Shown here piece by piece: positions 1 through 61,254 of a DNA stretch of 61,254 nucleotides. Source of the DNA: Nitrospiraceae bacterium (lineage in GTDB: Bacteria; Nitrospirota; Thermodesulfovibrionia; Thermodesulfovibrionales; Dissulfurispiraceae); contig JAAYUK010000119.1 in NCBI GenBank assembly GCA_012517735.1, forward strand, positions 1 to 61,254, in the 5' to 3' direction. Within the stretch, counting starts at the first letter, position 1. Every line of letters starts with the position of its first letter. Both the position numbers and the translations under genes were made by a program. Under the pieces are notes generated by a model. The model worked only from the letters and a program-made list of their open reading frames with translations. It was not told the origin of the DNA and ran no database searches.

Positions 1-6
1 CCGGCG

Positions 7-801
7 ATGTTTCACATGTCTGAGATGTCGACGCAGCCGCTCCTGACCGTCGACATCGGCAACACTTCAATTGCTCTGGCGCTGTTTCCGACTCCACTGG
101 AAACGTCCCCACGCAAAACGGCAAAAATTGCACTCACGGTGGGGACCGATCAGGAAGCCTTTTTGCGCAGGCTGAAGACCTTTCTGGGTTTTCGGGTTAG
201 CGGAGGGACATTCGCGGTCATACTCTCATCAGTCGTTCCGGCAGCAACGAACGCTCTTCTGCCCTCACTCAGAAGATTGACTCGTCAAGTCCTAACGGTT
301 GACTCCCGATGCAACCTCGGGATTGACCTGATTGTTGACCATCCGAAGGCCGTGGGCTCAGACCGGATTGCTAATGTTGTCGCAGCGGAAGCCCTGATCA
401 GCAAAACATCTGCGGTCATTGACTGTGGGTCTGCAACTACGATCTCCTTGATTCATAACCATGCCTTTCTCGGAGGCGCGATTCTTCCGGGAATACGCAT
501 GATGCGCGATGCCCTCAGGCAGAACACGGCAAAACTCCCTGCCGTGCCGCTCGATGCGCCGTCCGCTGCCGTCGGATCGAACACAAAAGCAGCCATCCAG
601 AGCGGCATCATGATCGGAACCGTTGCTGGAGTTGAAGGAATTATCCGCCGTGCCGAGCAGGAGCGCCGCGTGCGTTTCACTCTCGTCCTGACCGGTGGCC
701 ATGCCAATCATCTTCAGCCGCTGTTTACCCGACCTGTCATACTGAGACCCGACCTGACCATGCAAGGGCTTCGTCTGCTGTTTCTGAGAAACCGGCGATA
801 G
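7..801 (+). CDS. coaX: Type III pantothenate kinase CoaX
   Basis: Phosphorylates pantothenate, the first step of coenzyme A synthesis, in the cytoplasm. The N-terminus has the phosphate-binding DIGNTS motif of the acetate-kinase/Hsp70 fold. Further family blocks are VGSDRIANV (usually GADRxAN, so Ala to Ser here), the second phosphate loop DCGSATT, and GGAILPG. At 264 residues it has normal family length. Three in-frame ATGs occur (7, 16, 25); family members normally begin a few residues before DIGNT, so the start at 25 (258 aa) is as likely as 7. The upstream neighbour lies outside the window. Downstream is a palindromic repeat element, so it is probably the last gene of its transcript. It ends in TAG. 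Confidence 0.95.
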   Translation: MFHMSEMSTQPLLTVDIGNTSIALALFPTPLETSPRKTAKIALTVGTDQEAFLRRLKTFLGFRVSGGTFAVILSSVVPAATNALLPSLRRLTRQVLTVDSRCNLGIDLIVDHPKAVGSDRIANVVAAEALISKTSAVIDCGSATTISLIHNHAFLGGAILPGIRMMRDALRQNTAKLPAVPLDAPSAAVGSNTKAAIQSGIMIGTVAGVEGIIRRAEQERRVRFTLVLTGGHANHLQPLFTRPVILRPDLTMQGLRLLFLRNRR

Positions 802-819
802 CCATTTCCGAGTCATCAA

Positions 820-1070
820 CCGGAATTGTCATTAGCCTAGCCGGCTCTATGCGCTTTCGATCGAATCCAATAATGCTCCAGGCCTGGCAGGACTGGCAAC
901 AGAGCGGATTTATTCGGCGAAGCGGCACATACAGGACGTATGTGCGAGGCGAATACCTCGGAGGACGGCTGGACGCCGTCCGAGAAACGGGGCCCCCGAA
1001 AATGTCCATGACTTTTCGGGGTTGCAGTTGAGCGGCGGTGCCTGTCCTGCCGGGCTAATGACAATTCCGG
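820..1070 (-). repeat. Palindromic repeat element, copy 1 (251 bp, TIR-bounded)
   Basis: Bounded by a perfect 18-bp terminal inverted repeat: CCGGAATTGTCATTAGCC at 820-837 and its complement at 1053-1070. It contains three inner hairpins: CACATAC/GTATGTG, CTCGGAGGACGGC/GCCGTCCGAG and CCCCGAAAA/TTTTCGGGG. Related copies lie at 51401-51616 and 60869-61040 in the opposite orientation. It fills nearly all of the coaX-tonB intergenic gap and encodes no convincing protein, although one frame stays open by chance. It looks like a non-autonomous MITE-like or REP-type element; no transposase is present in the window. Confidence 0.85.
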
Positions 1071-1094
1071 GTTTAATGATGCTGCCTGTTTTCA

Positions 1095-1102
1095 GGTAAA
1101 AT
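1095..1102 (+). promoter_or_regulatory. Candidate -10 box of the tonB-like gene (GGTAAAAT)
   Basis: GGTAAAAT ends 8 nt before the TTG start at 1111. No clear -35 is visible. The short distance suggests a near-leaderless transcript. The same GG+TAnAAT pattern precedes several other genes in this window. Confidence 0.35.
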
Positions 1103-1110
1103 AATATGTT

Positions 1111-1932
1111 TTGAAACGCGCAATTATCATTTCAGTCATTCTGCATCTGCTTGTCATGGTCATCGTATTCTTCCTGAAACCGGAGCAGCAGGAGAAAAGA
1201 CAGCAGCCGCTTATTGCCGAAATTATCACCCCCGAGAGAAAAACACCGCCGCCGGCTACGGTTCAGAAGCCGCAGCAACAGAAAAGAGAACAACAGAGAA
1301 AACCACCGCTCACCCGGAGCCCGAGAATAAAAGACAAAGAACCACCGAAAGTCATGTCGGAAGTTCCGGCAAAAAAATCGGAGCGAAAAAAACCCGGGAC
1401 GGCACGCAAGGAAGAGGCTGTGCAAAAGCCTTCGCCTCCTGTGGCGGGAGAACGGACTGAGTCCGCGCGGAAACCAATCGTTATCCCCCCTGGGTATGGG
1501 GTTGTACGTCAAAAAGACGAACGCACAAACCGTGACAAACTGTTTGATTCCGAAATGGTAGCACGGACTGCGAGACAGCGGAGCGAGTCTGATGATGACG
1601 GCTCAATCTCTCTCAATACTCGCGACTATCGATACTTCGGGTACATGCAACGGCTCAGAGAAAAAATCGAGGCTACCTGGCGATACCCGGGAGAGGCAGG
1701 CATACGCCGGATTACAGGGGAGGTCTACATTCGCTTTGTGATCGCAAAAAACGGACGACTGGCAAGCGTAGAAATCGTGGAGTCTTCAGGATATCGGGCG
1801 CTGGATGACGCGGCCGTCGCCGCGCTTCGGGAGGCCGCGCCTTACTGGCCCTTGCCTCCCGAGTGGAAAAAGGACGATCTGACCATAACCGGACGCTTTA
1901 TTTATTCTCTCCGGAATCAGAGGGTCCGCTAG
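1111..1932 (+). CDS. Energy transducer TonB-family protein
   Basis: 273 residues. There is one N-terminal transmembrane helix (about residues 4-21), then a long Lys/Pro/Glu-rich periplasmic linker (about 25-125). The C-terminal TonB domain (about 180-270) includes YMQRLREKIEATWRYP, the VRFVIAKNGRLASVEI-type strand and SSGYRALDDAAVAAL. Such proteins span the periplasm and transmit proton-motive force from ExbB/ExbD to outer-membrane receptors, or act in other envelope machines. No exbB, exbD or receptor gene is nearby, so the partner is unknown. The start is TTG; the upstream ATG at 1106 hits a stop after one codon. A strong terminator follows at 1990. Confidence 0.85.
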   Translation: MKRAIIISVILHLLVMVIVFFLKPEQQEKRQQPLIAEIITPERKTPPPATVQKPQQQKREQQRKPPLTRSPRIKDKEPPKVMSEVPAKKSERKKPGTARKEEAVQKPSPPVAGERTESARKPIVIPPGYGVVRQKDERTNRDKLFDSEMVARTARQRSESDDDGSISLNTRDYRYFGYMQRLREKIEATWRYPGEAGIRRITGEVYIRFVIAKNGRLASVEIVESSGYRALDDAAVAALREAAPYWPLPPEWKKDDLTITGRFIYSLRNQRVR

Positions 1933-1989
1933 AGTTTGTTCCTGCTCTTGTCATGCATACGCTACCGGAATGGTTTTCTCATACAGCAG

Positions 1990-2027
1990 AAAAAAGGCCG
2001 CGGGGAGTTTTCTCCGCGGCCTTTTTT
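1990..2027. terminator. Bidirectional intrinsic terminator between tonB-like gene and pilQ
   Basis: The perfect stem AAAAAAGGCCGCGG (1990-2003) pairs with CCGCGGCCTTTTTT (2014-2027) around a short loop. Both arms end in A/T runs, so it can stop transcription from both convergent genes. Confidence 0.9.
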
Positions 2028-2039
2028 GATTGAATCATG

Positions 2040-4229
2040 CTATCGCTTCATAATACGAGGCGTGATGAAGATCAGCAGTTCTTCGCTCTCGCTCGCGACT
2101 GCGTTGTTCTTGAAAAGCAATCCGAGCAGCGGAATCTTCGAAAGACCGGGAACAGCCTTTTCATTGTCGGACTCCTTGGTCTTCATGATACCGCCGATAA
2201 CAACCGTCTCGCCATCCTTTACGTAGAGTTGCGTAGTCGCCTGACGCGAATTGATCGTCGGATTGCCAAGATTGTCGGTTCTCGAAAAATCAGGCTCGTC
2301 CTTGGTCACCTCGATCTTCATATAGACCGTCCCGTCGGGGCTGATCTGCGGGGTGACCGTCAGTTTCAGGTTCGCGTCCTTGTATTGTGTAGAGAACGTC
2401 CCATCCTGCGTGCGGGTCGTGACCGGAATCTGCGCGCCATGCTTAATAACCGCCTGCTCATTGTCAACCGTCATGATCTTCGGATTTGAGACTGTTTTTC
2501 CCTTGCCGGTCGCTTCAAGAGCCGATATACGGGCCTCAAGCGCCATATAGCTGCGGAGAATGCCGAACGTTAGCGCTCCCGTCGGGGATCCTCCCGTCGG
2601 TAAAGAAACAATCATGTTGTCGCCTGCGAGACCCGTTCCTGACGTTCCCGGAGAACCAGGAGATAGAAACTTGCCGGGAATTGTCTGACCAGTTCGCGGA
2701 TCGATTTTTTCTACAAACTGCCATCCGCCGCGCGGGGTTGTGGTCGACTGCGATCCGACGACAAATCCTTGATTGTCACCTAACCATCCACCGCCCCACT
2801 CAATGCCAAGCTCCCGGGAGAAATTCGTGCTCACCTCCACCATGCGGGCGTCAATCAACACTTGAGGGGTCGGCTTGTCAAGATAATCAACCAGCTTTCT
2901 CACCTCTTCAAGGGCAATCGGTATGTCCTTGACAATCAGTGAACGGGTTCTCGGATCCGCACTGATACTGCCTCTCGGTGAAAGAATCTTCCCCTTGTCT
3001 ACAGCATCTCGGAGCTTGTCGAGATTTGCATTGTTGACAACAAAAACCTTTGTCGTCACCTCCTCTGCACGTCCAACAATATCTCGAGAATCGACTAGGG
3101 CTTTCTTCTCTGCCTGATAGGCATCTGCCGTAACAATGCGTATGACGTTGCCCTCAACGATCTTTTCGAGGTTGAACGTCTTGAGAATGATATCAAGCGC
3201 CTGGTCCCACGGGGCGTCCTTCAGCTTCATGGTGATCCTGCCGGCAACTTTCGGGTGAACAACAATGTTGTATCCGCTCACGTCCCCGAGAAGCCGAAGA
3301 ATCGGTCCGATCTCGGCGTCTTGGAAATCAAGCGTGATCGTTTTTTTCTTGACCTCAGGAGACAGTTGCTGCGGAATGACCCCTGCAATCTCTTTCTTTC
3401 TGATTGCGGTTGCCGGCTTGATATCGACAATGAGTTCATCATCAAGAACAGTAACCTGCGATTCGATCAATACCGACGGCTCAACGATCAGGCGGATCCG
3501 ATCACGCTCGACCCGGTATTTCATGGCCTTGACCGGAGCGACCATTTTGGAAGGAATCGTTCCCTTCATGACCGAAACCGGCACATCGATATACAGATTA
3601 CCCTCAACATCATAGACCGCCGGATCCTTGACCCTGCTGTCGGTCTTGATGACCAGCTCGGCTCCCTGCTCCGTCTTTTCAAGCAGCAGCTCCGTGATCT
3701 CGCGCGCAGCAGGCACCGTGGACGCTCCGGCAGAGACCGCTTTCTGTGCTGAAGGAGCTTCGGCTATAGCAGCAGGCTCCGAAGTTTTTGCCTGCCCAAT
3801 TTCTTCAAACGTCAGTTCCAATGCATTGCCATTCTCAGCAGCCTTCATCTGCGCAGGGTTCGCCAGCGCAAAAACCACCTGTATCGACTTGCGCTGGCCG
3901 TCGGCAGGAAGGACGGTGATTTCTGATACCACGGACTTCTCCGGCCGGATCGGCGCAGCAAAGGAACCCGCGGAGAGTCCTTCCAGATCGACCACCACTT
4001 TGAAGGGATCGGCGGTTGCCAGCACGGTATGCCTCACCGGTGCTGTTGCGGAAATACGGACGGTATTGCCGCTCACATCAATAGCGGTGAGCTGGCTGCT
4101 CTGGACTGCAGGTGGAGCATCTGCCGCAAACCCCGGAGCGCATAACCAAAAAGCGGTGATGAGCCCGGCCAGGAACGCATGGAACAGACTCCGGACACGT
4201 TTTTGTATGAAGAATGGTAATGCTCTCAT
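2040..4229 (-). CDS. pilQ: Type IV pilus secretin PilQ
   Basis: Outer-membrane ring through which type IV pili are extruded. 729 residues: signal peptide (about 1-35), AMIN-type beta domains (about 45-250), STN/secretin N0 region (about 295-365), N1 domain (about 390-455) and the secretin barrel domain (about 460-729). The barrel contains the family patch VPGLSKIPLLGLLFKNN followed by ELLIFITPRI at the C-terminus. It is the last gene of the pilM-N-O-P-Q operon and its start overlaps the pilP stop by 4 nt, indicating translational coupling. Length and domain order are normal for PilQ with two AMIN-like regions. Confidence 0.96.
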   Translation of the reverse strand: MRALPFFIQKRVRSLFHAFLAGLITAFWLCAPGFAADAPPAVQSSQLTAIDVSGNTVRISATAPVRHTVLATADPFKVVVDLEGLSAGSFAAPIRPEKSVVSEITVLPADGQRKSIQVVFALANPAQMKAAENGNALELTFEEIGQAKTSEPAAIAEAPSAQKAVSAGASTVPAAREITELLLEKTEQGAELVIKTDSRVKDPAVYDVEGNLYIDVPVSVMKGTIPSKMVAPVKAMKYRVERDRIRLIVEPSVLIESQVTVLDDELIVDIKPATAIRKKEIAGVIPQQLSPEVKKKTITLDFQDAEIGPILRLLGDVSGYNIVVHPKVAGRITMKLKDAPWDQALDIILKTFNLEKIVEGNVIRIVTADAYQAEKKALVDSRDIVGRAEEVTTKVFVVNNANLDKLRDAVDKGKILSPRGSISADPRTRSLIVKDIPIALEEVRKLVDYLDKPTPQVLIDARMVEVSTNFSRELGIEWGGGWLGDNQGFVVGSQSTTTPRGGWQFVEKIDPRTGQTIPGKFLSPGSPGTSGTGLAGDNMIVSLPTGGSPTGALTFGILRSYMALEARISALEATGKGKTVSNPKIMTVDNEQAVIKHGAQIPVTTRTQDGTFSTQYKDANLKLTVTPQISPDGTVYMKIEVTKDEPDFSRTDNLGNPTINSRQATTQLYVKDGETVVIGGIMKTKESDNEKAVPGLSKIPLLGLLFKNNAVASESEELLIFITPRIMKR

Positions 4230-4801
4230 TGGTCATCCCCCCTGCGGAGTTTTAATACGGTATCCTTGGGAGCAAGAACACCTTTATAATTCCTGACTAC
4301 TTCTCTGACTGTAATGGAGTCCTGTGCGATCTTGGAGACCTGGCCGCCATGAAGCCCGACTTTCGTCCCCTGACGAACCGTAAATGATTTGCCGTTCGGT
4401 GCAGTAAGGACAGCGTAGCCAATACCTTTTTCCCACAAGATCGCAATAAGTTGAAGCTCTCCGGCATCAAAGTTCTCAAGCGATCCGATTCCGGTTTTTT
4501 TCTGCGCTTCAGGACGCTTTGCAAGAGACACAAAAGGGTCCCGCTTGCCGGCCGAATTGTACTCAACGCCCTTCATGAGCTGATCAGGCGACGTGATCTT
4601 TACGGAATCAACCGCAGGCTTAACTCCATCCGCCGGCTTTGCAGGTGCTGGTGCAGATGTACCTACAGGGTTGGTCCCTTCCGCCAGCTTTGCAGGTGCT
4701 GGCGCGGGCTGAGTCTTCGGAGCCTCATCACAACCGGCAAGGAGCAACGACAGCGCGACCAGCACACCGATACTGCTCTGGATTATCGTTGGTTTTTTCA
4801 T
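4226..4801 (-). CDS. pilP: Type IV pilus assembly lipoprotein PilP
   Basis: 191 residues with a lipoprotein signal peptide and lipobox LLAGC (Cys about 24). A low-complexity Ala/Pro/Lys linker contains a duplicated APAPAKxADG unit. The compact C-terminal PilP domain (about 85-190) includes the RDPFVSL motif shared with PilP/GspC proteins. PilP tethers the PilN-PilO inner-membrane subcomplex to PilQ. It overlaps pilQ and pilO by 4 nt each (ATGA), so it is part of one coupled operon. Confidence 0.93.
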   Translation of the reverse strand: MKKPTIIQSSIGVLVALSLLLAGCDEAPKTQPAPAPAKLAEGTNPVGTSAPAPAKPADGVKPAVDSVKITSPDQLMKGVEYNSAGKRDPFVSLAKRPEAQKKTGIGSLENFDAGELQLIAILWEKGIGYAVLTAPNGKSFTVRQGTKVGLHGGQVSKIAQDSITVREVVRNYKGVLAPKDTVLKLRRGDDQ

Positions 4802-5424
4802 TTTTTCTTCTTGGCCTCCTGCATCGCTTTGCGTTCAGCCTCCGGTATTACCGAATAGGTCGTGGCAGCCAGCTTGATGTTCAGGTCTGCCGTGCCACGC
4901 TGTTGTCCGCGCACGTCCATGCTGAAACGGGCAAGATTGACGATTCGGCTCAGCTTCGTGAGTTCACTGTAAAATTTCCCCAGATTGTGATACGAGCCGC
5001 TCATGTTCACTTCCGCGGGGATCTCGTATACCTCCTGGCTCGAATGAACCGTTCTGGCGCCCGGTTTCCAGGTTGTGATCACGAGTCCGGACTCGATCGC
5101 CTTTTCCGAAACCATCCGCAAGAGAGAGGATATCTCGTTTTCCTGCGGGAGCTGATACTGGAGTTCTTCAAGCCGTTTTTTCAGCCGTTCATTGTCCGCA
5201 ACCAGCTTGTCGAGCCGGGCCGCTTTCTGCTTCGCATCAGCGATTTGCGACCGCTGCTGGGCAAGCTCCTTGTCAAGCTTTTCGACCTCCTCGAACTGGG
5301 GCAGAATCAGGAGGACCAGAGCAAGTGCAATGATCAGAACCGACGGCGCAAACAGCAAGAGATACTTCTTGACCGGCGGAAGTGCATCATAATCAACAGC
5401 TGGCATGGTAACGTTCAGTTTCAT
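4798..5424 (-). CDS. pilO: Type IV pilus assembly protein PilO
   Basis: 208 residues. A short cytoplasmic N-terminus is followed by one transmembrane helix (about residues 23-43), a coiled coil (about 47-95) and a ferredoxin-like periplasmic domain with the PilO-typical stretch SYHNLGKFYSELTKLSRIV. PilO heterodimerises with PilN and aligns the inner-membrane platform with PilP/PilQ. The Lys-rich C-terminus (AKKKK) is unremarkable. It overlaps pilP by 4 nt and follows pilN after 13 nt. Confidence 0.94.
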   Translation of the reverse strand: MKLNVTMPAVDYDALPPVKKYLLLFAPSVLIIALALVLLILPQFEEVEKLDKELAQQRSQIADAKQKAARLDKLVADNERLKKRLEELQYQLPQENEISSLLRMVSEKAIESGLVITTWKPGARTVHSSQEVYEIPAEVNMSGSYHNLGKFYSELTKLSRIVNLARFSMDVRGQQRGTADLNIKLAATTYSVIPEAERKAMQEAKKKK

Positions 5425-5437
5425 AATATCCGCTCCG

Positions 5438-5986
5438 TCATACCTTGAACCGGCAGGTCAGTTTGAATTTGTATACGGTCACATTATCCTGTGTCGTACG
5501 ACTTGACTCAACCAGATTCACATCGGTAACCTTGGGAGATTTTTTCAGCGCATCGACAAACGTCACCAATGTTTCATTGGAATAGGAGAAGCCATCCGTG
5601 GTCACAGCATCCCCACTGTAATTGAGCGAGGTAAGCCATACCCCGTCAGCGGTCGTCAGGATGGTGCTCAGTTCGTCAAGCAGCATGACCGGTGCAGACT
5701 GATTTTTGCGAAGATTCTCGATCAGCGTGACTTTCTGCTCAAAATCCTTGTTCATGCGTTCAAACTTCTGCACCTCATCAATCTTCTTCTTGAGGCTTGC
5801 GATCTCCTGCTCATTCTGCTTCTTTTCAGCCTTCATGTTCGAAAGGTGCCACTCCATGCCGAAATAGCCGAGAGCGGCAAGGAGCAGGCATGTTCCCGTG
5901 ATCGCTCCCCATGTGACAAGAAACTTCGGCAGTTTCTTCTTCTGTTTTACTTCGCGTTTCAGCTCAAGGAGGTTGATCTTTATCAT
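5438..5986 (-). CDS. pilN: Type IV pilus assembly protein PilN
   Basis: 182 residues. The conserved N-terminus MIKINLLE is the peptide that docks into cytoplasmic PilM. A transmembrane helix (about 24-44), a coiled coil (about 45-90) and a periplasmic domain with the Fimbrial_assembly (PilN) pattern LDELSTILTTADGVWLTSL follow. It overlaps pilM by 4 nt. It is the second gene of the operon, as in most pilMNOPQ loci. Confidence 0.95.
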   Translation of the reverse strand: MIKINLLELKREVKQKKKLPKFLVTWGAITGTCLLLAALGYFGMEWHLSNMKAEKKQNEQEIASLKKKIDEVQKFERMNKDFEQKVTLIENLRKNQSAPVMLLDELSTILTTADGVWLTSLNYSGDAVTTDGFSYSNETLVTFVDALKKSPKVTDVNLVESSRTTQDNVTVYKFKLTCRFKV

Positions 5987-7044
5987 ATCTTGTCTCCAAT
6001 CCGGCGCAGTGCCAATCCGACAGCCACTACAGCCAGGGGAGCATTTTTCACGGCATCGGCGGCTTTCTCCGAGACAGTGATATTCCTGAACGGATTGAGC
6101 ACCTCGACATCCACGCCGAGGCGCTCAGCCATCATCTCAGGAAATCCTTTGATCATCGCGGCCCCGCCGCTGAGCAAAATGCGTTGCAGTCCCTCATCGC
6201 TCACGCTGCTTCTGAAATATTCGAATGAACGGTAGATTTCGGCATATATTTCATCGGACGCGCTGCTGAGGACATCCTCAACCGCCTCCTTCGAGACACC
6301 GGCAACGCTTTCGCCCCGTTTCAGCAGTTCCGCCTCTTCACGCGATACTTTCATCATGCGCTCAATCGCATCGGTATGAAAATTGGTTCCGGTGGAACTG
6401 TCCCGGGTAAAGACCGGCACGCCGTTCTGCATGATATTGATATTGGTTTTGCTTGCACCGATATTGATCAGTGCAACGTTCCGGTATTCCTGCACATCGT
6501 AGTTCGCCTCAAAGACGTTGCCGATGGCAAAAGCGTCAACATCGACAACCGCCGGGGCAAGGCCGGCTTCTTCGAGCACCGTGGTGTAATCATTGATAAG
6601 ACTCTTTTTGACCGCCACCAGCACGACATCCATCTGCCCTGACTCATGCGCACTGGGGCCGAGAATCTGGAAGTCGATATTCACATCGCTGATATCAAAG
6701 GGGATATACTGTTCAGCTTCAAACTTGATGCTCAGGGAAAGGTCCTGAGCCGACATCTGGGGAAGCGTGATACGTTTGACGATAACCGACGAGTGACCGG
6801 AAAGGCCGATGGCAACATCCCCACCGCCCACCTTGGTCTTGGCCAGCAGTTCCTTGATCGCTCCAACCAGCGCGGAACGATCCGAAATGACCCCTTCGCT
6901 GATCACCTCACGGGGAAGCATGGCCATGCCGAAAAGACCAAGCTCATACGGTTCCCGCGAGGTATTCACCTGGGCAATCTTGAGGCAGCTCGAGCCGATA
7001 TCCAGCCCGATCAGAACATCTTCTTTTTTCTTGCGAAAAAACAT
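5983..7044 (-). CDS. pilM: Type IV pilus inner-membrane platform protein PilM
   Basis: 353 residues of the actin-like ATPase fold that forms the cytoplasmic ring of the pilus assembly platform. The phosphate-1 motif IGLDIGSSCLKI lies near residue 12, a central INIGASKTNINI motif follows, and a C-terminal LLSGGAAMIKGFPEMM block matches the adenosine motif of FtsA/PilM proteins. It is the first gene of the pil operon, with a likely promoter about 230 nt upstream. Prepilin, PilB, PilT and PilC genes are not in this window. Confidence 0.96.
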   Translation of the reverse strand: MFFRKKKEDVLIGLDIGSSCLKIAQVNTSREPYELGLFGMAMLPREVISEGVISDRSALVGAIKELLAKTKVGGGDVAIGLSGHSSVIVKRITLPQMSAQDLSLSIKFEAEQYIPFDISDVNIDFQILGPSAHESGQMDVVLVAVKKSLINDYTTVLEEAGLAPAVVDVDAFAIGNVFEANYDVQEYRNVALINIGASKTNINIMQNGVPVFTRDSSTGTNFHTDAIERMMKVSREEAELLKRGESVAGVSKEAVEDVLSSASDEIYAEIYRSFEYFRSSVSDEGLQRILLSGGAAMIKGFPEMMAERLGVDVEVLNPFRNITVSEKAADAVKNAPLAVVAVGLALRRIGDKI

Positions 7045-7207
7045 GGTTCCTGTCTCGCTCTCTCTCGGTTTTTCACCATACTAAAACAATCGTTTTTTGC
7101 AAATCCCATGCCCAAGGCATTTTCTGGTCATTTCAGCCGGAATCTGTCCGCTTTCTTGACAGTGATTCCGGGAACCATCAAGCAACATGTCACAACGTTG
7201 ACACTAA

Positions 7208-7242
7208 CGAGCAGGGACCGGGGCTTCGCCCCGCCCTGCTCG
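7208..7242. other. Strong GC hairpin in the aspS-pilM intergenic region
   Basis: CGAGCAGGG (7208-7216) pairs with CCCTGCTCG (7234-7242), with an inner CGGGG-CTTCG-CCCCG stem. No T-run follows on either strand, so it is not a standard intrinsic terminator. It may be an RNA stabiliser in the pilM leader or the 3' end of the aspS transcript. A second weaker inverted repeat, AATAACC/GGTTATT, lies at 7249-7276. Confidence 0.5.
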
Positions 7243-7274
7243 TTTCGCAATAACCTATTCAAAGAACTGGGTTA

Positions 7275-7303
7275 TTTGTAACAGAATTAGATACGCTTGT
7301 CAA
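7275..7303 (-). promoter_or_regulatory. Candidate sigma70 promoter of the pilMNOPQ operon
   Basis: On the minus strand, TTGACA (7298-7303) is followed after 17 nt by TACAAA (7275-7280), a consensus -35 with a 4/6 -10. The predicted transcript would carry a leader of about 220 nt containing the GC hairpin before pilM. No sigma54-type site was noticed. Confidence 0.4.
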
Positions 7304-7338
7304 GAGGGAATTCGCTGAAGCACCTGAGGCCCGTGTGG

Positions 7339-9144
7339 CTACATATCAACCAGACGCAAAGAAAGCTCCCGAATCTGCTTCGGATCGACGTTCGATGGAG
7401 CCCCGCTCATCAGGCAGAGAGCCTTCTGCGTCTTGGGGAAAGCAATAACATCGCGGATTGATGGAGCACCCACCATCAGCATCGTAAGCCGGTCAAGGCC
7501 AAGCGCAATTCCCCCATGCGGCGGAGCGCCGAAATCGAGCGCATCGAGCAGAAAGCCGAACTTGGTTGATGCCTGCTCATCGGAGATGCCGAGCATGCCA
7601 AACATCCGACGCTGCAGGTCCTTGCGATGGATTCTCACGCTGCCACCGCCTATTTCGTATCCGTTCAAGACAACATCATATGCTTTTGCCCTGAATGACC
7701 CAAACACATCACGGTATCTGCGGGCACAGTCTTCTTCCGCAAAATCGGCTTCTGCAATTTGCATGAGCCGCTCGATATCAGTATCGGCAGGTGCGGTAAA
7801 CGGATGATGCATGGCGACAAAACGTCCCTCCTCATCATCCCACTCGAGCAGCGGGAAATCGTATACCCAGGCGAACCGATAACCGGGTTTGATGAGATCC
7901 AGACGTTTGCCGAGGTCAAGACGCAGCCGGCTCAGCACATCGTTCACCACGCGCCCGCTGTCGGCGACAAAAAGAATCATGTCCCCGTTCTCCGCGCCGA
8001 CACGCTCGGCCATCTTCCGCATGACCTGTTCCGGGAAGAATTTGGCGATCGGCGATTCGAAGCCGTCTTTCACTTTTATCCAGGCAAGCCCCTTAGCTCC
8101 GTATGACTGGGCTTCCGTGGTCAGGATATCGACTTCCTTCCGCGAAATGCCAGCCATGCCGGGCGCCCGCAGCGCCTTGACTCTGCCACCGGCGGCAAGC
8201 ACATCAAGGAACACCTTGAATGAGCTTTCTTTCGCCAGATCCGCCATATCTGCCAGTTCAAGACCGAAACGGAGATCCGGCTTGTCGTTACCGTAGCGTT
8301 CCATGGCATCGGCATAGGTCAAACGCTCAAACGGAACCGTGACATCAACATCGAGCACTTTTTTGAAAATCAGCTGTAACATGCCCTCAGTCATGGCAAT
8401 CACATCATCGGGCTGCACAAACGACATTTCAACGTCGATCTGGGTGAACTCCGGCTGACGATCGGCGCGGAGATCTTCATCGCGGAAACACTTCACAATC
8501 TGGAAGTACCGCTCCATTCCGGCGACCATGAGAATCTGTTTGAAAAGCTGGGGCGACTGGGGCAGCGCGAAAAACTGTCCCGGATTGACGCGGCTCGGAA
8601 CGAGATAGTCGCGGGCGCCTTCCGGCGTCGACTTTGTCAGCATCGGGGTCTCAATTTCGAGAAAACCGAGGTCATCAAGATAATCGCGAACCACTTTCGC
8701 GGTCTTGTGGCGGACCATGAGATTATGCTGCATCTCGGGCCGGCGAAGATCGAGAAACCGGTATTTCAGGCGAAGCTGCTCCGATGTTTCGGCAGCTTCC
8801 TCCATCGGAAAGGGCAGCGGCGAAGCAACATTCAGGATTTCGAGCGAGTCGACATATAATTCGACCTCGCCCGTCGGCAGGTTCCGGTTTTCTGTGCCTT
8901 CCGGCCGTTTTCTCACCTGCCCGGAAACGGCAAGAACAAATTCGCTCCGGATGGCATGCGCCTTCTCGTGAGCCGCCGCCCCCACTTCCGGACTGAATAC
9001 AATCTGCATCAGCCCGCTGCGGTCCCGCAGGTCGATAAAGATCAATCCACCATGATCGCGCCGACGAAAGACCCACCCGGTCAATGTCATACGCGAACCG
9101 ATATCCGTAGTCCGAACCTCACCGCAATATTTAGTGCGTTGCAT
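7339..9144 (-). CDS. aspS: Aspartyl-tRNA synthetase
   Basis: Charges tRNA-Asp (and possibly tRNA-Asn). 601 residues from the chosen start: OB-fold anticodon domain (about 1-105) and class II catalytic core with the flipping-loop/motif 2 region [18 protein letters not shown] and motif 3 GLDRLTMLM. The bacterial GAD insertion lies between. The ATG at 9144 is preferred over upstream ATGs (to 9174) because GGAGGAG lies 8 nt before it and family members start at this point. It is the last gene of the long lysC-to-aspS minus-strand run, 26 nt after rluB. Confidence 0.96.
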
Positions 9145-9170
9145 ACTCCGCTCCTCCATAGTGTGCATCA

Positions 9171-9908
9171 TCATGCATCCGTATTTTTTCGTTCTTTCCG
9201 CTGCCCGCGTATCGCTGCCACTTCCTCAGGCTGCAGTTGCCGGTACTGACCCGGTTTCAATCCCCCGATCGTCAGTCCGTGAAGCGCTACCCTTTTCAGT
9301 CGCGTCACCGGATGCCCCACCTGCTCAAACATCCGGCGGACCTGCCGGTTTCTGCCCTCATGAATGGTGATCTGCACCCAGCAGTTGTTTTCTGCTGCTC
9401 TGATACGCTTTACTTTCGCGGGTGCTGTCATACCATCTTCAAGCCTGACCCCTGTCCTCAGAAGTTGCAAGGATTCGTCATCAATTATGCCACGCACCTT
9501 AGCGACATACACCTTGTCAACCTGATGGGACGGATGCGCAAGCAGGTTGGCGAACTCGCCGTCGTTCGTCAAGAGCAACAGCCCCTCGGAATCGTAGTCA
9601 AGCCGGCCTACGGGAAAAACCCGCAAACGGACATTCGCAAAATAATCCTTCACCGTCGGACGGCCCTCCGGATCGGAAAGCGATGTCACCACCCCGCGCG
9701 GTTTGTAGAAAAGATAATACACCTTTGGCTCACGCCGCGTGATCAGTTTTCCGTCAACCTTGACATGGTCGCGCAACGGGTCCGCTTTCATGCCAAGTCC
9801 CGCCACCTTCCCATTCACCGTAACACGCCCCTCCAGAATAAGCGTCTCGGCTGCCCGCCGGGATGCTATGCCCGCTTGGGCGATGATTTTCTGCAATCGT
9901 TCTTCCAT
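9171..9908 (-). CDS. rluB: RluB/RsuA-family rRNA pseudouridine synthase
   Basis: Isomerises uridine to pseudouridine, most likely in 23S rRNA. 245 residues: N-terminal S4 RNA-binding domain ([19 protein letters not shown]) and RsuA-type catalytic domain with the motif [17 protein letters not shown] carrying the catalytic Asp, then [11 protein letters not shown] near the C-terminus. The start at 9908 is chosen because GGAGAG lies just upstream and the S4 domain begins there. It is followed by aspS after 26 nt and preceded by surA. RluB versus RluE/RsuA specificity is not certain. Confidence 0.9.
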
Positions 9909-9994
9909 GCACTCTCCAAACCGAAAAAAAGCGCGCCGCGGAGGGAGCATCTGCCCGATACGCGACGCAATGGCGGTTCACCGCACAACAGTCT

Positions 9995-10942
9995 TTACAG
10001 CATGATATCGATATACGCCCGGTCGCGCAGACTCCGCCGCCAGTTTTTATACGCCTTGGAAAACCGTTCGTCAGTAACCCGCTGCCGCACCATTTCCCGA
10101 TATTCCGTAGCGTTTCTGAACAATCGGGTTTCACGCAGCATGATCACATGAATGCCGTTCTCACTGCCGAAGGGCGGGCTGACTTCACCGTCGCGCATGC
10201 GGCCCAACACGTCAAGAAACTCCTTCGAAAGATGCTCTTTCTTGATAAAGCCGAGGTCGCCGCCCTTGGACGCGGAACCATCCTCGGAGTATTTGCGGGC
10301 GACCTCAGAAAAGGGGGTTCCCATATTCAGCGCACCATAGATCGCTTTCAGTTTTTCCTCAACCTCTTTCTGTTCCTTCTCCGGACTGATGAAAATCTGG
10401 GCAATGTGATACCCCTCGTTTTCCATCGAAAGCTCGGGATGGTACTTCAGGTATTCCTGGATATCAGCCTCCGACACGACAATCTTGTTTCTCACTTCAA
10501 TATCGACGATGCGGGACACCAGAATCTGGTCTCTCAGCTTCTGGCGGTAATCCTGCATGGAGAAGCCCTCTTTTTTGATTGTCGCCTCAAACTCCTCCTT
10601 CGACAGGTTCATCTTCTGCCGTATCCCCTCGACCGCCCTGTTCACATCGTCATCGCTGACGCCAACTTTCGCCTGCCTGGCCTCCTGTATCTGCAGCCGC
10701 ATTTCAACCAGTGTATCGAGGTATCGCGCCTCGTTCTGCTTGAAATACTCCCGCCGTTCCTTGTCCGGCAAGGCCTTGACCGCGGGAGGTGCCTCAAATT
10801 CCATCGTCTTGTAGAGGTCGCTCCACGTGACGACCTCCTTGTTGACAATGGCGATAACCTTGTCGAGCATCACCGCTGCCTGAGCAATTCCGGCAGCCAG
10901 AAAAATCCCCAGTGTCGCGCATGCGACAATAATCCGCTTCAT
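9995..10942 (-). CDS. surA: SurA-like periplasmic chaperone / PpiC peptidyl-prolyl isomerase
   Basis: 315 residues: signal peptide (about 1-22, ending AQA), SurA N-terminal chaperone region (about 23-170) and one parvulin domain (about 178-275) with the typical ISPEKEQKEV start, GGDLGFIKKEHL and PFGSENGIHVIML. It escorts outer-membrane beta-barrel proteins through the periplasm. The ATG at 10942 has a strong AAGGAGGAG Shine-Dalgarno; the longer frame upstream has no signal peptide. Its neighbours are an LptM-like lipoprotein gene and hypE. In Escherichia coli SurA helps assemble LptD, which makes the lipoprotein neighbour notable. Confidence 0.9.
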   Translation of the reverse strand: MKRIIVACATLGIFLAAGIAQAAVMLDKVIAIVNKEVVTWSDLYKTMEFEAPPAVKALPDKERREYFKQNEARYLDTLVEMRLQIQEARQAKVGVSDDDVNRAVEGIRQKMNLSKEEFEATIKKEGFSMQDYRQKLRDQILVSRIVDIEVRNKIVVSEADIQEYLKYHPELSMENEGYHIAQIFISPEKEQKEVEEKLKAIYGALNMGTPFSEVARKYSEDGSASKGGDLGFIKKEHLSKEFLDVLGRMRDGEVSPPFGSENGIHVIMLRETRLFRNATEYREMVRQRVTDERFSKAYKNWRRSLRDRAYIDIML

Positions 10943-10970
10943 GTTCTCTCCTCCTTGCAGATGTCTGCTT

Positions 10971-11987
10971 TCAACAAATCCTCGGCAACTGTTCCCCTGC
11001 CAGCATATCGACAATCCGCGTGCCGCCGATGACGGTTCTCAGCAGAACCATACCCCTTGAACGCTCATCCGGGGCCTTCACCTCTCCGATAATTGCAGCA
11101 TGTCTGCCCAGAGGATGCCCGCGCAACACCCCAAGAGCCTGTTCAGCCGCCGCCTCTGCAATAAGCGCGATAAAAATTCCTTCGTTCGCTACATACAACG
11201 GGTCAAGACCCAGCAGATCGCAGGCCCCGCGCACGGCATCCGGCACCGGGATACTGTCCTCAGCGAGAGAAAAACAAAAACCGGTTTCCAGAGCGATTTC
11301 CTTCAGTGTCGTTGCGAGTCCGCCACGCGTCGGATCGCGCATGATGCGCACCGAACCGGGCACGGCCGCCAGCAACTCGGCAACTATGCCGTTCAGTGGA
11401 GCGCAATCACTCATCAGCGGCGGCTCAAAGGTGAGCCCATTGCGTTCGGCCATGACAGCCACACCGTGGTTTCCGATCTGCCCGCTAATCAGAATCCTGT
11501 CGCCGGCGCGAACCTGCCGGGCTCCAAGCAGAATCTCCTGCGGGATGACGCCGACCCCTGCCGTATTGATAAAGATACCGTCTCCCTTGCCGCGGTCAAC
11601 CACTTTCGTATCGCCGGCTACGATCCGGACCCCTGCCTTTTGCGCCGCTGCTTTCATGGATGCAAGAACCCGCGCAAGGGATTCAGCAGGGAACCCCTCC
11701 TCGACAATCAACCCCGCAGTCAGCCACAGGGGAATCCCGCCGACCATGGAGAGGTCGTTGACCGTTCCGTTGACCGCCAGATCCCCTATGTCACCGCCCG
11801 GGAAAAAAATCGGTGAAACAACGTAGGAATCCGTGGTAAATGCAATGCGGCCTCCTGCCAGCTCAGCCCCGTCCAGCACCGCAGAATCGCCGAGCTCAGA
11901 AATGCCGAATGCAGGTGCAATGGTTTCAGCAATCAGACGGTGCATCAGTTTCCCGCCGCTTCCATGTCCCAGGAGAATCTTGTCCAT
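10971..11987 (-). CDS. hypE: Hydrogenase maturation protein HypE
   Basis: 338 residues of the AIR-synthase (PurM-like) fold. HypE dehydrates the carbamoyl group delivered by HypF to a thiocyanate on its C-terminal Cys, the source of the CN ligands of [NiFe] hydrogenase. The diagnostic C-terminus PRIC, ending in that Cys, is present, as are the N-terminal HGSGGKLMHRLI block and RDPTRGGLATTL. The ATG at 11987 starts exactly at the conserved N-terminus, with AGGAG 11 nt upstream. No other hyp or hydrogenase gene is in the window, so hypE is separated from its usual cluster. It follows the lipoprotein gene by 5 nt. Confidence 0.94.
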   Translation of the reverse strand: MDKILLGHGSGGKLMHRLIAETIAPAFGISELGDSAVLDGAELAGGRIAFTTDSYVVSPIFFPGGDIGDLAVNGTVNDLSMVGGIPLWLTAGLIVEEGFPAESLARVLASMKAAAQKAGVRIVAGDTKVVDRGKGDGIFINTAGVGVIPQEILLGARQVRAGDRILISGQIGNHGVAVMAERNGLTFEPPLMSDCAPLNGIVAELLAAVPGSVRIMRDPTRGGLATTLKEIALETGFCFSLAEDSIPVPDAVRGACDLLGLDPLYVANEGIFIALIAEAAAEQALGVLRGHPLGRHAAIIGEVKAPDERSRGMVLLRTVIGGTRIVDMLAGEQLPRIC

Positions 11988-11992
11988 ACCGG

Positions 11993-12946
11993 TTATGGCT
12001 CCTGAAACGGCAGCACCTGAACCGCTGCCGACCGTTGACCATGTGACACCGGCCCCCGGGCTTCGACTGCGTACCATGCCGCGCCCCTGAGCGGAGCCGC
12101 ATCAAGCCATGCGGGAACGACTGACTCGCCGACGCGGCGGAAATCAGCATCGCCCGGCCCCTTCCGATACACAGTATAAGCAGCCACCCATTGCTCGGGA
12201 TTCTCGCGCCAGATCAGCTGAATACCCTGTCGGGACGCTACGCCGCGCAGCCCCTGTACCCTGCCAGGGATGTAGATCGAAGGCAGTACCGGAACCTCAT
12301 CGGAAACGAACCCCTCATCGCGCAGCGCAGTATCATACAGGGATCGCACACAATAATAGGTAACCGAAACAGGATCAACACGGTCTTCGTAGCGCGGCTC
12401 CCGAAGCGGCTGGGCATTGACCACGGCATTGCCGCACTGTCCGGCGGACGTGCTCTTGTACAGGTTATATCGCACATCGCCCGCCACCGGAGTCCAGCTC
12501 ACCGCGATGCCGCTGTTCGTCACTGCAACCTTAAGGCCTGTCGGCGGCTGCGGGAGTTGCCGGGGTGCTACCCGCAGGGTATCGCTGACATCACTTCTCC
12601 GGTCCCGCAGACTGATCGCGGCGACACGATACGCATACGTTTTCCCGGCGTGGAACGAACGATCCTCATAACTGCGCGCCTCCTTCGGCAGGGAAGCAAG
12701 CTCCACAAACCCGTTGCCGTCCTCAGCACGTTCGATTACGAATCCCTTGATAAAATCCTTCTCGCTCTTGGGGTGCTGCCAGGTGATCGTAAGCAGATTC
12801 TCGCGATGAAGGGCAGTATAGTCCGACACGGCTTCCGGTGCCTCATAGGCATACATCGTCAGCGGGCCTTTTGAGCCGCATGCAGTCAGCAGTGCTAAAA
12901 GCAGGCCGGCAGACAGAACCGCAGCGCTTGTATGAAAACCTTTCAT
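11993..12946 (-). CDS. Lipoprotein with LptM-like N-terminus and fibronectin type III-like repeats
   Basis: 317 residues. Signal peptide with lipobox LLTAC (Cys 23). The mature protein starts CGSKGPL, close to the CGLKGPL start of LptM (YifL), the small partner of LptD. The rest is beta-rich and reads as two or three fibronectin type III-like modules (about 45-130, 135-220, 225-315), with segments such as YRVAAISLRDRRSD, YKSTSAGQ and YTVYRKGPGDADF. It probably sits in the outer membrane facing the periplasm. Start and argH stop overlap as ATGA; hypE and surA follow. The link to LPS transport is inference from the N-terminus and from surA in the same operon. Confidence 0.75.
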   Translation of the reverse strand: MKGFHTSAAVLSAGLLLALLTACGSKGPLTMYAYEAPEAVSDYTALHRENLLTITWQHPKSEKDFIKGFVIERAEDGNGFVELASLPKEARSYEDRSFHAGKTYAYRVAAISLRDRRSDVSDTLRVAPRQLPQPPTGLKVAVTNSGIAVSWTPVAGDVRYNLYKSTSAGQCGNAVVNAQPLREPRYEDRVDPVSVTYYCVRSLYDTALRDEGFVSDEVPVLPSIYIPGRVQGLRGVASRQGIQLIWRENPEQWVAAYTVYRKGPGDADFRRVGESVVPAWLDAAPLRGAAWYAVEARGPVSHGQRSAAVQVLPFQEP

Positions 12947-14328
12947 CACCGCTTCTTCTGAAACCGCTTTATCTGGTTTTTCACGGCACTGACAGCCGTT
13001 CCGCCGAACGAGCTCCGGGCATTGACGGAATCCTTTGCGGAGAGAACCGCGTAGATATCCTTGTCGATCAGTTTCGAAAATGACTGAAGCTCTCCGAGAG
13101 TCACGCGTGCCAGGGGTTTCCCGTTCTCGATACACCAGCGCACGATCCTGCCGGTCACTTCATGCGCGGACCTGAACGGCATCCCTTTGCGCACCAGATA
13201 CTCGGCGATATCGGTCGCCGTGGAAAACGATGCATCAGCCGTCGTGAGCATCCGCTCCCGGTTCCAGTGTATGCGCGGCAGCATTTCGATCAGAATATGC
13301 AGCGAACGCTTGATCACATCGACCGCATCGAATACCGGCTCCTTGTCGTGCTGCATGTCGCGGTTGTAGGCAAGCGGCAACCCTTTCATGATCGTGAGCA
13401 GGTTGAAGAGATCGCCGTACACCTTGCCGCTGCTGCCGCGCATGAGTTCAGCGACATCCGGATTCTTCTTCTGCGGCATGATGCTCGATCCGGTTGTGAA
13501 CGCGTCCGGCAGGGTCGCAAACGAAAACTCCTCCGACGACCAGAGGATGAGATCCTCCGAAAGCCGCGACGCATGCATGACAAAAATCGCTCCGCACGAT
13601 ACAAACTCGATGGCAAAGTCGCGATCGGATACCGAATCGATACTGTTCTCCGAAACCGCATCGAACCCGAGCAGTTCTGCAACATAGTGCCGGTCGATCG
13701 GCAGTGACGTGCCGGCCAGGGCGCAGGCGCCGAGCGGCAGGACATTGATCCGCTTGAGCGCATCCTGCCACCGTTCACGGTCGCGGTCGAACATCTGCGC
13801 ATATGCCATCAGATGATGCGACAACAGCACCGGCTGCGCCCGCTGCAAATGCGTAAAGCCCGGCATGATGATATCCAGATTCCTCGACGCGCTTTCTGCA
13901 AGCACCGAGGTTAGTTTCTGCAGCAATGATACGATCTGCCGCGTTTCATCGCGCAGGTACAGCCGCAGGTCGAGGGCAACCTGATCGTTCCGCGAACGTG
14001 CGGTATGCAGCCGGCCGCCGGCCGCGCCGATCCGTTCGGTCAGCGCTGCCTCGATGTTCATATGAATATCCTCAAGCTCCTGCGAAAACCGGAACGTACC
14101 GCTTTCAATTTCCCGGCTGATTGCCTGAAGCCCTTTCACAATCTGTGAGGCATCCTTTTTCGAGATGATGCCCTGCTTCGCCAGCATCTTCGCATGCGCC
14201 GTGCTTCCGGCAATATCATGCTTCCAGAGCCGTTTGTCGAATGAAATCGATTCGGTGTATTCCTCGACGATCTTCGATGTCTGTTCGGTGAATCTGCCGC
14301 CCCAGAGCTTTTTTGATGAATTACTTAT
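12946..14328 (-). CDS. argH: Argininosuccinate lyase (non-canonical ATA start)
   Basis: Splits argininosuccinate into arginine and fumarate. The signature [12 protein letters not shown] with the catalytic Ser loop is present, as are the [10 protein letters not shown] block and HLQRAQP. The first ATG (14187) would remove 46 or so strongly conserved residues; in-frame DNA upstream clearly encodes [13 protein letters not shown] and [14 protein letters not shown]. No ATG, GTG or TTG exists in this frame between an upstream TGA and 14187. ATA at 14328, 4 nt after a GGAGGAG, gives 460 residues, the normal family length. The gene overlaps the fusA2 stop by 8 nt. Either AUA initiation or a single-base error or mutation of ATG. 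Confidence 0.88.
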
Positions 14329-16420
14329 GGGACTCCTCCTCTTTATGCGCCGCGCGCTCTGCGATCAGTTTCTGCGCAACATGGCCCGGAACTTCCTCGT
14401 AATGAGAGAACTCCATCGAATACAGTCCCCGCCCCGACGTGATGCTCTGAAGCTGGTTTGCGTAGGTCAGCATCTCGGCCATCGGCACGAGCGCCAGAAT
14501 TTTCTGGTTGCCGCCAGCCTGCGGCTCGACCCCCGAGACCTTACCGCGGCGCGAGTTGAGATCGCCGATAACCGCACCGAGGACATCGTCAGGAATCACA
14601 ATATCGGCCTTCATGACCGGTTCGAGAATGGTCGGCTTTGCCTCCATGAAGGCTTTCTTCAATGCCATTGACCCGGCAATCTTGAATGCCATTTCTGACG
14701 AGTCGACCGAATGGTACGAACCGTCGTAGAGCGTAACCTTCATATCGACGACCGGATACCCGGCAAGAATGCCTTCTTTCATGGTTTCCTGCACGCCCTT
14801 TTCGACCGCCGGCCGATACTGCTGGGGGATAACGCCGCCCACGATCTTGTCGTGGAACTCATATCCCGCGCCGCGGGGCAGCGGAGCAATCTCGATCCAG
14901 CAATCGCCGAACTGGCCGCGTCCGCCCGACTGTTTCTTGTAGCGGCCCTGCGTCTTTGCCGTCGTCTTGATCGTTTCGCGATATGCGATCTTCGGTGTCT
15001 TCATCACAACCTCGACGCCGAATTTCCGTTTCAACCGATCAAGCGCTACTTCCAGATGCACCTGTCCCATGCCCGAGAAGATCATTTCTTTCGACTCTTC
15101 GTCGCGGACGAAACGGAGGGTCGGATCCTCTTCAAGAATCCGGTGAAGACCGGTGCTCACCTTGTCCTCATCTCCCTTGCTCTTGGGCGCAATCGCATAG
15201 GAGATGATCGGCTCCGCAAATTTGACGCGCGGCAGAATCATCGGATGATGCTCTTCGCAGAGCGAATCGCCGACATTCGTCTCTTTCAGCTTCACGACCG
15301 CCGCGATTTCACCCGGTCCGACCGCGGTGGCAGGAACATGCTTCTTGCCCTGCAGATAGAAAACCTGTCCGATACGTTCCTTCGCCCCGCTGTTGGCGTT
15401 CAATACCGTCGAATCGGCCTTCAGCACGCCGGAATAGACCCGGAAGATCGACATCTTGCCCGCGAACGGGTCCGCAATCGTTTTGAAAACATACGCCACG
15501 AGCGGATCGGTCTGGACCGGTTTATGGGTAATCTCCTTGTGCTCCTTCGGATGCTCGCCGCGAATCGGGGAAATACGGCTCATCTCTTCCGGGTTCGGCA
15601 AACACAACAGCATGAGATCGAGCAGCTGCGCAACGCCGATGTTCAGCGTTGCAGACCCGCAGGCAACCGGGATGAAACGCCGGGTCAGCGACGCTTCCTT
15701 CAATCCCTTGATAATTTCATCCTGCGAGAGGTCAGTTCCTTCCAGGTATTTTTCCAGCAATGCGTCGTCCGCCTCGGCGATTTTTTCGACCAGCTTCCGC
15801 CGATACTCCTCGGCATTCTCCTTCAGCTCTGCCGGGATGTCGGTTTCAACGGTCTTGCCGCCCTGCGACACATATGCCTTCATGGCGACAAGGTCGACAA
15901 CTCCCTTGAACGACTCTCCTTCGCCGATCGGGATGTTCAGCGGAATCGCTTCCTGATCGAATGTCTTCTGGAGCTCGCTGACGGCATTCGCAAAGTCGGC
16001 AGACTCCTTGTCGAGCTTGTTCACAAAGACCAGCCGGGGAACCTCGAACTCGCAGGCAAATTTCCAGATTTTTTCGGTCTCCGCCTTGACGCCGGAAAGT
16101 GCGCTGACGATCACCACTGCCCCGTCTGCCACTCTCAGACAACCGCGGGTATCCTCGATAAAATTCACGAATCCGGGAGTGTCGATAAGGTTGAGATGCG
16201 TGCCCTTGTGCTCACAATACGCAATCGCAGAGGTCACGCTGATCTTGCGGTCGATCTCTTCCGGCTCGTAGTCCGTCGTGGTCGTTCCCGCTTCGATTGT
16301 CCCGATGCGGTCGATTGCACCGGCATTGAACAGCAATGCCTCAGCGAGCGACGTTTTCCCTGCACCACTATGCGCAATGATCGCTACGTTCCTGATGTGG
16401 CTGACATCGAATTTCGTCAT
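14321..16420 (-). CDS. Elongation factor G-like GTPase (EF-G paralogue)
   Basis: 699 residues with EF-G domain order: GTPase domain with AHSGAGKT P-loop (about 16-23), DTPGF (80-84) and NKLD, then domains II-V. Canonical EF-G has DTPGHVDF; here the catalytic His position is Phe 84, as in the EF-G-2/FusA2-like paralogue group. It therefore probably is not the main translocase, and its role (ribosome-associated GTPase) is uncertain. The start at 16420 has AGGAGGATTGGGAG upstream. It sits between rseC and argH in the long minus-strand run; its last codons contain the argH Shine-Dalgarno. Confidence 0.88.
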
Positions 16421-16480
16421 CTCCCAATCCTCCTCAATAGTATCGCAACGGCGCCGCCCAGGCAGCACCGCCTTTGTACG

Positions 16481-16933
16481 TCAGACAGGCAGGTTCTGCT
16501 GAGATTCCAGCACTTCGACCACAACCGGAATGGTCTCCCGTTTTTTTTCGAAGCGCTTCATGATCAGACGGACAACAACGAACGAAAGCGCAAACAGCGT
16601 CATCCCCGCAATGCCCGAAAGCGAATCCGGATCGATACCGGTCACATAGCGGCTCAGCCAGTCCTTGCCGAGTACCGCTCCGATAATCAGCGCAATGGCG
16701 GGGATTCCGTAAAAAATCATTGAGCCTTTCAGGTAGGTATAGGCGGTAAATTCGATCTTCACCCGATCACCGACCCTGGCTTCGGCCTTGTTGATCGCCA
16801 CCAGCTCAGCGCCACCGGCCTCGCCAGCCTTGCATGAACCGCCGGCCGCGCAGCTGTCGCAGGCGCTCTGTTTCTGCACCGCAACAATGGCCTTGTCATC
16901 GCGCAGACCGATCACGACGCCGACTTCATCCAT
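16481..16933 (-). CDS. rseC: RseC/MucC-family protein (SoxR-reducing system / sigma-E regulator)
   Basis: 150 residues. The N-terminal cytoplasmic domain has the Cys cluster CDSCAAGGSC (about 25-34) typical of RseC. Two transmembrane helices (about 71-90 and 105-125) and a short Lys/Arg-rich tail follow. RseC proteins work with Rnf/Rsx electron-transfer complexes to reduce SoxR, or modulate RseB/RseA; no such genes are in the window, so the exact role is open. It begins 3 nt after the cimA stop, so it is very likely co-transcribed with it. Confidence 0.88.
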   Translation of the reverse strand: MDEVGVVIGLRDDKAIVAVQKQSACDSCAAGGSCKAGEAGGAELVAINKAEARVGDRVKIEFTAYTYLKGSMIFYGIPAIALIIGAVLGKDWLSRYVTGIDPDSLSGIAGMTLFALSFVVVRLIMKRFEKKRETIPVVVEVLESQQNLPV

Positions 16934-16936
16934 ACC

Positions 16937-18514
16937 TTACAGCTTTCCCTTTGACAGCTTGTACTCGATACTGTCCACAATCGCCTGCCACGAAGCCTCG
17001 ATGATGTTCTCCGACACCCCGACCGTTCCCCAGCTGCGCGCCTCGTCTCCCGATTCGACCAGAACGCGGACCTTGGCGGATGTTCCCTTGCCCGCAGTCA
17101 GAACCCGAACCTTGTAGTCCTGGAGACGCATCTTTCGCAGTTCCGGATAGAACTTCTCAAGCGCCTTGCGAAGCGCATTATCCAGCGCATTGACCGGGCC
17201 TGCGCCCGTTGCGGCAGTATGTTCGACGTTCTTGCCGACCCGCACCATGATGGTTGCCTCACTGATCGGCTCCTCATTTTCATTCCGTTTTTCGATAATG
17301 ACACGGAACCCGATCAGGTCGAAAAACCGGCGGTGCAGACCGACCTGTTTGCGCAGCATCAGCTCAAACGATGCCTCCGCGCCTTCAAACTGGAAGCCCT
17401 GATGCTCAAGCTCTTTCAGATCCTCGATGATGCGCGTCAGCTCAGGAGAATTCGCCTCAAGCTTGATCTGGAATTCTTCGGCCTTGCGCAGGATATTGGA
17501 TCGCCCTGCAAGGTCGGAAATCAGCACGCGCTGCGAATTGCCAACCAGCTCCGGACGGATATGTTCATAGGTTTCCGGGCGTTTCTGGATCGCGCTCACA
17601 TGCACGCCGCCCTTGTGGGCAAATGCGCTGTCGCCGACAAACGGCTGCCGCTTGAAGTGGCGGAGGTTACCGATCTCGTTGACATATCGCGAAAACTCGC
17701 GCAGCCGCCTCAGCTGAGCGTCGGGGACACAGCTGATACCGAGTTTCAGTTGCAGGTTCGGAATGATGGAGCAGAGATTGGCGTTGCCGCACCGTTCGCC
17801 GAATCCGTTGATCGTTCCCTGTACCTGCGATGCTCCCGCTTCAACCGCAGCGACCGAGTTGGCAACCGCACACTCCGAATCATTGTGCGCATGAATGCCG
17901 AACGGAATCGAAATCTTCGGCTTCACCTGCCCGATAATTCGTACCACTTCGGAAGGCAAGGTTCCGCCGTTGGTATCGCAGAGGACCAGACAGTCCGCCC
18001 CTGCCTGCTGCGCGGCAAGCAGACATTTCAGGGCGAATTCCGGGTTGTCCTTGTAGCCGTTGAAAAAATGCTCCGCATCGAAAAACACCTTCTCCGCATG
18101 TTTTTTGAGAAATGCGACCGAATTGGCAATGATCTCCAGATTCGCGTCGAGGGAGATTTTGAGCGCCTCGGCTACATGAAAGTCCCAGGTTTTGCCGAAA
18201 ATCGTAAAGACCGGGGCCTTCGAATCAACCAGCGCCTTGAGGTTCGGATCATCGGCAGCCTTGAACTTCGGGTTATGCGTGCTGCCGAATGCCGCAATTT
18301 TTGCGTGGGAAAAATTCAGTTTGCGGGCCTTTTTGAAAAACTCAGCATCTTTCGGATTGGAGCCGGGCCAGCCCCCCTCGACATACATCACACCGAATTC
18401 ATCAAGCCGCTCCGCAATGCGCAGCTTGTCCTCCACCGAAAACGAGATATCTTCCGCCTGAGTACCGTCCCGAAGGGTCGTGTCATAAATTTCGACGGTT
18501 CTCTGGACGGTCAT
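16937..18514 (-). CDS. cimA: (R)-citramalate synthase CimA
   Basis: Condenses pyruvate with acetyl-CoA to citramalate, the threonine-independent entry to isoleucine. 525 residues: HMGL-like TIM barrel with [14 protein letters not shown] near residue 9 and metal-binding [13 protein letters not shown], then a LeuA-type dimerisation/regulatory domain (about 390-520). The longer family length and the barrel features match the cimA/2-isopropylmalate synthase-related TIGR00977-type group rather than LeuA or homocitrate synthase. It overlaps the lysC stop by 4 nt, coupling isoleucine and aspartate-family pathways in one operon. Confidence 0.94.
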
Positions 18515-19737
18515 TCCTCCGCGCCCCCTGCAAGACCGAATACTTCATGCAGCGCACGCACTGCAAGCTCCATGTACTTCAGCTCGATCAGGCATGACAC
18601 CTTGATCTCGGACGTGCTGATCATCATGATGTTGACCCCGTGCTGTGCAAGCGTTTCGAACATGGTTGCCGCAACTCCTGAGTGTGTCCTCATACCGACG
18701 CCCACAACCGAAATCTTTGCGACATCGTCCCGCATATCAACACCCTCGGCGCCAAGCCCCTTCAGGATGCCCTCGGTGAGGGCAAGCGTTTTCTTTGCAT
18801 CGGTTTTGGCCACCGTAAATGACAGGTCCGTAGACTTCCCGTCAGTGCTGGTATTCTGGACGATCATATCGACGATGATATTGGCATCGGCGATCGTCTT
18901 GAAAATCTGCGCCGCAATGCCCGGCTTGTCGGGGACGCCCTTGATCGTCACCTTGGCCTGATTTTTGTCATACGCAACTCCGGAAACTACCACCTGCTCC
19001 ATATCTGCATCCTCCTTGGTAACGAGCGTACCGGGATTGTCATTGAAACTTGAACGCACGATTATCGGCACATCATATTTCATGCCGAACTCGACCGAAC
19101 GGGTCTGGAGCACCTTCGCACCGAGACTGGCCAGCTCAAGCATTTCTTCATAGGAAATTTTTTCGAGCTTGCGCGCTTCCGGCACGATATTCGGGTCGGT
19201 CGTATACACACCGTCAACGTCCGTATAGATTTCGCACGCATCGGCGCCAAGCGCGGCCGCAACCGCCACTGCCGAGAGGTCGGAGCCTCCCCGGCCGAGT
19301 GTCGTGATGTCCCCCTCGGAGGTTATGCCCTGAAAGCCTGCAACAACAACCACATACCCTTCATGCAGCGCAGCCTTGACGCGTTCGGAGGCGATTTTTT
19401 CGATCTTTGCCTTGGTATGGACAGCGTCGGAGACAATGCCCGCCTGCCATCCGGTAAACCCTTTCGCCTTGACCCCCAGGTCTTCAATCGCCATTGCAGT
19501 CAGGGCAGTCGTTACCCGCTCGCCGGAAGAAAGAAGCAGATCCATCTCGCGTTCCTGGGGATTGGCGGCAATCTGATGCGCCAGCCCGATCAGTTTGTCG
19601 GTCTCCCCGGACATCGCCGAAACGACCACAACCACCTGATTGCCATTTTTTGCTGTTCTTACAACACGTTGTGCAACATTCTTAATCCGGTCGATGCTGC
19701 CGACCGATGTTCCGCCATATTTCTGTACTATGAGCAT
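18511..19737 (-). CDS. lysC: Aspartokinase
   Basis: Phosphorylates aspartate, the first step to lysine, threonine and methionine. 408 residues: amino-acid kinase domain with [11 protein letters not shown] at the N-terminus and [13 protein letters not shown], then two ACT domains (about 265-335 and 345-400) that bind feedback effectors. It is the first gene of the long run ending in aspS. The other lysine genes (lysA, dapF, dapA) are about 24 kb away. A TATAGT -10-like hexamer lies upstream; I see no lysine riboswitch in the 127-nt leader region. Confidence 0.95.
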
Positions 19738-19864
19738 AGGTATATGGCCCCCTTACCCCTTATTGAATTGAGTATGCCTACTATAACATGCGGAAAGAAA
19801 GGACGACAATAAAGGGAACAGGAGGACTCCCGTCCCCTTCCGTTTCCGGTTTCCGAAGAAGTCC

Positions 19865-20620
19865 TCAGGCCTTTTTGAGACCCGGCTTGATACCGATATA
19901 CCGCGACCCGAGCCAGATAAGCACAACAGCAAAAATATAACGGAGGGCAACCTCAGGGAGCATGTTAGCCGCGGCACCGCCGCAGTAGCTTCCGGCGACA
20001 GCGCCGACTGCCAGGCCGGGAGCGACGTCCATCTTCACATTGCCGAGCTTGTAATGCGTCCAGGCGCCTGCGATGCCGACGGGAATCATCGCCAGCAGCG
20101 ACGTGCCTTGCGCAAGCTGTTGCGACATGCCGCCGAGCAGCACCATCGGCGGGACCATAATCGTCCCGCCCCCGACACCCATCATGCCCGAAACAAACCC
20201 GGTAACAACACCGGTCCCGAGAAAAACCGCCATTCTGGCCCATTCTCCGAACGCCTCTTCGGGCCGTGGCAAATACCCTTTGATGAGCATCAGGATCGAA
20301 ACGAAGATCAGAAAATAGCCGAAAGCCTTTTTCAGCTTCTTTTCAGGCAGTGAGTGGGCAAAGAGCGCACCAAAACGGGCCGTGACTGTGGCGGTCAGCG
20401 CGAGGAGTACCGCTATCTTCCAGTCGGTCGTACCGTACAGCGCATAAGTCGCCGCACCGGCTGCGCCGACGACGACAACCGCGACAAGGCTGGTACCGTG
20501 CGCTTGATGCTGGGTAAATTTCAGCATCGATATCATGAGCGGAATCATCACCACCCCACCGCCCAGTCCGACAAGACTGCCGAAAAAACCGCCCAAAAGA
20601 CCGATCATCAACCCCTGCAT
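19865..20620 (-). CDS. TauE/SafE-family membrane transporter
   Basis: 251 residues, about eight hydrophobic helices, with two internally related halves each carrying the family signature: GGFFGSLVGLGGGVVMIP near the N-terminus and SGMMGVGGGTIMVPP in the middle. The family (DUF81) exports or imports sulfite, sulfoacetate, taurine-derived sulfonates or other organic anions; the substrate cannot be told from sequence. The ATG at 20620 has AGGTGG upstream; the longer frame adds an unlikely Cys-rich start. It lies upstream of lysC on the same strand after a 127-nt gap. Confidence 0.85.
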   Translation of the reverse strand: MQGLMIGLLGGFFGSLVGLGGGVVMIPLMISMLKFTQHQAHGTSLVAVVVVGAAGAATYALYGTTDWKIAVLLALTATVTARFGALFAHSLPEKKLKKAFGYFLIFVSILMLIKGYLPRPEEAFGEWARMAVFLGTGVVTGFVSGMMGVGGGTIMVPPMVLLGGMSQQLAQGTSLLAMIPVGIAGAWTHYKLGNVKMDVAPGLAVGAVAGSYCGGAAANMLPEVALRYIFAVVLIWLGSRYIGIKPGLKKA

Positions 20621-20856
20621 GGCCACCACCTGCGAACAAGAATCACAACGCACAACGCAACAGTAATCCGCTCAAAGGCATCCCCTGAACGGAACACGCC
20701 CTGTCCAACGACCGAAACATCAGACGTTTCACCGATGGGTTCTATTGTAGCAGAGTTCGACCGGAAAGCGTGCGCATCATGAGCACAGCCCGTTGGCAGA
20801 CGTCACTACGACTGCCCTTACCGGCCGCTCGTCACTCATGAGCAATCGCGCCCCTT

Positions 20857-21876
20857 TTACAGCGTTCTTCCCGCCGCCTCGGCAAAGAGCCTCAGCTTCG
20901 CCATCGTCTCCGCAAACACCGCGGGGGTCTGTGACTGGGGGCCGTCGGAAGTGGCATGTTCCGGGTCGGGATGAACCTCGATGATCAGCGCATCGGCCCC
21001 CGCCGCAACCGCCGCATACGCCATCGGGGCAACATACTTGAGATGCCCCGTTCCGTGCGATGGATCTACCGCTATCGGGAGGTGCGTCTCATTGCGGACG
21101 ACCGGAATGGCAGAGAGGTCAAGAGTGTTGCGGGTGGCGGTCTCGAACGTGCGAATGCCCCGCTCGCAGAGAATGACGCGCTGGTTCCCCTCGCTCATGA
21201 TATATTCGGCGCTCATCAGAAGTTCCTGAATGGTCATCGACATACCACGTTTCAGCAGCACCGGTTTTTTCAGCTTGCCGATCTTCTTGAGCAGCTCGAA
21301 GTTCTGGGAGTTCCGGGTTCCGATCTGGAGCACATCGGCGTACTCGGCGACCAGTTCTGCGGTTTCGGGATTGACCACTTCAGTAACAATCGGCAGTCCG
21401 GTCATCTTCCCCGCCTTTGCAAGGAGCTTGAGCCCCTTCTCTTTCATGCCCTGAAACGAATACGGAGACGTTCTCGGCTTGTAAGCGCCGCCGCGCAGCA
21501 TATGCGCACCGGCCTTCCTGACCGCTTCGGCCGCTTCCATGATCTGCTTTTCGCTCTCGACCGCGCACGGGCCTGCGATGACGCATACCTGCCTGCCGCC
21601 GACCGCCACATCGTCCGTGATCCTGATGATGCTCTTTTCTTTTTTCACTTCTTTGGACGCCAGCTTGTACGGCTTGAGAATCGGGACGACACTTTCAACC
21701 CCACTCATCGATTCAAGCTGCTGCAGCACGAGTTTCTTGCGCTCGTCTCCGACTGCCCCGATAACATCGCGCGTCGTGCCGTGAATCACATGCGGCTTGT
21801 AGCCCAGTTCCTTGACCCGTTCGACAACCTCATCCTTCTCATGCTTCGTTGCACCTGCCTTCATGACGATGATCAT
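20857..21876 (-). CDS. aroF: 3-deoxy-7-phosphoheptulonate synthase (DAHP synthase, type I beta)
   Basis: First enzyme of the shikimate pathway (PEP + erythrose 4-phosphate). 339 residues: N-terminal ACT/ferredoxin-like regulatory domain (about 1-70, [17 protein letters not shown]) and KDSA-type barrel with [46 protein letters not shown] and DPSHGTGH, the substrate and metal ligands of the family. The Shine-Dalgarno AAAGGAGCAG is well placed. Two strong hairpins precede the gene (21911-21942 and 21966-21997); the distal one looks like a terminator or attenuator. Confidence 0.95.
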
Positions 21877-21910
21877 CTACTGCTCCTTTCTTGTTCCCCC
21901 CCTGAACGAG

Positions 21911-21942
21911 GAGAGGCCGGGGGTGGATTCCCCCGGCCTCTC
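21911..21942. other. GC-rich hairpin in the aroF leader
   Basis: GAGAGGCCGGGGG (21911-21923) pairs perfectly with CCCCCGGCCTCTC (21930-21942) around a 6-nt loop, about 35 nt before aroF. There is no T-run after it, so it is not a plain terminator. Its 5' arm on the minus strand could also pair with part of the neighbouring hairpin. Confidence 0.6.
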
Positions 21943-21965
21943 TGGTACTGTCCTGCACAAAAGAA

Positions 21966-21997
21966 GAAGCCGGGGACCTTTTGGTCTGCCCGGCTTC
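21966..21997 (-). terminator. Terminator-like hairpin between the HEAT-repeat gene and aroF
   Basis: GAAGCCGGG (21966-21974) pairs with CCCGGCTTC (21989-21997), extended by GACC/GGTC. On the minus strand it is followed by TTCTTTTG. It may end the HEAT-repeat transcript or act as an attenuator for aroF: a further GGCTTCGG-type segment upstream (minus strand, about 22068-22076) could compete for the same arm. Confidence 0.55.
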
Positions 21998-22144
21998 GGT
22001 TATTTTTGCTTTTCTTTCACTAACCGCGGTCCAGGGCAGACGGCCTAAAGTAAAAGCCGTACCAGAAACCGAAGCCAAAAAAGAAAAACCTGTTCTGCAT
22101 AATGCTTTATTGTCCAGAGATGCCCGCCAAAAGTCAAGAGCGGG

Positions 22145-22813
22145 CTACATGCGTCCTGTCCGTGCCTCCGTATTGCGAATAGCCGCGCGCAGGGACTCCT
22201 GCGCCTGAACGTCTTTTTCCGCCTGCAGCGCCCGCTTCAGCGAGGGGAGGGCATCGGCTGAGGCGATCTTGCCAAGCGCGCGAATGGCTGCGTTACGAAG
22301 GGCAAAACTCTCGCTGTTCAACAACGGAACCAGCACCGGAACCGCCTGACCGTCACCGAGATCGCCAAGGGCAAGAACAATTCCCTCGCGCACCTGCGGT
22401 TCCTCTTCTCCCGGCAGTGCACTGACCAGCGCTTTCAGTGCCTCCGGATTGCCCGGAAAGTTTCCGAGCGCCCGGGCAGCATTCCACTTCAGGGCAGGGC
22501 ACATTTCGTCTTCCAGCACAACAGCCAGCGAGCGGACGGCACGTTCATGCTTCATCTCGCCGAGGAATTTCATGATCTCTATCTTGAGGCGCCAGTCCAT
22601 GAATGTATAGTCCATATAATCGGCCAGCGCATGCACCGATGCCTCGCTCCGGATCCGCACGAGTTTTTGTATGGCTTCATCCCGCAGGCGCTCATCCGCG
22701 CTCTTCAGCTGGATTATCCAGCGATCCGCTTCCGCACCTTGACCGGATGCCTGAGCAGCAAACGGACAAACGACAAGCAAGACAATGAACAGCAAAAAAA
22801 CTCTTCGACGCAT
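22145..22813 (-). CDS. Exported HEAT-repeat protein
   Basis: 222 residues. Signal peptide (about 1-24, ending AQASG). The rest is helical HEAT/PBS-lyase-type repeats, seen as recurring AVPVLVPLLNSE, RNAAIRALGKIA and ALPSLKRAL units and an EEPQVREGIVLALGDLGDG block. Such solenoids serve as protein-binding scaffolds; no enzymatic motif is present. The start is chosen at ATG 22813 because AGGAG precedes it and the signal peptide begins there. A GGTACACT -10-like box lies at 22847-22854. It is probably monocistronic. Confidence 0.8.
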   Translation of the reverse strand: MRRRVFLLFIVLLVVCPFAAQASGQGAEADRWIIQLKSADERLRDEAIQKLVRIRSEASVHALADYMDYTFMDWRLKIEIMKFLGEMKHERAVRSLAVVLEDEMCPALKWNAARALGNFPGNPEALKALVSALPGEEEPQVREGIVLALGDLGDGQAVPVLVPLLNSESFALRNAAIRALGKIASADALPSLKRALQAEKDVQAQESLRAAIRNTEARTGRM

Positions 22814-22846
22814 GGAACCACTCCTTGACGAATCTGCGATGGTAGT

Positions 22847-22854
22847 AGTGTACC
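22847..22854 (-). promoter_or_regulatory. Candidate -10 box of the HEAT-repeat gene (GGTACACT)
   Basis: On the minus strand, GGTACACT lies 33 nt before the start codon. This leaves room for the AGGAG ribosome-binding site. No consensus -35 is seen. Confidence 0.3.
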
Positions 22855-22881
22855 AGATTTGCTTCATTCTGCCGAGACCGC

Positions 22882-22887
22882 TACAAT
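22882..22887 (+). promoter_or_regulatory. Candidate -10 box of marC (TACAAT), leaderless spacing
   Basis: TACAAT ends 6 nt before the marC ATG at 22894. Transcription would then start at or next to the A of the ATG. There is no Shine-Dalgarno. Confidence 0.4.
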
Positions 22888-22893
22888 ATCCGC

Positions 22894-23484
22894 ATGATCG
22901 ACCTGCATGATTTTCTCCTGACTTTCATTCCAATCCTTGTGGCGATCAATGTGCCTGGGGTTCTGCCGATCTACATCTCGATTTCCGAAGGCATGAATCA
23001 GGCACAGAAACAACGGATTATCACCCAGTCGGTATTCACCGCCCTGATTATTACCATCGGATTCGTCTTTCTGGGAAGGTTCGTGTTTCAGGTGCTCGGC
23101 ATCCAGATCGAGGACTTCATGATTGCGGGAGGGCTGCTGCTCCTCGTTCTCTCCATTGTTGAAATCGTTGTCGGCAGGCCCAAACAGGCGCTCCCGGTCG
23201 GGGATCTCGGCAGTGTTCCGCTCGGCACGCCGCTGCTTGCCGGGCCGGCTACGCTCACCACTGCGCTGGTCCTTGCGGGCAATTACGGATATGTGCCGGT
23301 CGTCGCATCACTCACCATCAATCTGGCCATTGCATGGGTCTGCTTCCATTCGGCCGAGAAAATCCTCGTTTTTCTCGGACCGAGCGGTGCGCGCGCAATG
23401 GCAAAAGTCGCCTTTCTCCTTCTTGCAGCGATTGCGGTCCATCTGATCAAAAGCGGCATCTTCAAAGTCGTCGGCCTCAAATAA
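22894..23484 (+). CDS. MarC-family integral membrane protein
   Basis: 196 residues with about six transmembrane helices and the MarC signature near the N-terminus (LVAINVPGVLPIYIS), then LLAGPATLTTAL in the fourth helix. The family is common but its transport role is unproven; the old link to multiple antibiotic resistance in Escherichia coli is not supported. No Shine-Dalgarno precedes the ATG; a TACAAT hexamer lies only 6 nt upstream. It is divergent from the HEAT-repeat gene and followed by ubiE after 94 nt. Confidence 0.88.
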   Translation: MIDLHDFLLTFIPILVAINVPGVLPIYISISEGMNQAQKQRIITQSVFTALIITIGFVFLGRFVFQVLGIQIEDFMIAGGLLLLVLSIVEIVVGRPKQALPVGDLGSVPLGTPLLAGPATLTTALVLAGNYGYVPVVASLTINLAIAWVCFHSAEKILVFLGPSGARAMAKVAFLLLAAIAVHLIKSGIFKVVGLK

Positions 23485-23578
23485 GGCACAATAGCCACCT
23501 GTTTGCTCATCGGCTGTGGTTCGCTGCTTCCTGCTCCCCGTTCCCTGTCTTTTCCGCTTCCTGTATACTAGTTATTCC

Positions 23579-24265
23579 ATGTTTGACGATATCGCAAAAC
23601 GCTATGACCTTCTCAATCATCTGCTCTCGCTCGGGCAGGACTTTTACTGGCGGCGCGTCATGACCAGAGAGCTGTCCGCTCAGCCCGGGCAATTGATCCT
23701 TGACCTTGCTGCAGGCACGGGCGACAGCTCGCTCGGGCTCCTGAAGCAGGGCGCTGAGGTTGTCGGACTCGATCTGAGCCACAACATGCTTGCCATCGCC
23801 CGCGCGAAACTGGCCGGCATGTCGTTCGCCGCCGTGCAGGGCTCTGCGTATGCCATGCCGTTTCACGACAGCTCGTTCGACGGACTGACCTGCGCCTTCG
23901 GTATCCGGAACATGCATGAAACACCGAAGGCGCTTGCGGAGATATTCCGCGTCCTGAAGCCGGGGGGGCGCATGGTCATCCTTGAGTTCTCGATGCCGAC
24001 CGGCTGGTTCCGGCCAATGTATCGTCTCTATCTCAGAGCGGTCATTCCGGCAATATCCCAGGTGCTCTCTGACCGATCGGCGTATGAATATCTCGGCGAC
24101 TCGATCGAGAAGTTTTATACCCCTCCGGCGTTTCGCGAGCTGCTGCATCGTGCAGGATTCACCGCCATCAAGCAGATTCCGCTCAGCCTGGGGACCGTAT
24201 ATGCGCACGCTGCGCAAAAACCGTTCGCAGCCGAAAGCAAAAAAAACCGTAACGAGGTACAATAG
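23579..24265 (+). CDS. ubiE: Ubiquinone/menaquinone biosynthesis C-methyltransferase
   Basis: SAM-dependent methylation of demethylmenaquinone (menG activity) or the ubiquinone precursor. 228 residues: N-terminal MFDDIAKRYDLLNHLLSLGQD, motif I LDLAAGTGDSSL, motif II CAFGIRNMHE (the UbiE signature) and the C-terminal block PPAFRELLHRAGF. The ATG at 23579 starts right at the conserved N-terminus; the longer frame upstream is low-complexity. A TATACT hexamer lies 9 nt before the ATG and there is no Shine-Dalgarno. lgt follows after 7 nt. Menaquinone is the more likely quinone for this type of organism. Confidence 0.93.
   Translation: MFDDIAKRYDLLNHLLSLGQDFYWRRVMTRELSAQPGQLILDLAAGTGDSSLGLLKQGAEVVGLDLSHNMLAIARAKLAGMSFAAVQGSAYAMPFHDSSFDGLTCAFGIRNMHETPKALAEIFRVLKPGGRMVILEFSMPTGWFRPMYRLYLRAVIPAISQVLSDRSAYEYLGDSIEKFYTPPAFRELLHRAGFTAIKQIPLSLGTVYAHAAQKPFAAESKKNRNEVQ
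24256..24263 (+). promoter_or_regulatory. Candidate -10 box of lgt (GGTACAAT), near-leaderless spacing
   Basis: GGTACAAT overlaps the 3' end of ubiE and ends 9 nt before the lgt ATG at 24273. No Shine-Dalgarno is visible between them. Confidence 0.35.
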
Positions 24266-24272
24266 CTCCACC

Positions 24273-25064
24273 ATGATAGCCTATCCGAACATTGATCCCG
24301 AAATTGTCCGCATCGGTCCGCTCGCCATCCGCTGGTACGGAGTCATGTACCTTGTCGGATTTGCGGCTTCGTTCTTTCTGGTCAAAAAACAACTCCGGAG
24401 AAAACAACTCTCCCTGCCTCATGATTTTGTGGAGGCCTTTTTTACCTGGCTGATTCTCGGCCTGCTGCTCGGCGCGCGCGTGGGACATGTTCTGTTTTAC
24501 GGGTTCACGTTTTACCTCAACAATCCCCTTGAGATTTTCGCGATCTGGCACGGGGGGATGTCGTTCCATGGCGGACTGCTGGGAAGCATCCTGGCGGGCT
24601 CTATTTTCTGCCGCAAAACCGGCCAGGATTTCTGGCTCATGGCGGATACCGTGATCGCCACCGCGCCGATCGGCCTCGGATTCGGGCGTCTCGGCAACTT
24701 CATCAATGGAGAACTGTATGGACGGGTGACGGATGTGCCGTGGGCCATGATCTTTCCCGACGGGGGATCTAAGCTTCGTCACCCTTCCCAGCTCTATGAA
24801 TTTGCGCTTGAGGGAGTCTGCCTGTTCATTATCCTCTGGGTCTGCAAAGATCGCATGCCCCGCACCGGATTGCTGACAGCCCTTTTCCTGATTCTCTATG
24901 GCATTTTCCGCATCACTGCAGAGTTCTTCCGTGAACCGGAAGTCGCGAATATCTTCGGCCTTATTACCATGGGGCAGTTTCTGAGTCTCTTCATGATTGC
25001 TGCCGGCATCTGGCTGTACCGCAGACGCCTCAAAGCTGCCGACACCGCCGGGGCAGCTGAATGA
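24273..25064 (+). CDS. lgt: Prolipoprotein diacylglyceryl transferase
   Basis: Transfers diacylglycerol from phosphatidylglycerol to the lipobox Cys, the first step of lipoprotein maturation; inner membrane. 263 residues, about seven helices. Family blocks present: IRWYGVMYLVGF, the HGGMSFHGGLLG motif, and the signature GRLGNFINGELYGR with catalytic Arg/Asn/Glu, then HPSQLYEFALEG. The start is set at ATG 24273 (MIAYPNIDPEIVRIGP, typical). The stop overlaps the next gene as ATGA, so the SspB-like protein is translationally coupled to it. Confidence 0.96.
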   Translation: MIAYPNIDPEIVRIGPLAIRWYGVMYLVGFAASFFLVKKQLRRKQLSLPHDFVEAFFTWLILGLLLGARVGHVLFYGFTFYLNNPLEIFAIWHGGMSFHGGLLGSILAGSIFCRKTGQDFWLMADTVIATAPIGLGFGRLGNFINGELYGRVTDVPWAMIFPDGGSKLRHPSQLYEFALEGVCLFIILWVCKDRMPRTGLLTALFLILYGIFRITAEFFREPEVANIFGLITMGQFLSLFMIAAGIWLYRRRLKAADTAGAAE

Positions 25065-25516
25065 GCCTTTCCGCCCTGAAAAAGAATGTCTTCTTTGAAC
25101 TGCTCAGTCTTGCAGGCAGGGTCTTCATCGTCGTCCGCCATTCCGAGGCGATCGATCTCGGCAGGAAGGTCTTCACCGAAGATGAAAAGAAAAACGGCAT
25201 GACCCTGGTATTCACCGAGCGCATGGCCATCCAGTGGGACGCAGCCGGTATCAGCGCCACGCTTACCTTTGGCTCCCAGCGGCATCGCTGTTTCATCCCG
25301 AGCGCCGACATTCTCGCTATCTACTCTCCGGACCTTCAGGTGCAGCTGACAATGGCGGGAGGGGAACCGACGGATAACACCGCGGATTCCGCCGGCTGTG
25401 GTGCATCGTGCCTGAAAAATCAGCCCCCGCGCAAGAAACATGGCAAAGTGATCGCGGTCGATTTCGCCAGGCGTCTTCGCCGCCATGAGGACAATGCAGA
25501 CAAGGAGGATGCGTGA
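25061..25516 (+). CDS. SspB-like (ClpXP adaptor type) protein
   Basis: 151 residues. The central region (about 18-95) reads as the SspB fold: VFIVVRHSEAIDLG, TLVFTERMAIQWD, SATLTFGSQRHRCFIPSADILAIYS, parallel to the FNARFGG...VYVPLAAVLAIYA region of SspB. A Cys-containing linker and a basic C-terminal tail (KKHGKVIAVDFARRLRR) follow. SspB delivers ssrA-tagged and other substrates to ClpXP; classical SspB also ends in a short ClpX-binding tail. The call rests on pattern recognition only. It overlaps lgt and the next gene by 4 and 1 nt. Confidence 0.6.
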   Translation: MSLSALKKNVFFELLSLAGRVFIVVRHSEAIDLGRKVFTEDEKKNGMTLVFTERMAIQWDAAGISATLTFGSQRHRCFIPSADILAIYSPDLQVQLTMAGGEPTDNTADSAGCGASCLKNQPPRKKHGKVIAVDFARRLRRHEDNADKEDA

Positions 25517-25851
25517 TGAGCAACGAAAAACTGGTTCATGACCTGATCGTCGATACCATGCGGCAGAAATTCGCGCGCGACTACAGGGAAATCATCGCCG
25601 ATGCGAATGCCTGCCCGGAGCTGACGCTGAAAAATCACGGAATGGTGCTTGCCGTAGTGGCAGTGGAAACGGATTCAACCATCACGCCCGAAAAGGCCGA
25701 TGTCTGGAAAGCCATTGTGGAAGAAGGGACGAAGCTGATCCTGATGATTCCGAAACACGCCCGCGTGAAAGTGACGGATATCCTCTGGCAAAAAGGGATC
25801 ATGGACCGCGTAAGCGTCGGGAGTTACGAAATCGCCATCACCATGCCATAG
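25516..25851 (+). CDS. Conserved small protein of unknown function
   Basis: 111 residues, soluble, no signal or membrane segment. AGGAGG lies upstream of the ATG, which shares its first base with the previous stop. A possible alpha/beta core (GMVLAVVAVETDSTITPEKADVWKAI, then GTKLILMIPKHARVKVTDILWQ) is loosely reminiscent of restriction-endonuclease-like folds, but no full catalytic motif can be assigned. Co-transcription with lgt and the SspB-like gene is likely from the overlaps. I do not recognise the family with confidence. Confidence 0.6.
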   Translation: MSNEKLVHDLIVDTMRQKFARDYREIIADANACPELTLKNHGMVLAVVAVETDSTITPEKADVWKAIVEEGTKLILMIPKHARVKVTDILWQKGIMDRVSVGSYEIAITMP

Positions 25852-25963
25852 ACGAACGGAATCCGGAGGACAGGAACAATTTGCATTTTTCGTCTTTACC
25901 GGTTGTATACTGCCCACCGTTCCCTGCTTGCCGCTTACTGTTCACTGCTTACTGTTCCCCGTT

Positions 25964-26446
25964 TTACTTCATTGTTATGCTGACGCCGTCCACGATCACC
26001 AGATACACCTTTTCCCCAGGGGGCACCTCGACAAACTTCGGCGAAGAGGACGCCGCAACCAGCGCCCCCCGTATGCCGAGTTTATTGTCCCGCCGGTCAA
26101 CGGCAAATCCCCGGATCGCCGAACCGTTCGGTTCCTTTGCATTGGAGCACTTGATCCTGCTGGCCTTGAAAAAGGCACGGTTTAACGTGAGGTCCGAAAC
26201 CACATCCCCGAAAAACACGCAGTCCTTCAGCGGGATCTCATTGCCGCCGACTCCCACCGGATTCCTTGAGGCCCGGACCGCCAGAAACGGATTTGGATTG
26301 TTGGGATTATTGGCCGGTTCGGCGGCATAGGTGCCGAACATGGTTTCCCCTTCAATCGTCGTTCCCGTGGGGATGAAGATCTCCTCCGCTCCGGCGGCGA
26401 CTGCCGTCAGCATCAGCAGGCAACAGAGTGATACCAGTCTTTTCAT
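25964..26446 (-). CDS. Secreted TraB-like single-domain protein
   Basis: 160 residues with a clear signal peptide (about 1-19, ending AGA). The body resembles the periplasmic domain of TraB/VirB10-like conjugation proteins: EIFIPTGTTIEGETMFGTY, then LKDCVFFGDVVSDLTLNRAF, ASRIKCSN and IRGFAVDRRDNKLGIRGALV. The two Cys could form a disulfide as in TraB. No transfer genes are nearby and there is no N-terminal anchor, so this is a stand-alone exported domain of unknown role. It is convergent with the preceding gene; the 112 nt between hold short CTTACTGTTC-type tandem words only. Confidence 0.55.
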   Translation of the reverse strand: MKRLVSLCCLLMLTAVAAGAEEIFIPTGTTIEGETMFGTYAAEPANNPNNPNPFLAVRASRNPVGVGGNEIPLKDCVFFGDVVSDLTLNRAFFKASRIKCSNAKEPNGSAIRGFAVDRRDNKLGIRGALVAASSSPKFVEVPPGEKVYLVIVDGVSITMK

Positions 26447-26575
26447 GATCGCCTCCTCGCATGATTATGACCGCCGCATTCCTCTTTGCTTTTCCCGAAT
26501 GCAGCGCACCCGCAGCTGAGCAGAACGAGGCAGTCCGGTTTCAGCCGATGCGGCCATCCAGCGCTTCACATCGTT

Positions 26576-28810
26576 TCAGCGGCCGTATTTCCGGCATGCC
26601 TCGGCAAGTTGTCTCAGCCAGGGCAAATCCGCAATCTCCTCGAGCGGAACCGGCATCTTTTGCACCCAGTTCGGATACTCGTCCACCGTACCAGGCAGAT
26701 TCATCTGCCGCAGGGAGCCGACGACATCGTCCAGCATCACATTCAGCAGCTTGCTCCGCGACTGCGCGAGATACGCGTAAATCGCCAGCGACAGCTCCGG
26801 CGTCAGCATCGGCAGTTCCTCCGGTGCCTCCGGGTAATCCTGCCGCACGAGTCCCCGCTGTTTCAGGACCCTGACCAGACGGGTCCGATCCCCCAACCGA
26901 TCTGCGCGATACTGCGCAATACGTTCGGGATTCGGGAAAAGATTGAGCTGTTCCTTGAGGTCAATGTCGCTGCCGACCCAGAAACCGCCAAGCGTTGGCA
27001 GATCATGGGTCGTCACCGCACTGATCGCCATCTCGGGATAATCCTCAGGAGACCGGAACCAGAGGTCCGGGTAGTATCGCTCAAAATAGAGCAGCCGGAA
27101 CGACAGCATGCGAAATGACTGCAGCATCTCGCGCATGCCGTCACCGAACGTGCCGAGGTCTTCCGCAATAACGACCGTATTGTTCCGGACGCTTTCGAGC
27201 GCAATAATGCGGATCATTTCCTCCGCATGACAACGCACATAGGCTCCTTGCAGCGGCAATTCCCCGCGCGGAATCCAGAAAAGACGGAAGAGCCCCAGCG
27301 CATGGTCGATCCTGATCGCTCCCGCGTGGCGCATATTCCGCCGGATGGTCTCGATGAAATACGCATATCCGGTTTCCCGAAGCCGCTCAGGCAGAAGCGG
27401 CGGGAATCCCCAGTTCTGTCCCGTTGGGTTGAAGTCATCCAGAGGCGCGCCGACATCGATCCCGGATGCAAAAAGATCCTGCGCCATCCAGACATCACTG
27501 CCATTGCCGATCGAGCCGATCGCCAGGTCGTGGTACAACCCGATCGGCATCCCGCACTCCCGCGCCATCGCAGCTGCCGACTCGTGCTGGCTCTCAAGGA
27601 GCCACTGAATATACATGAAATAATGCACCAGCCGCTCGTTTTCCTTCCGGAATGCGGCCACAGCGGGGCTGAACGGATTGCGGTATTCCTCCGGCCACTC
27701 CTGCCAGGTAAAGCACCCTTTCTCTGCGTGCATGACTTTCCAGAGCGCAAAGAAAGTCGCATATCCTTCGAGCATACTGCCCTGTTCCGCAACAAAACGG
27801 CCAAACGCCGCTCCGCGCTCAGATCCGGGCAGATAGTGCTGATCATAAAAATGTTCGAACGCCTGAGAGAGAACCGGCATTTTGAGAGCCGCAACCGCCT
27901 CGTAATTGATCCTTTCGGCGAATCGCTGGGTATTCACCTGGCTTTGCCAAAGTGCTGATTTCATCATCTCCCTGCAGACCGGACATTCAGCAACATCGGG
28001 AATGTCTTCAAGCGAAAGATAGAGATAATTCTTGAACAGCCTGCTGATCGGAGAGTACGGGCTGATGCCGAACGGCGGCCGATTGGGGATGGAGTGCAGC
28101 GGGTTGATCCCGACAAAACCGCCGCCATGTCCGGCGACTGCCCTGACGAGGAGCCCGAGATCGCGCAGGTCGCCGACGCCGCAGTTCGATGCAGACCTGA
28201 TCGCATAGAGATTCGCACTGACGCCCCAGATCTTCCCCCGCTCGAGGGAAGGCGGCAGATAACAGGCATCCGGCGTGATAATCAGCACAGTGCTCCCTTC
28301 ACACGCTGTACGCCCTTGATGCAGGACCGGCTGCTGGTGACGACAGGAAACCGTAACCTGATAATAGCCGATACCGCGCATAAACGTATCCTTCAGGAGA
28401 ATCCTGACATACGGCTGCCCATCGATCACCGCATGATCAGCGGGAACCATATCCGCGCCGGAGTGGGGCAGGAGGCATGTCTGTCCAAGCTCATCCTGAA
28501 TGATCATGTCAATGCTCAATCCCGGAAGCGACTCAGGGGGAATCGGGAGACAGCACGAAATCTCGACCGGTTGGGCCGAAACAGATACGACAAGAACCGG
28601 CTCCAGGAGTCGGTTCCAGGGCCTTCCCCGCCGCAACGCGATTTCGCGGCGCACGGCGTTTTCGTCCTCAACCGCTATCCCCATCCCCCGGAGGATTGCC
28701 GTCTTTGTTGCAGAAGATGCCCAGTGTTGCGTGCCGAGGATATCCCAGTAGTCAGGTATGATGCCGCACAGTTCCGAGAGTTCGGAGATCAGCCCTTCAT
28801 TGACAGCCAC
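26576..28810 (-). CDS. malQ: 4-alpha-glucanotransferase (MalQ type, GH77)
   Basis: Transfers maltooligosaccharide segments in glycogen/starch metabolism. 744 residues, with the long-form N-terminal region (about 1-185) before the GH77 barrel. Catalytic regions: RIDHALGLFRLFW (nucleophile Asp), VVIAEDLGTF (acid/base Glu) and TTHDLPTLGGFW (transition-state Asp). The start is GTG at 28810 with AAGGAGG upstream. No glycogen synthase, branching or phosphorylase genes are in the window. The 129 nt after the gene hold nothing I can assign. Confidence 0.95.
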   Translation of the reverse strand: MAVNEGLISELSELCGIIPDYWDILGTQHWASSATKTAILRGMGIAVEDENAVRREIALRRGRPWNRLLEPVLVVSVSAQPVEISCCLPIPPESLPGLSIDMIIQDELGQTCLLPHSGADMVPADHAVIDGQPYVRILLKDTFMRGIGYYQVTVSCRHQQPVLHQGRTACEGSTVLIITPDACYLPPSLERGKIWGVSANLYAIRSASNCGVGDLRDLGLLVRAVAGHGGGFVGINPLHSIPNRPPFGISPYSPISRLFKNYLYLSLEDIPDVAECPVCREMMKSALWQSQVNTQRFAERINYEAVAALKMPVLSQAFEHFYDQHYLPGSERGAAFGRFVAEQGSMLEGYATFFALWKVMHAEKGCFTWQEWPEEYRNPFSPAVAAFRKENERLVHYFMYIQWLLESQHESAAAMARECGMPIGLYHDLAIGSIGNGSDVWMAQDLFASGIDVGAPLDDFNPTGQNWGFPPLLPERLRETGYAYFIETIRRNMRHAGAIRIDHALGLFRLFWIPRGELPLQGAYVRCHAEEMIRIIALESVRNNTVVIAEDLGTFGDGMREMLQSFRMLSFRLLYFERYYPDLWFRSPEDYPEMAISAVTTHDLPTLGGFWVGSDIDLKEQLNLFPNPERIAQYRADRLGDRTRLVRVLKQRGLVRQDYPEAPEELPMLTPELSLAIYAYLAQSRSKLLNVMLDDVVGSLRQMNLPGTVDEYPNWVQKMPVPLEEIADLPWLRQLAEACRKYGR

Positions 28811-28920
28811 GCAGCCTCCTTCAGAAAAAAAGCACCACGATCATATCATTAAAGTGTAGCAGATTATGCCGTTCTGAATACGGATGAACCTGCAAAAGAC
28901 CTCAGAGGGATGAGCGAGTA

Positions 28921-30144
28921 TCAGCGATGAAAAATACAGAGCAGCACCGTATCAATCCTGCGGAGCGCGTTCACCACCGAGGCGGCTTCTCCCGGAGTCG
29001 CCCGCTCCAGAGCCGGGTTTTTGAGTTCAGCGTCTACAGCATCGAATGCAGCTTTCACCTGGAGATCGTTATCCATCTCCCGGCGAAATACTGCCGTTAT
29101 ACGGTCGGCAGCAGCGTGCGGCAAAGGTTTTGCCGATCCGGCCCGCTTCGCAAGCTTCAGCGCAGCACGCCGTACCAGGGAGCGATGCGCCGATGTTTTC
29201 CGGATCGCGTCAGCGCTATAATTCAGCACTGTCCGGTAATGCCCGTACAAAAGGAAAAAGCGGATATCGGCAAAACTGTATCCGTCCGCCCGCAGCATGT
29301 CAGTGTAGATGATGTTGCCCGTGCTCTTGGACATCTTCCGGCCGTTCACGTGCAAATGGTAGCCATGCAGCCAGAAGCGCGCCATCGGATACGGCCTGAC
29401 CGACTCGAGGATGGCAATGTTATAGTCGTGATGACGGAAAAGGTTATCGTAGCCGCCGCAGTAAATCGAGAGCGTTTCATCAACATACTGCACGAGCGTA
29501 CTGGCATCCTGCACATTCCACGAAGGACGTCCGCGGCCGATAGCAGTCTCCCAGCACCCATCCTCGCAGCCGCAGCAGCCGTGCCAGAGGATAAAGTCGC
29601 CCCGGTTCCACTGCACGCCGGGATAGGTGTCCTGATGAAAGCGCCTGATTTGCTTCGGCCACGTTTTCATGTCGATGCCGAACAATTTGCCGAACCCTTT
29701 AAACTTGCGCGGAGCGAAGTATACATTGCCGCCGTGCCAATACGCCACACCGCGCTTCAGCAGCTCCTGAATAATCGCCACCGCATGATCAACATGCTCC
29801 GAAGCGCGCGGGAGATAGTCGGGCCGCTTCATGCCGAGCGCATCGGTCTCCTTCAGAAACTGCCGCACATTCCGGTCGGTCAGCCTTTGTACGGTCGTCC
29901 GTTCTTTCTCCGCCTGCCACAGGGCTTTGTCCTCGATGTCGGTGATGATCATGCCCCGTCGCACGGCATAGCCGGTATATTCAAGATAACGGACCAGGAT
30001 ATCCTCAAACAGAAAGGTGCGCATGTTGCCGATATGCGCGCGCTGATATACTGACGGCCCGCAGGTGAAGATATTGACAAGCGAGGGATTGACCGGGGAA
30101 AACGTCTCGAGCTTTCTGCCAAAGGTGTTGAAGAGTTTCAGCAT
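28921..30144 (-). CDS. Divergent cysteinyl-tRNA synthetase-like class I ligase
   Basis: 407 residues, shorter than CysRS (about 460). HIGN (37-40) and KMSKS (270-274) show a class I catalytic core, and Cys 28 is conserved. The other zinc ligands are changed: the GWHIECS motif reads SWNVQDA, putting Asp 213 at the ligand-Cys position, and HHENE reads HHDYN, losing the Glu. A Cys-rich insert CCGCEDGC (190-197) might form a substitute metal site. The anticodon-binding C-terminus is reduced. It may be an amino-acid activating paralogue rather than the cell's CysRS. Start 30144 has AGGAGA upstream. Confidence 0.75.
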   Translation of the reverse strand: MLKLFNTFGRKLETFSPVNPSLVNIFTCGPSVYQRAHIGNMRTFLFEDILVRYLEYTGYAVRRGMIITDIEDKALWQAEKERTTVQRLTDRNVRQFLKETDALGMKRPDYLPRASEHVDHAVAIIQELLKRGVAYWHGGNVYFAPRKFKGFGKLFGIDMKTWPKQIRRFHQDTYPGVQWNRGDFILWHGCCGCEDGCWETAIGRGRPSWNVQDASTLVQYVDETLSIYCGGYDNLFRHHDYNIAILESVRPYPMARFWLHGYHLHVNGRKMSKSTGNIIYTDMLRADGYSFADIRFFLLYGHYRTVLNYSADAIRKTSAHRSLVRRAALKLAKRAGSAKPLPHAAADRITAVFRREMDNDLQVKAAFDAVDAELKNPALERATPGEAASVVNALRRIDTVLLCIFHR

Positions 30145-30180
30145 GAACGATTCTCCTTCGTATTCAGACCAGACGCTTGT

Positions 30181-30188
30181 ATTATACC
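30181..30188 (-). promoter_or_regulatory. Candidate -10 box of the CysRS-like gene (GGTATAAT)
   Basis: On the minus strand, a perfect TATAAT preceded by GG lies 36 nt before the start codon. It allows a leader with the AGGAGA ribosome-binding site. No consensus -35 is seen. Confidence 0.45.
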
Positions 30189-30224
30189 AGCAGAATGTGC
30201 GGCACCCCGCAGGAACAGGGATAT

Positions 30225-30262
30225 TCGCGCTCTCCCCGCTCTCCCCGCTCTCCCCCGTCCCT
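30225..30262. repeat. Short tandem repeat CGCTCTCCC
   Basis: Three near-identical units of about 10 bp (CGCTCTCCC) followed by a decayed one, in the gap between the MATE and CysRS-like genes. It is one of several low-complexity intergenic word repeats in the window. Confidence 0.6.
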
Positions 30263-30272
30263 CGTTTACCAT

Positions 30273-31658
30273 TTAGCGCCGTCTGTCCGCCATATGCCTG
30301 ACCTGCTTCCATGCCCCGCTCCGGAAGCGGCGCACCATAAGGATCGTCTGCACTATCATGGACGTCACCATCGCAATCCAGACGCCTTCCGCGCCGAAAC
30401 CGGCCCAGAACGTAAGGGCTGCGGCAAGCGGCAGGCGCACCAGCCACATGGCGCGAATGATCACCCACATGGTGCCACGGGTATCTCCGGCCCCCTGCAA
30501 ACCGCCACCGAGGATAACGCTGAGTGCCATGATCGGCGCAACCGCCATGTTATAGCGAAGATACCGGACCGTCTCCTGAAGCACGGAGAGATCACGGGCA
30601 AGCAGGGAAGCCACCTGATCGGCAGCGATAAAAATACCGATCGCGGGGATGCTCACGCAGACAGCCCCGGCTGTCGCGGTCTTCCATCCGAGCTCCTGCG
30701 CCCGTTCAGGGTTTCCTGCCCCGAGGTTCTGTCCCATCAGGACCGATGCCGCCATATTCAAGGCAAAAACCGGCATGAAGAGCATCGCTTCGATCCGGAG
30801 TCCACTCGTGAGAGCCGCCAGTGCGGTTATGCTCTCGCCGCCGAGTCGTCCGAGCATGTTGTAGAGAACAATTGTCCCCGCATTCCAGGCAATCTGAAGC
30901 GCCGCAGAGGGCCAGCTGATCAAAAAGATCCGCCTGACCGCCGTCAGCGTAAAGAGATACGGCCTTCTGCAGAGCGGCCGCCACCGGGAACGAAAAAACA
31001 GCACAAACGTGATCACTGATCCGGCACATAAGGCTATCGCATTGGCGATCGCGATGCCGCGGTAGCCTAACTCAGCCTGAAATACGAGATACCAGACAGC
31101 CCCCACATTGATGAGCGCAACCAGAAACATCGTCAGCAACGGCTTCATCGGTTCGCCACTGGCGCGGAAGACGGCATTCGAGATCAGCAGCAGATAATTC
31201 GGTCCAAGGGCAAATCCGAAGATGCGCAGGAAATCCCCCGCAATCTCCTGTGTCTCGACAGGAAATCCGGCAAACTCGACAATGTCGCGACAGAACAGCG
31301 CCACAACGATCGTCAGTGCGGCGGCAACAGAGGCCCCAAACACCAGCGACTGCTTCGCAACCGACAAGGCCTCGGGAAAATCGTCAGCCCCTATTGCACG
31401 CGATACGATCGCCACCGTACCGATACTGATGGCATTGGCGAGAATGATGACCAGAAAGTAGATCTGACTCACAAATCCGACAGCAGCCTGCACCGCGGGG
31501 CTGATCAGCCCCGCGACATAGACATCCACAAACATCACAACAAAGTTGAAGAGCATGATCAGCACCATCGGCCATGACAGCTGCCAGATGTTTCGCCACG
31601 GGCTGCCGGAGGTAAGATTCAGCTGATCTTCGGACATGCGGGAATTCGTAGGGGGCAT
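30273..31658 (-). CDS. MATE-family multidrug/metabolite exporter
   Basis: 461 residues, twelve predicted membrane helices in two homologous halves, as in NorM/DinF-type Na+- or H+-coupled exporters. Typical stretches: SWPMVLIMLFNFVVMFVDVYVAGL in helix 1 and LFMPVFALNMAASVLMGQNLGAG in the second half. The substrate is not predictable. ATG 31658 is taken as start because a GGTACAAT box lies 7 nt upstream and no Shine-Dalgarno exists; an alternative ATG lies 21 nt downstream. It is divergent from the 132-residue unknown gene. Confidence 0.92.
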   Translation of the reverse strand: MPPTNSRMSEDQLNLTSGSPWRNIWQLSWPMVLIMLFNFVVMFVDVYVAGLISPAVQAAVGFVSQIYFLVIILANAISIGTVAIVSRAIGADDFPEALSVAKQSLVFGASVAAALTIVVALFCRDIVEFAGFPVETQEIAGDFLRIFGFALGPNYLLLISNAVFRASGEPMKPLLTMFLVALINVGAVWYLVFQAELGYRGIAIANAIALCAGSVITFVLFFRSRWRPLCRRPYLFTLTAVRRIFLISWPSAALQIAWNAGTIVLYNMLGRLGGESITALAALTSGLRIEAMLFMPVFALNMAASVLMGQNLGAGNPERAQELGWKTATAGAVCVSIPAIGIFIAADQVASLLARDLSVLQETVRYLRYNMAVAPIMALSVILGGGLQGAGDTRGTMWVIIRAMWLVRLPLAAALTFWAGFGAEGVWIAMVTSMIVQTILMVRRFRSGAWKQVRHMADRRR

Positions 31659-31665
31659 ACGTTTT

Positions 31666-31673
31666 ATTGTACC
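31666..31673 (-). promoter_or_regulatory. Candidate -10 box of the MATE gene (GGTACAAT), leaderless spacing
   Basis: On the minus strand, GGTACAAT ends 7 nt before the ATG at 31658. Transcription would start almost at the start codon. Confidence 0.4.
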
Positions 31674-31746
31674 CTAAGAACCGGTCAGCCGTATTCTACA
31701 GCCCTGCAGTTTCCCGAACATGACCCGAAACAGTAGAATATGGATT

Positions 31747-32145
31747 ATGCCTCCCTCGAAAAAACCGCCGAAGCATCACCACCTCCTCTGGGTGGTCGAG
31801 CCGCTCATGGAAGAGCCGGGGTACCTCCAGAAGCCTATGTTCGGCTGCCTCGCCATCTACGTTCATTACCGCCTCATGTTGCTCATGTGTTCAGGGGAAG
31901 AACCGTGGAACGGCCTCCTCATACCAACAGATCACCAATTTCATGATTCGATCCGCGAAGAGTGGCCCGATGTTGTCCAGCACCCTGTCCTGAAGAAATG
32001 GCTCTATCTGCAGGAAACATGCGAAAACTTCGAAAACGTCGCTGGAGATATTGTCGAAGCCATCCGGATCAACGACAACCGTTTCGGCGTCGAACCGCAG
32101 GTTAAGAAGAACAGGCGCAAAACGACAAAAACGCGCACATCATGA
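31747..32145 (+). CDS. Conserved protein of unknown function
   Basis: 132 residues, soluble, with a His/Lys-rich start (KKPPKHHHLLWV) and a basic tail. The middle contains KPMFGCLAIYVHYRLMLLM, WNGLLIPTDHQFHDSI, HPVLKKWLYLQE and NDNRFGVEP. The MFG...Y pattern is loosely like the TfoX N-terminal fold, but I cannot name the family. ATG 31747 is preferred over an upstream in-frame start because a TAGAAT hexamer ends 7 nt before it; there is no Shine-Dalgarno. Confidence 0.65.
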   Translation: MPPSKKPPKHHHLLWVVEPLMEEPGYLQKPMFGCLAIYVHYRLMLLMCSGEEPWNGLLIPTDHQFHDSIREEWPDVVQHPVLKKWLYLQETCENFENVAGDIVEAIRINDNRFGVEPQVKKNRRKTTKTRTS

Positions 32146-32261
32146 CGACGGCATTCGCATGGGCATCCACCGGCAAAATCCTTGTTGTTCTGGCTTTTCT
32201 GATATGCTATATCGTACCAGATGAGCACATTATCTCGTTGTGACAATATAGCGACTTCTTC

Positions 32262-33713
32262 ATGAACCGGAATCTATTGACACATTCCTCTATACGCACG
32301 GTTCTGTTTTCTGTGCTGCTTATCCTGGGCGGATGGGGCATTGTCGGCTCGCTGCTGCAGGTGTATTCCAGCTATCAGCATTACCGTCAAAGCGAGAATC
32401 TCTCTGAATGGTCTCTGCTGGCAGAAGAGCTGCTCACTGCCGCGCAGCATATTTCCTTTGAGCGAGGGAGAACAACCGTGGTTCTTCGCGGAACGACAAC
32501 GATTCCGGCGAGCGATCGCGCGTTTATCGACAAGCGGCGAGCGCTGGCAGACTCATCGCTAAAGACTGCTCTTGACGGCCTTGTGAAACTGCCTGATTCC
32601 GGGCATAGCGAACTGCAGGCCCAGTGGGACAATCTTCAGCGCTTTCGCATGGAAGCAGACCGCAACGCGGAGCAGCCGCTCCCTGCCCGCGATGCGGGTC
32701 TGCCGGACCGCTGGTTCGGCGCTGCAACCGATCTTCTGCAGGCGATTCAATCCAGCGTTGAAGCACTCGTCGGCCACTTCCCGCCCGGAGACCAGAACGC
32801 CCGTCTATCGCTTCTTGCAGCCGCACTTCTGGATCTCCGCGTTACGAGCGGAGCTGAAGCAAGCGTTGTTGCCCAGCTGCGCGCAACCGGACGAACTCCT
32901 GACAATGCGCACCTGTTGCATGTTTATCAGCTTCGCGGAAAAGAAGATCAGCTCTGGCACGATATCGAACGGCTTGCGAGTTATACCAGAGCAGTTGAAT
33001 TTCAGCACAAAATCAAAAAAGTCAAAAATCACCATCTTTCCGTGCTTCGTCCCCTGCAGAATCAGACAATTGCCGATCTGACAACGCAAACTGCGCCGTC
33101 TGTTTCGTTGCAAAAACTGACTGTCGCATCGGTTCCCACGCTGGACGGCATAGCGGAATTGATGACGCTGGCGACAGACAAGGCCCGTCGCGATGCTGAT
33201 GAAGGCATGTCCCGATCCCGCAATGTGCTGGTCAGAAACAGTCTGGTTTTACTTATGGGCTTTCTCGTTCTGATTCTCTCCCTTCGTTACGTTTTGTGCA
33301 GCATTATCTCACCGCTCGAGCATGTCGACCGCGAGGTGCGGCGGCTGGGCGCGATTCCTCCTTCACATAATGACGCTGAAAACGAGATCGACCGCATTTC
33401 CGCCGCGACAATAGCCCTTGAAAAGAGCCTTTGCGATCGTGCCGAGGCTGAAGCAAAACTCCGGCAGACCATTGAGGAACTCCAGACCGCGTTCGAACAG
33501 ATCAAGACCCTGAAGGGCTTCCTGCCGATCTGTGCAAGCTGCAAGAAAATCAGGAATGACAAAGGCTATTGGGAGCAGGTTGAGTCCTATATTACCAGTC
33601 ACTCTGACGCCCAATTCTCCCACGGCATCTGTCCTGATTGCGTGCAGCAGCTCTATGGCGACCTGCTATCCAAGAAAACGAGCACCTCTATTGATTCTAC
33701 GGAAAAAACATAA
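32262..33713 (+). CDS. Membrane sensor with HAMP-like linker and C-terminal Cys-rich (CASCKKIR...CPDC) module
   Basis: 483 residues: transmembrane helix 1 (about 12-34), a helical periplasmic sensor region (about 35-320), transmembrane helix 2 (about 324-345), a HAMP-like linker and coiled coil (about 345-410). The C-terminal module has [14 protein letters not shown] and HGICPDC, four Cys in two CxxC pairs, often found at the C-terminus of PAS or receiver proteins. No kinase, cyclase or methyl-accepting domain is present, so the output is probably protein-protein or metal/redox based. It lies upstream of a broken sugE and near a kinase operon in the opposite direction. Confidence 0.75.
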
Positions 33714-33774
33714 ACACCGAACCCTTCTGACTAGCGCCTCTGTGAGCAACCCGGCAACTGAGAAAGGAATCACT

Positions 33775-34095
33775 ATGGCTTGGATCATTCTGATTATTGC
33801 AGGACTCTTCGAAGTCTGCTGGGCAATCGGGTTGAAACACACCGAAGGATTCACTCGATTATGGCCTGCCGTCGGCACTGCCTTGGCAATGCTTATCTCC
33901 GTCTGGTTGCTCGGTATTGCAATGAAATAGCCTCCCGTCGGAACCGCGTACAGCGTTTGGGTAGGGGTTGGCGCGGTCGGAACCGTAATACTGGGTATCG
34001 CACTCCTCGGGGAGCCTGTCAATACAACTCGGCTGATAAGCGTTACTCTCATCATTGCCGGGATTATTGGACTGAAACTTGCAAAACCGGTCTAA
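33775..34095 (+). pseudogene. sugE-like small multidrug resistance gene interrupted by in-frame TAG
   Basis: Reads as a complete SugE/SMR protein of 106 codons ([20 protein letters not shown] to [11 protein letters not shown]) except for a TAG at codon 52 (33928-33930), between AIAMK and [10 protein letters not shown], where relatives have AMKSLPVGTAYAVW. Everything after the TAG stays in frame and conserved, so the change is recent or is read through. SMR proteins are four-helix proton-coupled exporters; the truncated 51-residue product would keep only two helices. TAG is used as an ordinary stop elsewhere here (for example coaX and pilQ), so recoding is unlikely. Confidence 0.85.
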
Positions 34096-34296
34096 CAATG
34101 CGTCAACCCGGAAGGCAAAAACGCTGCCTCGCTCAGCTTTTGCAACTTGGGGCAAAGAAGGAGAATAGTGATTCTGCTCCTTTGTGGCTTTTCAGCACAT
34201 CGGTTACAGTCAGTTTAGCGATTGGTATCGCATCTCCTGAATGCCTGTGCTGCCAGGCATTGAATCAAGGAACCAGCCACGGTTATATGCATACTG

Positions 34297-36345
34297 TCAG
34301 TCCAGCAGTTCGCGGATCTTGGTTGCCAGATCGCCGGTTCTGAATGGTTTTTGAATAAAGTGAATACCTTCGTCCAGCACGCCTCGATGCACGATTGCCT
34401 CGGCTGTATACCCGGACATATAGAGCACCTTAATTGCCGGATGCAGGGAGCTGATTTGATCGGCCAATTGAACCCCGCTCATCCCCGGCATCACCACATC
34501 AGTAATCAGCAGATCGATCCGATCTTTTCTCTGCTTCACGATAGTGAGGGCTTCTGATGGAGTCATGGCCGAAGTCACCACATATCCGAGAGACTCAAGG
34601 ATTGTTCTGGCGGAACGACAGAGAACCTCGTCATCTTCTACAATAAGAATGGATCCCCTGCCTGTTGAAGCTACTGTGATGTCCTGTTCCGCAACCACTG
34701 ACTCCCCTGCATCCGCCATCCGGGGGAGATAAATCTTGAACGACGTGCCGAATCCGACTTCGCTGTAAACATCAATGAAGCCCTGGTTCTGTTTTACAAT
34801 GCCGTATATCGTGGCAAGCCCCAGCCCGGTCCCTTTCCCCTCCTCTTTGGTCGTGTAAAAAGGTTCAAAAATATGCTCGAGTGTTTCCTTGTCCATACCA
34901 CACCCGGTATCGCTGACAACGAGACGGACATAACGGCCGGGAGTAAAACCGACATGCTCCCTGCCGAATTCCTCACCGATATCAATATTGGCAGTCTCAA
35001 TGGTAAGCTTGCCTCCCTGAGGCATTGCATCCCGCGCGTTCACCGCGAGGTTGACAAGAATCTGATCGACCTGGGTCGGATCAATCCTGACCTGACCGAG
35101 GTCCTGCTGAGGGACAAAACGGAGCTCGATATCCTCACCGATAAGACGCGCCAGCGATTTCTCCATGTCAGCAATGAGTTCGTTCATGTCGCATGGGCGC
35201 GGGGATATCATCTGTTTTCTCGAAAACGCCAGCAACTGGCGGGTAATGTCCCGTGCCCGTTTCGCTGCATAGTCAATATCACGGACAAACGTGAGAATCG
35301 GGCTGGCTTCATCGAGAGCGTTCCTGATCATTTCAACCGCAATAAAAATAATGGCGAGCATGTTATTGAAGTCATGGGCGACTCCTCCTGCAAGCCTCCC
35401 GACCGTTTCCAGTTTCTGTGCCTGATGGAGTTGCGCTTCAAGTGTCTTCTGGGTCTGTTCCGCTTTTTTGCGCTCGCTGATATCGCGGACAATGGCCCAC
35501 ATCCCTTCGCTTTCCCCAGCGTCATTGCAGAGCAGAAAGGTTCTGAGTTCGACGGGAAAGATCGTGCCGTCCTTTTTCCGGTATTCCTTTTCATAGACAT
35601 CGGAATAGCCCTTGAGCAAGACCTGCTCCTGCACAATGCCTTCCTCAAACGCATGCCATTTTTCCGGGGTCAGGTCCCGGTAGGTGAGCCGCGTCAATTC
35701 CTCTTCCGGATACCCGAGCATTTTGCGGTACGATTCATTGGTCTCAAGAATATGGCCCTGCATGTCGACATAGACAAATCCATCCGTCATGCTTTCATGC
35801 AGCCTGCGGTATTTTCTCTCCGAGATACGGAGTGCGTGTTCTGCGTCCCGTAATGCCTTGCTCTCCTCTTCCAGCTCCAGCATCTTCTGTTCGAGCTTTC
35901 TCACCAGCCGTTCATTGTAGAGCTTGAAAACCTCTTCGTCCTGAAGCTGCACCTGCACCGGTTTTTTGCAGTCTTTGCTGAGCGCTGCAACGCCCTGCAC
36001 CGTTTCCATGAGCACGTCCGGTTCGCAGGGCTTGACGATGAAACGGTCTGCTCCGATCTTCAGGGCAAACTCCTCATCCTTGGGACCGGTATATGTGGCG
36101 GTATATACGATAAACGGGATATGGCGGAACGCCTCGTCAGTCTTGACCTTGCGGCACAACTCAAAACCGTCCATGACCGGCATGAGGATATCGCTGATGA
36201 TCAGGTCAATGACACCGCTCTTCAATTGCTCAAGGGCTTCTGCGCCGTTTGCAGCCGATTGGACTGCATACCCATGCCCCTTGAGCAATGATTCCAGAAG
36301 ATACCGGTTCTCCTCCTGGTCGTCTACAATGAGGACGTTCATCAT
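34297..36345 (-). CDS. Hybrid sensor histidine kinase (REC-PAS-HisKA-HATPase-REC)
   Basis: 682 residues, no membrane segment. Order: receiver (about 1-125, phospho-Asp in DLIISDILMPVMDG), coiled coil, PAS (about 180-300), HisKA with AGGVAHDFNNMLAI, HATPase (about 405-540; N box VNLAVNARDAM, G boxes DTGCGM and GKGTGLGLA), and a C-terminal receiver (about 560-682, DLLITDVVMPGMSG). The DFNN kinase type often feeds its own receiver. It overlaps the upstream response regulator gene by ATGA, forming a three-gene operon. No DNA-binding output is encoded, so the targets are unknown. Confidence 0.92.
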   Translation of the reverse strand: MMNVLIVDDQEENRYLLESLLKGHGYAVQSAANGAEALEQLKSGVIDLIISDILMPVMDGFELCRKVKTDEAFRHIPFIVYTATYTGPKDEEFALKIGADRFIVKPCEPDVLMETVQGVAALSKDCKKPVQVQLQDEEVFKLYNERLVRKLEQKMLELEEESKALRDAEHALRISERKYRRLHESMTDGFVYVDMQGHILETNESYRKMLGYPEEELTRLTYRDLTPEKWHAFEEGIVQEQVLLKGYSDVYEKEYRKKDGTIFPVELRTFLLCNDAGESEGMWAIVRDISERKKAEQTQKTLEAQLHQAQKLETVGRLAGGVAHDFNNMLAIIFIAVEMIRNALDEASPILTFVRDIDYAAKRARDITRQLLAFSRKQMISPRPCDMNELIADMEKSLARLIGEDIELRFVPQQDLGQVRIDPTQVDQILVNLAVNARDAMPQGGKLTIETANIDIGEEFGREHVGFTPGRYVRLVVSDTGCGMDKETLEHIFEPFYTTKEEGKGTGLGLATIYGIVKQNQGFIDVYSEVGFGTSFKIYLPRMADAGESVVAEQDITVASTGRGSILIVEDDEVLCRSARTILESLGYVVTSAMTPSEALTIVKQRKDRIDLLITDVVMPGMSGVQLADQISSLHPAIKVLYMSGYTAEAIVHRGVLDEGIHFIQKPFRTGDLATKIRELLD

Positions 36346-36734
36346 GCATACTCCTTGTCTTCACGACGTTTCGGCAGATACCGCCCAATCTCGGCAACGA
36401 AGGTTTCGGGGTTGATCGGTTTTTCGATATATCCGGTCGCGCCGGCAGCAAGGATCGTTTCCCGATCCCCCATCATGGCATAGGAGGTCACTGCAATAAT
36501 CGGCGTCCCATCCAGCTCGGCATGGGTCTTCAACTCAGCGGCGACCGCATATCCATCCATTTCAGGCAGCTGTATGTCCAGCAGGATTGCCGTCGGCTTG
36601 TACTGCAATGCTTTTTCGACCCCTTCCCTGCCGTTTTCGGCACTGATGACCGCAAACCCGTTTTTTTCGAGCAGAAAACGCATCAGGTAGAGATTCTGCT
36701 CATTGTCCTCAATAATGAGGAGTGTTGCACTCAT
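36342..36734 (-). CDS. Single-domain response regulator (CheY/DivK-like)
   Basis: 130 residues, receiver domain only: acidic pair IIEDNEQN, phospho-acceptor Asp in AILLDIQLPEMDG, Thr/Ser switch in PIIAVTSYAMMGD, Lys in YIEKPINP. The close DivK-like DNEQN start suggests phosphorelay with the flanking kinases. AGGAGG lies before ATG 36734. It overlaps both neighbouring kinase genes (ATGA each), so the three proteins are probably made together. Confidence 0.93.
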   Translation of the reverse strand: MSATLLIIEDNEQNLYLMRFLLEKNGFAVISAENGREGVEKALQYKPTAILLDIQLPEMDGYAVAAELKTHAELDGTPIIAVTSYAMMGDRETILAAGATGYIEKPINPETFVAEIGRYLPKRREDKEYA

Positions 36735-39226
36735 GACTGACCTCCTGATTGTTTGGAAAGACGGACGGTAAAAACACTGCCCTCGCCCCACCGGCTCTCG
36801 ACACTGATTGACCCGCCCATCATGTCAATAATCTTTTTGCAGATGGACAGTCCAAGCCCGGTTCCCTCGTGCTTGCGGGTAAGGCCGCTGTCGATCTGCC
36901 GGAACGGCTGAAAGAGATTCGGGATATCTTCCGGACGTATGCCGATCCCCGTATCGGCAAACGACAGGATATAATGAGCATCTTCCTCTCCGCACGAGAT
37001 GCGGACATATCCCTTATCGGTGAATTTCACGGCGTTATTGAGCAGATTGAGCATGACCTGTTCGAGACGACGCTGATCTGCCGTAATCGCGCCAATGGTG
37101 TCTGCAATGTCAAGATGCAGCGCAATGCCTTTTTTTTCGGCAAGCGGCGCCACCATCCTGACCGTTTTTTCCAAAGACTGCCTCAGATCAAACGGCGCCG
37201 GTGAAAGAACCAGTTCGCCCGCTTCAATTTTGGAAATATCAAGCACGTCGTTGATGAGCGCCAGCAGGTGGCGGGAACTGTTCTGGACCATGGTCATCTG
37301 CTTATGCTGTTCCTGATTCAGCGGTCCCGCCAGGCCCTGAAGAAGAATGCCGGTGAAACCGATGATCGAGTTCAGCGGGGTGCGCAATTCGTGGGACATG
37401 GTGGCCAGAAAAGACGACTTTATCTGATCGGCAGCCTGCGCCTTTTCCATGGCGATCGCCAACTCGTCCTTTTTTGCGTTGAGATCGTCCACCAGTTTCA
37501 ACAACGTCAACTGGCTTTTCTCAAGCTCGGCAGTGCGTTCGCTCACCATTTCCTCCAGGCGGATCCGGTGTTGTTCCAGCTCACGCTCGATCTTTTTCCG
37601 CTCCGAAATATCGCGGACGATCGTCAATAAACAGAGCTCTCCGCCGATCATGAGGGTTTCTCCCGAGACCAGTCCGTCAAGGATTGCACCGGTTCTGCTG
37701 AGAAACTGGGCTTCCATGTCCCGGACCCTGCCCTGTTCCCGCACCCCCGTGATATATCGCTCACGATCGTCGGAATTGACCCACACATTCAGATCAACCG
37801 TTTTCCTGTCGACAATATCTTCGCGCGAATAACCGAGTTTCCGGAGGAAAACATCGTTCACATCAAGCAGCAAGCCGTCCGAAACCCTGCTGATCACGAT
37901 CGCATCAGGGGTTGCATGAAAGGCTTTGAAAAATCGCTCTTCGGATGCACGCAGTGCCTCCTCGGCGCGTTTGCGGTCGGAAATATCGGTAATGACGGCT
38001 ATGCGGGCGTCCTGCCCCCAGTAGTCAATATCGTGCGATCTCGCCACTATGGTAATAAGCGAACCGTCCGCCTTCAGATGATGCCATTCACCGGCGTAAG
38101 CATGCCCCTTCAGCCGGGCAGCCACCTCGACAATGGCGGCCTTTTCCTCGTCCGGATACAGGTCCGGCAGGTGCAATGACAGCGCCTGCTCCGCGGTGTA
38201 ACCGTAGTGGTGGGTAAAGGCGTCGTTCACCGCGAGGAGTCGGAATGTCCCCCGCTCATAGATCAGCATCGGCGCAGGATTGTTCTCGAAGAGCTGGCGA
38301 TAGCGCTGTTCGCTTGCCCGAAGCTCACGGGTTCGCACATTGACCTGGTGTTTCAAAACAAAACCGCCGACTGCGCTCATGACCAGAGCAACACCGACAA
38401 TTAAACCAAACATTTGCAGCCAGGCCGGTAACTTGAACCGGATCTCTTCTGCGGTCCATCGCTTCAGCGAGGCATAATAGACCGAACCCGGCTCTTTTTT
38501 CATGGCTGAAAGGTGCCTGTCGATCGCGTCGAGCAACGCACGCGAAGCATTTTTCGGCGCGGCGAAAAAAAGATCCGAGGGTTCAAAAACAACCGTGGTC
38601 TCCTCAAGTCCAAGTTTCCTGGCATGCACCATTCCGTAAAAACGGTTGGTGATAGCGGCATCTGCATCGCCCCGGGCAACCATTTCAAACATGGTCTTGT
38701 AATCCGGCACCGGGATGACTGTGCTGTTCAATCCGAATCCCTTGCTGAGTTGAACGAATGCCGCTTGCTGCACCGAGCGCTCCAGAACAAGAATCCGCTT
38801 CCCATTGAGGTCCAGAATCGATTGGATACCGCTTCCTTTGGGTGCGTATACCTGATACCACGACGACAGGACCGGGACTGTGTGAAAAGCATATATCTTA
38901 TCCCGACCCACCGTGAAAGCCACATCCGTCATGAGATCGAGTTCGCCCCGCTCCAGACGGTCAAGCCCTTCTCCCCAGGTACCATGCACATAGCGGAGCG
39001 TCCAACCTTCTCTTTTCGCAATCTCCTCGATGATGTCGATGAAAACGCCGGCCGGTCTGCCGGATTCGTCGGAAAAGACCTTTGGTGCATTTTCGTAAAT
39101 ACCCACCTTCACAACGCGCTCTTCAGCCTGACCAAGAAGTACAGACGAAAACGAAAAAAATACCACCAGGAAAAGACCATGCTGCAAAAAATATCCTGTC
39201 CATGGCATCTTGTTTCTTTGGATCAT
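36731..39226 (-). CDS. Membrane sensor histidine kinase with periplasmic solute-binding domain and two PAS domains
   Basis: 831 residues: signal/anchor (about 10-33), SBP_bac_3-type periplasmic binding domain (about 38-262; VKVGIYENAPKVFSDESGRPAG, then ELDLMTDVAFT), transmembrane helix (about 270-293), PAS (about 300-420), PAS (about 425-545), coiled coil, HisKA with MSHELRTPLNSIIG, HATPase with NLLNNAVKF, DTGIGI and GTGLGLSICKKI. It senses a small solute, possibly an amino acid or aromatic compound, and probably phosphorylates the adjacent receiver proteins. It is the first gene of the operon; GAGGT precedes the ATG. Confidence 0.93.
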   Translation of the reverse strand: MIQRNKMPWTGYFLQHGLFLVVFFSFSSVLLGQAEERVVKVGIYENAPKVFSDESGRPAGVFIDIIEEIAKREGWTLRYVHGTWGEGLDRLERGELDLMTDVAFTVGRDKIYAFHTVPVLSSWYQVYAPKGSGIQSILDLNGKRILVLERSVQQAAFVQLSKGFGLNSTVIPVPDYKTMFEMVARGDADAAITNRFYGMVHARKLGLEETTVVFEPSDLFFAAPKNASRALLDAIDRHLSAMKKEPGSVYYASLKRWTAEEIRFKLPAWLQMFGLIVGVALVMSAVGGFVLKHQVNVRTRELRASEQRYRQLFENNPAPMLIYERGTFRLLAVNDAFTHHYGYTAEQALSLHLPDLYPDEEKAAIVEVAARLKGHAYAGEWHHLKADGSLITIVARSHDIDYWGQDARIAVITDISDRKRAEEALRASEERFFKAFHATPDAIVISRVSDGLLLDVNDVFLRKLGYSREDIVDRKTVDLNVWVNSDDRERYITGVREQGRVRDMEAQFLSRTGAILDGLVSGETLMIGGELCLLTIVRDISERKKIERELEQHRIRLEEMVSERTAELEKSQLTLLKLVDDLNAKKDELAIAMEKAQAADQIKSSFLATMSHELRTPLNSIIGFTGILLQGLAGPLNQEQHKQMTMVQNSSRHLLALINDVLDISKIEAGELVLSPAPFDLRQSLEKTVRMVAPLAEKKGIALHLDIADTIGAITADQRRLEQVMLNLLNNAVKFTDKGYVRISCGEEDAHYILSFADTGIGIRPEDIPNLFQPFRQIDSGLTRKHEGTGLGLSICKKIIDMMGGSISVESRWGEGSVFTVRLSKQSGGQS

Positions 39227-39459
39227 TCACCGACCTCATTCGGCATACTGAAATCACCTGTCTGTACATCCGCCGTAGCGAATGTATGCGGGTTCTTTCA
39301 CCAATCGTATCATGATTCGGAGGCGGATACGACAATTTTTTGTCACAAGATCACCCGAGGCTCCTTTCCGGCGATTCGATCGGAGGCTGCCGGATGATTG
39401 TTGATTCAGATGGCCGGTTTTTGTGTGAACGGCCGGCTTTTTCCGTCTTTGTGTTCCCG

Positions 39460-39468
39460 TGATATAAT
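39460..39468 (+). promoter_or_regulatory. Extended -10 promoter of the radical SAM gene (TGATATAAT)
   Basis: TG-A-TATAAT gives a perfect extended -10; the ATG lies 19 nt downstream. No good -35 is seen. The 261-nt gap between the divergent kinase and this gene holds no other clear signal. Confidence 0.5.
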
Positions 39469-39487
39469 TTTCCCAAAGGCACACCCC

Positions 39488-40609
39488 ATGGACACCATCG
39501 AAAAACTGAGGGTTCTCTCCGCTGATTCCCAGTACGATCTAGCCTGTGCCTGCGGCACGAGTGATCTTGACCGCAGAAAGCGCGGTCTTGACGGCAAGTG
39601 GCTCTATCCCGTGTCGCTACCACAAGGCGGCTACTCGATTCTGCTGAAAACGCTCCTGTCAAACGCCTGCGCCAACGACTGCAAGTACTGTCCGCTCCGC
39701 TCCGATGCCAATGTGCAACGCTGCACGCTCCACCCCGAAGAGGTTGCAAAGGTTTTCATGGATTACATCAAGGCGCGAAAAGTCTTCGGTTTGTTTCTGA
39801 GTTCCGGCGTTATCGGAACGCCTGACAACACCATGGATCGCATAAACGCCGTTGCCCGGCTATTGAGAACAAAGCATCAGTTCCGCGGCTATATTCACCT
39901 GAAAATCATCCCCGGCGCTTCGGATGCTGCGATTGAAGACGCCATTTCGCTTGCCAGCGCGGTTTCGCTGAACATAGAGACTCCCGGCGAACGCCACTTC
40001 AAGAAGCTTTCGGACAAAAAAGAGTATGCACGCGACATCCTCCGGCCGATCGATCTGATGGCAAAGCTCACCGGCAGGGGGATGAAGCACGCGCGGGTGA
40101 AGTGCACAACACAGTATATCGTGGGCGCTTCGGATGAAACCGACAGCGAGATCGTTCAGTCGATGGCCGACCTTTACAATCAGAAGCATTTTCAGCGGGT
40201 CTACTTTTCTGCCTACCAGAAAGGGCTCGGACATCCGGGCATACCGGGCGAGCAGCAGTTTCTGACCTTGCCCGGCGAGCGCTTCATGCGTGAGCACCGG
40301 CTGTATCAGGTCGATTTCCTGATGCGGAGATATGGCTTCAATGCTGAAGAGATGCCGTTCGGCATTGACGGCAATCTGAGCCTCGAAAAAGACCCGAAAG
40401 AGTTATGGGCTGAGATGCATCCGGAGGTTTTCCCGGTGAAGATCAATTCTGCTGACCGTGAGCTGCTGCTCCGGGTGCCCGGCATCGGGCCAGACACGGT
40501 GAAGAGGATTCTTGAGCTCCGGCGCTCGGGAAGAATCGGCGGGCCGGAAGCGCTCGGCATCAAAGGCAAGCGATTGGAGAAGATCAAAAAACATGTTGTG
40601 TTTGAATAA
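39488..40609 (+). CDS. Radical SAM protein, putative DNA modification/repair family with C-terminal helix-hairpin-helix
   Basis: 373 residues. Radical SAM cluster motif CANDCKYC (Cx3Cx2C), preceded by an N-terminal region with a CxC (ACACGTS). FLSSGVIGTPDNTM and GYIHLKIIPGA match the family called putative DNA modification/repair radical SAM protein. The C-terminus (about 310-370) holds a helix-hairpin-helix motif, LLRVPGIGPDTVKRIL, for DNA binding. In many genomes this protein is paired with a uracil-DNA-glycosylase-like partner; none is adjacent here. ATG 39488 follows an extended -10 promoter. Confidence 0.88.
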   Translation: MDTIEKLRVLSADSQYDLACACGTSDLDRRKRGLDGKWLYPVSLPQGGYSILLKTLLSNACANDCKYCPLRSDANVQRCTLHPEEVAKVFMDYIKARKVFGLFLSSGVIGTPDNTMDRINAVARLLRTKHQFRGYIHLKIIPGASDAAIEDAISLASAVSLNIETPGERHFKKLSDKKEYARDILRPIDLMAKLTGRGMKHARVKCTTQYIVGASDETDSEIVQSMADLYNQKHFQRVYFSAYQKGLGHPGIPGEQQFLTLPGERFMREHRLYQVDFLMRRYGFNAEEMPFGIDGNLSLEKDPKELWAEMHPEVFPVKINSADRELLLRVPGIGPDTVKRILELRRSGRIGGPEALGIKGKRLEKIKKHVVFE

Positions 40610-40673
40610 CCCTATGCAGGAGTTCCGAAACGGCCTATAATTTGATTCAGACAGAAGGTCGTGGAGGTGCGTT

Positions 40674-40838
40674 ATGTCAGACGAAAAGAGCGGGAAGAAA
40701 ACACCCATGTGCAAAGTCGGCAAAAGCGGCGATCTTGAGCGTATCAAACGGCGTGTCCGTGATGCAAAATTTGTCTGTACAAAATGCGGCAGGGTTGCCC
40801 GCGACCGTGCCTATCTCTGCAAACCGGCAGAGATTTAG
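40674..40838 (+). CDS. Small zinc-ribbon-like protein (54 aa)
   Basis: 54 residues, with a strong GGAGG 6 nt before the ATG and a TATAAT-like box (CCTATAAT) about 35 nt upstream. Lys/Arg-rich, with four Cys (13, 35, 38, 49) including FVCTKCGRVA, a likely small zinc ribbon. It may bind nucleic acid or a partner protein. It lies 64 nt after the radical SAM gene on the same strand and just before convergent tRNA genes. Function unknown. Confidence 0.75.
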   Translation: MSDEKSGKKTPMCKVGKSGDLERIKRRVRDAKFVCTKCGRVARDRAYLCKPAEI

Positions 40839-40891
40839 GATGCAACGGTAAAGCCATAATGGTCATCGGATTCGACCCAATAGCGCTCCGA

Positions 40892-40924
40892 TAAAAAGAA
40901 AAGGGCTGCATTTCTGCAGCCCTT
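40892..40924 (-). terminator. Intrinsic terminator of the tRNA-Lys/tRNA-Glu transcript
   Basis: AAGGGCTGCA (40901-40910) pairs with TGCAGCCCTT (40915-40924). On the minus strand the stem is followed by a T-rich run (TTTTCTTTTTAT). Confidence 0.85.
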
Positions 40925-40933
40925 CGATTGCGT

Positions 40934-41011
40934 TGGCGTCCCCAGCGGGATTCGAACCCGCGTTGCAGCCTTGAAAGGGCCGCGTCCTAGGCCGGGCTAG
41001 ACGATAGGGAC
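40934..41011 (-). tRNA. tRNA-Glu (anticodon TTC)
   Basis: Minus-strand cloverleaf: acceptor GTCCCTA pairs with TGGGGAC, the T arm has GGTTCGAATCC and the anticodon loop CTTTCAA reads TTC. The 3' CCA is encoded. It lies 6 nt downstream of tRNA-Lys in one transcript. Confidence 0.95.
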
Positions 41012-41017
41012 AGCCTA

Positions 41018-41090
41018 TGAGCCGCGTTGGATTCGAACCAACGACCCACGCCTTAAAAGGGCGTTGCTCTACCAGCTGAGCTAGCGGCCC
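41018..41090 (-). tRNA. tRNA-Lys (anticodon TTT)
   Basis: Minus-strand cloverleaf: acceptor GGGCCGC pairs with GCGGCTC, with D-arm AGCTCAGCTGGTAGAGC and anticodon loop CTTTTAA (TTT). CCA is not encoded (TAG follows the discriminator), unlike the neighbouring tRNA-Glu. Confidence 0.95.
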
Positions 41091-41148
41091 GCACACTGCA
41101 CCGGCCTGATGCAGTGAGACGTGAGTAGATAATTTACACTGGAAAAAA

Positions 41149-43098
41149 CTACTTTGTCAATGCCCGCTCTTTCGTGTACGGAAGAAGTCCTCCCTTGAGC
41201 ACCAGTTCCTTCTCGCGGTCATTGAGATTGGAAATCACTTCAAATTCAACACCTTTCGTGACATTTTCGGCCGTATATCGCTGGTCGCCCCTTACACCGC
41301 CAAGAATATTCGAGATGGTCAGCACATCGCCCTGATCAATCTTTGCATAGTCGGCCTCGTTCGCAAACAGGAGCGGCAGGATGCCGAAATTGACCAGATT
41401 TGCGCGGTGGATCCGGGCAAACGACTTCACGAGCACCGCCTGCACGCCGAGGTGCATCGGCGCGATTGCGGCATGCTCTCGCGAGGAGCCCTGCCCGTAG
41501 TTTTCACCGCCGACCACAATGCCGCCGCCCTTGTTTTTTGCAGCTTCAGCGCGGCTGCTGAAGGTCCTGTCAATATTCTCGAACACAAATTCCGAGATTG
41601 CCGGGATGTTGGAGCGGAACGGCAGCACCCTCGCTCCGGCAGGCATGATGTCGTCGGTCGTAATATTGTCGCCGGTCTTGAGCAGGACCTCGGCAGTGAT
41701 GGTATCCTTGAGGGGTTCTTTTACCGGAACGTCCTTGATATTCGGTCCTTTGACGATAATCACATCCGAAGTGTCCGCTTTCGGCGGTATCAGAAGGTTG
41801 TCGTTGATGATGAATGATTCCGGCTCGGCAACCGTCGGAACGTCGATACCCGCATCGCGCGGATCAATAATTTCTCCTTTCAGGGCCATGACAACGCAGG
41901 CAACCGGATTGGTCAGATACACCTGGGCATCCTTGGTGCCGGAGCGGCCCTGGAAATTGCGGTTGAACGAACGGATCGAGACATGGCCGGAACCTGGCGC
42001 TGCTCCCATGCCGATGCAGGGTCCGCATGAAGATTCGAGAATACGCGCACCCGCCGCAATCATGTCGGCGATGAGCCCCTCCCGGGAAAGCATCTCATAT
42101 ACCTGCTTGGAACCCGGATTGATCATCAGATTCACCCACTCCGGCAGCGACTTGCCCTTGAGCATCAGGGCAACTGTCTTCATGGCAGGATAGGACGAAT
42201 TCGTGCAGCTGCCGATGCAGACCTGATCGACTCGTTTCCCTGCAATCTGGCGAATCGCGATGACATTATCCGGGCTGTGCGGCTGAGCAGTCATGGACTC
42301 GACCGCGCCAAGGTCGAGGTCGACCACTTCGTCATATACCGCGTCAGCGTCCGCAGCGAGCTCAACCCAGTCCTTTTCACGGCCTTCCGACTTCAGGAAC
42401 CTCAGCGTATTGGCATCGCTCGGGAAGATCGATGTGGTTGCGCCGAGTTCAGCGCCCATGTTGGTGATCGTCGCGCGCTCGGTCACCGAAAGCGTGGCAA
42501 CGCCGGGGCCGCCGTACTCGATGATTTTCCCGACACCGCCCTTGACCGTCAGCTTCTGCAGGAGCGTGAGAATGACATCCATCGCTGTGATATGCGGCTT
42601 GCGGAGCGCCCCGGTGAGATTCACCTTCAGCACCTTCGGCATCGAAATTTCGAACGGCGCTCCCGCCATGACGGTAGCAGCCTCAAGGCCGCCGACACCG
42701 ACGGCGATCATGCCCATGCCGCCTCCCGTTGGCGTGTGGCTGTCGGTGCCGAGCCCGATCTTGCCTGGCGCTGCAAAGCGCTCAAGATGCACCTGATGGC
42801 AGATACCGTTGCCCGGCCGGGAGAACCATGCGCCGAACTTTGCCGCAGCGGTGCGGAGAAACTGATGGTCATCCGCATTCATGAAATTGGACTGGAGCAT
42901 ATTGTGGTCAACATAGGAAACTGCGGTCTCCACCTGCACACGCTCAATGCCGATCGCCTCGAACTCCAGCCAGGTCATGGTGCCGGTCGCATCCTGCGTC
43001 AGCACCTGGTCGACCTTCAGCCCGATCTGGGATCCCGGCGTGAGCTCCCCGTATACTCTATGTGCATCAAATATTTTCTGGACTACATTCTTTCCCAT
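41149..43098 (-). CDS. acn: Aconitate hydratase (Aquifex type)
   Basis: Interconverts citrate and isocitrate. 649 residues, shorter than AcnA (about 890), matching the compact Aquifex-type aconitase group. [4Fe-4S] ligands lie in VCIGSCTNSS and SSCGPCIG. Substrate loops GLGTDSHTPTGGGMG and NRNFQGRSG are present, and the swivel domain carries GGENYGQGSSREHAAIAP. TCA-cycle neighbours are absent. It is divergent from lysA across a 147-nt gap. A homoaconitase or isopropylmalate isomerase role is less likely given the single-chain length. Confidence 0.93.
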   Translation of the reverse strand: MGKNVVQKIFDAHRVYGELTPGSQIGLKVDQVLTQDATGTMTWLEFEAIGIERVQVETAVSYVDHNMLQSNFMNADDHQFLRTAAAKFGAWFSRPGNGICHQVHLERFAAPGKIGLGTDSHTPTGGGMGMIAVGVGGLEAATVMAGAPFEISMPKVLKVNLTGALRKPHITAMDVILTLLQKLTVKGGVGKIIEYGGPGVATLSVTERATITNMGAELGATTSIFPSDANTLRFLKSEGREKDWVELAADADAVYDEVVDLDLGAVESMTAQPHSPDNVIAIRQIAGKRVDQVCIGSCTNSSYPAMKTVALMLKGKSLPEWVNLMINPGSKQVYEMLSREGLIADMIAAGARILESSCGPCIGMGAAPGSGHVSIRSFNRNFQGRSGTKDAQVYLTNPVACVVMALKGEIIDPRDAGIDVPTVAEPESFIINDNLLIPPKADTSDVIIVKGPNIKDVPVKEPLKDTITAEVLLKTGDNITTDDIMPAGARVLPFRSNIPAISEFVFENIDRTFSSRAEAAKNKGGGIVVGGENYGQGSSREHAAIAPMHLGVQAVLVKSFARIHRANLVNFGILPLLFANEADYAKIDQGDVLTISNILGGVRGDQRYTAENVTKGVEFEVISNLNDREKELVLKGGLLPYTKERALTK

Positions 43099-43181
43099 GA
43101 AGACTCCTCGATTGTTGTCATTTTTTTGATCTCAGACCGGCGCTTTCCGTTGTCGCTCAAGGAACTGCGGAGGTTTGCGCT

Positions 43182-43210
43182 TTGACTTTTTCACGGTATT
43201 ATGGTAAAAA
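43182..43210 (+). promoter_or_regulatory. Candidate promoter of lysA-dapF
   Basis: TTGACT (43182-43187), a 17-nt spacer and TAAAAA (43205-43210) lie about 35 nt before the lysA start. GAGGT provides the ribosome-binding site. Confidence 0.4.
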
Positions 43211-43245
43211 AATGGGTAAAAAATCAAACAGATCACGAGGTTTCC

Positions 43246-44505
43246 ATGCATTTTTTCCAGTTCAAAAAGGGCGAACTCTACGCAGAAGATGTGCCCGTCA
43301 GCAAGCTTGCGGAGGAGTTCGGCACCCCGCTGTATATTTATAGTCACAAGACGCTCGAGCGCCACGTAAAGGCGTATGAAACCGCGTTCCAGAGCATTCC
43401 GCACGTTGTCTGCTATGCGCTCAAGGCAAATTCCAATGCCGCTATCGTCAAGCTGATCGGTGAGCTCGGCGGCGGCGCTGACGTCGTCTCGGGCGGCGAG
43501 CTCTATCGTGCGCTGAAGGCTGGCATTCCGGCCAAAAAGATCGCCTATGCGGGTGTCGGCAAAAAGGAAGACGAAATCCGCCTTGCGCTCAAGTCGAAAA
43601 TTCTCATGTTCAATGTCGAGTCGGAGCAGGAACTGATCGAGATCGACCGCGTTGCGGGGCTGATGAAGACCAAGGCCCCGATTGCGCTCCGTGTGAATCC
43701 GGACGTCGATCCGCAGACGCATCCCTACATCTCGACCGGCCTCAAGAAAAACAAATTCGGCATCCCGTTTGAGGAGGCGATCGAGCATTATCGCCTTGCC
43801 GCGCGGCTGAAGAACATCGAAATCGTCGGCATCCACAAGCATATCGGTTCACAGCTCACCAAGATTTCGCCGTTCGTTGACGCGCTGAAGCGCATCCTCC
43901 TGCTTGTCGATGAACTCGCTGAGAACGGCATCACGATTTCGCACCTCGATATCGGCGGCGGCCTCGGTATCACTTACAACGATGAGACTCCGCCGGATCC
44001 GGCGATGCTGGCAAAAAACATCCTGCCGCTTCTGAAGGGCCGGAAACTTACGCTCGTGATGGAGCCGGGGCGCTCGATCGTCGGCAACGCGGGCATTCTC
44101 GTCACAAAAGTGCTCTATCTCAAAAAATCGCCGGTCAAGAATTTTGTGGTGGTCGATGCCGGCATGAACGACCTCGTCCGTCCTTCGATTTACGATGCGT
44201 ATCACCACGTGCAGCCGGTGGTGAAGAGCCGCCGCAAGAACATGGTGGTCGATGTTGTCGGACCAATCTGCGAATCGACGGACTTTCTCGCAAAGGATCG
44301 CGAGATTCCGGCGGTCAATCAGGGAGAGCTGCTCGCGGTCATGAGCGCAGGCGCGTATGGCTTCTCCATGTCGTCGCAGTACAACAGCCGCCCGCGCGTC
44401 GCTGAGGTCATGGTGAAAGGTCCGGAATATGCCCTGATCCGCAAACGCGAAACCTATGCCGATATCACCAGAGGCGAGATGATGCCGGAGTTTAAAAAGC
44501 AATGA
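43246..44505 (+). CDS. lysA: Diaminopimelate decarboxylase
   Basis: Last step of lysine synthesis, PLP-dependent. 419 residues from ATG 43246 (MHFFQFKKGELYAEDV; GAGGT upstream); an upstream in-frame ATG at 43201 would add an unlikely tail. PLP Lys in CYALKANSN, HIGSQL, the phosphate loop GGGLGI, EPGRSIVGNAG, and GPICESTDFLA with the catalytic Cys/Glu of the second subunit. It overlaps dapF by ATGA: a lysA-dapF pair followed by dapA. Confidence 0.96.
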   Translation: MHFFQFKKGELYAEDVPVSKLAEEFGTPLYIYSHKTLERHVKAYETAFQSIPHVVCYALKANSNAAIVKLIGELGGGADVVSGGELYRALKAGIPAKKIAYAGVGKKEDEIRLALKSKILMFNVESEQELIEIDRVAGLMKTKAPIALRVNPDVDPQTHPYISTGLKKNKFGIPFEEAIEHYRLAARLKNIEIVGIHKHIGSQLTKISPFVDALKRILLLVDELAENGITISHLDIGGGLGITYNDETPPDPAMLAKNILPLLKGRKLTLVMEPGRSIVGNAGILVTKVLYLKKSPVKNFVVVDAGMNDLVRPSIYDAYHHVQPVVKSRRKNMVVDVVGPICESTDFLAKDREIPAVNQGELLAVMSAGAYGFSMSSQYNSRPRVAEVMVKGPEYALIRKRETYADITRGEMMPEFKKQ

Positions 44506-45329
44506 ATATTCCGTTTACCAAAATGCATGGCATCGGCAACGATTTCATTGTGGTCGATTGCCGCACCAATCCGCTGCCTGATCCGAAAGCGTTTGCGATC
44601 CAGTACTGCGACCGCCGTTTCGGCATCGGGGCCGATCAGCTTCTGTTGCTCCATCCATCCTCCGTCGGCGATTTCAAGATGCTCATCTTCAATACCGATG
44701 GCAGCGAAGTCGAGATGTGCGGCAACGGCATCCGCTGCTTCGCCAAATACATCTGGGACCGGAAGATTTCGGACAAGGCGGTGCTCGATGTCGAGACCCT
44801 CGCAGGAATCATCCGCCCGGAACGCGCAGGAGATATGGTGAAGGTCGATATGGGTGTGCCGATTCTTGATCCGGTCCGGATTCCGGTCAACCTCGCTGGA
44901 GCGGGGCCGGTCATTGACCATCCGGTTGAAGCCGGTGGCCGGACATTCAAAGCCACGTTCGTCTCGATGGGCAATCCGCACGCGGTTATCTTTGTGGATG
45001 AGGATGTGACGAAGTTCCCGGTAGATACCTATGGCCCGGCAATTGAGCATCACCCGCTTTTCCCGAAGCGGATCAATGTCGAGTTCGTCAATCGCGTAAG
45101 CGACACCGATCTGGTCATGAGGGTATGGGAGCGCGGTTCGGGCGTCACTCTCGCCTGCGGCACCGGTGCAACGGCGACCGGCATTGCCGCAATGGTAAAA
45201 AATCTGACGCAAAAGCGCGTCACCGTGCATCTGCTCGGCGGCGATCTCGTGATTGAATGGGCTGACAACGGCCGCGCATACATGACTGGTCCGGCGGATG
45301 AGGTTTTTGAAGGAACAATCAGGCAGTAA
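44502..45329 (+). CDS. dapF: Diaminopimelate epimerase
   Basis: Converts LL- to meso-diaminopimelate for lysine and peptidoglycan. 275 residues in two mirror-image halves; the two catalytic Cys lie in EMCGNGIRCFA and TLACGTGATAT. The N-terminus FTKMHGIGNDFIVVD is canonical. Its start overlaps the lysA stop by 4 nt, so it is co-translated. dapA follows on the same strand after a 259-nt regulatory gap. Confidence 0.97.
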   Translation: MNIPFTKMHGIGNDFIVVDCRTNPLPDPKAFAIQYCDRRFGIGADQLLLLHPSSVGDFKMLIFNTDGSEVEMCGNGIRCFAKYIWDRKISDKAVLDVETLAGIIRPERAGDMVKVDMGVPILDPVRIPVNLAGAGPVIDHPVEAGGRTFKATFVSMGNPHAVIFVDEDVTKFPVDTYGPAIEHHPLFPKRINVEFVNRVSDTDLVMRVWERGSGVTLACGTGATATGIAAMVKNLTQKRVTVHLLGGDLVIEWADNGRAYMTGPADEVFEGTIRQ

Positions 45330-45402
45330 TGAGTGATGGGTGATGAGACAAACAGCATCGTCCTCGTAATCATGCAAGATTGCTTTATTCCCGATTTGTT
45401 TT

Positions 45403-45566
45403 GAGGTACAATGCAAATGTGATGAGTTGATGAATTGCCATTTTCCCCATTGCTCATCACTGATTACAGATTACGGCCTTTACAGGTATAATGCAATATT
45501 CAGTCATGAGTGACCGGTTGATGAATTGTCTTTTTTACCTGTTACTCACCACTGACTAATCATCAC
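45403..45566 (+). promoter_or_regulatory. Duplicated promoter-like region upstream of dapA
   Basis: Two imperfect copies of about 80 bp. Each begins with a -10-like box (GGTACAAT at 45405-45412; GGTATAAT at 45485-45492), followed by TGATGAATTG and an inverted repeat (GTGATGAG/CTCATCAC at 45419-45460; the second copy keeps the pairing with a changed base). A decayed third fragment follows the dapF stop. Either tandem promoters or a duplicated leader hairpin. Confidence 0.45.
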
Positions 45567-45588
45567 GGTCGTCAAGAAGGAGGCTGCA

Positions 45589-46464
45589 ATGTTTCAAGGT
45601 TCGATCGTCGCAATCGTCACTCCCTTCAAGAAAGGCAAGTTCGATGAAAAGGCCTATTGCAAACTCATCGACTGGCATATAAAACAGGGAACCCATGGCA
45701 TTGTTCCATGCGGGACGACGGGTGAAGCCTCAACGCTCGACTTTAAAGAGCACTTCCGGGTGATTGAAGTTGCCGTCAAATGCGCCAACAAGCGCATACC
45801 GGTTATCGCAGGCACCGGCGCAAACTCGACGGATGAGGCGATCGAACTGACCAAAAAGGCAAAAAAGCTCGGGGCAGATGGCGCGCTGCTGGTGACCCCG
45901 TACTATAACAAGCCGACGCAGGAAGGCCTTTACCGGCATTACAAGGCAGTTGCAGATGCGTGCAAGCTGCCGCTGGTGCTTTACAATGTGCCCGGCCGTA
46001 CGGCACTGAACATGCTGCCGGCAACAGTCGCCCGTATTGCGGAAAGCTGCAAGAACGTTGTCAGCATCAAGGAAGCGACTGGCGACATGAAGCAGGCGAG
46101 TGAACTGATCCGTCTGGTCGGAGACCGGCTCACGGTTCTCTCCGGCGATGATTTTACGAATCTGCCGCTCTATGCGCTCGGTGGTCACGGCGCAATTTCG
46201 GTAACGGCAAACATTGCGCCGAAAATGGTCGCTGAAGTCTACAACGCATGGCAGCGGGGTGATATCGAGACAGCCCGCACGCTGCACTACCGGCTTGAGC
46301 CGCTCAATGCAGCCATGTTCATCGAGACGAATCCGATTCCGGTCAAGACAGCGCTCTCCTTCATGGGCAAGATAGCCGAAGAGTTCAAACTGCCGCTGTG
46401 TGAGATGAGTGCTGCCAACAGGGAAAAGCTCAAGGCGGTTCTGCAGTCTGCTGAACTTATCTGA
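45589..46464 (+). CDS. dapA: 4-hydroxy-tetrahydrodipicolinate synthase
   Basis: Condenses pyruvate and aspartate semialdehyde, the branch to lysine. 291 residues, TIM barrel: GSIVAIVTPF start, CGTTGEASTL, VTPYYNKPTQEGLYRHY, and the Schiff-base Lys in VVSIKEATGD. AAGGAGG precedes the ATG. dapB, which often follows, is absent; a TlpA-like gene comes next after 31 nt. Confidence 0.96.
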   Translation: MFQGSIVAIVTPFKKGKFDEKAYCKLIDWHIKQGTHGIVPCGTTGEASTLDFKEHFRVIEVAVKCANKRIPVIAGTGANSTDEAIELTKKAKKLGADGALLVTPYYNKPTQEGLYRHYKAVADACKLPLVLYNVPGRTALNMLPATVARIAESCKNVVSIKEATGDMKQASELIRLVGDRLTVLSGDDFTNLPLYALGGHGAISVTANIAPKMVAEVYNAWQRGDIETARTLHYRLEPLNAAMFIETNPIPVKTALSFMGKIAEEFKLPLCEMSAANREKLKAVLQSAELI

Positions 46465-46495
46465 CCAGACGCCAAAAACAGCCGGGGGAATCTGC

Positions 46496-47014
46496 ATGCG
46501 GGTCCGCATCGCCGTTCTCCTGGCTGTTTTTTTGTTGCTCGCTCCTGCCGTATTCGCGCAGCAGCTCTCTCCCTTTGCAATTGAATCGTTGATCGGCAAC
46601 CCGGCTCCCGACTTTACGCTCAACGACCAGAACGGGCAGCCGGTGACCCTTTCGGCATTGCGCGGCAAGCCGATCCTGCTGAATTTCTGGGCTCCCTGGT
46701 CGCCAAACAGCAAGGACGAAGTGAGGACCCTCCTGGCACTGCGCAGAGAGCCCGCACTGAAAGAACTCGTCATTATCGGCATCACGGCAGACCGGAATCC
46801 TGATGCTGCATCGGCATTTCTTGGCGCTCTGCAGATGAACTACCCGGTGCTGAGCGACCCCGGACTTGTCGTTACAACACGCAAATATGCTGTCTTTATG
46901 ATTCCGCTCACCATTCTGATCGACCGGAACGGCCTTGTCAAGAAAATCTATTATGGCCAGCAGGAATGGCTCCGGCCGAGCATGCAAAAGCAGCTTGCCG
47001 GGCATATCAACTAG
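46496..47014 (+). CDS. TlpA/ResA-like thioredoxin-fold protein lacking the CxxC
   Basis: 172 residues. Signal peptide (about 1-22, ending AQQ), then an AhpC/TSA-thioredoxin domain: GNPAPDFTLNDQNGQPVTL, LLNFWAPWSPNSKDE and the cis-Pro segment MIPLTILIDRNG. The active site WCxxC of TlpA/ResA is replaced by WSPNS: both Cys are Ser (69 and 72). It therefore cannot act as a dithiol oxidoreductase; a binding or chaperone role is possible. GGGGGA precedes ATG 46496. It lies between dapA and aas with short gaps. Confidence 0.85.
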   Translation: MRVRIAVLLAVFLLLAPAVFAQQLSPFAIESLIGNPAPDFTLNDQNGQPVTLSALRGKPILLNFWAPWSPNSKDEVRTLLALRREPALKELVIIGITADRNPDAASAFLGALQMNYPVLSDPGLVVTTRKYAVFMIPLTILIDRNGLVKKIYYGQQEWLRPSMQKQLAGHIN

Positions 47015-47026
47015 AGGGGAAATCCC

Positions 47027-49168
47027 ATGCGCGAAATGCTGCGCTTCATCCTGAAATGCATCGCCACAGTCCTGTTCCGCGTAACGATGCGGGGACGCAC
47101 CGACCAGTTCCATGCCGAGCGCCTGCTGATCGTGGCCAATCATGAATCATTCCTTGATGGGGTGCTGCTCGGCCTGTTCCTGCCGGTCAATCCGGTCTTT
47201 GTCGTGCATTCCGGGATCGTGAGATTCCGGATATTCCGGCTCATACTGTCGCTGTGCGACTATCTGCCGGTCGATCCGATGAGTCCGATGGCGATGAAGA
47301 CGGTGATCCGGCTGATCGAGTCCGGCAGGCCGGTGGTGATCTTTCCGGAAGGCCGTATTACCGTTACCGGAAGTCTGATGAAAGTATACGACGGCCCTGC
47401 CTTTGTCGCGGCAAAGACCAATGCCACCATTATCCCCATAAGGCTCGACGGTCCTGCCCGTTCCTATTTCTCCCGTCTTTCGGGCAAGTATCCGCGCGCC
47501 ATCTTTCCACGCATCACGATTACCGTCCTTGCCCCGACAAGCATTGCCATGCCGGAAGACGGCACTGCCCGCGAGCGGCGTCAAAAGGCCGGGGAGTCCA
47601 TGCGCCACCTCATGCAGGAAATGCTCTTCGCTTCGCGGCCCGAACAGACGCTTTTTTCGGCGCTCTGCGATGCAGCGGCCATTCATGGCCGCTCGCGACG
47701 GTTGGTAGAAGATGTGCGCCAGATCGAATACTCCTACGGCGATCTCCTGAAGACCTCGCTTGCACTCGGCCGGATTCTCACAAAACAGAGCGGCATCGGT
47801 GAACGCATCGGGGTGCTTCTGCCGAATGTGATGCCCACGCTCTGCATCGTTTTCGGGCTGAATGCGTTCAGGCGCACCCCAGCAATGCTGAATTTCACTG
47901 CCGGTACCGGCGGCATGCAGGCGGCATGTTCGGCTGCCTGTATCAGGACGGTCGTCACCTCCCGCACGTTTCTGGAACAGGGGAAACTGACCGACAAGGT
48001 TGCGGCGTTATCCGGAATACAACTGCTGTATCTGGAAGACATGAAAGCGGCTCTGAGCCTGGCCGACAAGCTCTGGCTCATCTTTTGGGCGTTGCGCTTT
48101 CCGCGTCAGGCTGCGGCGTCTCACTCTCCTGAAGACCCTGCCGTCGTGCTCTTCACGTCGGGGTCCGAAGGCACGCCCAAAGGGGTGGTGCTTTCGCATC
48201 GCGCAATACTCGCCAATATTGCCCAGATCAGGGCGGTTGTCGATTTCTCGGTCGATGACAAGATCCTGAATGCCCTGCCGCTGTTTCATTCATTCGGCCT
48301 CACCGCAGGCGGGCTGCTGCCGGTCCTGACCGGGGCGAACACGTTTCTCTATCCATCTCCGCTGCATTATCGGGTGATTCCGGAACTGGCATATGACCGC
48401 AACTGTACGGTGTTGCTCGGCACAAGCACCTTCCTCGGCAATTATGCAAAGTTTGCGAATCCATATGATTTTTACCGCCTGCGCTACGTTATTGCCGGTG
48501 CGGAAAAACTCGCCGAGCCGGTCCGTTCCGCTTGGTTTGAAAAATTCGGCATCCGCATCTTTGAAGGATACGGCGCTACCGAAACCGCGCCCGTCCTTGC
48601 CGTCAACACGCCGATGGCGTATCGCACCGGCACCGTCGGACAGCTGCTGCCCGGTATCAGCGCAAAACTGCTGCCGGTCGCGGGCATTGACCGCGGAGGC
48701 GTGCTGCATGTAGCCGGGCCGAATGTGATGACCGGCTACTTGCGTGCCACGAATCCGGGGGTGCTGGAACCGCCCTCTTCAGAAGCGGGAGAAGGGTGGT
48801 ACGACACGGGCGATATTGTGGAATTCGATGAGAACAATTTTGTCCGTATCGTGGGCCGGGTCAAACGCTTCGCAAAGGTCGCCGGCGAAATGGTATCGCT
48901 TGAGACGGTCGAGAAGCTGGCGTTTCACGCGTCTCCCGCAAAACTGCATGCCTCATCGACGCAGCCCGACCCTGCGCGGGGAGAAACGATCATTCTCTAT
49001 ACCACCGATCGCGACTTGACACGCGACCACCTGCAGAACGCCGCAAAAGAGGGCGGATGGCCGGAAATTGCGATTCCGCGCACGATCATCCCTGTCGATA
49101 CCCTGCCGCTCCTGGGAACCGGCAAGGTCGATTATGTAACACTGAAAACCTGGGCCGAAAAAGCATGA
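47027..49168 (+). CDS. aas: Bifunctional acyltransferase / acyl-ACP synthetase (Aas)
   Basis: Re-acylates 2-acyl-lysophosphatidylethanolamine at the inner face of the inner membrane. 713 residues: PlsC-type acyltransferase domain (about 1-215) with the NHxxxxD motif in NHESFLDG and the FPEGR block, then an AMP-binding domain (about 225-713) with VVLFTSGSEGTPKG, YGATETAP, YDTGDIV and the catalytic Lys in GTGKVDY. The stop overlaps lplT by ATGA, as in the classic aas-lplT pair of phospholipid repair. Confidence 0.94.
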   Translation: MREMLRFILKCIATVLFRVTMRGRTDQFHAERLLIVANHESFLDGVLLGLFLPVNPVFVVHSGIVRFRIFRLILSLCDYLPVDPMSPMAMKTVIRLIESGRPVVIFPEGRITVTGSLMKVYDGPAFVAAKTNATIIPIRLDGPARSYFSRLSGKYPRAIFPRITITVLAPTSIAMPEDGTARERRQKAGESMRHLMQEMLFASRPEQTLFSALCDAAAIHGRSRRLVEDVRQIEYSYGDLLKTSLALGRILTKQSGIGERIGVLLPNVMPTLCIVFGLNAFRRTPAMLNFTAGTGGMQAACSAACIRTVVTSRTFLEQGKLTDKVAALSGIQLLYLEDMKAALSLADKLWLIFWALRFPRQAAASHSPEDPAVVLFTSGSEGTPKGVVLSHRAILANIAQIRAVVDFSVDDKILNALPLFHSFGLTAGGLLPVLTGANTFLYPSPLHYRVIPELAYDRNCTVLLGTSTFLGNYAKFANPYDFYRLRYVIAGAEKLAEPVRSAWFEKFGIRIFEGYGATETAPVLAVNTPMAYRTGTVGQLLPGISAKLLPVAGIDRGGVLHVAGPNVMTGYLRATNPGVLEPPSSEAGEGWYDTGDIVEFDENNFVRIVGRVKRFAKVAGEMVSLETVEKLAFHASPAKLHASSTQPDPARGETIILYTTDRDLTRDHLQNAAKEGGWPEIAIPRTIIPVDTLPLLGTGKVDYVTLKTWAEKA

Positions 49169-50484
49169 GCAGCCAGTTCACGCTGCTCCGTCAGCGCAGG
49201 TTTTTGCCGTTTTTCCTGACCCAGTTTTTCGGCGCCTTTAACGACAATGTGTTCAAGAACTCGCTGATCGTGCTCATCACCTTTCAGGCCGCACACTGGA
49301 CAACCATAAAGCCGGAAGTGCTGGCCAACGTCGCCGCCGGTATCTTCATACTGCCATTTTTCCTCTTCTCGGCAACCGCCGGACAGCTCGCCGACAAATA
49401 CGACAAAGCCCGCATCGCCCGGATGGTCAAGATATTCGAAGTCTGCATCATGCTCGTAGCATCGGCAGGCTTTGCTCTTGAAAGCCTGGGCGTACTGTTC
49501 TTCGCACTCTTCATGCTCGGTTTTCACTCCACGGTATTCGGTCCGGTCAAGTACGCCATACTCCCCCAGCACCTGATGGAGACGGAGCTGATCGGCGGCA
49601 ACGCACTGGTTGAAGCAGGGACGTTTATCGCAATCCTGATCGGCACCCTTGTCGGTGGACTGCTTGCCGGGGCAGAAAACGGCAGTATCTGGATATCCTT
49701 GTTCAGCCTTACCATCGCGGCAGTAGGCTATATTGCAAGCCGCGGCATCCCTGCTGCTCCGCCTCCGGCACCCGACCTCAGGATCAATCCGAATCCGGTC
49801 ACCGAAACCTGGCGCAACATTGGATTTGCGCGTGAAAAGCGCATGGTCTTTATGGCGATTATCGCCATTTCATGGTTCTGGCTGTACGGGGCGCTGTTCC
49901 TGACCCAGTTTCCCTCGTACGCCAAAAACATTCTCGGCGGCAATGAAGATGCCGTAGCCGTTCTGCTCGCAACATTCACCTTTGGCATCGGAGTCGGATC
50001 GCTGGTCTGTGAGCACATTTCGGGACGACGCGTTGAGGTCGGTCTTATTCCGCTTGGGGCAATCGGCCTCACCCTCTTCGGACTCGACTTTTTCTTCGCT
50101 TCGCCTTCTGTACCGCCCGCAGAGCAGGGACAGGGAGTCGCCGCGGTCTTCTCCCGCCTCAGCACCTGGAGACTGATGGCAGACCTTATCCTTATCGGCA
50201 TATTCGGCGGTCTCTTCTGCGTGCCGCTCTATGCCGTCATGCAGTCGCGCAGCGAGGTGAGCCATCGGGCGCGCATCATAGCAGCAAACAATATCCTCAA
50301 TGCGCTCTTTATTGTCATGGGTACCGGTGCAACCGCTGGCCTGCTCGCCGCCGGAGTCTCGCTCCCCGGAATCTTCGGCATTGCGGCTGTTGTGAATGCC
50401 CTGCTCGCAGCCTATATATTTGTGCGCGTTCCGGAGTTTCCTCTGCGGTTTCTGCAATGGATCGGGTGGAAAAGGAAAGGTTGA
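49165..50484 (+). CDS. lplT: Lysophospholipid transporter LplT (MFS)
   Basis: Flips lysophospholipid across the inner membrane for Aas. 439 residues, about twelve helices; starts with FFLTQFFGAFNDNVFKNSL, the LplT hallmark, and has HSTVFGPVKYAILPQ in the first half. The start overlaps the aas stop by 4 nt. The last coding stretch (PEFPLRFLQWIGW) is repeated in remnant form 1.2 kb downstream at 51632-51697, suggesting that the gene end was rebuilt by an insertion or duplication. Confidence 0.94.
   Translation: MSSQFTLLRQRRFLPFFLTQFFGAFNDNVFKNSLIVLITFQAAHWTTIKPEVLANVAAGIFILPFFLFSATAGQLADKYDKARIARMVKIFEVCIMLVASAGFALESLGVLFFALFMLGFHSTVFGPVKYAILPQHLMETELIGGNALVEAGTFIAILIGTLVGGLLAGAENGSIWISLFSLTIAAVGYIASRGIPAAPPPAPDLRINPNPVTETWRNIGFAREKRMVFMAIIAISWFWLYGALFLTQFPSYAKNILGGNEDAVAVLLATFTFGIGVGSLVCEHISGRRVEVGLIPLGAIGLTLFGLDFFFASPSVPPAEQGQGVAAVFSRLSTWRLMADLILIGIFGGLFCVPLYAVMQSRSEVSHRARIIAANNILNALFIVMGTGATAGLLAAGVSLPGIFGIAAVVNALLAAYIFVRVPEFPLRFLQWIGWKRKG
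50437..50469 (+). repeat. Direct repeat A within the lplT 3' end
   Basis: A 33-bp segment encoding FPLRFLQWIGW, repeated at 51641-51673 with 31 of 33 bases identical. The two copies bracket the MNT/HEPN island and repeat element copy 2. Confidence 0.85.
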
Positions 50485-50496
50485 AGTGCGGGAAAG

Positions 50497-50937
50497 TCAG
50501 CGTTTTTTCTTCTGAAGACACGGCTTGCGACGCGCTTCTTTCGGCAACAATGCCCTGACATGCTTTCGCACCCGGCGGGCAATGCGCACAGCTTTGCGGG
50601 CAGCTGCCAGAGAGGGTTCTTCATCATCTCCCGGATACCGGGAAATAACAGCATAGTCAGTCAGCAATTCCTGCTCCTCTGCAGTCAGCAACTCCGGCAG
50701 TCCTCCCGGCAAAAGCGCTACCAGCACAGAAATATCGTGGGTCTTCGAAAACGGAATCCCTTCCTATGCCATGAATGCCTTCAGGTATTTCTCGACACAT
50801 TGCTGTGCATGAAAACATACCGTATCGGTCGGGCAGTCATCATCCAGAGTAAGCGTGTGCGCTGCATTCCTGAGGTCATTTTCTGCTTTGCGAACCCATT
50901 CAGACACAACACCGGCAAGCAGTTCACGCCTTTGCAT
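50497..50937 (-). pseudogene. HEPN-domain gene interrupted by in-frame TAG
   Basis: Minus-strand reading frame of 147 codons with one internal TAG at 50764-50766 (codon 58). Before it: VSEWVRKAENDLRNAAH and CFHAQQCVEKYLKAF; after it, in the same frame: GIPFSKTHDISVLVALLPGGLPELL and EEPSLAAARKAVRIARRVR. Relatives have a Trp near this position, so a TGG to TAG change fits. HEPN proteins paired with a minimal nucleotidyltransferase form toxin-antitoxin-like modules; here the toxin-type partner is probably dead. The start overlaps the MNT stop by 14 nt. Confidence 0.82.
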
Positions 50938-51247
50938 ACAGCACCCTGCCTCCATGTGCTGCCGGCCACTCGACCGTACCAACAACATCTTTCCGCCATG
51001 CAAACTCAGCCGGGTCGCTGACGATCACGTCCTTCGGCACCTGAATATCGTGCAATGCAGCCCGTATGCGCAGACGGACCGCTCGTTTCTCCCCCGAAAC
51101 GGGAAGTACCACCAGCAGATCCACGTCGCTTTCCGCTCCCCCTGCATCGCGTGCATGGGAGCCAAAAAGTATGATCTTTTCCGGTGCGAATTGTGAAACA
51201 ATCCGCCGCACCATCTCTCGTATTGCCCTGTCATTTTTTCGTTTCAT
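50924..51247 (-). CDS. Minimal nucleotidyltransferase (MNT), HEPN partner
   Basis: 107 residues. Pol-beta-type motif LFGSHARDAGGAESDVDLLVV with Gly-Ser (29-30) and the Asp pair (41, 43) that binds metal and nucleotide. In MNT/HEPN modules this protein neutralises the HEPN RNase-like partner, in studied cases by covalent modification. It appears intact, whereas its HEPN gene is interrupted. Start 51247 is chosen at MKRKNDRAIREM; there is no clear Shine-Dalgarno. It is the only clearly accessory gene pair in the window. Confidence 0.85.
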   Translation of the reverse strand: MKRKNDRAIREMVRRIVSQFAPEKIILFGSHARDAGGAESDVDLLVVLPVSGEKRAVRLRIRAALHDIQVPKDVIVSDPAEFAWRKDVVGTVEWPAAHGGRVLYAKA

Positions 51248-51400
51248 GGTTCGTATGTCTATCTTGGCACGCAAAAAACCGTGGCGTCAATCCTCAGCTT
51301 CCATTGCGCATAGAAGCAAGTAGATAACCCGTTCCTGTGTCGGCATTGGATGGCCTGTCTCCGACATCTCTTGCCAGCACTTTCGCATATGGCCGTCAAA

Positions 51401-51616
51401 ATTGTCATGAGTCCGGCAGGACAGGCAACGCCGCTCAACTGTCACCCCGAAAAGTCTCTGACATTTTCGGGGACCCTGCTTCTCGGAAGAAATCCAGCCG
51501 TCCTTCGAGGTATTCGCCTGACACGTGCATCCTGTATGTGACGCTTCGCCGAATAAATCCGCTCTGTTGCAAACCCAGCCTGGCTCTGAGCGCTTTCAGT
51601 CGAATCCAATGACAAT
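51401..51616 (+). repeat. Palindromic repeat element, copy 2 (216 bp, degenerate ends)
   Basis: Starts ATTGTCAT and ends ATGACAAT (8-bp terminal match), with the family core CGAGGTATTCGCC, TCCTGTATGTG and CGAATAAATCCGCTCTGTTGC. The CCCCGAAAA/TTTTCGGGG hairpin is kept; the CTCGGACGG stem is decayed. It lies inside the 523-nt gap between the MNT gene and trpC, 15 nt from the lplT remnant. Confidence 0.85.
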
Positions 51617-51631
51617 GGTGGGTTTATCAGA

Positions 51632-51697
51632 GTTCTTGGGTTCCCTCTGCGGTTTTTGCAATGGATCGGGTGGCGCCGGCGCGAGAAAAAAGAGTAA
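51632..51697 (+). pseudogene. Remnant of an lplT 3' end
   Basis: Reads VLGFPLRFLQWIGWRRREKKE then stop, matching the lplT C-terminus VPEFPLRFLQWIGWKRKG. 31 of 33 bases are identical in the core (51641-51673). It has no upstream reading frame or start. It marks the right boundary of the MNT/HEPN island. After it, GAGTAAAGTTAA occurs twice in tandem (about 51692-51718). Confidence 0.8.
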
Positions 51698-51797
51698 AGT
51701 TAAGGGAGTAAAGTTAAAGGCCCCTGCATGCCACATCTTTTCGGCGGCATTTTTTCGGCCCTTTTGACTGACAATTTTCTCTGCTCGGAGACTTCCC

Positions 51798-52577
51798 ATG
51801 AACGTTTTGCAGCGATTGCTCGATACAAAAAAACAACGTCTTGATCAGGCTAAATATGCAGTTCCCCTTGCCGAGCTGAAGGCCCGTGTCGGCAGTGTCG
51901 AACCGGCACGCGACTTTGCTGCTGCCATAAAGGGCAACGGCTCTGTCCGCCTCATTGCCGAACTGAAAAAGGCCTCGCCGTCGCGGGGGCTGATCAGACC
52001 GGACTTTGATCCGGTCACCATTGCAAACATATACGAAGAACACGGGGCAAGCGCGATTTCCTGCCTGACCGAAGAGGACTATTTTCAGGGACACCTGTCT
52101 TTTCTGCCGCTGGTGCACGAGGCGGTGAAGCTGCCTGTCCTCCGGAAGGATTTCATCTTTGATCCGTACCAGATCCTTGAAGCACGGGCGAATAATGCAG
52201 ATGCGATTCTGCTGATTGCGGGAGCGCTTGAGACAAATCAGGCATCCGATTACCTGCACCTGTCACAGGAGCTCGGGATGGCGGTATTGTTCGAGGTTCA
52301 CAATGAACCGGAACTCGACAAGGCGCTTGCGATAGATGCCCCCATCATCGGCATCAACAACCGCGATCTCACAACGCTGAAGATCAACCTTGAGACTACG
52401 TTCCGACTGAAAACACAGGTTCCGGCGGACAAAACCGTTGTTGCCGAAAGCGGCATCGGCACAAGGGATGATGTGCTGCGCCTGCAGGATGCGAAGATTG
52501 ATGCAATGCTTGTCGGCACCACGCTGATGAAGTCGAAGGACATCGGCGCAAAAATGCGTGAACTGCTCGGCGCTTGA
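51798..52577 (+). CDS. trpC: Indole-3-glycerol-phosphate synthase
   Basis: Ring closure step of tryptophan synthesis. 259 residues, TIM barrel: AELKKASPSRGLI with the catalytic Lys, LTEEDYFQG, PVLRKDFIFDPYQI and VAESGIGTRDDV. GGAG lies upstream of the ATG. It stands alone; no other trp genes are in the window. The next gene starts 16 nt downstream, so the RelA/SpoT-like protein may be co-transcribed with it. Confidence 0.96.
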   Translation: MNVLQRLLDTKKQRLDQAKYAVPLAELKARVGSVEPARDFAAAIKGNGSVRLIAELKKASPSRGLIRPDFDPVTIANIYEEHGASAISCLTEEDYFQGHLSFLPLVHEAVKLPVLRKDFIFDPYQILEARANNADAILLIAGALETNQASDYLHLSQELGMAVLFEVHNEPELDKALAIDAPIIGINNRDLTTLKINLETTFRLKTQVPADKTVVAESGIGTRDDVLRLQDAKIDAMLVGTTLMKSKDIGAKMRELLGA

Positions 52578-52593
52578 CAAAACGGGTATTGCC

Positions 52594-54084
52594 ATGACGA
52601 AAACTGCCAGCCAGGAACTCTATCACGAAATATTCGGCTCGGTGCTCGATCGCACGGAGATGACGCCCTATCTGCTCCTTCCCGCCACCGACTTCAGTCA
52701 TGCCCTGAAACAGGTCACCAAGATGATGCGCAACCGGGGCTTCGACACAATCGGCGAGAGCAAGCTCGTTGCAAGCGAGAAACACCGGGCTTTACGCTAT
52801 GTGATACAGGCATACCGTTATTTCTTCGACTGGATGTTTCCGTTTGCCAAGCAGCAGTTTGCCGGGCTCGCGTCACTCAAATCGCCGAATGCGGGGCTGT
52901 ACCGGTCGTGTCTGAAAGCGATCTCTCACATTGAGGAAGTGCTTTCTACCCCCGAGTTTCGCGACCTGGTATTGGAAGATCCGCGTCATCTCTTCCTGCT
53001 CGCTTCGTCAAGAAAATACCCTCATGTCTTTTACGGCTATAAAGGGAAGAATCTGGAGATTCCGCTTCCGTGGCAGCAAGCTGCCTGCTCACTCCTGAAA
53101 GTGGCCCATCTGATCAAGTCCATTGAGGAAGACAGCCAGGATATCAATGATTATGCGCAGCTCGGCCTTTTTCTGACCTCCGAGGGCATGAGCCTCAATG
53201 ACCTGTACCAGCACGACTGGGAACACCCCATTCACCTGCCCAAAAGCGAATCCGCTCAGCGGGCCTATGTGAAGCTGTCGACCTTTTTTCACAAGCTGAA
53301 GGAATCCATGCTCTTTGATGAGAGGAAGGAATGTCTTGTCTTCAACAGCGGGGATGGGATCGAGATCGATATCGTCGAGATCAAGGCCCGGCTGAAAAGC
53401 CCTGAGAGTATGTTCACCAAGCTCGGCAAGGACGTGGAAGGCGAGGCATGGGATATTCGTGATATTCTCGCCATCACCTTTCTGCTGAAGAGTAAAGACG
53501 ACACGCTCAAGATGTTCCATGCCCTGCAGAAGCGCGGCGTCATTCTGCAGGAAAATACGGCCTCACACTCGATCACACAAACCCTTTTTGACTCGCCGGA
53601 AGACATGCTGGAAGCTACGCGTCGGCTGATGGAAAGCCTTGCCCTGAGCGAAGGCAAGAATGCCGAGCCTGACAAGAAAGAACTGCTGGCGAATGCCTGC
53701 GGCTTTTTTGACGCCCTGAATGTGAATGCAGAGAGCAATCTCCACTCGTCGATCGGCCATCGCAAGCTCCAGTGCAAAATCGCATTCTCGCTGCCGATCC
53801 ACCGGGCGGCAGACACCAATAAAATGATGATCCCGGGAACTCAGCTGTACGAAAAACGGGATCATATTCCGAAAATTACCCGGCAGCATACCCTCGGCAT
53901 TGAACTCCGCATCTCCGATGAGGAAAGCTGGAACGCCTCCGAGTTGAAGGGGGAGTCACATCACGACGCCTATAAGTTCCGCCAGATCGTCTCGGTCATG
54001 AACCGGGTATTCAAGGGCGTGTTCAGTCTGCCGAAAGACCACTTCCCCCAACTGCGTAAGGATCAGGGCATTCTCTTTTCCTAA
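52594..54084 (+). CDS. Divergent RelA/SpoT-type nucleotidyltransferase with novel N-terminal half
   Basis: 496 residues. The C-terminal half reads as a RelA/SpoT synthetase fold: RLKSPESMFTK (266-276) keeps the R-x-K-x3-S-x3-K spacing, DILAITF (Asp 290) the metal Asp, NLHSS (382-386) the SLHTT block, IELR (436-439, Glu 437) the EVQIR catalytic Glu, and HDAYK (457-461) the HWxYK block. The G-loop Tyr of GYQSLH is replaced, so GDP/GTP may not be the acceptor. No HD hydrolase, TGS or ACT domain; residues 1-250 are of unknown fold. It sits 16 nt after trpC and ends 6 nt before a convergent gene. Confidence 0.7.
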   Translation: MTKTASQELYHEIFGSVLDRTEMTPYLLLPATDFSHALKQVTKMMRNRGFDTIGESKLVASEKHRALRYVIQAYRYFFDWMFPFAKQQFAGLASLKSPNAGLYRSCLKAISHIEEVLSTPEFRDLVLEDPRHLFLLASSRKYPHVFYGYKGKNLEIPLPWQQAACSLLKVAHLIKSIEEDSQDINDYAQLGLFLTSEGMSLNDLYQHDWEHPIHLPKSESAQRAYVKLSTFFHKLKESMLFDERKECLVFNSGDGIEIDIVEIKARLKSPESMFTKLGKDVEGEAWDIRDILAITFLLKSKDDTLKMFHALQKRGVILQENTASHSITQTLFDSPEDMLEATRRLMESLALSEGKNAEPDKKELLANACGFFDALNVNAESNLHSSIGHRKLQCKIAFSLPIHRAADTNKMMIPGTQLYEKRDHIPKITRQHTLGIELRISDEESWNASELKGESHHDAYKFRQIVSVMNRVFKGVFSLPKDHFPQLRKDQGILFS

Positions 54085-54090
54085 AGCAGA

Positions 54091-54654
54091 CTATTTCTTC
54101 CCTACAGAAAAAGCCTTCCCGGCAAACTCTCCAATCGTGAAATACGAACTCTGCCCCGGATTGTAGATGAGCGGGTTGAGCTTCCGGATATCGAGCAACC
54201 CTTCTGCATTCAGCACTGTCTCATCCGCCTTGATATCCATAATCTCGCCAACAAACTGCGTATGCAATCCGATCTCGATTGCACGCAGCAATTTGCACTC
54301 GATCACTACGGGGAATTCGCCGACATACGGGGCATCGACGAGTTCGCTCCTCACCGGTGTCAATCCCAGGTCGACGAACTTGTCGGTGTTTCTGCCGGTC
54401 GCAATGCCGCAATAGTCGGCTTCTTTCACCTGCTCAACCGACGGAATACTGACCGTATACGCCTTGCGCTCCATAATGCATGCATAGGTGTAGGTTGCCT
54501 TGCGGAGTGAAACGGTGACGCACGGGGGCTGCGAGCAGCAGATACCGCCCCATGCTATGGTCATGATATTTGGCTTGCCCTGTGCATCATAACTGCCGAC
54601 CACCCAGGTCGGGGTTGGTGTCGCAAGCGTTTTTGCTCCCAGTGATTTCTTCAT
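54091..54654 (-). CDS. Flavin reductase-like (flavoredoxin-type) FMN-binding protein
   Basis: 187 residues, split-barrel flavin reductase domain: [21 protein letters not shown] at the start, [14 protein letters not shown], and a central AGxxxG-like [12 protein letters not shown] segment. Many relatives are FMN electron carriers (flavoredoxin) in anaerobes. GGAGGTT precedes ATG 54654; the longer frame is not needed. It is convergent with the RelA/SpoT-like gene at 6 nt distance with no room for a terminator. Confidence 0.85.
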
Positions 54655-54704
54655 GACAACCTCCGATTTATTGAAGCCCGCATGCCCGGACATAAGAACA
54701 AGGA

Positions 54705-55721
54705 CTATCGGGCAGCTACAATTTCTATTCGCACCCTGATGATCGCAGTATCTTCAACCGCAACCCTCTGCTCCGTTACGGCACCGATCTCCTTCAGCTC
54801 CGCACGCAGGCTGTCCAGCTTTTCGGGGGCAATCTCCACAGTAATAGCCTGCCGTATGGCGGTAGACTCCCTGCCCGTTACACGGCCACCCGTTTTTTGG
54901 GCTGCCTGCCGGACCTGCGCAACAGCAGTGTCAACATCGGCAACCGCAACCGTCATCTTCAATGAGAGAGGGACTCCCGGAACAGCGCTGCGCATGGACG
55001 CAGACGGGGCGGCTTTTTTTGCCCGGTACGGCTCGGTTCTGGCCATCCCTTCAACAGCATCCCGCTTTTCATGGCTTGCGGACTCGTCCAGATTGGTCGC
55101 CTCCTGTGTCCGGACCTTCTCCTTCTGTTCCGCAGTCGGCACCGAAGCCCCTGCTCGCGGAAGCGGAACTGCCGGAGGCAGAGCCTTATCCTCCTGCACA
55201 GCAGGTGGCGCCATTGCGGGCCTTTCAGGGGCGGCTTTCTCCCTCGTTATTCTTTGTGGTCCCCGAACCGTTTCAGGCGCTGCAACGGGTGGCTTCGCTT
55301 CCTTCGGCAGTGCCGGTTCCGTGGCCGGTGCGGACAGCTTCGAAGCCTCCTGCGCCGTATCACGCGTCAGTTCCGGCTGAATGCTCCGGAATATCACTAT
55401 GACAAAGACCGCCAGCATGACGGTCGCAACTGCTCCAAGCGGCAGATTTGCCGGCCATGAACCGAAAAGCCGTTTTCGCCAGCTCGGGGAGGGCTGCGCA
55501 GCTTCAGCACGGATCTGTACCATGATCTTTTCCGTCATCCACGGCGGAGGATCAACTTCTTCGACATGCTGAAGATGCATAACCGTCCTGCGCAGATCGT
55601 CGAGTTCAGCCCGGCACGCCGCACATGACTGCACATGTTCGTCGAGACGCTGCTGGTCGTCCGCCTCAAGCTGGCGATCAACAGCAGCCGGCAACAGTTT
55701 CCTGATCTCGCGGCAATCCAT
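54705..55721 (-). CDS. Anti-sigma factor with zinc-finger N-terminus and DUF4349-like C-terminus
   Basis: 338 residues: ZAS-type zinc finger (His 29, Cys 33, Cys 36, plus Cys 3), a transmembrane helix (about 96-114), a Pro/Ala/Glu-rich periplasmic stretch (about 120-235) and a C-terminal domain (about 245-338; [43 protein letters not shown]) like DUF4349. It should bind the sigma factor encoded just upstream, with which it shares one base (TGATG), and sense the envelope. Confidence 0.85.
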
Positions 55722-56341
55722 CAGAGTGCTCCCAGCTTACCTTTGAGACAGTTTTTGAGCATCTCCCGGGCCCGAAAAAGTCGAGACTTTACGGTACCAA
55801 TTGCTGTCTGGAGCATTTGGCTGATTTCGTCATAAGCAAACCCCTGCATTTCCCTGAGGACAACAACCGCCCTGAATTCGTCATCAAGCGCATTGATACA
55901 GTCCTGAACGATCTTCTGCACATCCCGTTTCTCAAGCATTTCAAGCGCGGATGGAGTATTTGCGGCAACCTCCATACGCACTTCCCCGTCTTCCATAAGC
56001 ACCGGGGCGTCCAGTGAAAAGCCCTGCCGCAACCGCTCGGTCTTCACCTGCTTCAGGCGGTTCCGCGCAAGGTTCATGGTTATCGTTGAAAGCCATGTCA
56101 CAAAACGGGACTTCCCCTGAAACCCGCGAATCTCCCGATACGCCGCGATAAAGGCATCCTGCACAATGTCGCAGGCATCGTGATAGTTGTCCGTCATTCT
56201 ATAGGCGAGGTTCACCATTTTCTTCTGGTATTTGACCACCAGCTCCTCAAAAGCATCGACATCGCCCCGTTGACATCGCAGAACAAGGGAATGGTCCTCA
56301 TCGGCTGTCGGGGAACTACCTGTCCCTACCCTATTAGACAA
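55721..56341 (-). CDS. ECF-type RNA polymerase sigma factor
   Basis: 206 residues: region 2 (about 27-95; AFEELVVKYQKKMVNLAYRM, DIVQDAFIAAYR) and region 4 (about 140-200; LDDEFRAVVVLREMQGFAYDEIS, GTVKSRLFRAREML). RpoE-like group. The annotated start is TTG at 56341; no ATG exists before region 2, so the start is uncertain. Next genes: anti-sigma, coupled by a 1-nt overlap; upstream is the VIT-vWA gene in the same direction after a terminator. Confidence 0.92.
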   Translation of the reverse strand: MSNRVGTGSSPTADEDHSLVLRCQRGDVDAFEELVVKYQKKMVNLAYRMTDNYHDACDIVQDAFIAAYREIRGFQGKSRFVTWLSTITMNLARNRLKQVKTERLRQGFSLDAPVLMEDGEVRMEVAANTPSALEMLEKRDVQKIVQDCINALDDEFRAVVVLREMQGFAYDEISQMLQTAIGTVKSRLFRAREMLKNCLKGKLGAL

Positions 56342-56405
56342 AGTATCCAGTGGTTTGGTTCCTTTTCTGCGAGGAATCTGCTCCTTCTCAATAGTAGCAA
56401 ATACG

Positions 56406-56440
56406 GAAAAAAAAGGCCCTGCACCATGCAGGGCCTTTTT
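56406..56440 (-). terminator. Intrinsic terminator after the VIT-vWA gene
   Basis: GGCCCTGC/GCAGGGCC stem (56415-56435) flanked by A and T runs. On the minus strand it ends in eight T. It separates the VIT-vWA gene from the sigma factor gene. Confidence 0.88.
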
Positions 56441-56459
56441 CCACGTTTGGCTGCTCGTT

Positions 56460-58760
56460 TCAGAAAGAAATGGTCAGCGTTACCCTCACGGATGTGTCTG
56501 CCGACAGGGCGGCAAACTGCCACTTCTCCATCGCCTCGAAAATACACCGGTCGGCAGCCGCATTATTGAGGCCGCTTGATTTGACCTTCAGTTTTTTCAC
56601 TGCACCGTTCCGGTCAATTTCAAACTGCAGCACCACCTTTCCGGATATGGCGGAAGAAACGCATCCGTGCAATTCTTTTACCCGGCTCTGCACTGTTCGG
56701 GCAATCCGTTCCTGCAGTGCGGCTTCACTCACCACCACGGAATCAAGCACGGGACCAGCGCTCCTTTTCACTTCATGCTTCTCATATGCCAGCGCCATAT
56801 CTGCCTTTTTTTGACGGCTCATCGGCATCATGCCCGGTGCGGCAGCATATGCCCTGCCGCCGACAGCATAGTCGGAAACCCCCTCCGGTAGCGGCAGCGG
56901 CTGTTTGATGGCAGTGGAGTCTCCCGAAGCATTCCGCACTTCGCTGTCTACCGCCACAAATGAAGTATAGGCGGTAAGCAGATTATACTTCAGCCCCAGG
57001 TCGGTCACTTCAGCAACGCGTTTGTCGTCTGGCCTCAGCGCATTGTAGTCGGACAGCAAGGCAATTCTGTGCCGCGCCCAGAGATACTTCAGTGCCTCAT
57101 TGTCTTGAGAAGCCTGTGTGCCACGCACATCGATTTTCTGGGAAATCTTCCGGTCGCCAGCGATTCCGCTCATCGTAATGGCTCCTTTCGGTTCACCACG
57201 CCATTTGCCAAATACAATAATCGGGCGCTCTGCAAGAACGTCGGGCACAGCAATCGGCTCAACGTCATACACTTCAAACTTCCCGAAGTCGAGTTTTACC
57301 TGCGTAAGCACTGGCGTCTGAATCATCTTCCGGAAGCGTTCAGCCTGCGCAGATGCCTCGGCTGCCTTGCTTATTACAAACGACTCCCCCATGCCAACCC
57401 GCGCCATGCCTTCAAGGAGATGACGGTTCACGCTCGATCCAATGCCGAAGGTAAACATATTTGCCTCGCCGAGATTTTTCCGGATCAGATCAAAGGCCTC
57501 TGTCTCGACACCAACATAGCCATCGGTAGCAATTACGACTGTTCTCGAATACCCTTTGGTCTTCGGCAATGCCAGCGCACGCTGCAATGCCGGTAGCAAC
57601 TCAGTGCCGCCACCGCCCCGCTGGCGTTCGATAAGCTGAACCGCCTGGGCAATATTTGAGGGGGTTGCCGGCAGCGATTGATTCGCAAGGACAGACGATC
57701 CACCAGAGAACAGCAGCAGGTTGAACGTATCGGTCGGCCTGAGATTGCCGAGGAGATTCTGCATCAGTTTTTTCGATATGTCGAGCGGAAAGCCGTGCAT
57801 TGACCCGGAAACATCCACGATAAAGATATATTCCCTGCCGGGCATCTGATCTGCGTTCACATGTTTTGGTGGCTGAAGCATGAGCAGAAAAAAGTTTTCC
57901 TTCTCTCCTTTTGAAAGCAGCAGGCCGGTTTCAACCTTGTCGCCATCAAGGCGATAGTTCAGAATATAGTCGCGATTACCGCCATTCGCCTCGGCCGTGT
58001 CCAGCAGAATTTTAGCACTCGAAAGTCCATTATACTGAACGCTAATCTTATGGCTGGTGCTGGCGATCTTCTGGATCGGCATACCCGCAGCCAGCTTCAC
58101 TGAGATATCAAACGCATAGGAGGCTGCCTCGCCCTGCTTCAGATACGGATTCTGCGTCCACCGGTCGGCCTCTCCGGCAGTTTCAGCAGTCTGGTTCGAA
58201 TACCGAGGTCCGACAACGGTCGGATAGACAAACGAATAGGTCTTGTCGGTCGGAACGAGCAGTTCGGTATATTTGAGCTCTACTTTGATCTCATCGCCCG
58301 GCATAATGTTCGCAACGTTCATCTGGAATACATTCGGCCGCTGCTGTTCAAGCAACGATGCGCTCTGTCCCGCCTTTTTTGCCTGCTCATACTCGCGGCG
58401 GGCGTCTTCACGCTTGTTGATCTTCGCAACAATCACGCGCTTGCCGATCGTCATTTTCATGCCGTAGACAGCTGCACGGGTTGATGCCGGAAACACGTAA
58501 ATCGCCTCAATCGGTCGTTTTCCGGTGTTTTTGTAAACCTGCGTCACGGCAACATCCGCAATTACTCCTGAGATGGACACATTGGCCGATGTTGACTTCA
58601 GGGGCAGCTGATCCGTTGACGGATCGTCACTTTTCACAAAGAAATACGGTGAAAGCGTTTTGTCGGTCGCCTCTTTTGTGGCCATCGGGGTCGCGGCCAC
58701 CGAGCCTGCCACGAATGCGACAAGGCAGAAAAAAGTGAGATACTTCAACAACGTCTTCAT
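56460..58760 (-). CDS. Exported VIT and von Willebrand A domain protein with AgmX/TonB-like C-terminus
   Basis: 766 residues: signal peptide (about 1-22), VIT domain (about 40-170; VTQVYKNTGKRPIEAIYVFP), vWA domain with the MIDAS motif DVSGS (316-320) and downstream ATDGYVG, and a C-terminal segment (about 680-766) of AgmX/PglI/TonB type (CVSSAISGKVVLQFEIDRNGAVKKL). The architecture resembles inter-alpha-trypsin inhibitor heavy chain and marine sortase-target proteins. No LPXTG-like tail is seen. Probably a periplasmic or surface adhesion/assembly protein; it may be a target or input of the adjacent sigma/anti-sigma pair. Confidence 0.88.
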   Translation of the reverse strand: MKTLLKYLTFFCLVAFVAGSVAATPMATKEATDKTLSPYFFVKSDDPSTDQLPLKSTSANVSISGVIADVAVTQVYKNTGKRPIEAIYVFPASTRAAVYGMKMTIGKRVIVAKINKREDARREYEQAKKAGQSASLLEQQRPNVFQMNVANIMPGDEIKVELKYTELLVPTDKTYSFVYPTVVGPRYSNQTAETAGEADRWTQNPYLKQGEAASYAFDISVKLAAGMPIQKIASTSHKISVQYNGLSSAKILLDTAEANGGNRDYILNYRLDGDKVETGLLLSKGEKENFFLLMLQPPKHVNADQMPGREYIFIVDVSGSMHGFPLDISKKLMQNLLGNLRPTDTFNLLLFSGGSSVLANQSLPATPSNIAQAVQLIERQRGGGGTELLPALQRALALPKTKGYSRTVVIATDGYVGVETEAFDLIRKNLGEANMFTFGIGSSVNRHLLEGMARVGMGESFVISKAAEASAQAERFRKMIQTPVLTQVKLDFGKFEVYDVEPIAVPDVLAERPIIVFGKWRGEPKGAITMSGIAGDRKISQKIDVRGTQASQDNEALKYLWARHRIALLSDYNALRPDDKRVAEVTDLGLKYNLLTAYTSFVAVDSEVRNASGDSTAIKQPLPLPEGVSDYAVGGRAYAAAPGMMPMSRQKKADMALAYEKHEVKRSAGPVLDSVVVSEAALQERIARTVQSRVKELHGCVSSAISGKVVLQFEIDRNGAVKKLKVKSSGLNNAAADRCIFEAMEKWQFAALSADTSVRVTLTISF

Positions 58761-58826
58761 GGGAACCTCCCGGTTTTATTTCCGCTTCTGGGTGTTAGAC
58801 AATCCGGAATGCGAAAAAGTTCCCAT

Positions 58827-58853
58827 AAAAAAAGGCCGCAAGCATCAGCGGCC
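58827..58853 (-). terminator. Intrinsic terminator of the PEP carboxykinase gene
   Basis: GGCCGC (58834-58839) pairs with GCGGCC (58848-58853). On the minus strand a run of seven T follows. It lies 22 nt after the stop codon. Confidence 0.85.
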
Positions 58854-58875
58854 CTTTCCTGTATTCTACCAAACC

Positions 58876-60768
58876 CTACAGCCCGCCGAGCACTTCCGGA
58901 TCGGGGTCCTCTCCGTATTTATCGCGGAATGCAAGCAGCCGCTTTTTCTGTTCTTCAAGCACCTCGAAGAAAATCTTCGGCGTGTCGGGCACCTGCGTAG
59001 TGAAAAACTTCGTTACGCGCTCGATTTTCGCAAGGTTTTCCGGAATGCGGATCAGGAACTGATTCACATAATCCGTTTCCGTGTACTCTTTTTTGATCGT
59101 TTCGGCAAAAAGCCGCTTCAGATCAACATAGCGGGGGATACGGCCGGTCGGGGTGTCGATGGCCGGAACATCTCCATTGACGCGCAGCTCCATCCATTTG
59201 TACCAGACAGCCTTGTCGTTCCGCTCATTAAGCCAGCTGCCGTCCTTGCCGCGAAGAAAGTAATTGACCGAAAAGATGAGCGGCGGCTTTTTCAGCCCTT
59301 TCGCAAAGTCAAGGTTCATCTGAATGTACCTGCCGATCGTCACCGAAAGGAAGTCTATGTTCGCCATCGGGTTGATCTCGCGCACACCTTCCTGCCCGAG
59401 GGTGGCAGCAGTGGTCTCGGACTCAAGAATGGCGCCTTTGGTGATAATGCCGTGCGTCCAGTCGAATGCCTCTTCGACCGGAACCCAGGTGTCGGAATCG
59501 CGGCCTCCATAGACCATTGCCCCGATTTCAATACCGGCCGGGTCATCGAGCCTCGGATCAACCGTCTCCAGCGACTGCAGTGCCAGCGTGAAACGGGCAT
59601 TCGGATGGGAGGTGCGGATCGGTTTGCCGTTCGCATCGGTCTTGCCGCGGTGCCATGTGCCAGAGTAGTTGATCCCGTCCATCGGAAGATCGCCACCCTT
59701 GTCGATCCAGTGAACGCCGCCGTCCGCCTTCACCAGAACGTTTGAGAAGATGATTTCATTCGGGCTGTTGAGCGCCTTCCAGAGAAGCGGATCATCTTTG
59801 GCATTGACTCCTTGGATGATGCCGAACATGCCTCGTTCGGTGTTGACGGCGCGGGCTATGCCGTCGATGTTCCTGATATAGGCGATGTCGTCACCCACCA
59901 TGCTTTCTCCTTCGAGCATGGCGGTCGACGTCTTTCCGCACATGGACGGGTAAGCACCCGCAAAATAGGTGATTCGGCCTTTCGGGCCCCGCACGCCGAG
60001 CAGCAGCATGTGTTCGGTCAGCCAGCCTTCCTGCGATGCCTGCCGGATGGCAAGGCGCATGGCGAGTTTCTTGAGGCCGATGGAGTTGCCGCCATACTGT
60101 GTGTTGGTGCTATAAACCGTATTGTGGTAGAGATCGATGAAGATGCGGCGCTTGTCGAGATTCTTGCAGACCTTGCGCTCGTCAATTTCTCCCTGCGAAT
60201 GGACAAAACGGTAAAACAGATCGAGCTTCCCCGCGCGGCTGCGCCGGACAAATTCTTCATATCCTGGCCGGTAGAGCAGATACTCATTATGCACCACATA
60301 GCTGGAATCGGTAATCTGGACGCACGGAATCGTGAATACGGAATTTGCCGGACCGAGACAATAAAAAGAGATGTACATCTCTCTGCCGGTCATGATGTCT
60401 TTCAGGATCTCATGCACCTCGGCATAGGCGGCCTCACGCTCTTTCGTGTCGATGGCCGAACCGAGATGTTCCCCCGCAGGAAGAAGAATGGCGGTGTTCT
60501 TTTTATCCCTGCCCTGATCGCCGAATGCGTCGAAGTGATAGGTGTGCCCAGGAATTGCGAGTTTCCCCTCTTCTCCGTTTCTGAGGGCTGCCTGGCGAAT
60601 GTATTCAATCGACTCGGGAGAATCGTTGTTGACATAAACCGTTGACGGATTGCAGTGTTCGATGTAGCGGGCGAGAAATGCAAAAAGCTCGGGATGCTCA
60701 ATCTTTCTGAGACATTCATACGAACGCTCGTCAAGACGGCTGGTGAGAACTGCTTCGGGGTTTTCCAT
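58876..60768 (-). CDS. pckG: Phosphoenolpyruvate carboxykinase (GTP)
   Basis: Interconverts oxaloacetate and PEP. 630 residues, the GTP-class length. Kinase loop YPSMCGKTSTAM with the hyper-reactive Cys typical of GTP enzymes, GDDIAYIR metal-binding segment, and INYSGTWHRGKTD. ATG 60768 has AGGAGGG upstream; the frame is open further upstream only because it runs through repeat element copy 3. A biotin carboxylase gene begins divergently at 61121, so PEP/pyruvate/oxaloacetate interconversion may be co-located here. Confidence 0.96.
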   Translation of the reverse strand: MENPEAVLTSRLDERSYECLRKIEHPELFAFLARYIEHCNPSTVYVNNDSPESIEYIRQAALRNGEEGKLAIPGHTYHFDAFGDQGRDKKNTAILLPAGEHLGSAIDTKEREAAYAEVHEILKDIMTGREMYISFYCLGPANSVFTIPCVQITDSSYVVHNEYLLYRPGYEEFVRRSRAGKLDLFYRFVHSQGEIDERKVCKNLDKRRIFIDLYHNTVYSTNTQYGGNSIGLKKLAMRLAIRQASQEGWLTEHMLLLGVRGPKGRITYFAGAYPSMCGKTSTAMLEGESMVGDDIAYIRNIDGIARAVNTERGMFGIIQGVNAKDDPLLWKALNSPNEIIFSNVLVKADGGVHWIDKGGDLPMDGINYSGTWHRGKTDANGKPIRTSHPNARFTLALQSLETVDPRLDDPAGIEIGAMVYGGRDSDTWVPVEEAFDWTHGIITKGAILESETTAATLGQEGVREINPMANIDFLSVTIGRYIQMNLDFAKGLKKPPLIFSVNYFLRGKDGSWLNERNDKAVWYKWMELRVNGDVPAIDTPTGRIPRYVDLKRLFAETIKKEYTETDYVNQFLIRIPENLAKIERVTKFFTTQVPDTPKIFFEVLEEQKKRLLAFRDKYGEDPDPEVLGGL

Positions 60769-60810
60769 GCACGACCCTCCTGAAACCATGGTTGCACTGC
60801 CGGATTGCGA

Positions 60811-60818
60811 ATTGTACC
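60811..60818 (-). promoter_or_regulatory. Candidate -10 box of pckG (GGTACAAT)
   Basis: On the minus strand, GGTACAAT lies 42 nt before the start codon, leaving space for the AGGAGGG ribosome-binding site. No consensus -35 is seen. Confidence 0.35.
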
Positions 60819-60868
60819 ATAGGGCTCTCAGAACTTTACAGAAAGAATTAGCATCATTTATACGAGAG

Positions 60869-61040
60869 TTGTCATTAGCCCGGCAGGGCAGGCAACGCCG
60901 CTCATTCTCGGACGGCATCCTGCCGTCCTCCGAGGTATTCGCCTGGCACATACGTCCTGTATGTGCCGCTTCGCCGAATAAATCCGCTCTGTTGCCAGCC
61001 CATCCAAGCTCGGAGTGATTTGGGTCGAATCTAATGACAA
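60869..61040 (+). repeat. Palindromic repeat element, copy 3 (172 bp)
   Basis: Starts TTGTCATTAG and ends CTAATGACAA (10-bp terminal inverted repeat). It contains CTCGGACGG/CCGTCCTCCGAG and GGCACATAC/GTATGTGCC stems and the core CGAATAAATCCGCTCTGTTGC. It lacks the CCCCGAAAA hairpin present in copies 1 and 2, which explains its shorter length. It occupies half of the 352-nt gap between divergent pckG and the biotin carboxylase gene. Confidence 0.88.
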
Positions 61041-61101
61041 TTTTGGGTTTATTCAACGAGTCAGGACGCTCAAAAGGCAGTGCATTCTGTAACGGTCTTG
61101 A

Positions 61102-61109
61102 GGTAAAAT
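61102..61109 (+). promoter_or_regulatory. Candidate -10 box of the biotin carboxylase gene (GGTAAAAT)
   Basis: GGTAAAAT ends 11 nt before the ATG at 61121. There is no Shine-Dalgarno, so a very short leader is suggested. Confidence 0.35.
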
Positions 61110-61120
61110 AACTACTCGCA

Positions 61121-61254
61121 ATGTTCAGAAAAGTGCTCATAGCAAACAGGGGAGAAATCGCCCTTCGCATCATTCGTGCCTGCAAGGAACTCGGCATCCA
61201 GACCGTTGCCATATATTCCGAAGCGGACGCGGTGACGCGTTATGTCCGCAAGGC
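61121..61254 (+). CDS. Biotin carboxylase / pyruvate carboxylase subunit A, 5' part only
   Basis: The first 44 codons before the window ends: [19 protein letters not shown] followed by [13 protein letters not shown], the universal N-terminus of biotin carboxylases. It could be AccC of acetyl-CoA carboxylase or the A subunit of a two-subunit pyruvate carboxylase; the divergent PEP carboxykinase makes pyruvate carboxylase attractive, but the N-terminus alone cannot decide. The ATG is preceded by a GGTAAAAT box 11 nt upstream and no Shine-Dalgarno. Confidence 0.9.

Follow-up and report, generated by a model that had tools for sequence, protein, structure and literature searches.

The acceptors known for the RelA/SpoT superfamily are GMP, GDP and GTP, AMP, ADP and ATP, and the CCA end of tRNA. 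In FaRel2, the donor site comprises R64, K66, S70, K74, R77, D90 and E145, and R95, located five residues past the Mg-binding Asp, is the second adenine-stacking arginine (PMC11782079). Differences in the motifs syn2, syn3 and syn4 have been linked to adenosine rather than guanosine acceptors, with syn2 reading RYT in Apk2 adenosine 3'-pyrophosphokinases and AVR in ppGpp synthetases (PMC12226406). Since exchange of the syn motifs did not turn Apk2 into a ppGpp synthetase (PMC12226406), these motifs are insufficient to set specificity. The proteins described by the profiles TIGR04552 and TIGR04562 have no assigned function. Our literature search returned one paper that names TIGR04552, where a Bdellovibrio gene appears in a table of mutations (PMC9888234). 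A single-base deletion in this gene swept to high frequency in one experimental line out of six (PMC9888234), which suggests that this organism tolerates loss of the gene. Here we describe a relative of these proteins that we judge, with slightly better than even confidence, to be a diverged, stand-alone chromosomal enzyme of the RelA/SpoT superfamily that would depend on ATP and carry a rebuilt acceptor side.

The window, a stretch of 61,254 nucleotides from a Nitrospiraceae contig (JAAYUK010000119.1), contains at positions 52594..54084 (plus strand, stop codon included) an open reading frame with no internal stop that translates to a RelA/SpoT-like protein of 496 amino acids. Comparison with a 75%-identical homologue gave pN 0.15 and pS 0.72, with purifying selection seen in each half of the protein. 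Since pN is far smaller than pS, and since homologues of 55–75% identity align end to end, we conclude that this is a real gene. The gene is preceded by trpC (indole-3-glycerol phosphate synthase, 51798..52577, plus strand, PF00218 with E 7.5e-87), which ends 16 nt upstream and is probably co-transcribed with it. A promoter scan for the gene and a search for Rfam elements in its vicinity returned none. The same trpC is found upstream in one congeneric genome and in no other locus. This adjacency therefore gives no functional hint, as the preliminary description had also judged. Two other groups of genes in the window deserve mention. Upstream of trpC, genes for a HEPN-domain protein and an MNT-type nucleotidyltransferase overlap (50764-51274, minus strand) and probably form an ordinary toxin-antitoxin pair. 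On the other side (54705-58760, minus strand), translations suggest a sigma factor/anti-sigma pair and, after it, a VIT/VWA-like protein whose C-terminus resembles TonB.

The evidence that connects the C-terminal half to RelA/SpoT enzymes is weak but convergent, and consists of sub-threshold profile matches and a fold search with a low-confidence model. RelA_SpoT (PF04607) is the sole match of the protein among 24,736 Pfam families (E 0.004; E 0.0014 with the C-terminal half as query), and the protein indeed lacks hydrolase, TGS and ACT domains, as the preliminary description had stated. The scores for the whole protein (17.9 bits) and for the C-terminal half (19.3 bits) fall short of the curated cut-off of 27 bits. 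The same profile matches 12 of 13 family members with E-values of up to 1, the best being 3.5e-4. When the TIGR04552 profile was run over 296 Nitrospirota genomes, just one protein outside the family was matched. This protein is a canonical long Rel of 705 amino acids, and the match falls exactly on its R-x-K..S..K..D stretch. Sequence searches of the PDB with the protein or with the family profile returned chance matches only and no RelA/SpoT sequence.

An AlphaFold2 model was built from six sequences (mean pLDDT 61, pTM 0.49). All 50 PDB matches listed by Foldseek for this low-confidence model are RelA/SpoT-type synthetases (best E 0.009), including SAS1/RelQ, SAS2/RelP, Rel, RelA and CapRel. 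With VIA-align, the first 22 entries are also RelA/SpoT-type enzymes (Z 7.7 to 5.5), and the first unrelated protein scores 5.3. The best match (Z 7.7, rmsd 4.7 Å) covers 158 residues within model residues 174–495, although by the program's own note Z values below 8 lie within the chance range and are inconclusive alone. A single-sequence AlphaFold model (pLDDT 38) was set aside, and the unrelated helical proteins that VIA-align matched to the N-terminal helices (Z of about 5 at most) were not taken as evidence for a fold. Since every profile match is below its curated threshold and confidence in the model is low, the likeness to RelA/SpoT could be coincidental and the protein could adopt another fold. 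Against this idea, three partly independent lines agree, namely the Pfam matches across homologues, the bridge between TIGR04552 and Rel, and the fold search, which makes coincidence extremely improbable. The SYNTH-type fold proposed earlier is thus probable.

By far the best family match of the protein is to TIGR04562 (E 3.5e-20) and TIGR04552 (E 1.8e-19). These sole NCBIfam matches span residues 214–474 and reach about half of the curated cut-offs (72.5 of 140 and 70.3 of 125 bits, respectively). All 13 aligned family members match these profiles, and their C-terminal match covers model positions 113–356 at E-values of 1e-19 to 1e-22. The curated cut-offs were reached in none of the 296 genomes sampled from the phylum Nitrospirota. 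The N-terminal helical domain (residues 1–232, 52594..53289, plus strand) is conserved in the family and has no Pfam match. The preliminary description had found nothing recognizable in this half. However, N-terminal pieces alone do match TIGR04552 in five of seven members. These matches are weak (E 0.002–0.3), but TIGR04552 ranks first among 18,950 models in each of them, and, collinear with the match of the C-terminal half, they lie at model positions of about 19–120. Most likely, then, the N-terminal half is a domain of the family itself and not a unique fusion. On the evidence of these alignments, the protein is probably a diverged relative of TIGR04552/TIGR04562 over nearly its full length, and about 140 residues longer than these proteins (352–356 residues).

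The translation confirms the motifs listed in the preliminary description at the positions given there: RLKSPESMFTK (266–276), D290, LHSS (383–386), IELRI with E437, and HDAYK (457–461). As an ordered pattern (R-x-K..S..K / D..A / E-x-[RQ]-[IVL] / H..Y), such motifs arose in 22 of 200,000 shuffles that preserve the composition of the protein. Of 433 distinct open reading frames of at least 200 amino acids, taken from the examined loci as background, 30 contain the pattern, and all 30 encode either canonical Rel/SAS proteins or relatives of the protein described here. The donor-site motif R266-x-K268-x3-S272-x3-K276-x2-K279 (53389..53430, plus strand), predicted to bind the ATP triphosphate, together with D290 and E437 provides counterparts to the FaRel2 donor residues with matching local spacing. 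R266, K268, S272, K276, D290 and E437 do not vary among complete homologues, even at 55% identity, so that the donor-site motifs are intact, and residue 279 is Lys in 22 of 24 sequences and Asn in the other two. The HxxYK motif (residues 457–461) is encoded at 53962..53976 (plus strand).

Some positions in the same half are changed. In the beta2 motif D290-ILAI-T295 (53461..53478, plus strand; D90/R95 in FaRel2), both named residues are invariant, and Thr295 occupies the syn2 position of the adenine-stacking Arg in 24 of 24 sequences. The beta5 motif E437-L-R439-I-S441 (53902..53916, plus strand) retains the catalytic Glu but departs from E-x-Q-I-R at two positions. The Gln two residues past this Glu (Q147 in FaRel2) is replaced by Arg439 in every complete homologue, and the Ile-Arg of guanosine enzymes (syn4) by Ile-Ser, or once by Ile-Thr. 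Judging from these replacements, Arg439 could take over the contact with adenine. Alternatively, the lost arginine might signal a weakened or different donor site. We also considered a SYNTH-fold protein that is catalytically dead or repurposed, for example as a nucleotide sensor. This idea accommodates the loss of the second adenine-stacking Arg and of the G-loop Tyr, the lack of a known activity among TIGR04552 members, and the apparent dispensability of the Bdellovibrio gene (PMC9888234). It sits poorly with the finding that the metal, triphosphate and catalytic residues are all invariant in this family. Pseudoenzymes seldom retain every residue of these three kinds, and we rate a dead or repurposed protein as highly improbable. 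The most likely prediction from sequence and model is an active 3'-pyrophosphokinase that depends on ATP and uses a non-canonical acceptor.

The acceptor side appears to be rebuilt. The model contains a helix (301–313), a short strand (around 319–320), two helices (335–352 and 361–377), and then strands 392–405 and 427–442. Highly conserved residues 315–333 (GVILQEN..S.S..QT.FD, 53536..53592, plus strand) correspond to beta3 and the start of the G-loop. With the RSH topology as a guide to this model, the acceptor-binding G-loop between beta3 and beta4 seems expanded to about 70 residues (321–391, 53554..53766, plus strand, with the two predicted helices 335–352 and 361–377), far beyond the canonical Rel length, although this insertion is uncertain because pLDDT is below 50 across much of the loop. 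Both ends of the loop are strongly conserved, with S324, S326, Q329 and T330 on one side and N382, G388, K391, Q393 and K395 on the other. The latter residues form a candidate acceptor segment, N382-x-[H/Y/F]384-S-S-x-G388-H-[RK]-K391-x-Q393-C-K395 (53737..53778, plus strand). No Tyr within residues 320–395 is invariant among the aligned homologues. The likeliest slot for the stacking Tyr is residue 384, because the segment around it resembles N-x-Y-x-S-x-H, but the register is ambiguous. Equating LHSS with LHTT, as in the preliminary description, would place the Tyr at the variable residue 380. This is one possible register, and two others can be drawn. Different MAFFT settings favor either LHSS as LHTT or residues 324–330 as YQSLHTT. 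Since hhalign, applied to the family and the Rel synthetase domains of the phylum, aligned only the 37-column donor motif, sequence alone does not settle the register of the G-loop. The earlier statement that the G-loop Tyr is missing holds for this protein, which has His384, as do most homologues (20 of 24 sequences in total), but Tyr occupies this position in three homologues and Phe in one. The acceptor site is indeed altered, but not by one Tyr alone, since the apparently expanded loop, Thr295, Arg439 and Ser441 contribute as well.

Could the protein nevertheless be a diverged (p)ppGpp synthetase, with GDP or GTP stacked by residue 384 and a regulatory N-terminal domain? The presence of His or an aromatic residue at this position in all homologues, including Tyr in three, and its N-x-Y-x-S context, which is like that of an RSH G-loop, would be consistent with this function. 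On the other hand, the invariant Tyr is absent, and even replacement of this Tyr by Phe impaired FaRel2 (PMC11782079). In addition, the syn2 and syn4 positions are unlike those of guanosine-specific enzymes, and the G-loop region looks expanded. Nor is there a gap to fill, because a full-length Rel is present in the carriers checked. With PF04607, a long Rel was identified in all 12 carriers tested, and no alarmone hydrolase besides this Rel was found in the carriers tested with HD_4. The Rel of the window genome is encoded on another contig and contains HD, SYNTH, TGS and ACT domains. Because of the changes on the acceptor side, a classical ppGpp synthetase is disfavored, and we consider this function unlikely. 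The survey of Rel proteins produced two further observations. Two carrier genomes also encode a RelA_SpoT-domain protein of 344–365 amino acids that is extended at its C-terminus by about 170 residues and lacks HD, likely an ordinary small alarmone synthetase. One genome contains two long HD_4 open reading frames (721 and 710 amino acids) on two contigs, which suggests Rel paralogues or contamination.

We searched for homologues within the phylum Nitrospirota. A protein search found them in 12 of 198 genomes. The TIGR04552 profile matched 21 of 296 genomes, and since one of these matches is the canonical Rel, 20 carriers remain. A scan of genome contigs with the 496-residue protein returned matches from Nitrospirota only, which does not imply absence from other phyla. 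In a tree of 24 sequences, two members from one family of the window's order form a deep branch, and sequences of a more distant Nitrospirota group nest inside the group of the window's order. This nesting suggests transfer within the phylum. The deep branch (55% identity) carries an altered donor helix, RLKTIYSMATK, and represents a second subfamily within one taxonomic family. The genomes of carriers are larger (median 3.0 versus 2.2 Mb, P 0.008 in a rank test uncorrected for phylogeny). At the sensitivities used, no relatives were found in 50,697 phage records, in 72,556 plasmids (tblastn) or in viral contigs, and the protein has no match in PADLOC or PHROGs. Neighboring genes vary at nearly every locus and include semialdehyde dehydrogenase, glutamyl/glutaminyl-tRNA synthetase with UbiD, alcohol dehydrogenase, radical SAM, AMP-binding enzyme and FMN reductase genes. 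Across 17 loci, no recurrent neighbor, small gene or antitoxin was found.

These data bear on the earlier suggestion that the protein may modify another acceptor in the manner of toxSAS enzymes. Such a toxin would pyrophosphorylate tRNA or a nucleotide, and its antitoxin would be unlinked, or the protein would inhibit itself like fused CapRel. The patchy distribution, the apparent transfer within the phylum, and a large extra domain beside a SYNTH fold with an altered acceptor side could all be reconciled with this role. However, the missing partner gene and the absence of copies on the mobile elements searched leave the suggestion without genomic support. Strong conservation sets the N-terminal domain apart from a phage-sensing domain, and a C-terminal pseudo-zinc-finger region is absent, as only 35 residues follow HxxYK. 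Because of this context and strong conservation the toxin role is disfavored, and we regard it as quite improbable. The most economical reading is that the protein is a working ATP-dependent pyrophosphokinase for a non-standard acceptor, that the N-terminal helical domain is an integral part of the enzyme, and that its chromosomal role is dispensable.

How might such an enzyme work? We surmise that the C-terminal SYNTH-type nucleotidyltransferase fold binds ATP-Mg via R266, K268, S272, K276/K279, D290 and E437, and that the beta,gamma-pyrophosphate of ATP is moved onto a ribose 3'-OH. The adenine clamp would be changed by Thr295 in place of the second Arg and by Arg439 in place of the Gln beside the catalytic Glu, and the acceptor side would be rebuilt around a long G-loop with no invariant stacking Tyr. 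Given these two changes, the acceptor is probably not GDP or GTP in the canonical pose, and an adenine-type or larger molecule seems likelier. The N-terminal helical domain is probably either part of the acceptor site or the regulator of the enzyme. We tentatively propose, at less than even confidence, that TIGR04552-type proteins are an unrecognized branch of the RelA/SpoT superfamily, its acceptor site rebuilt by the expanded G-loop, the altered adenine clamp and the conserved N-terminal helical domain, that makes an unknown pyrophosphorylated nucleotide or modifies RNA or another molecule, and that acts from the chromosome beside the ppGpp system and not as a toxin. The link to RelA/SpoT pyrophosphokinases gives these proteins a concrete, cheap assay and targets for mutation. 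If true, the discovery of a further acceptor would be notable, and the known roles of the fold would widen to include those of a conserved member that is not a toxin.

Compared with the SYNTH domains of RSH enzymes (PF04607; long Rel, RelP and RelQ), the protein has the same order of R-x-K-x3-S-x3-K, Mg Asp, catalytic Glu and H-x-x-Y-K. It differs by Thr295 instead of the syn2 Arg, by R-I-S instead of Q-I-R at syn4, by the lack of an invariant G-loop Tyr, by an apparent long insertion in the G-loop, and by its large N-terminal helical domain. The HD, TGS and ACT domains of long RSH proteins are absent. With toxSAS enzymes (FaRel2, CapRel, PhRel) and (p)ppApp synthetases (FaRel, Tas1, Apk2), it would have in common a SYNTH-type fold and a predicted non-guanosine acceptor site. 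In contrast to these enzymes, it is highly conserved throughout, it comes with no antitoxin or immunity gene, no mobile-element copy was found, and it does not contain the fused pseudo-zinc-finger antitoxin domain of toxSAS enzymes. FaRel2 also has N-terminal helices before its SYNTH domain, but these are much smaller, and it retains the syn2 Arg (R95) and Y128, unlike the protein described here. Apk2, by contrast, has a Thr at the syn2 Arg position, and its RYT motif therefore sets a precedent for Thr295 in an enzyme whose acceptor differs.
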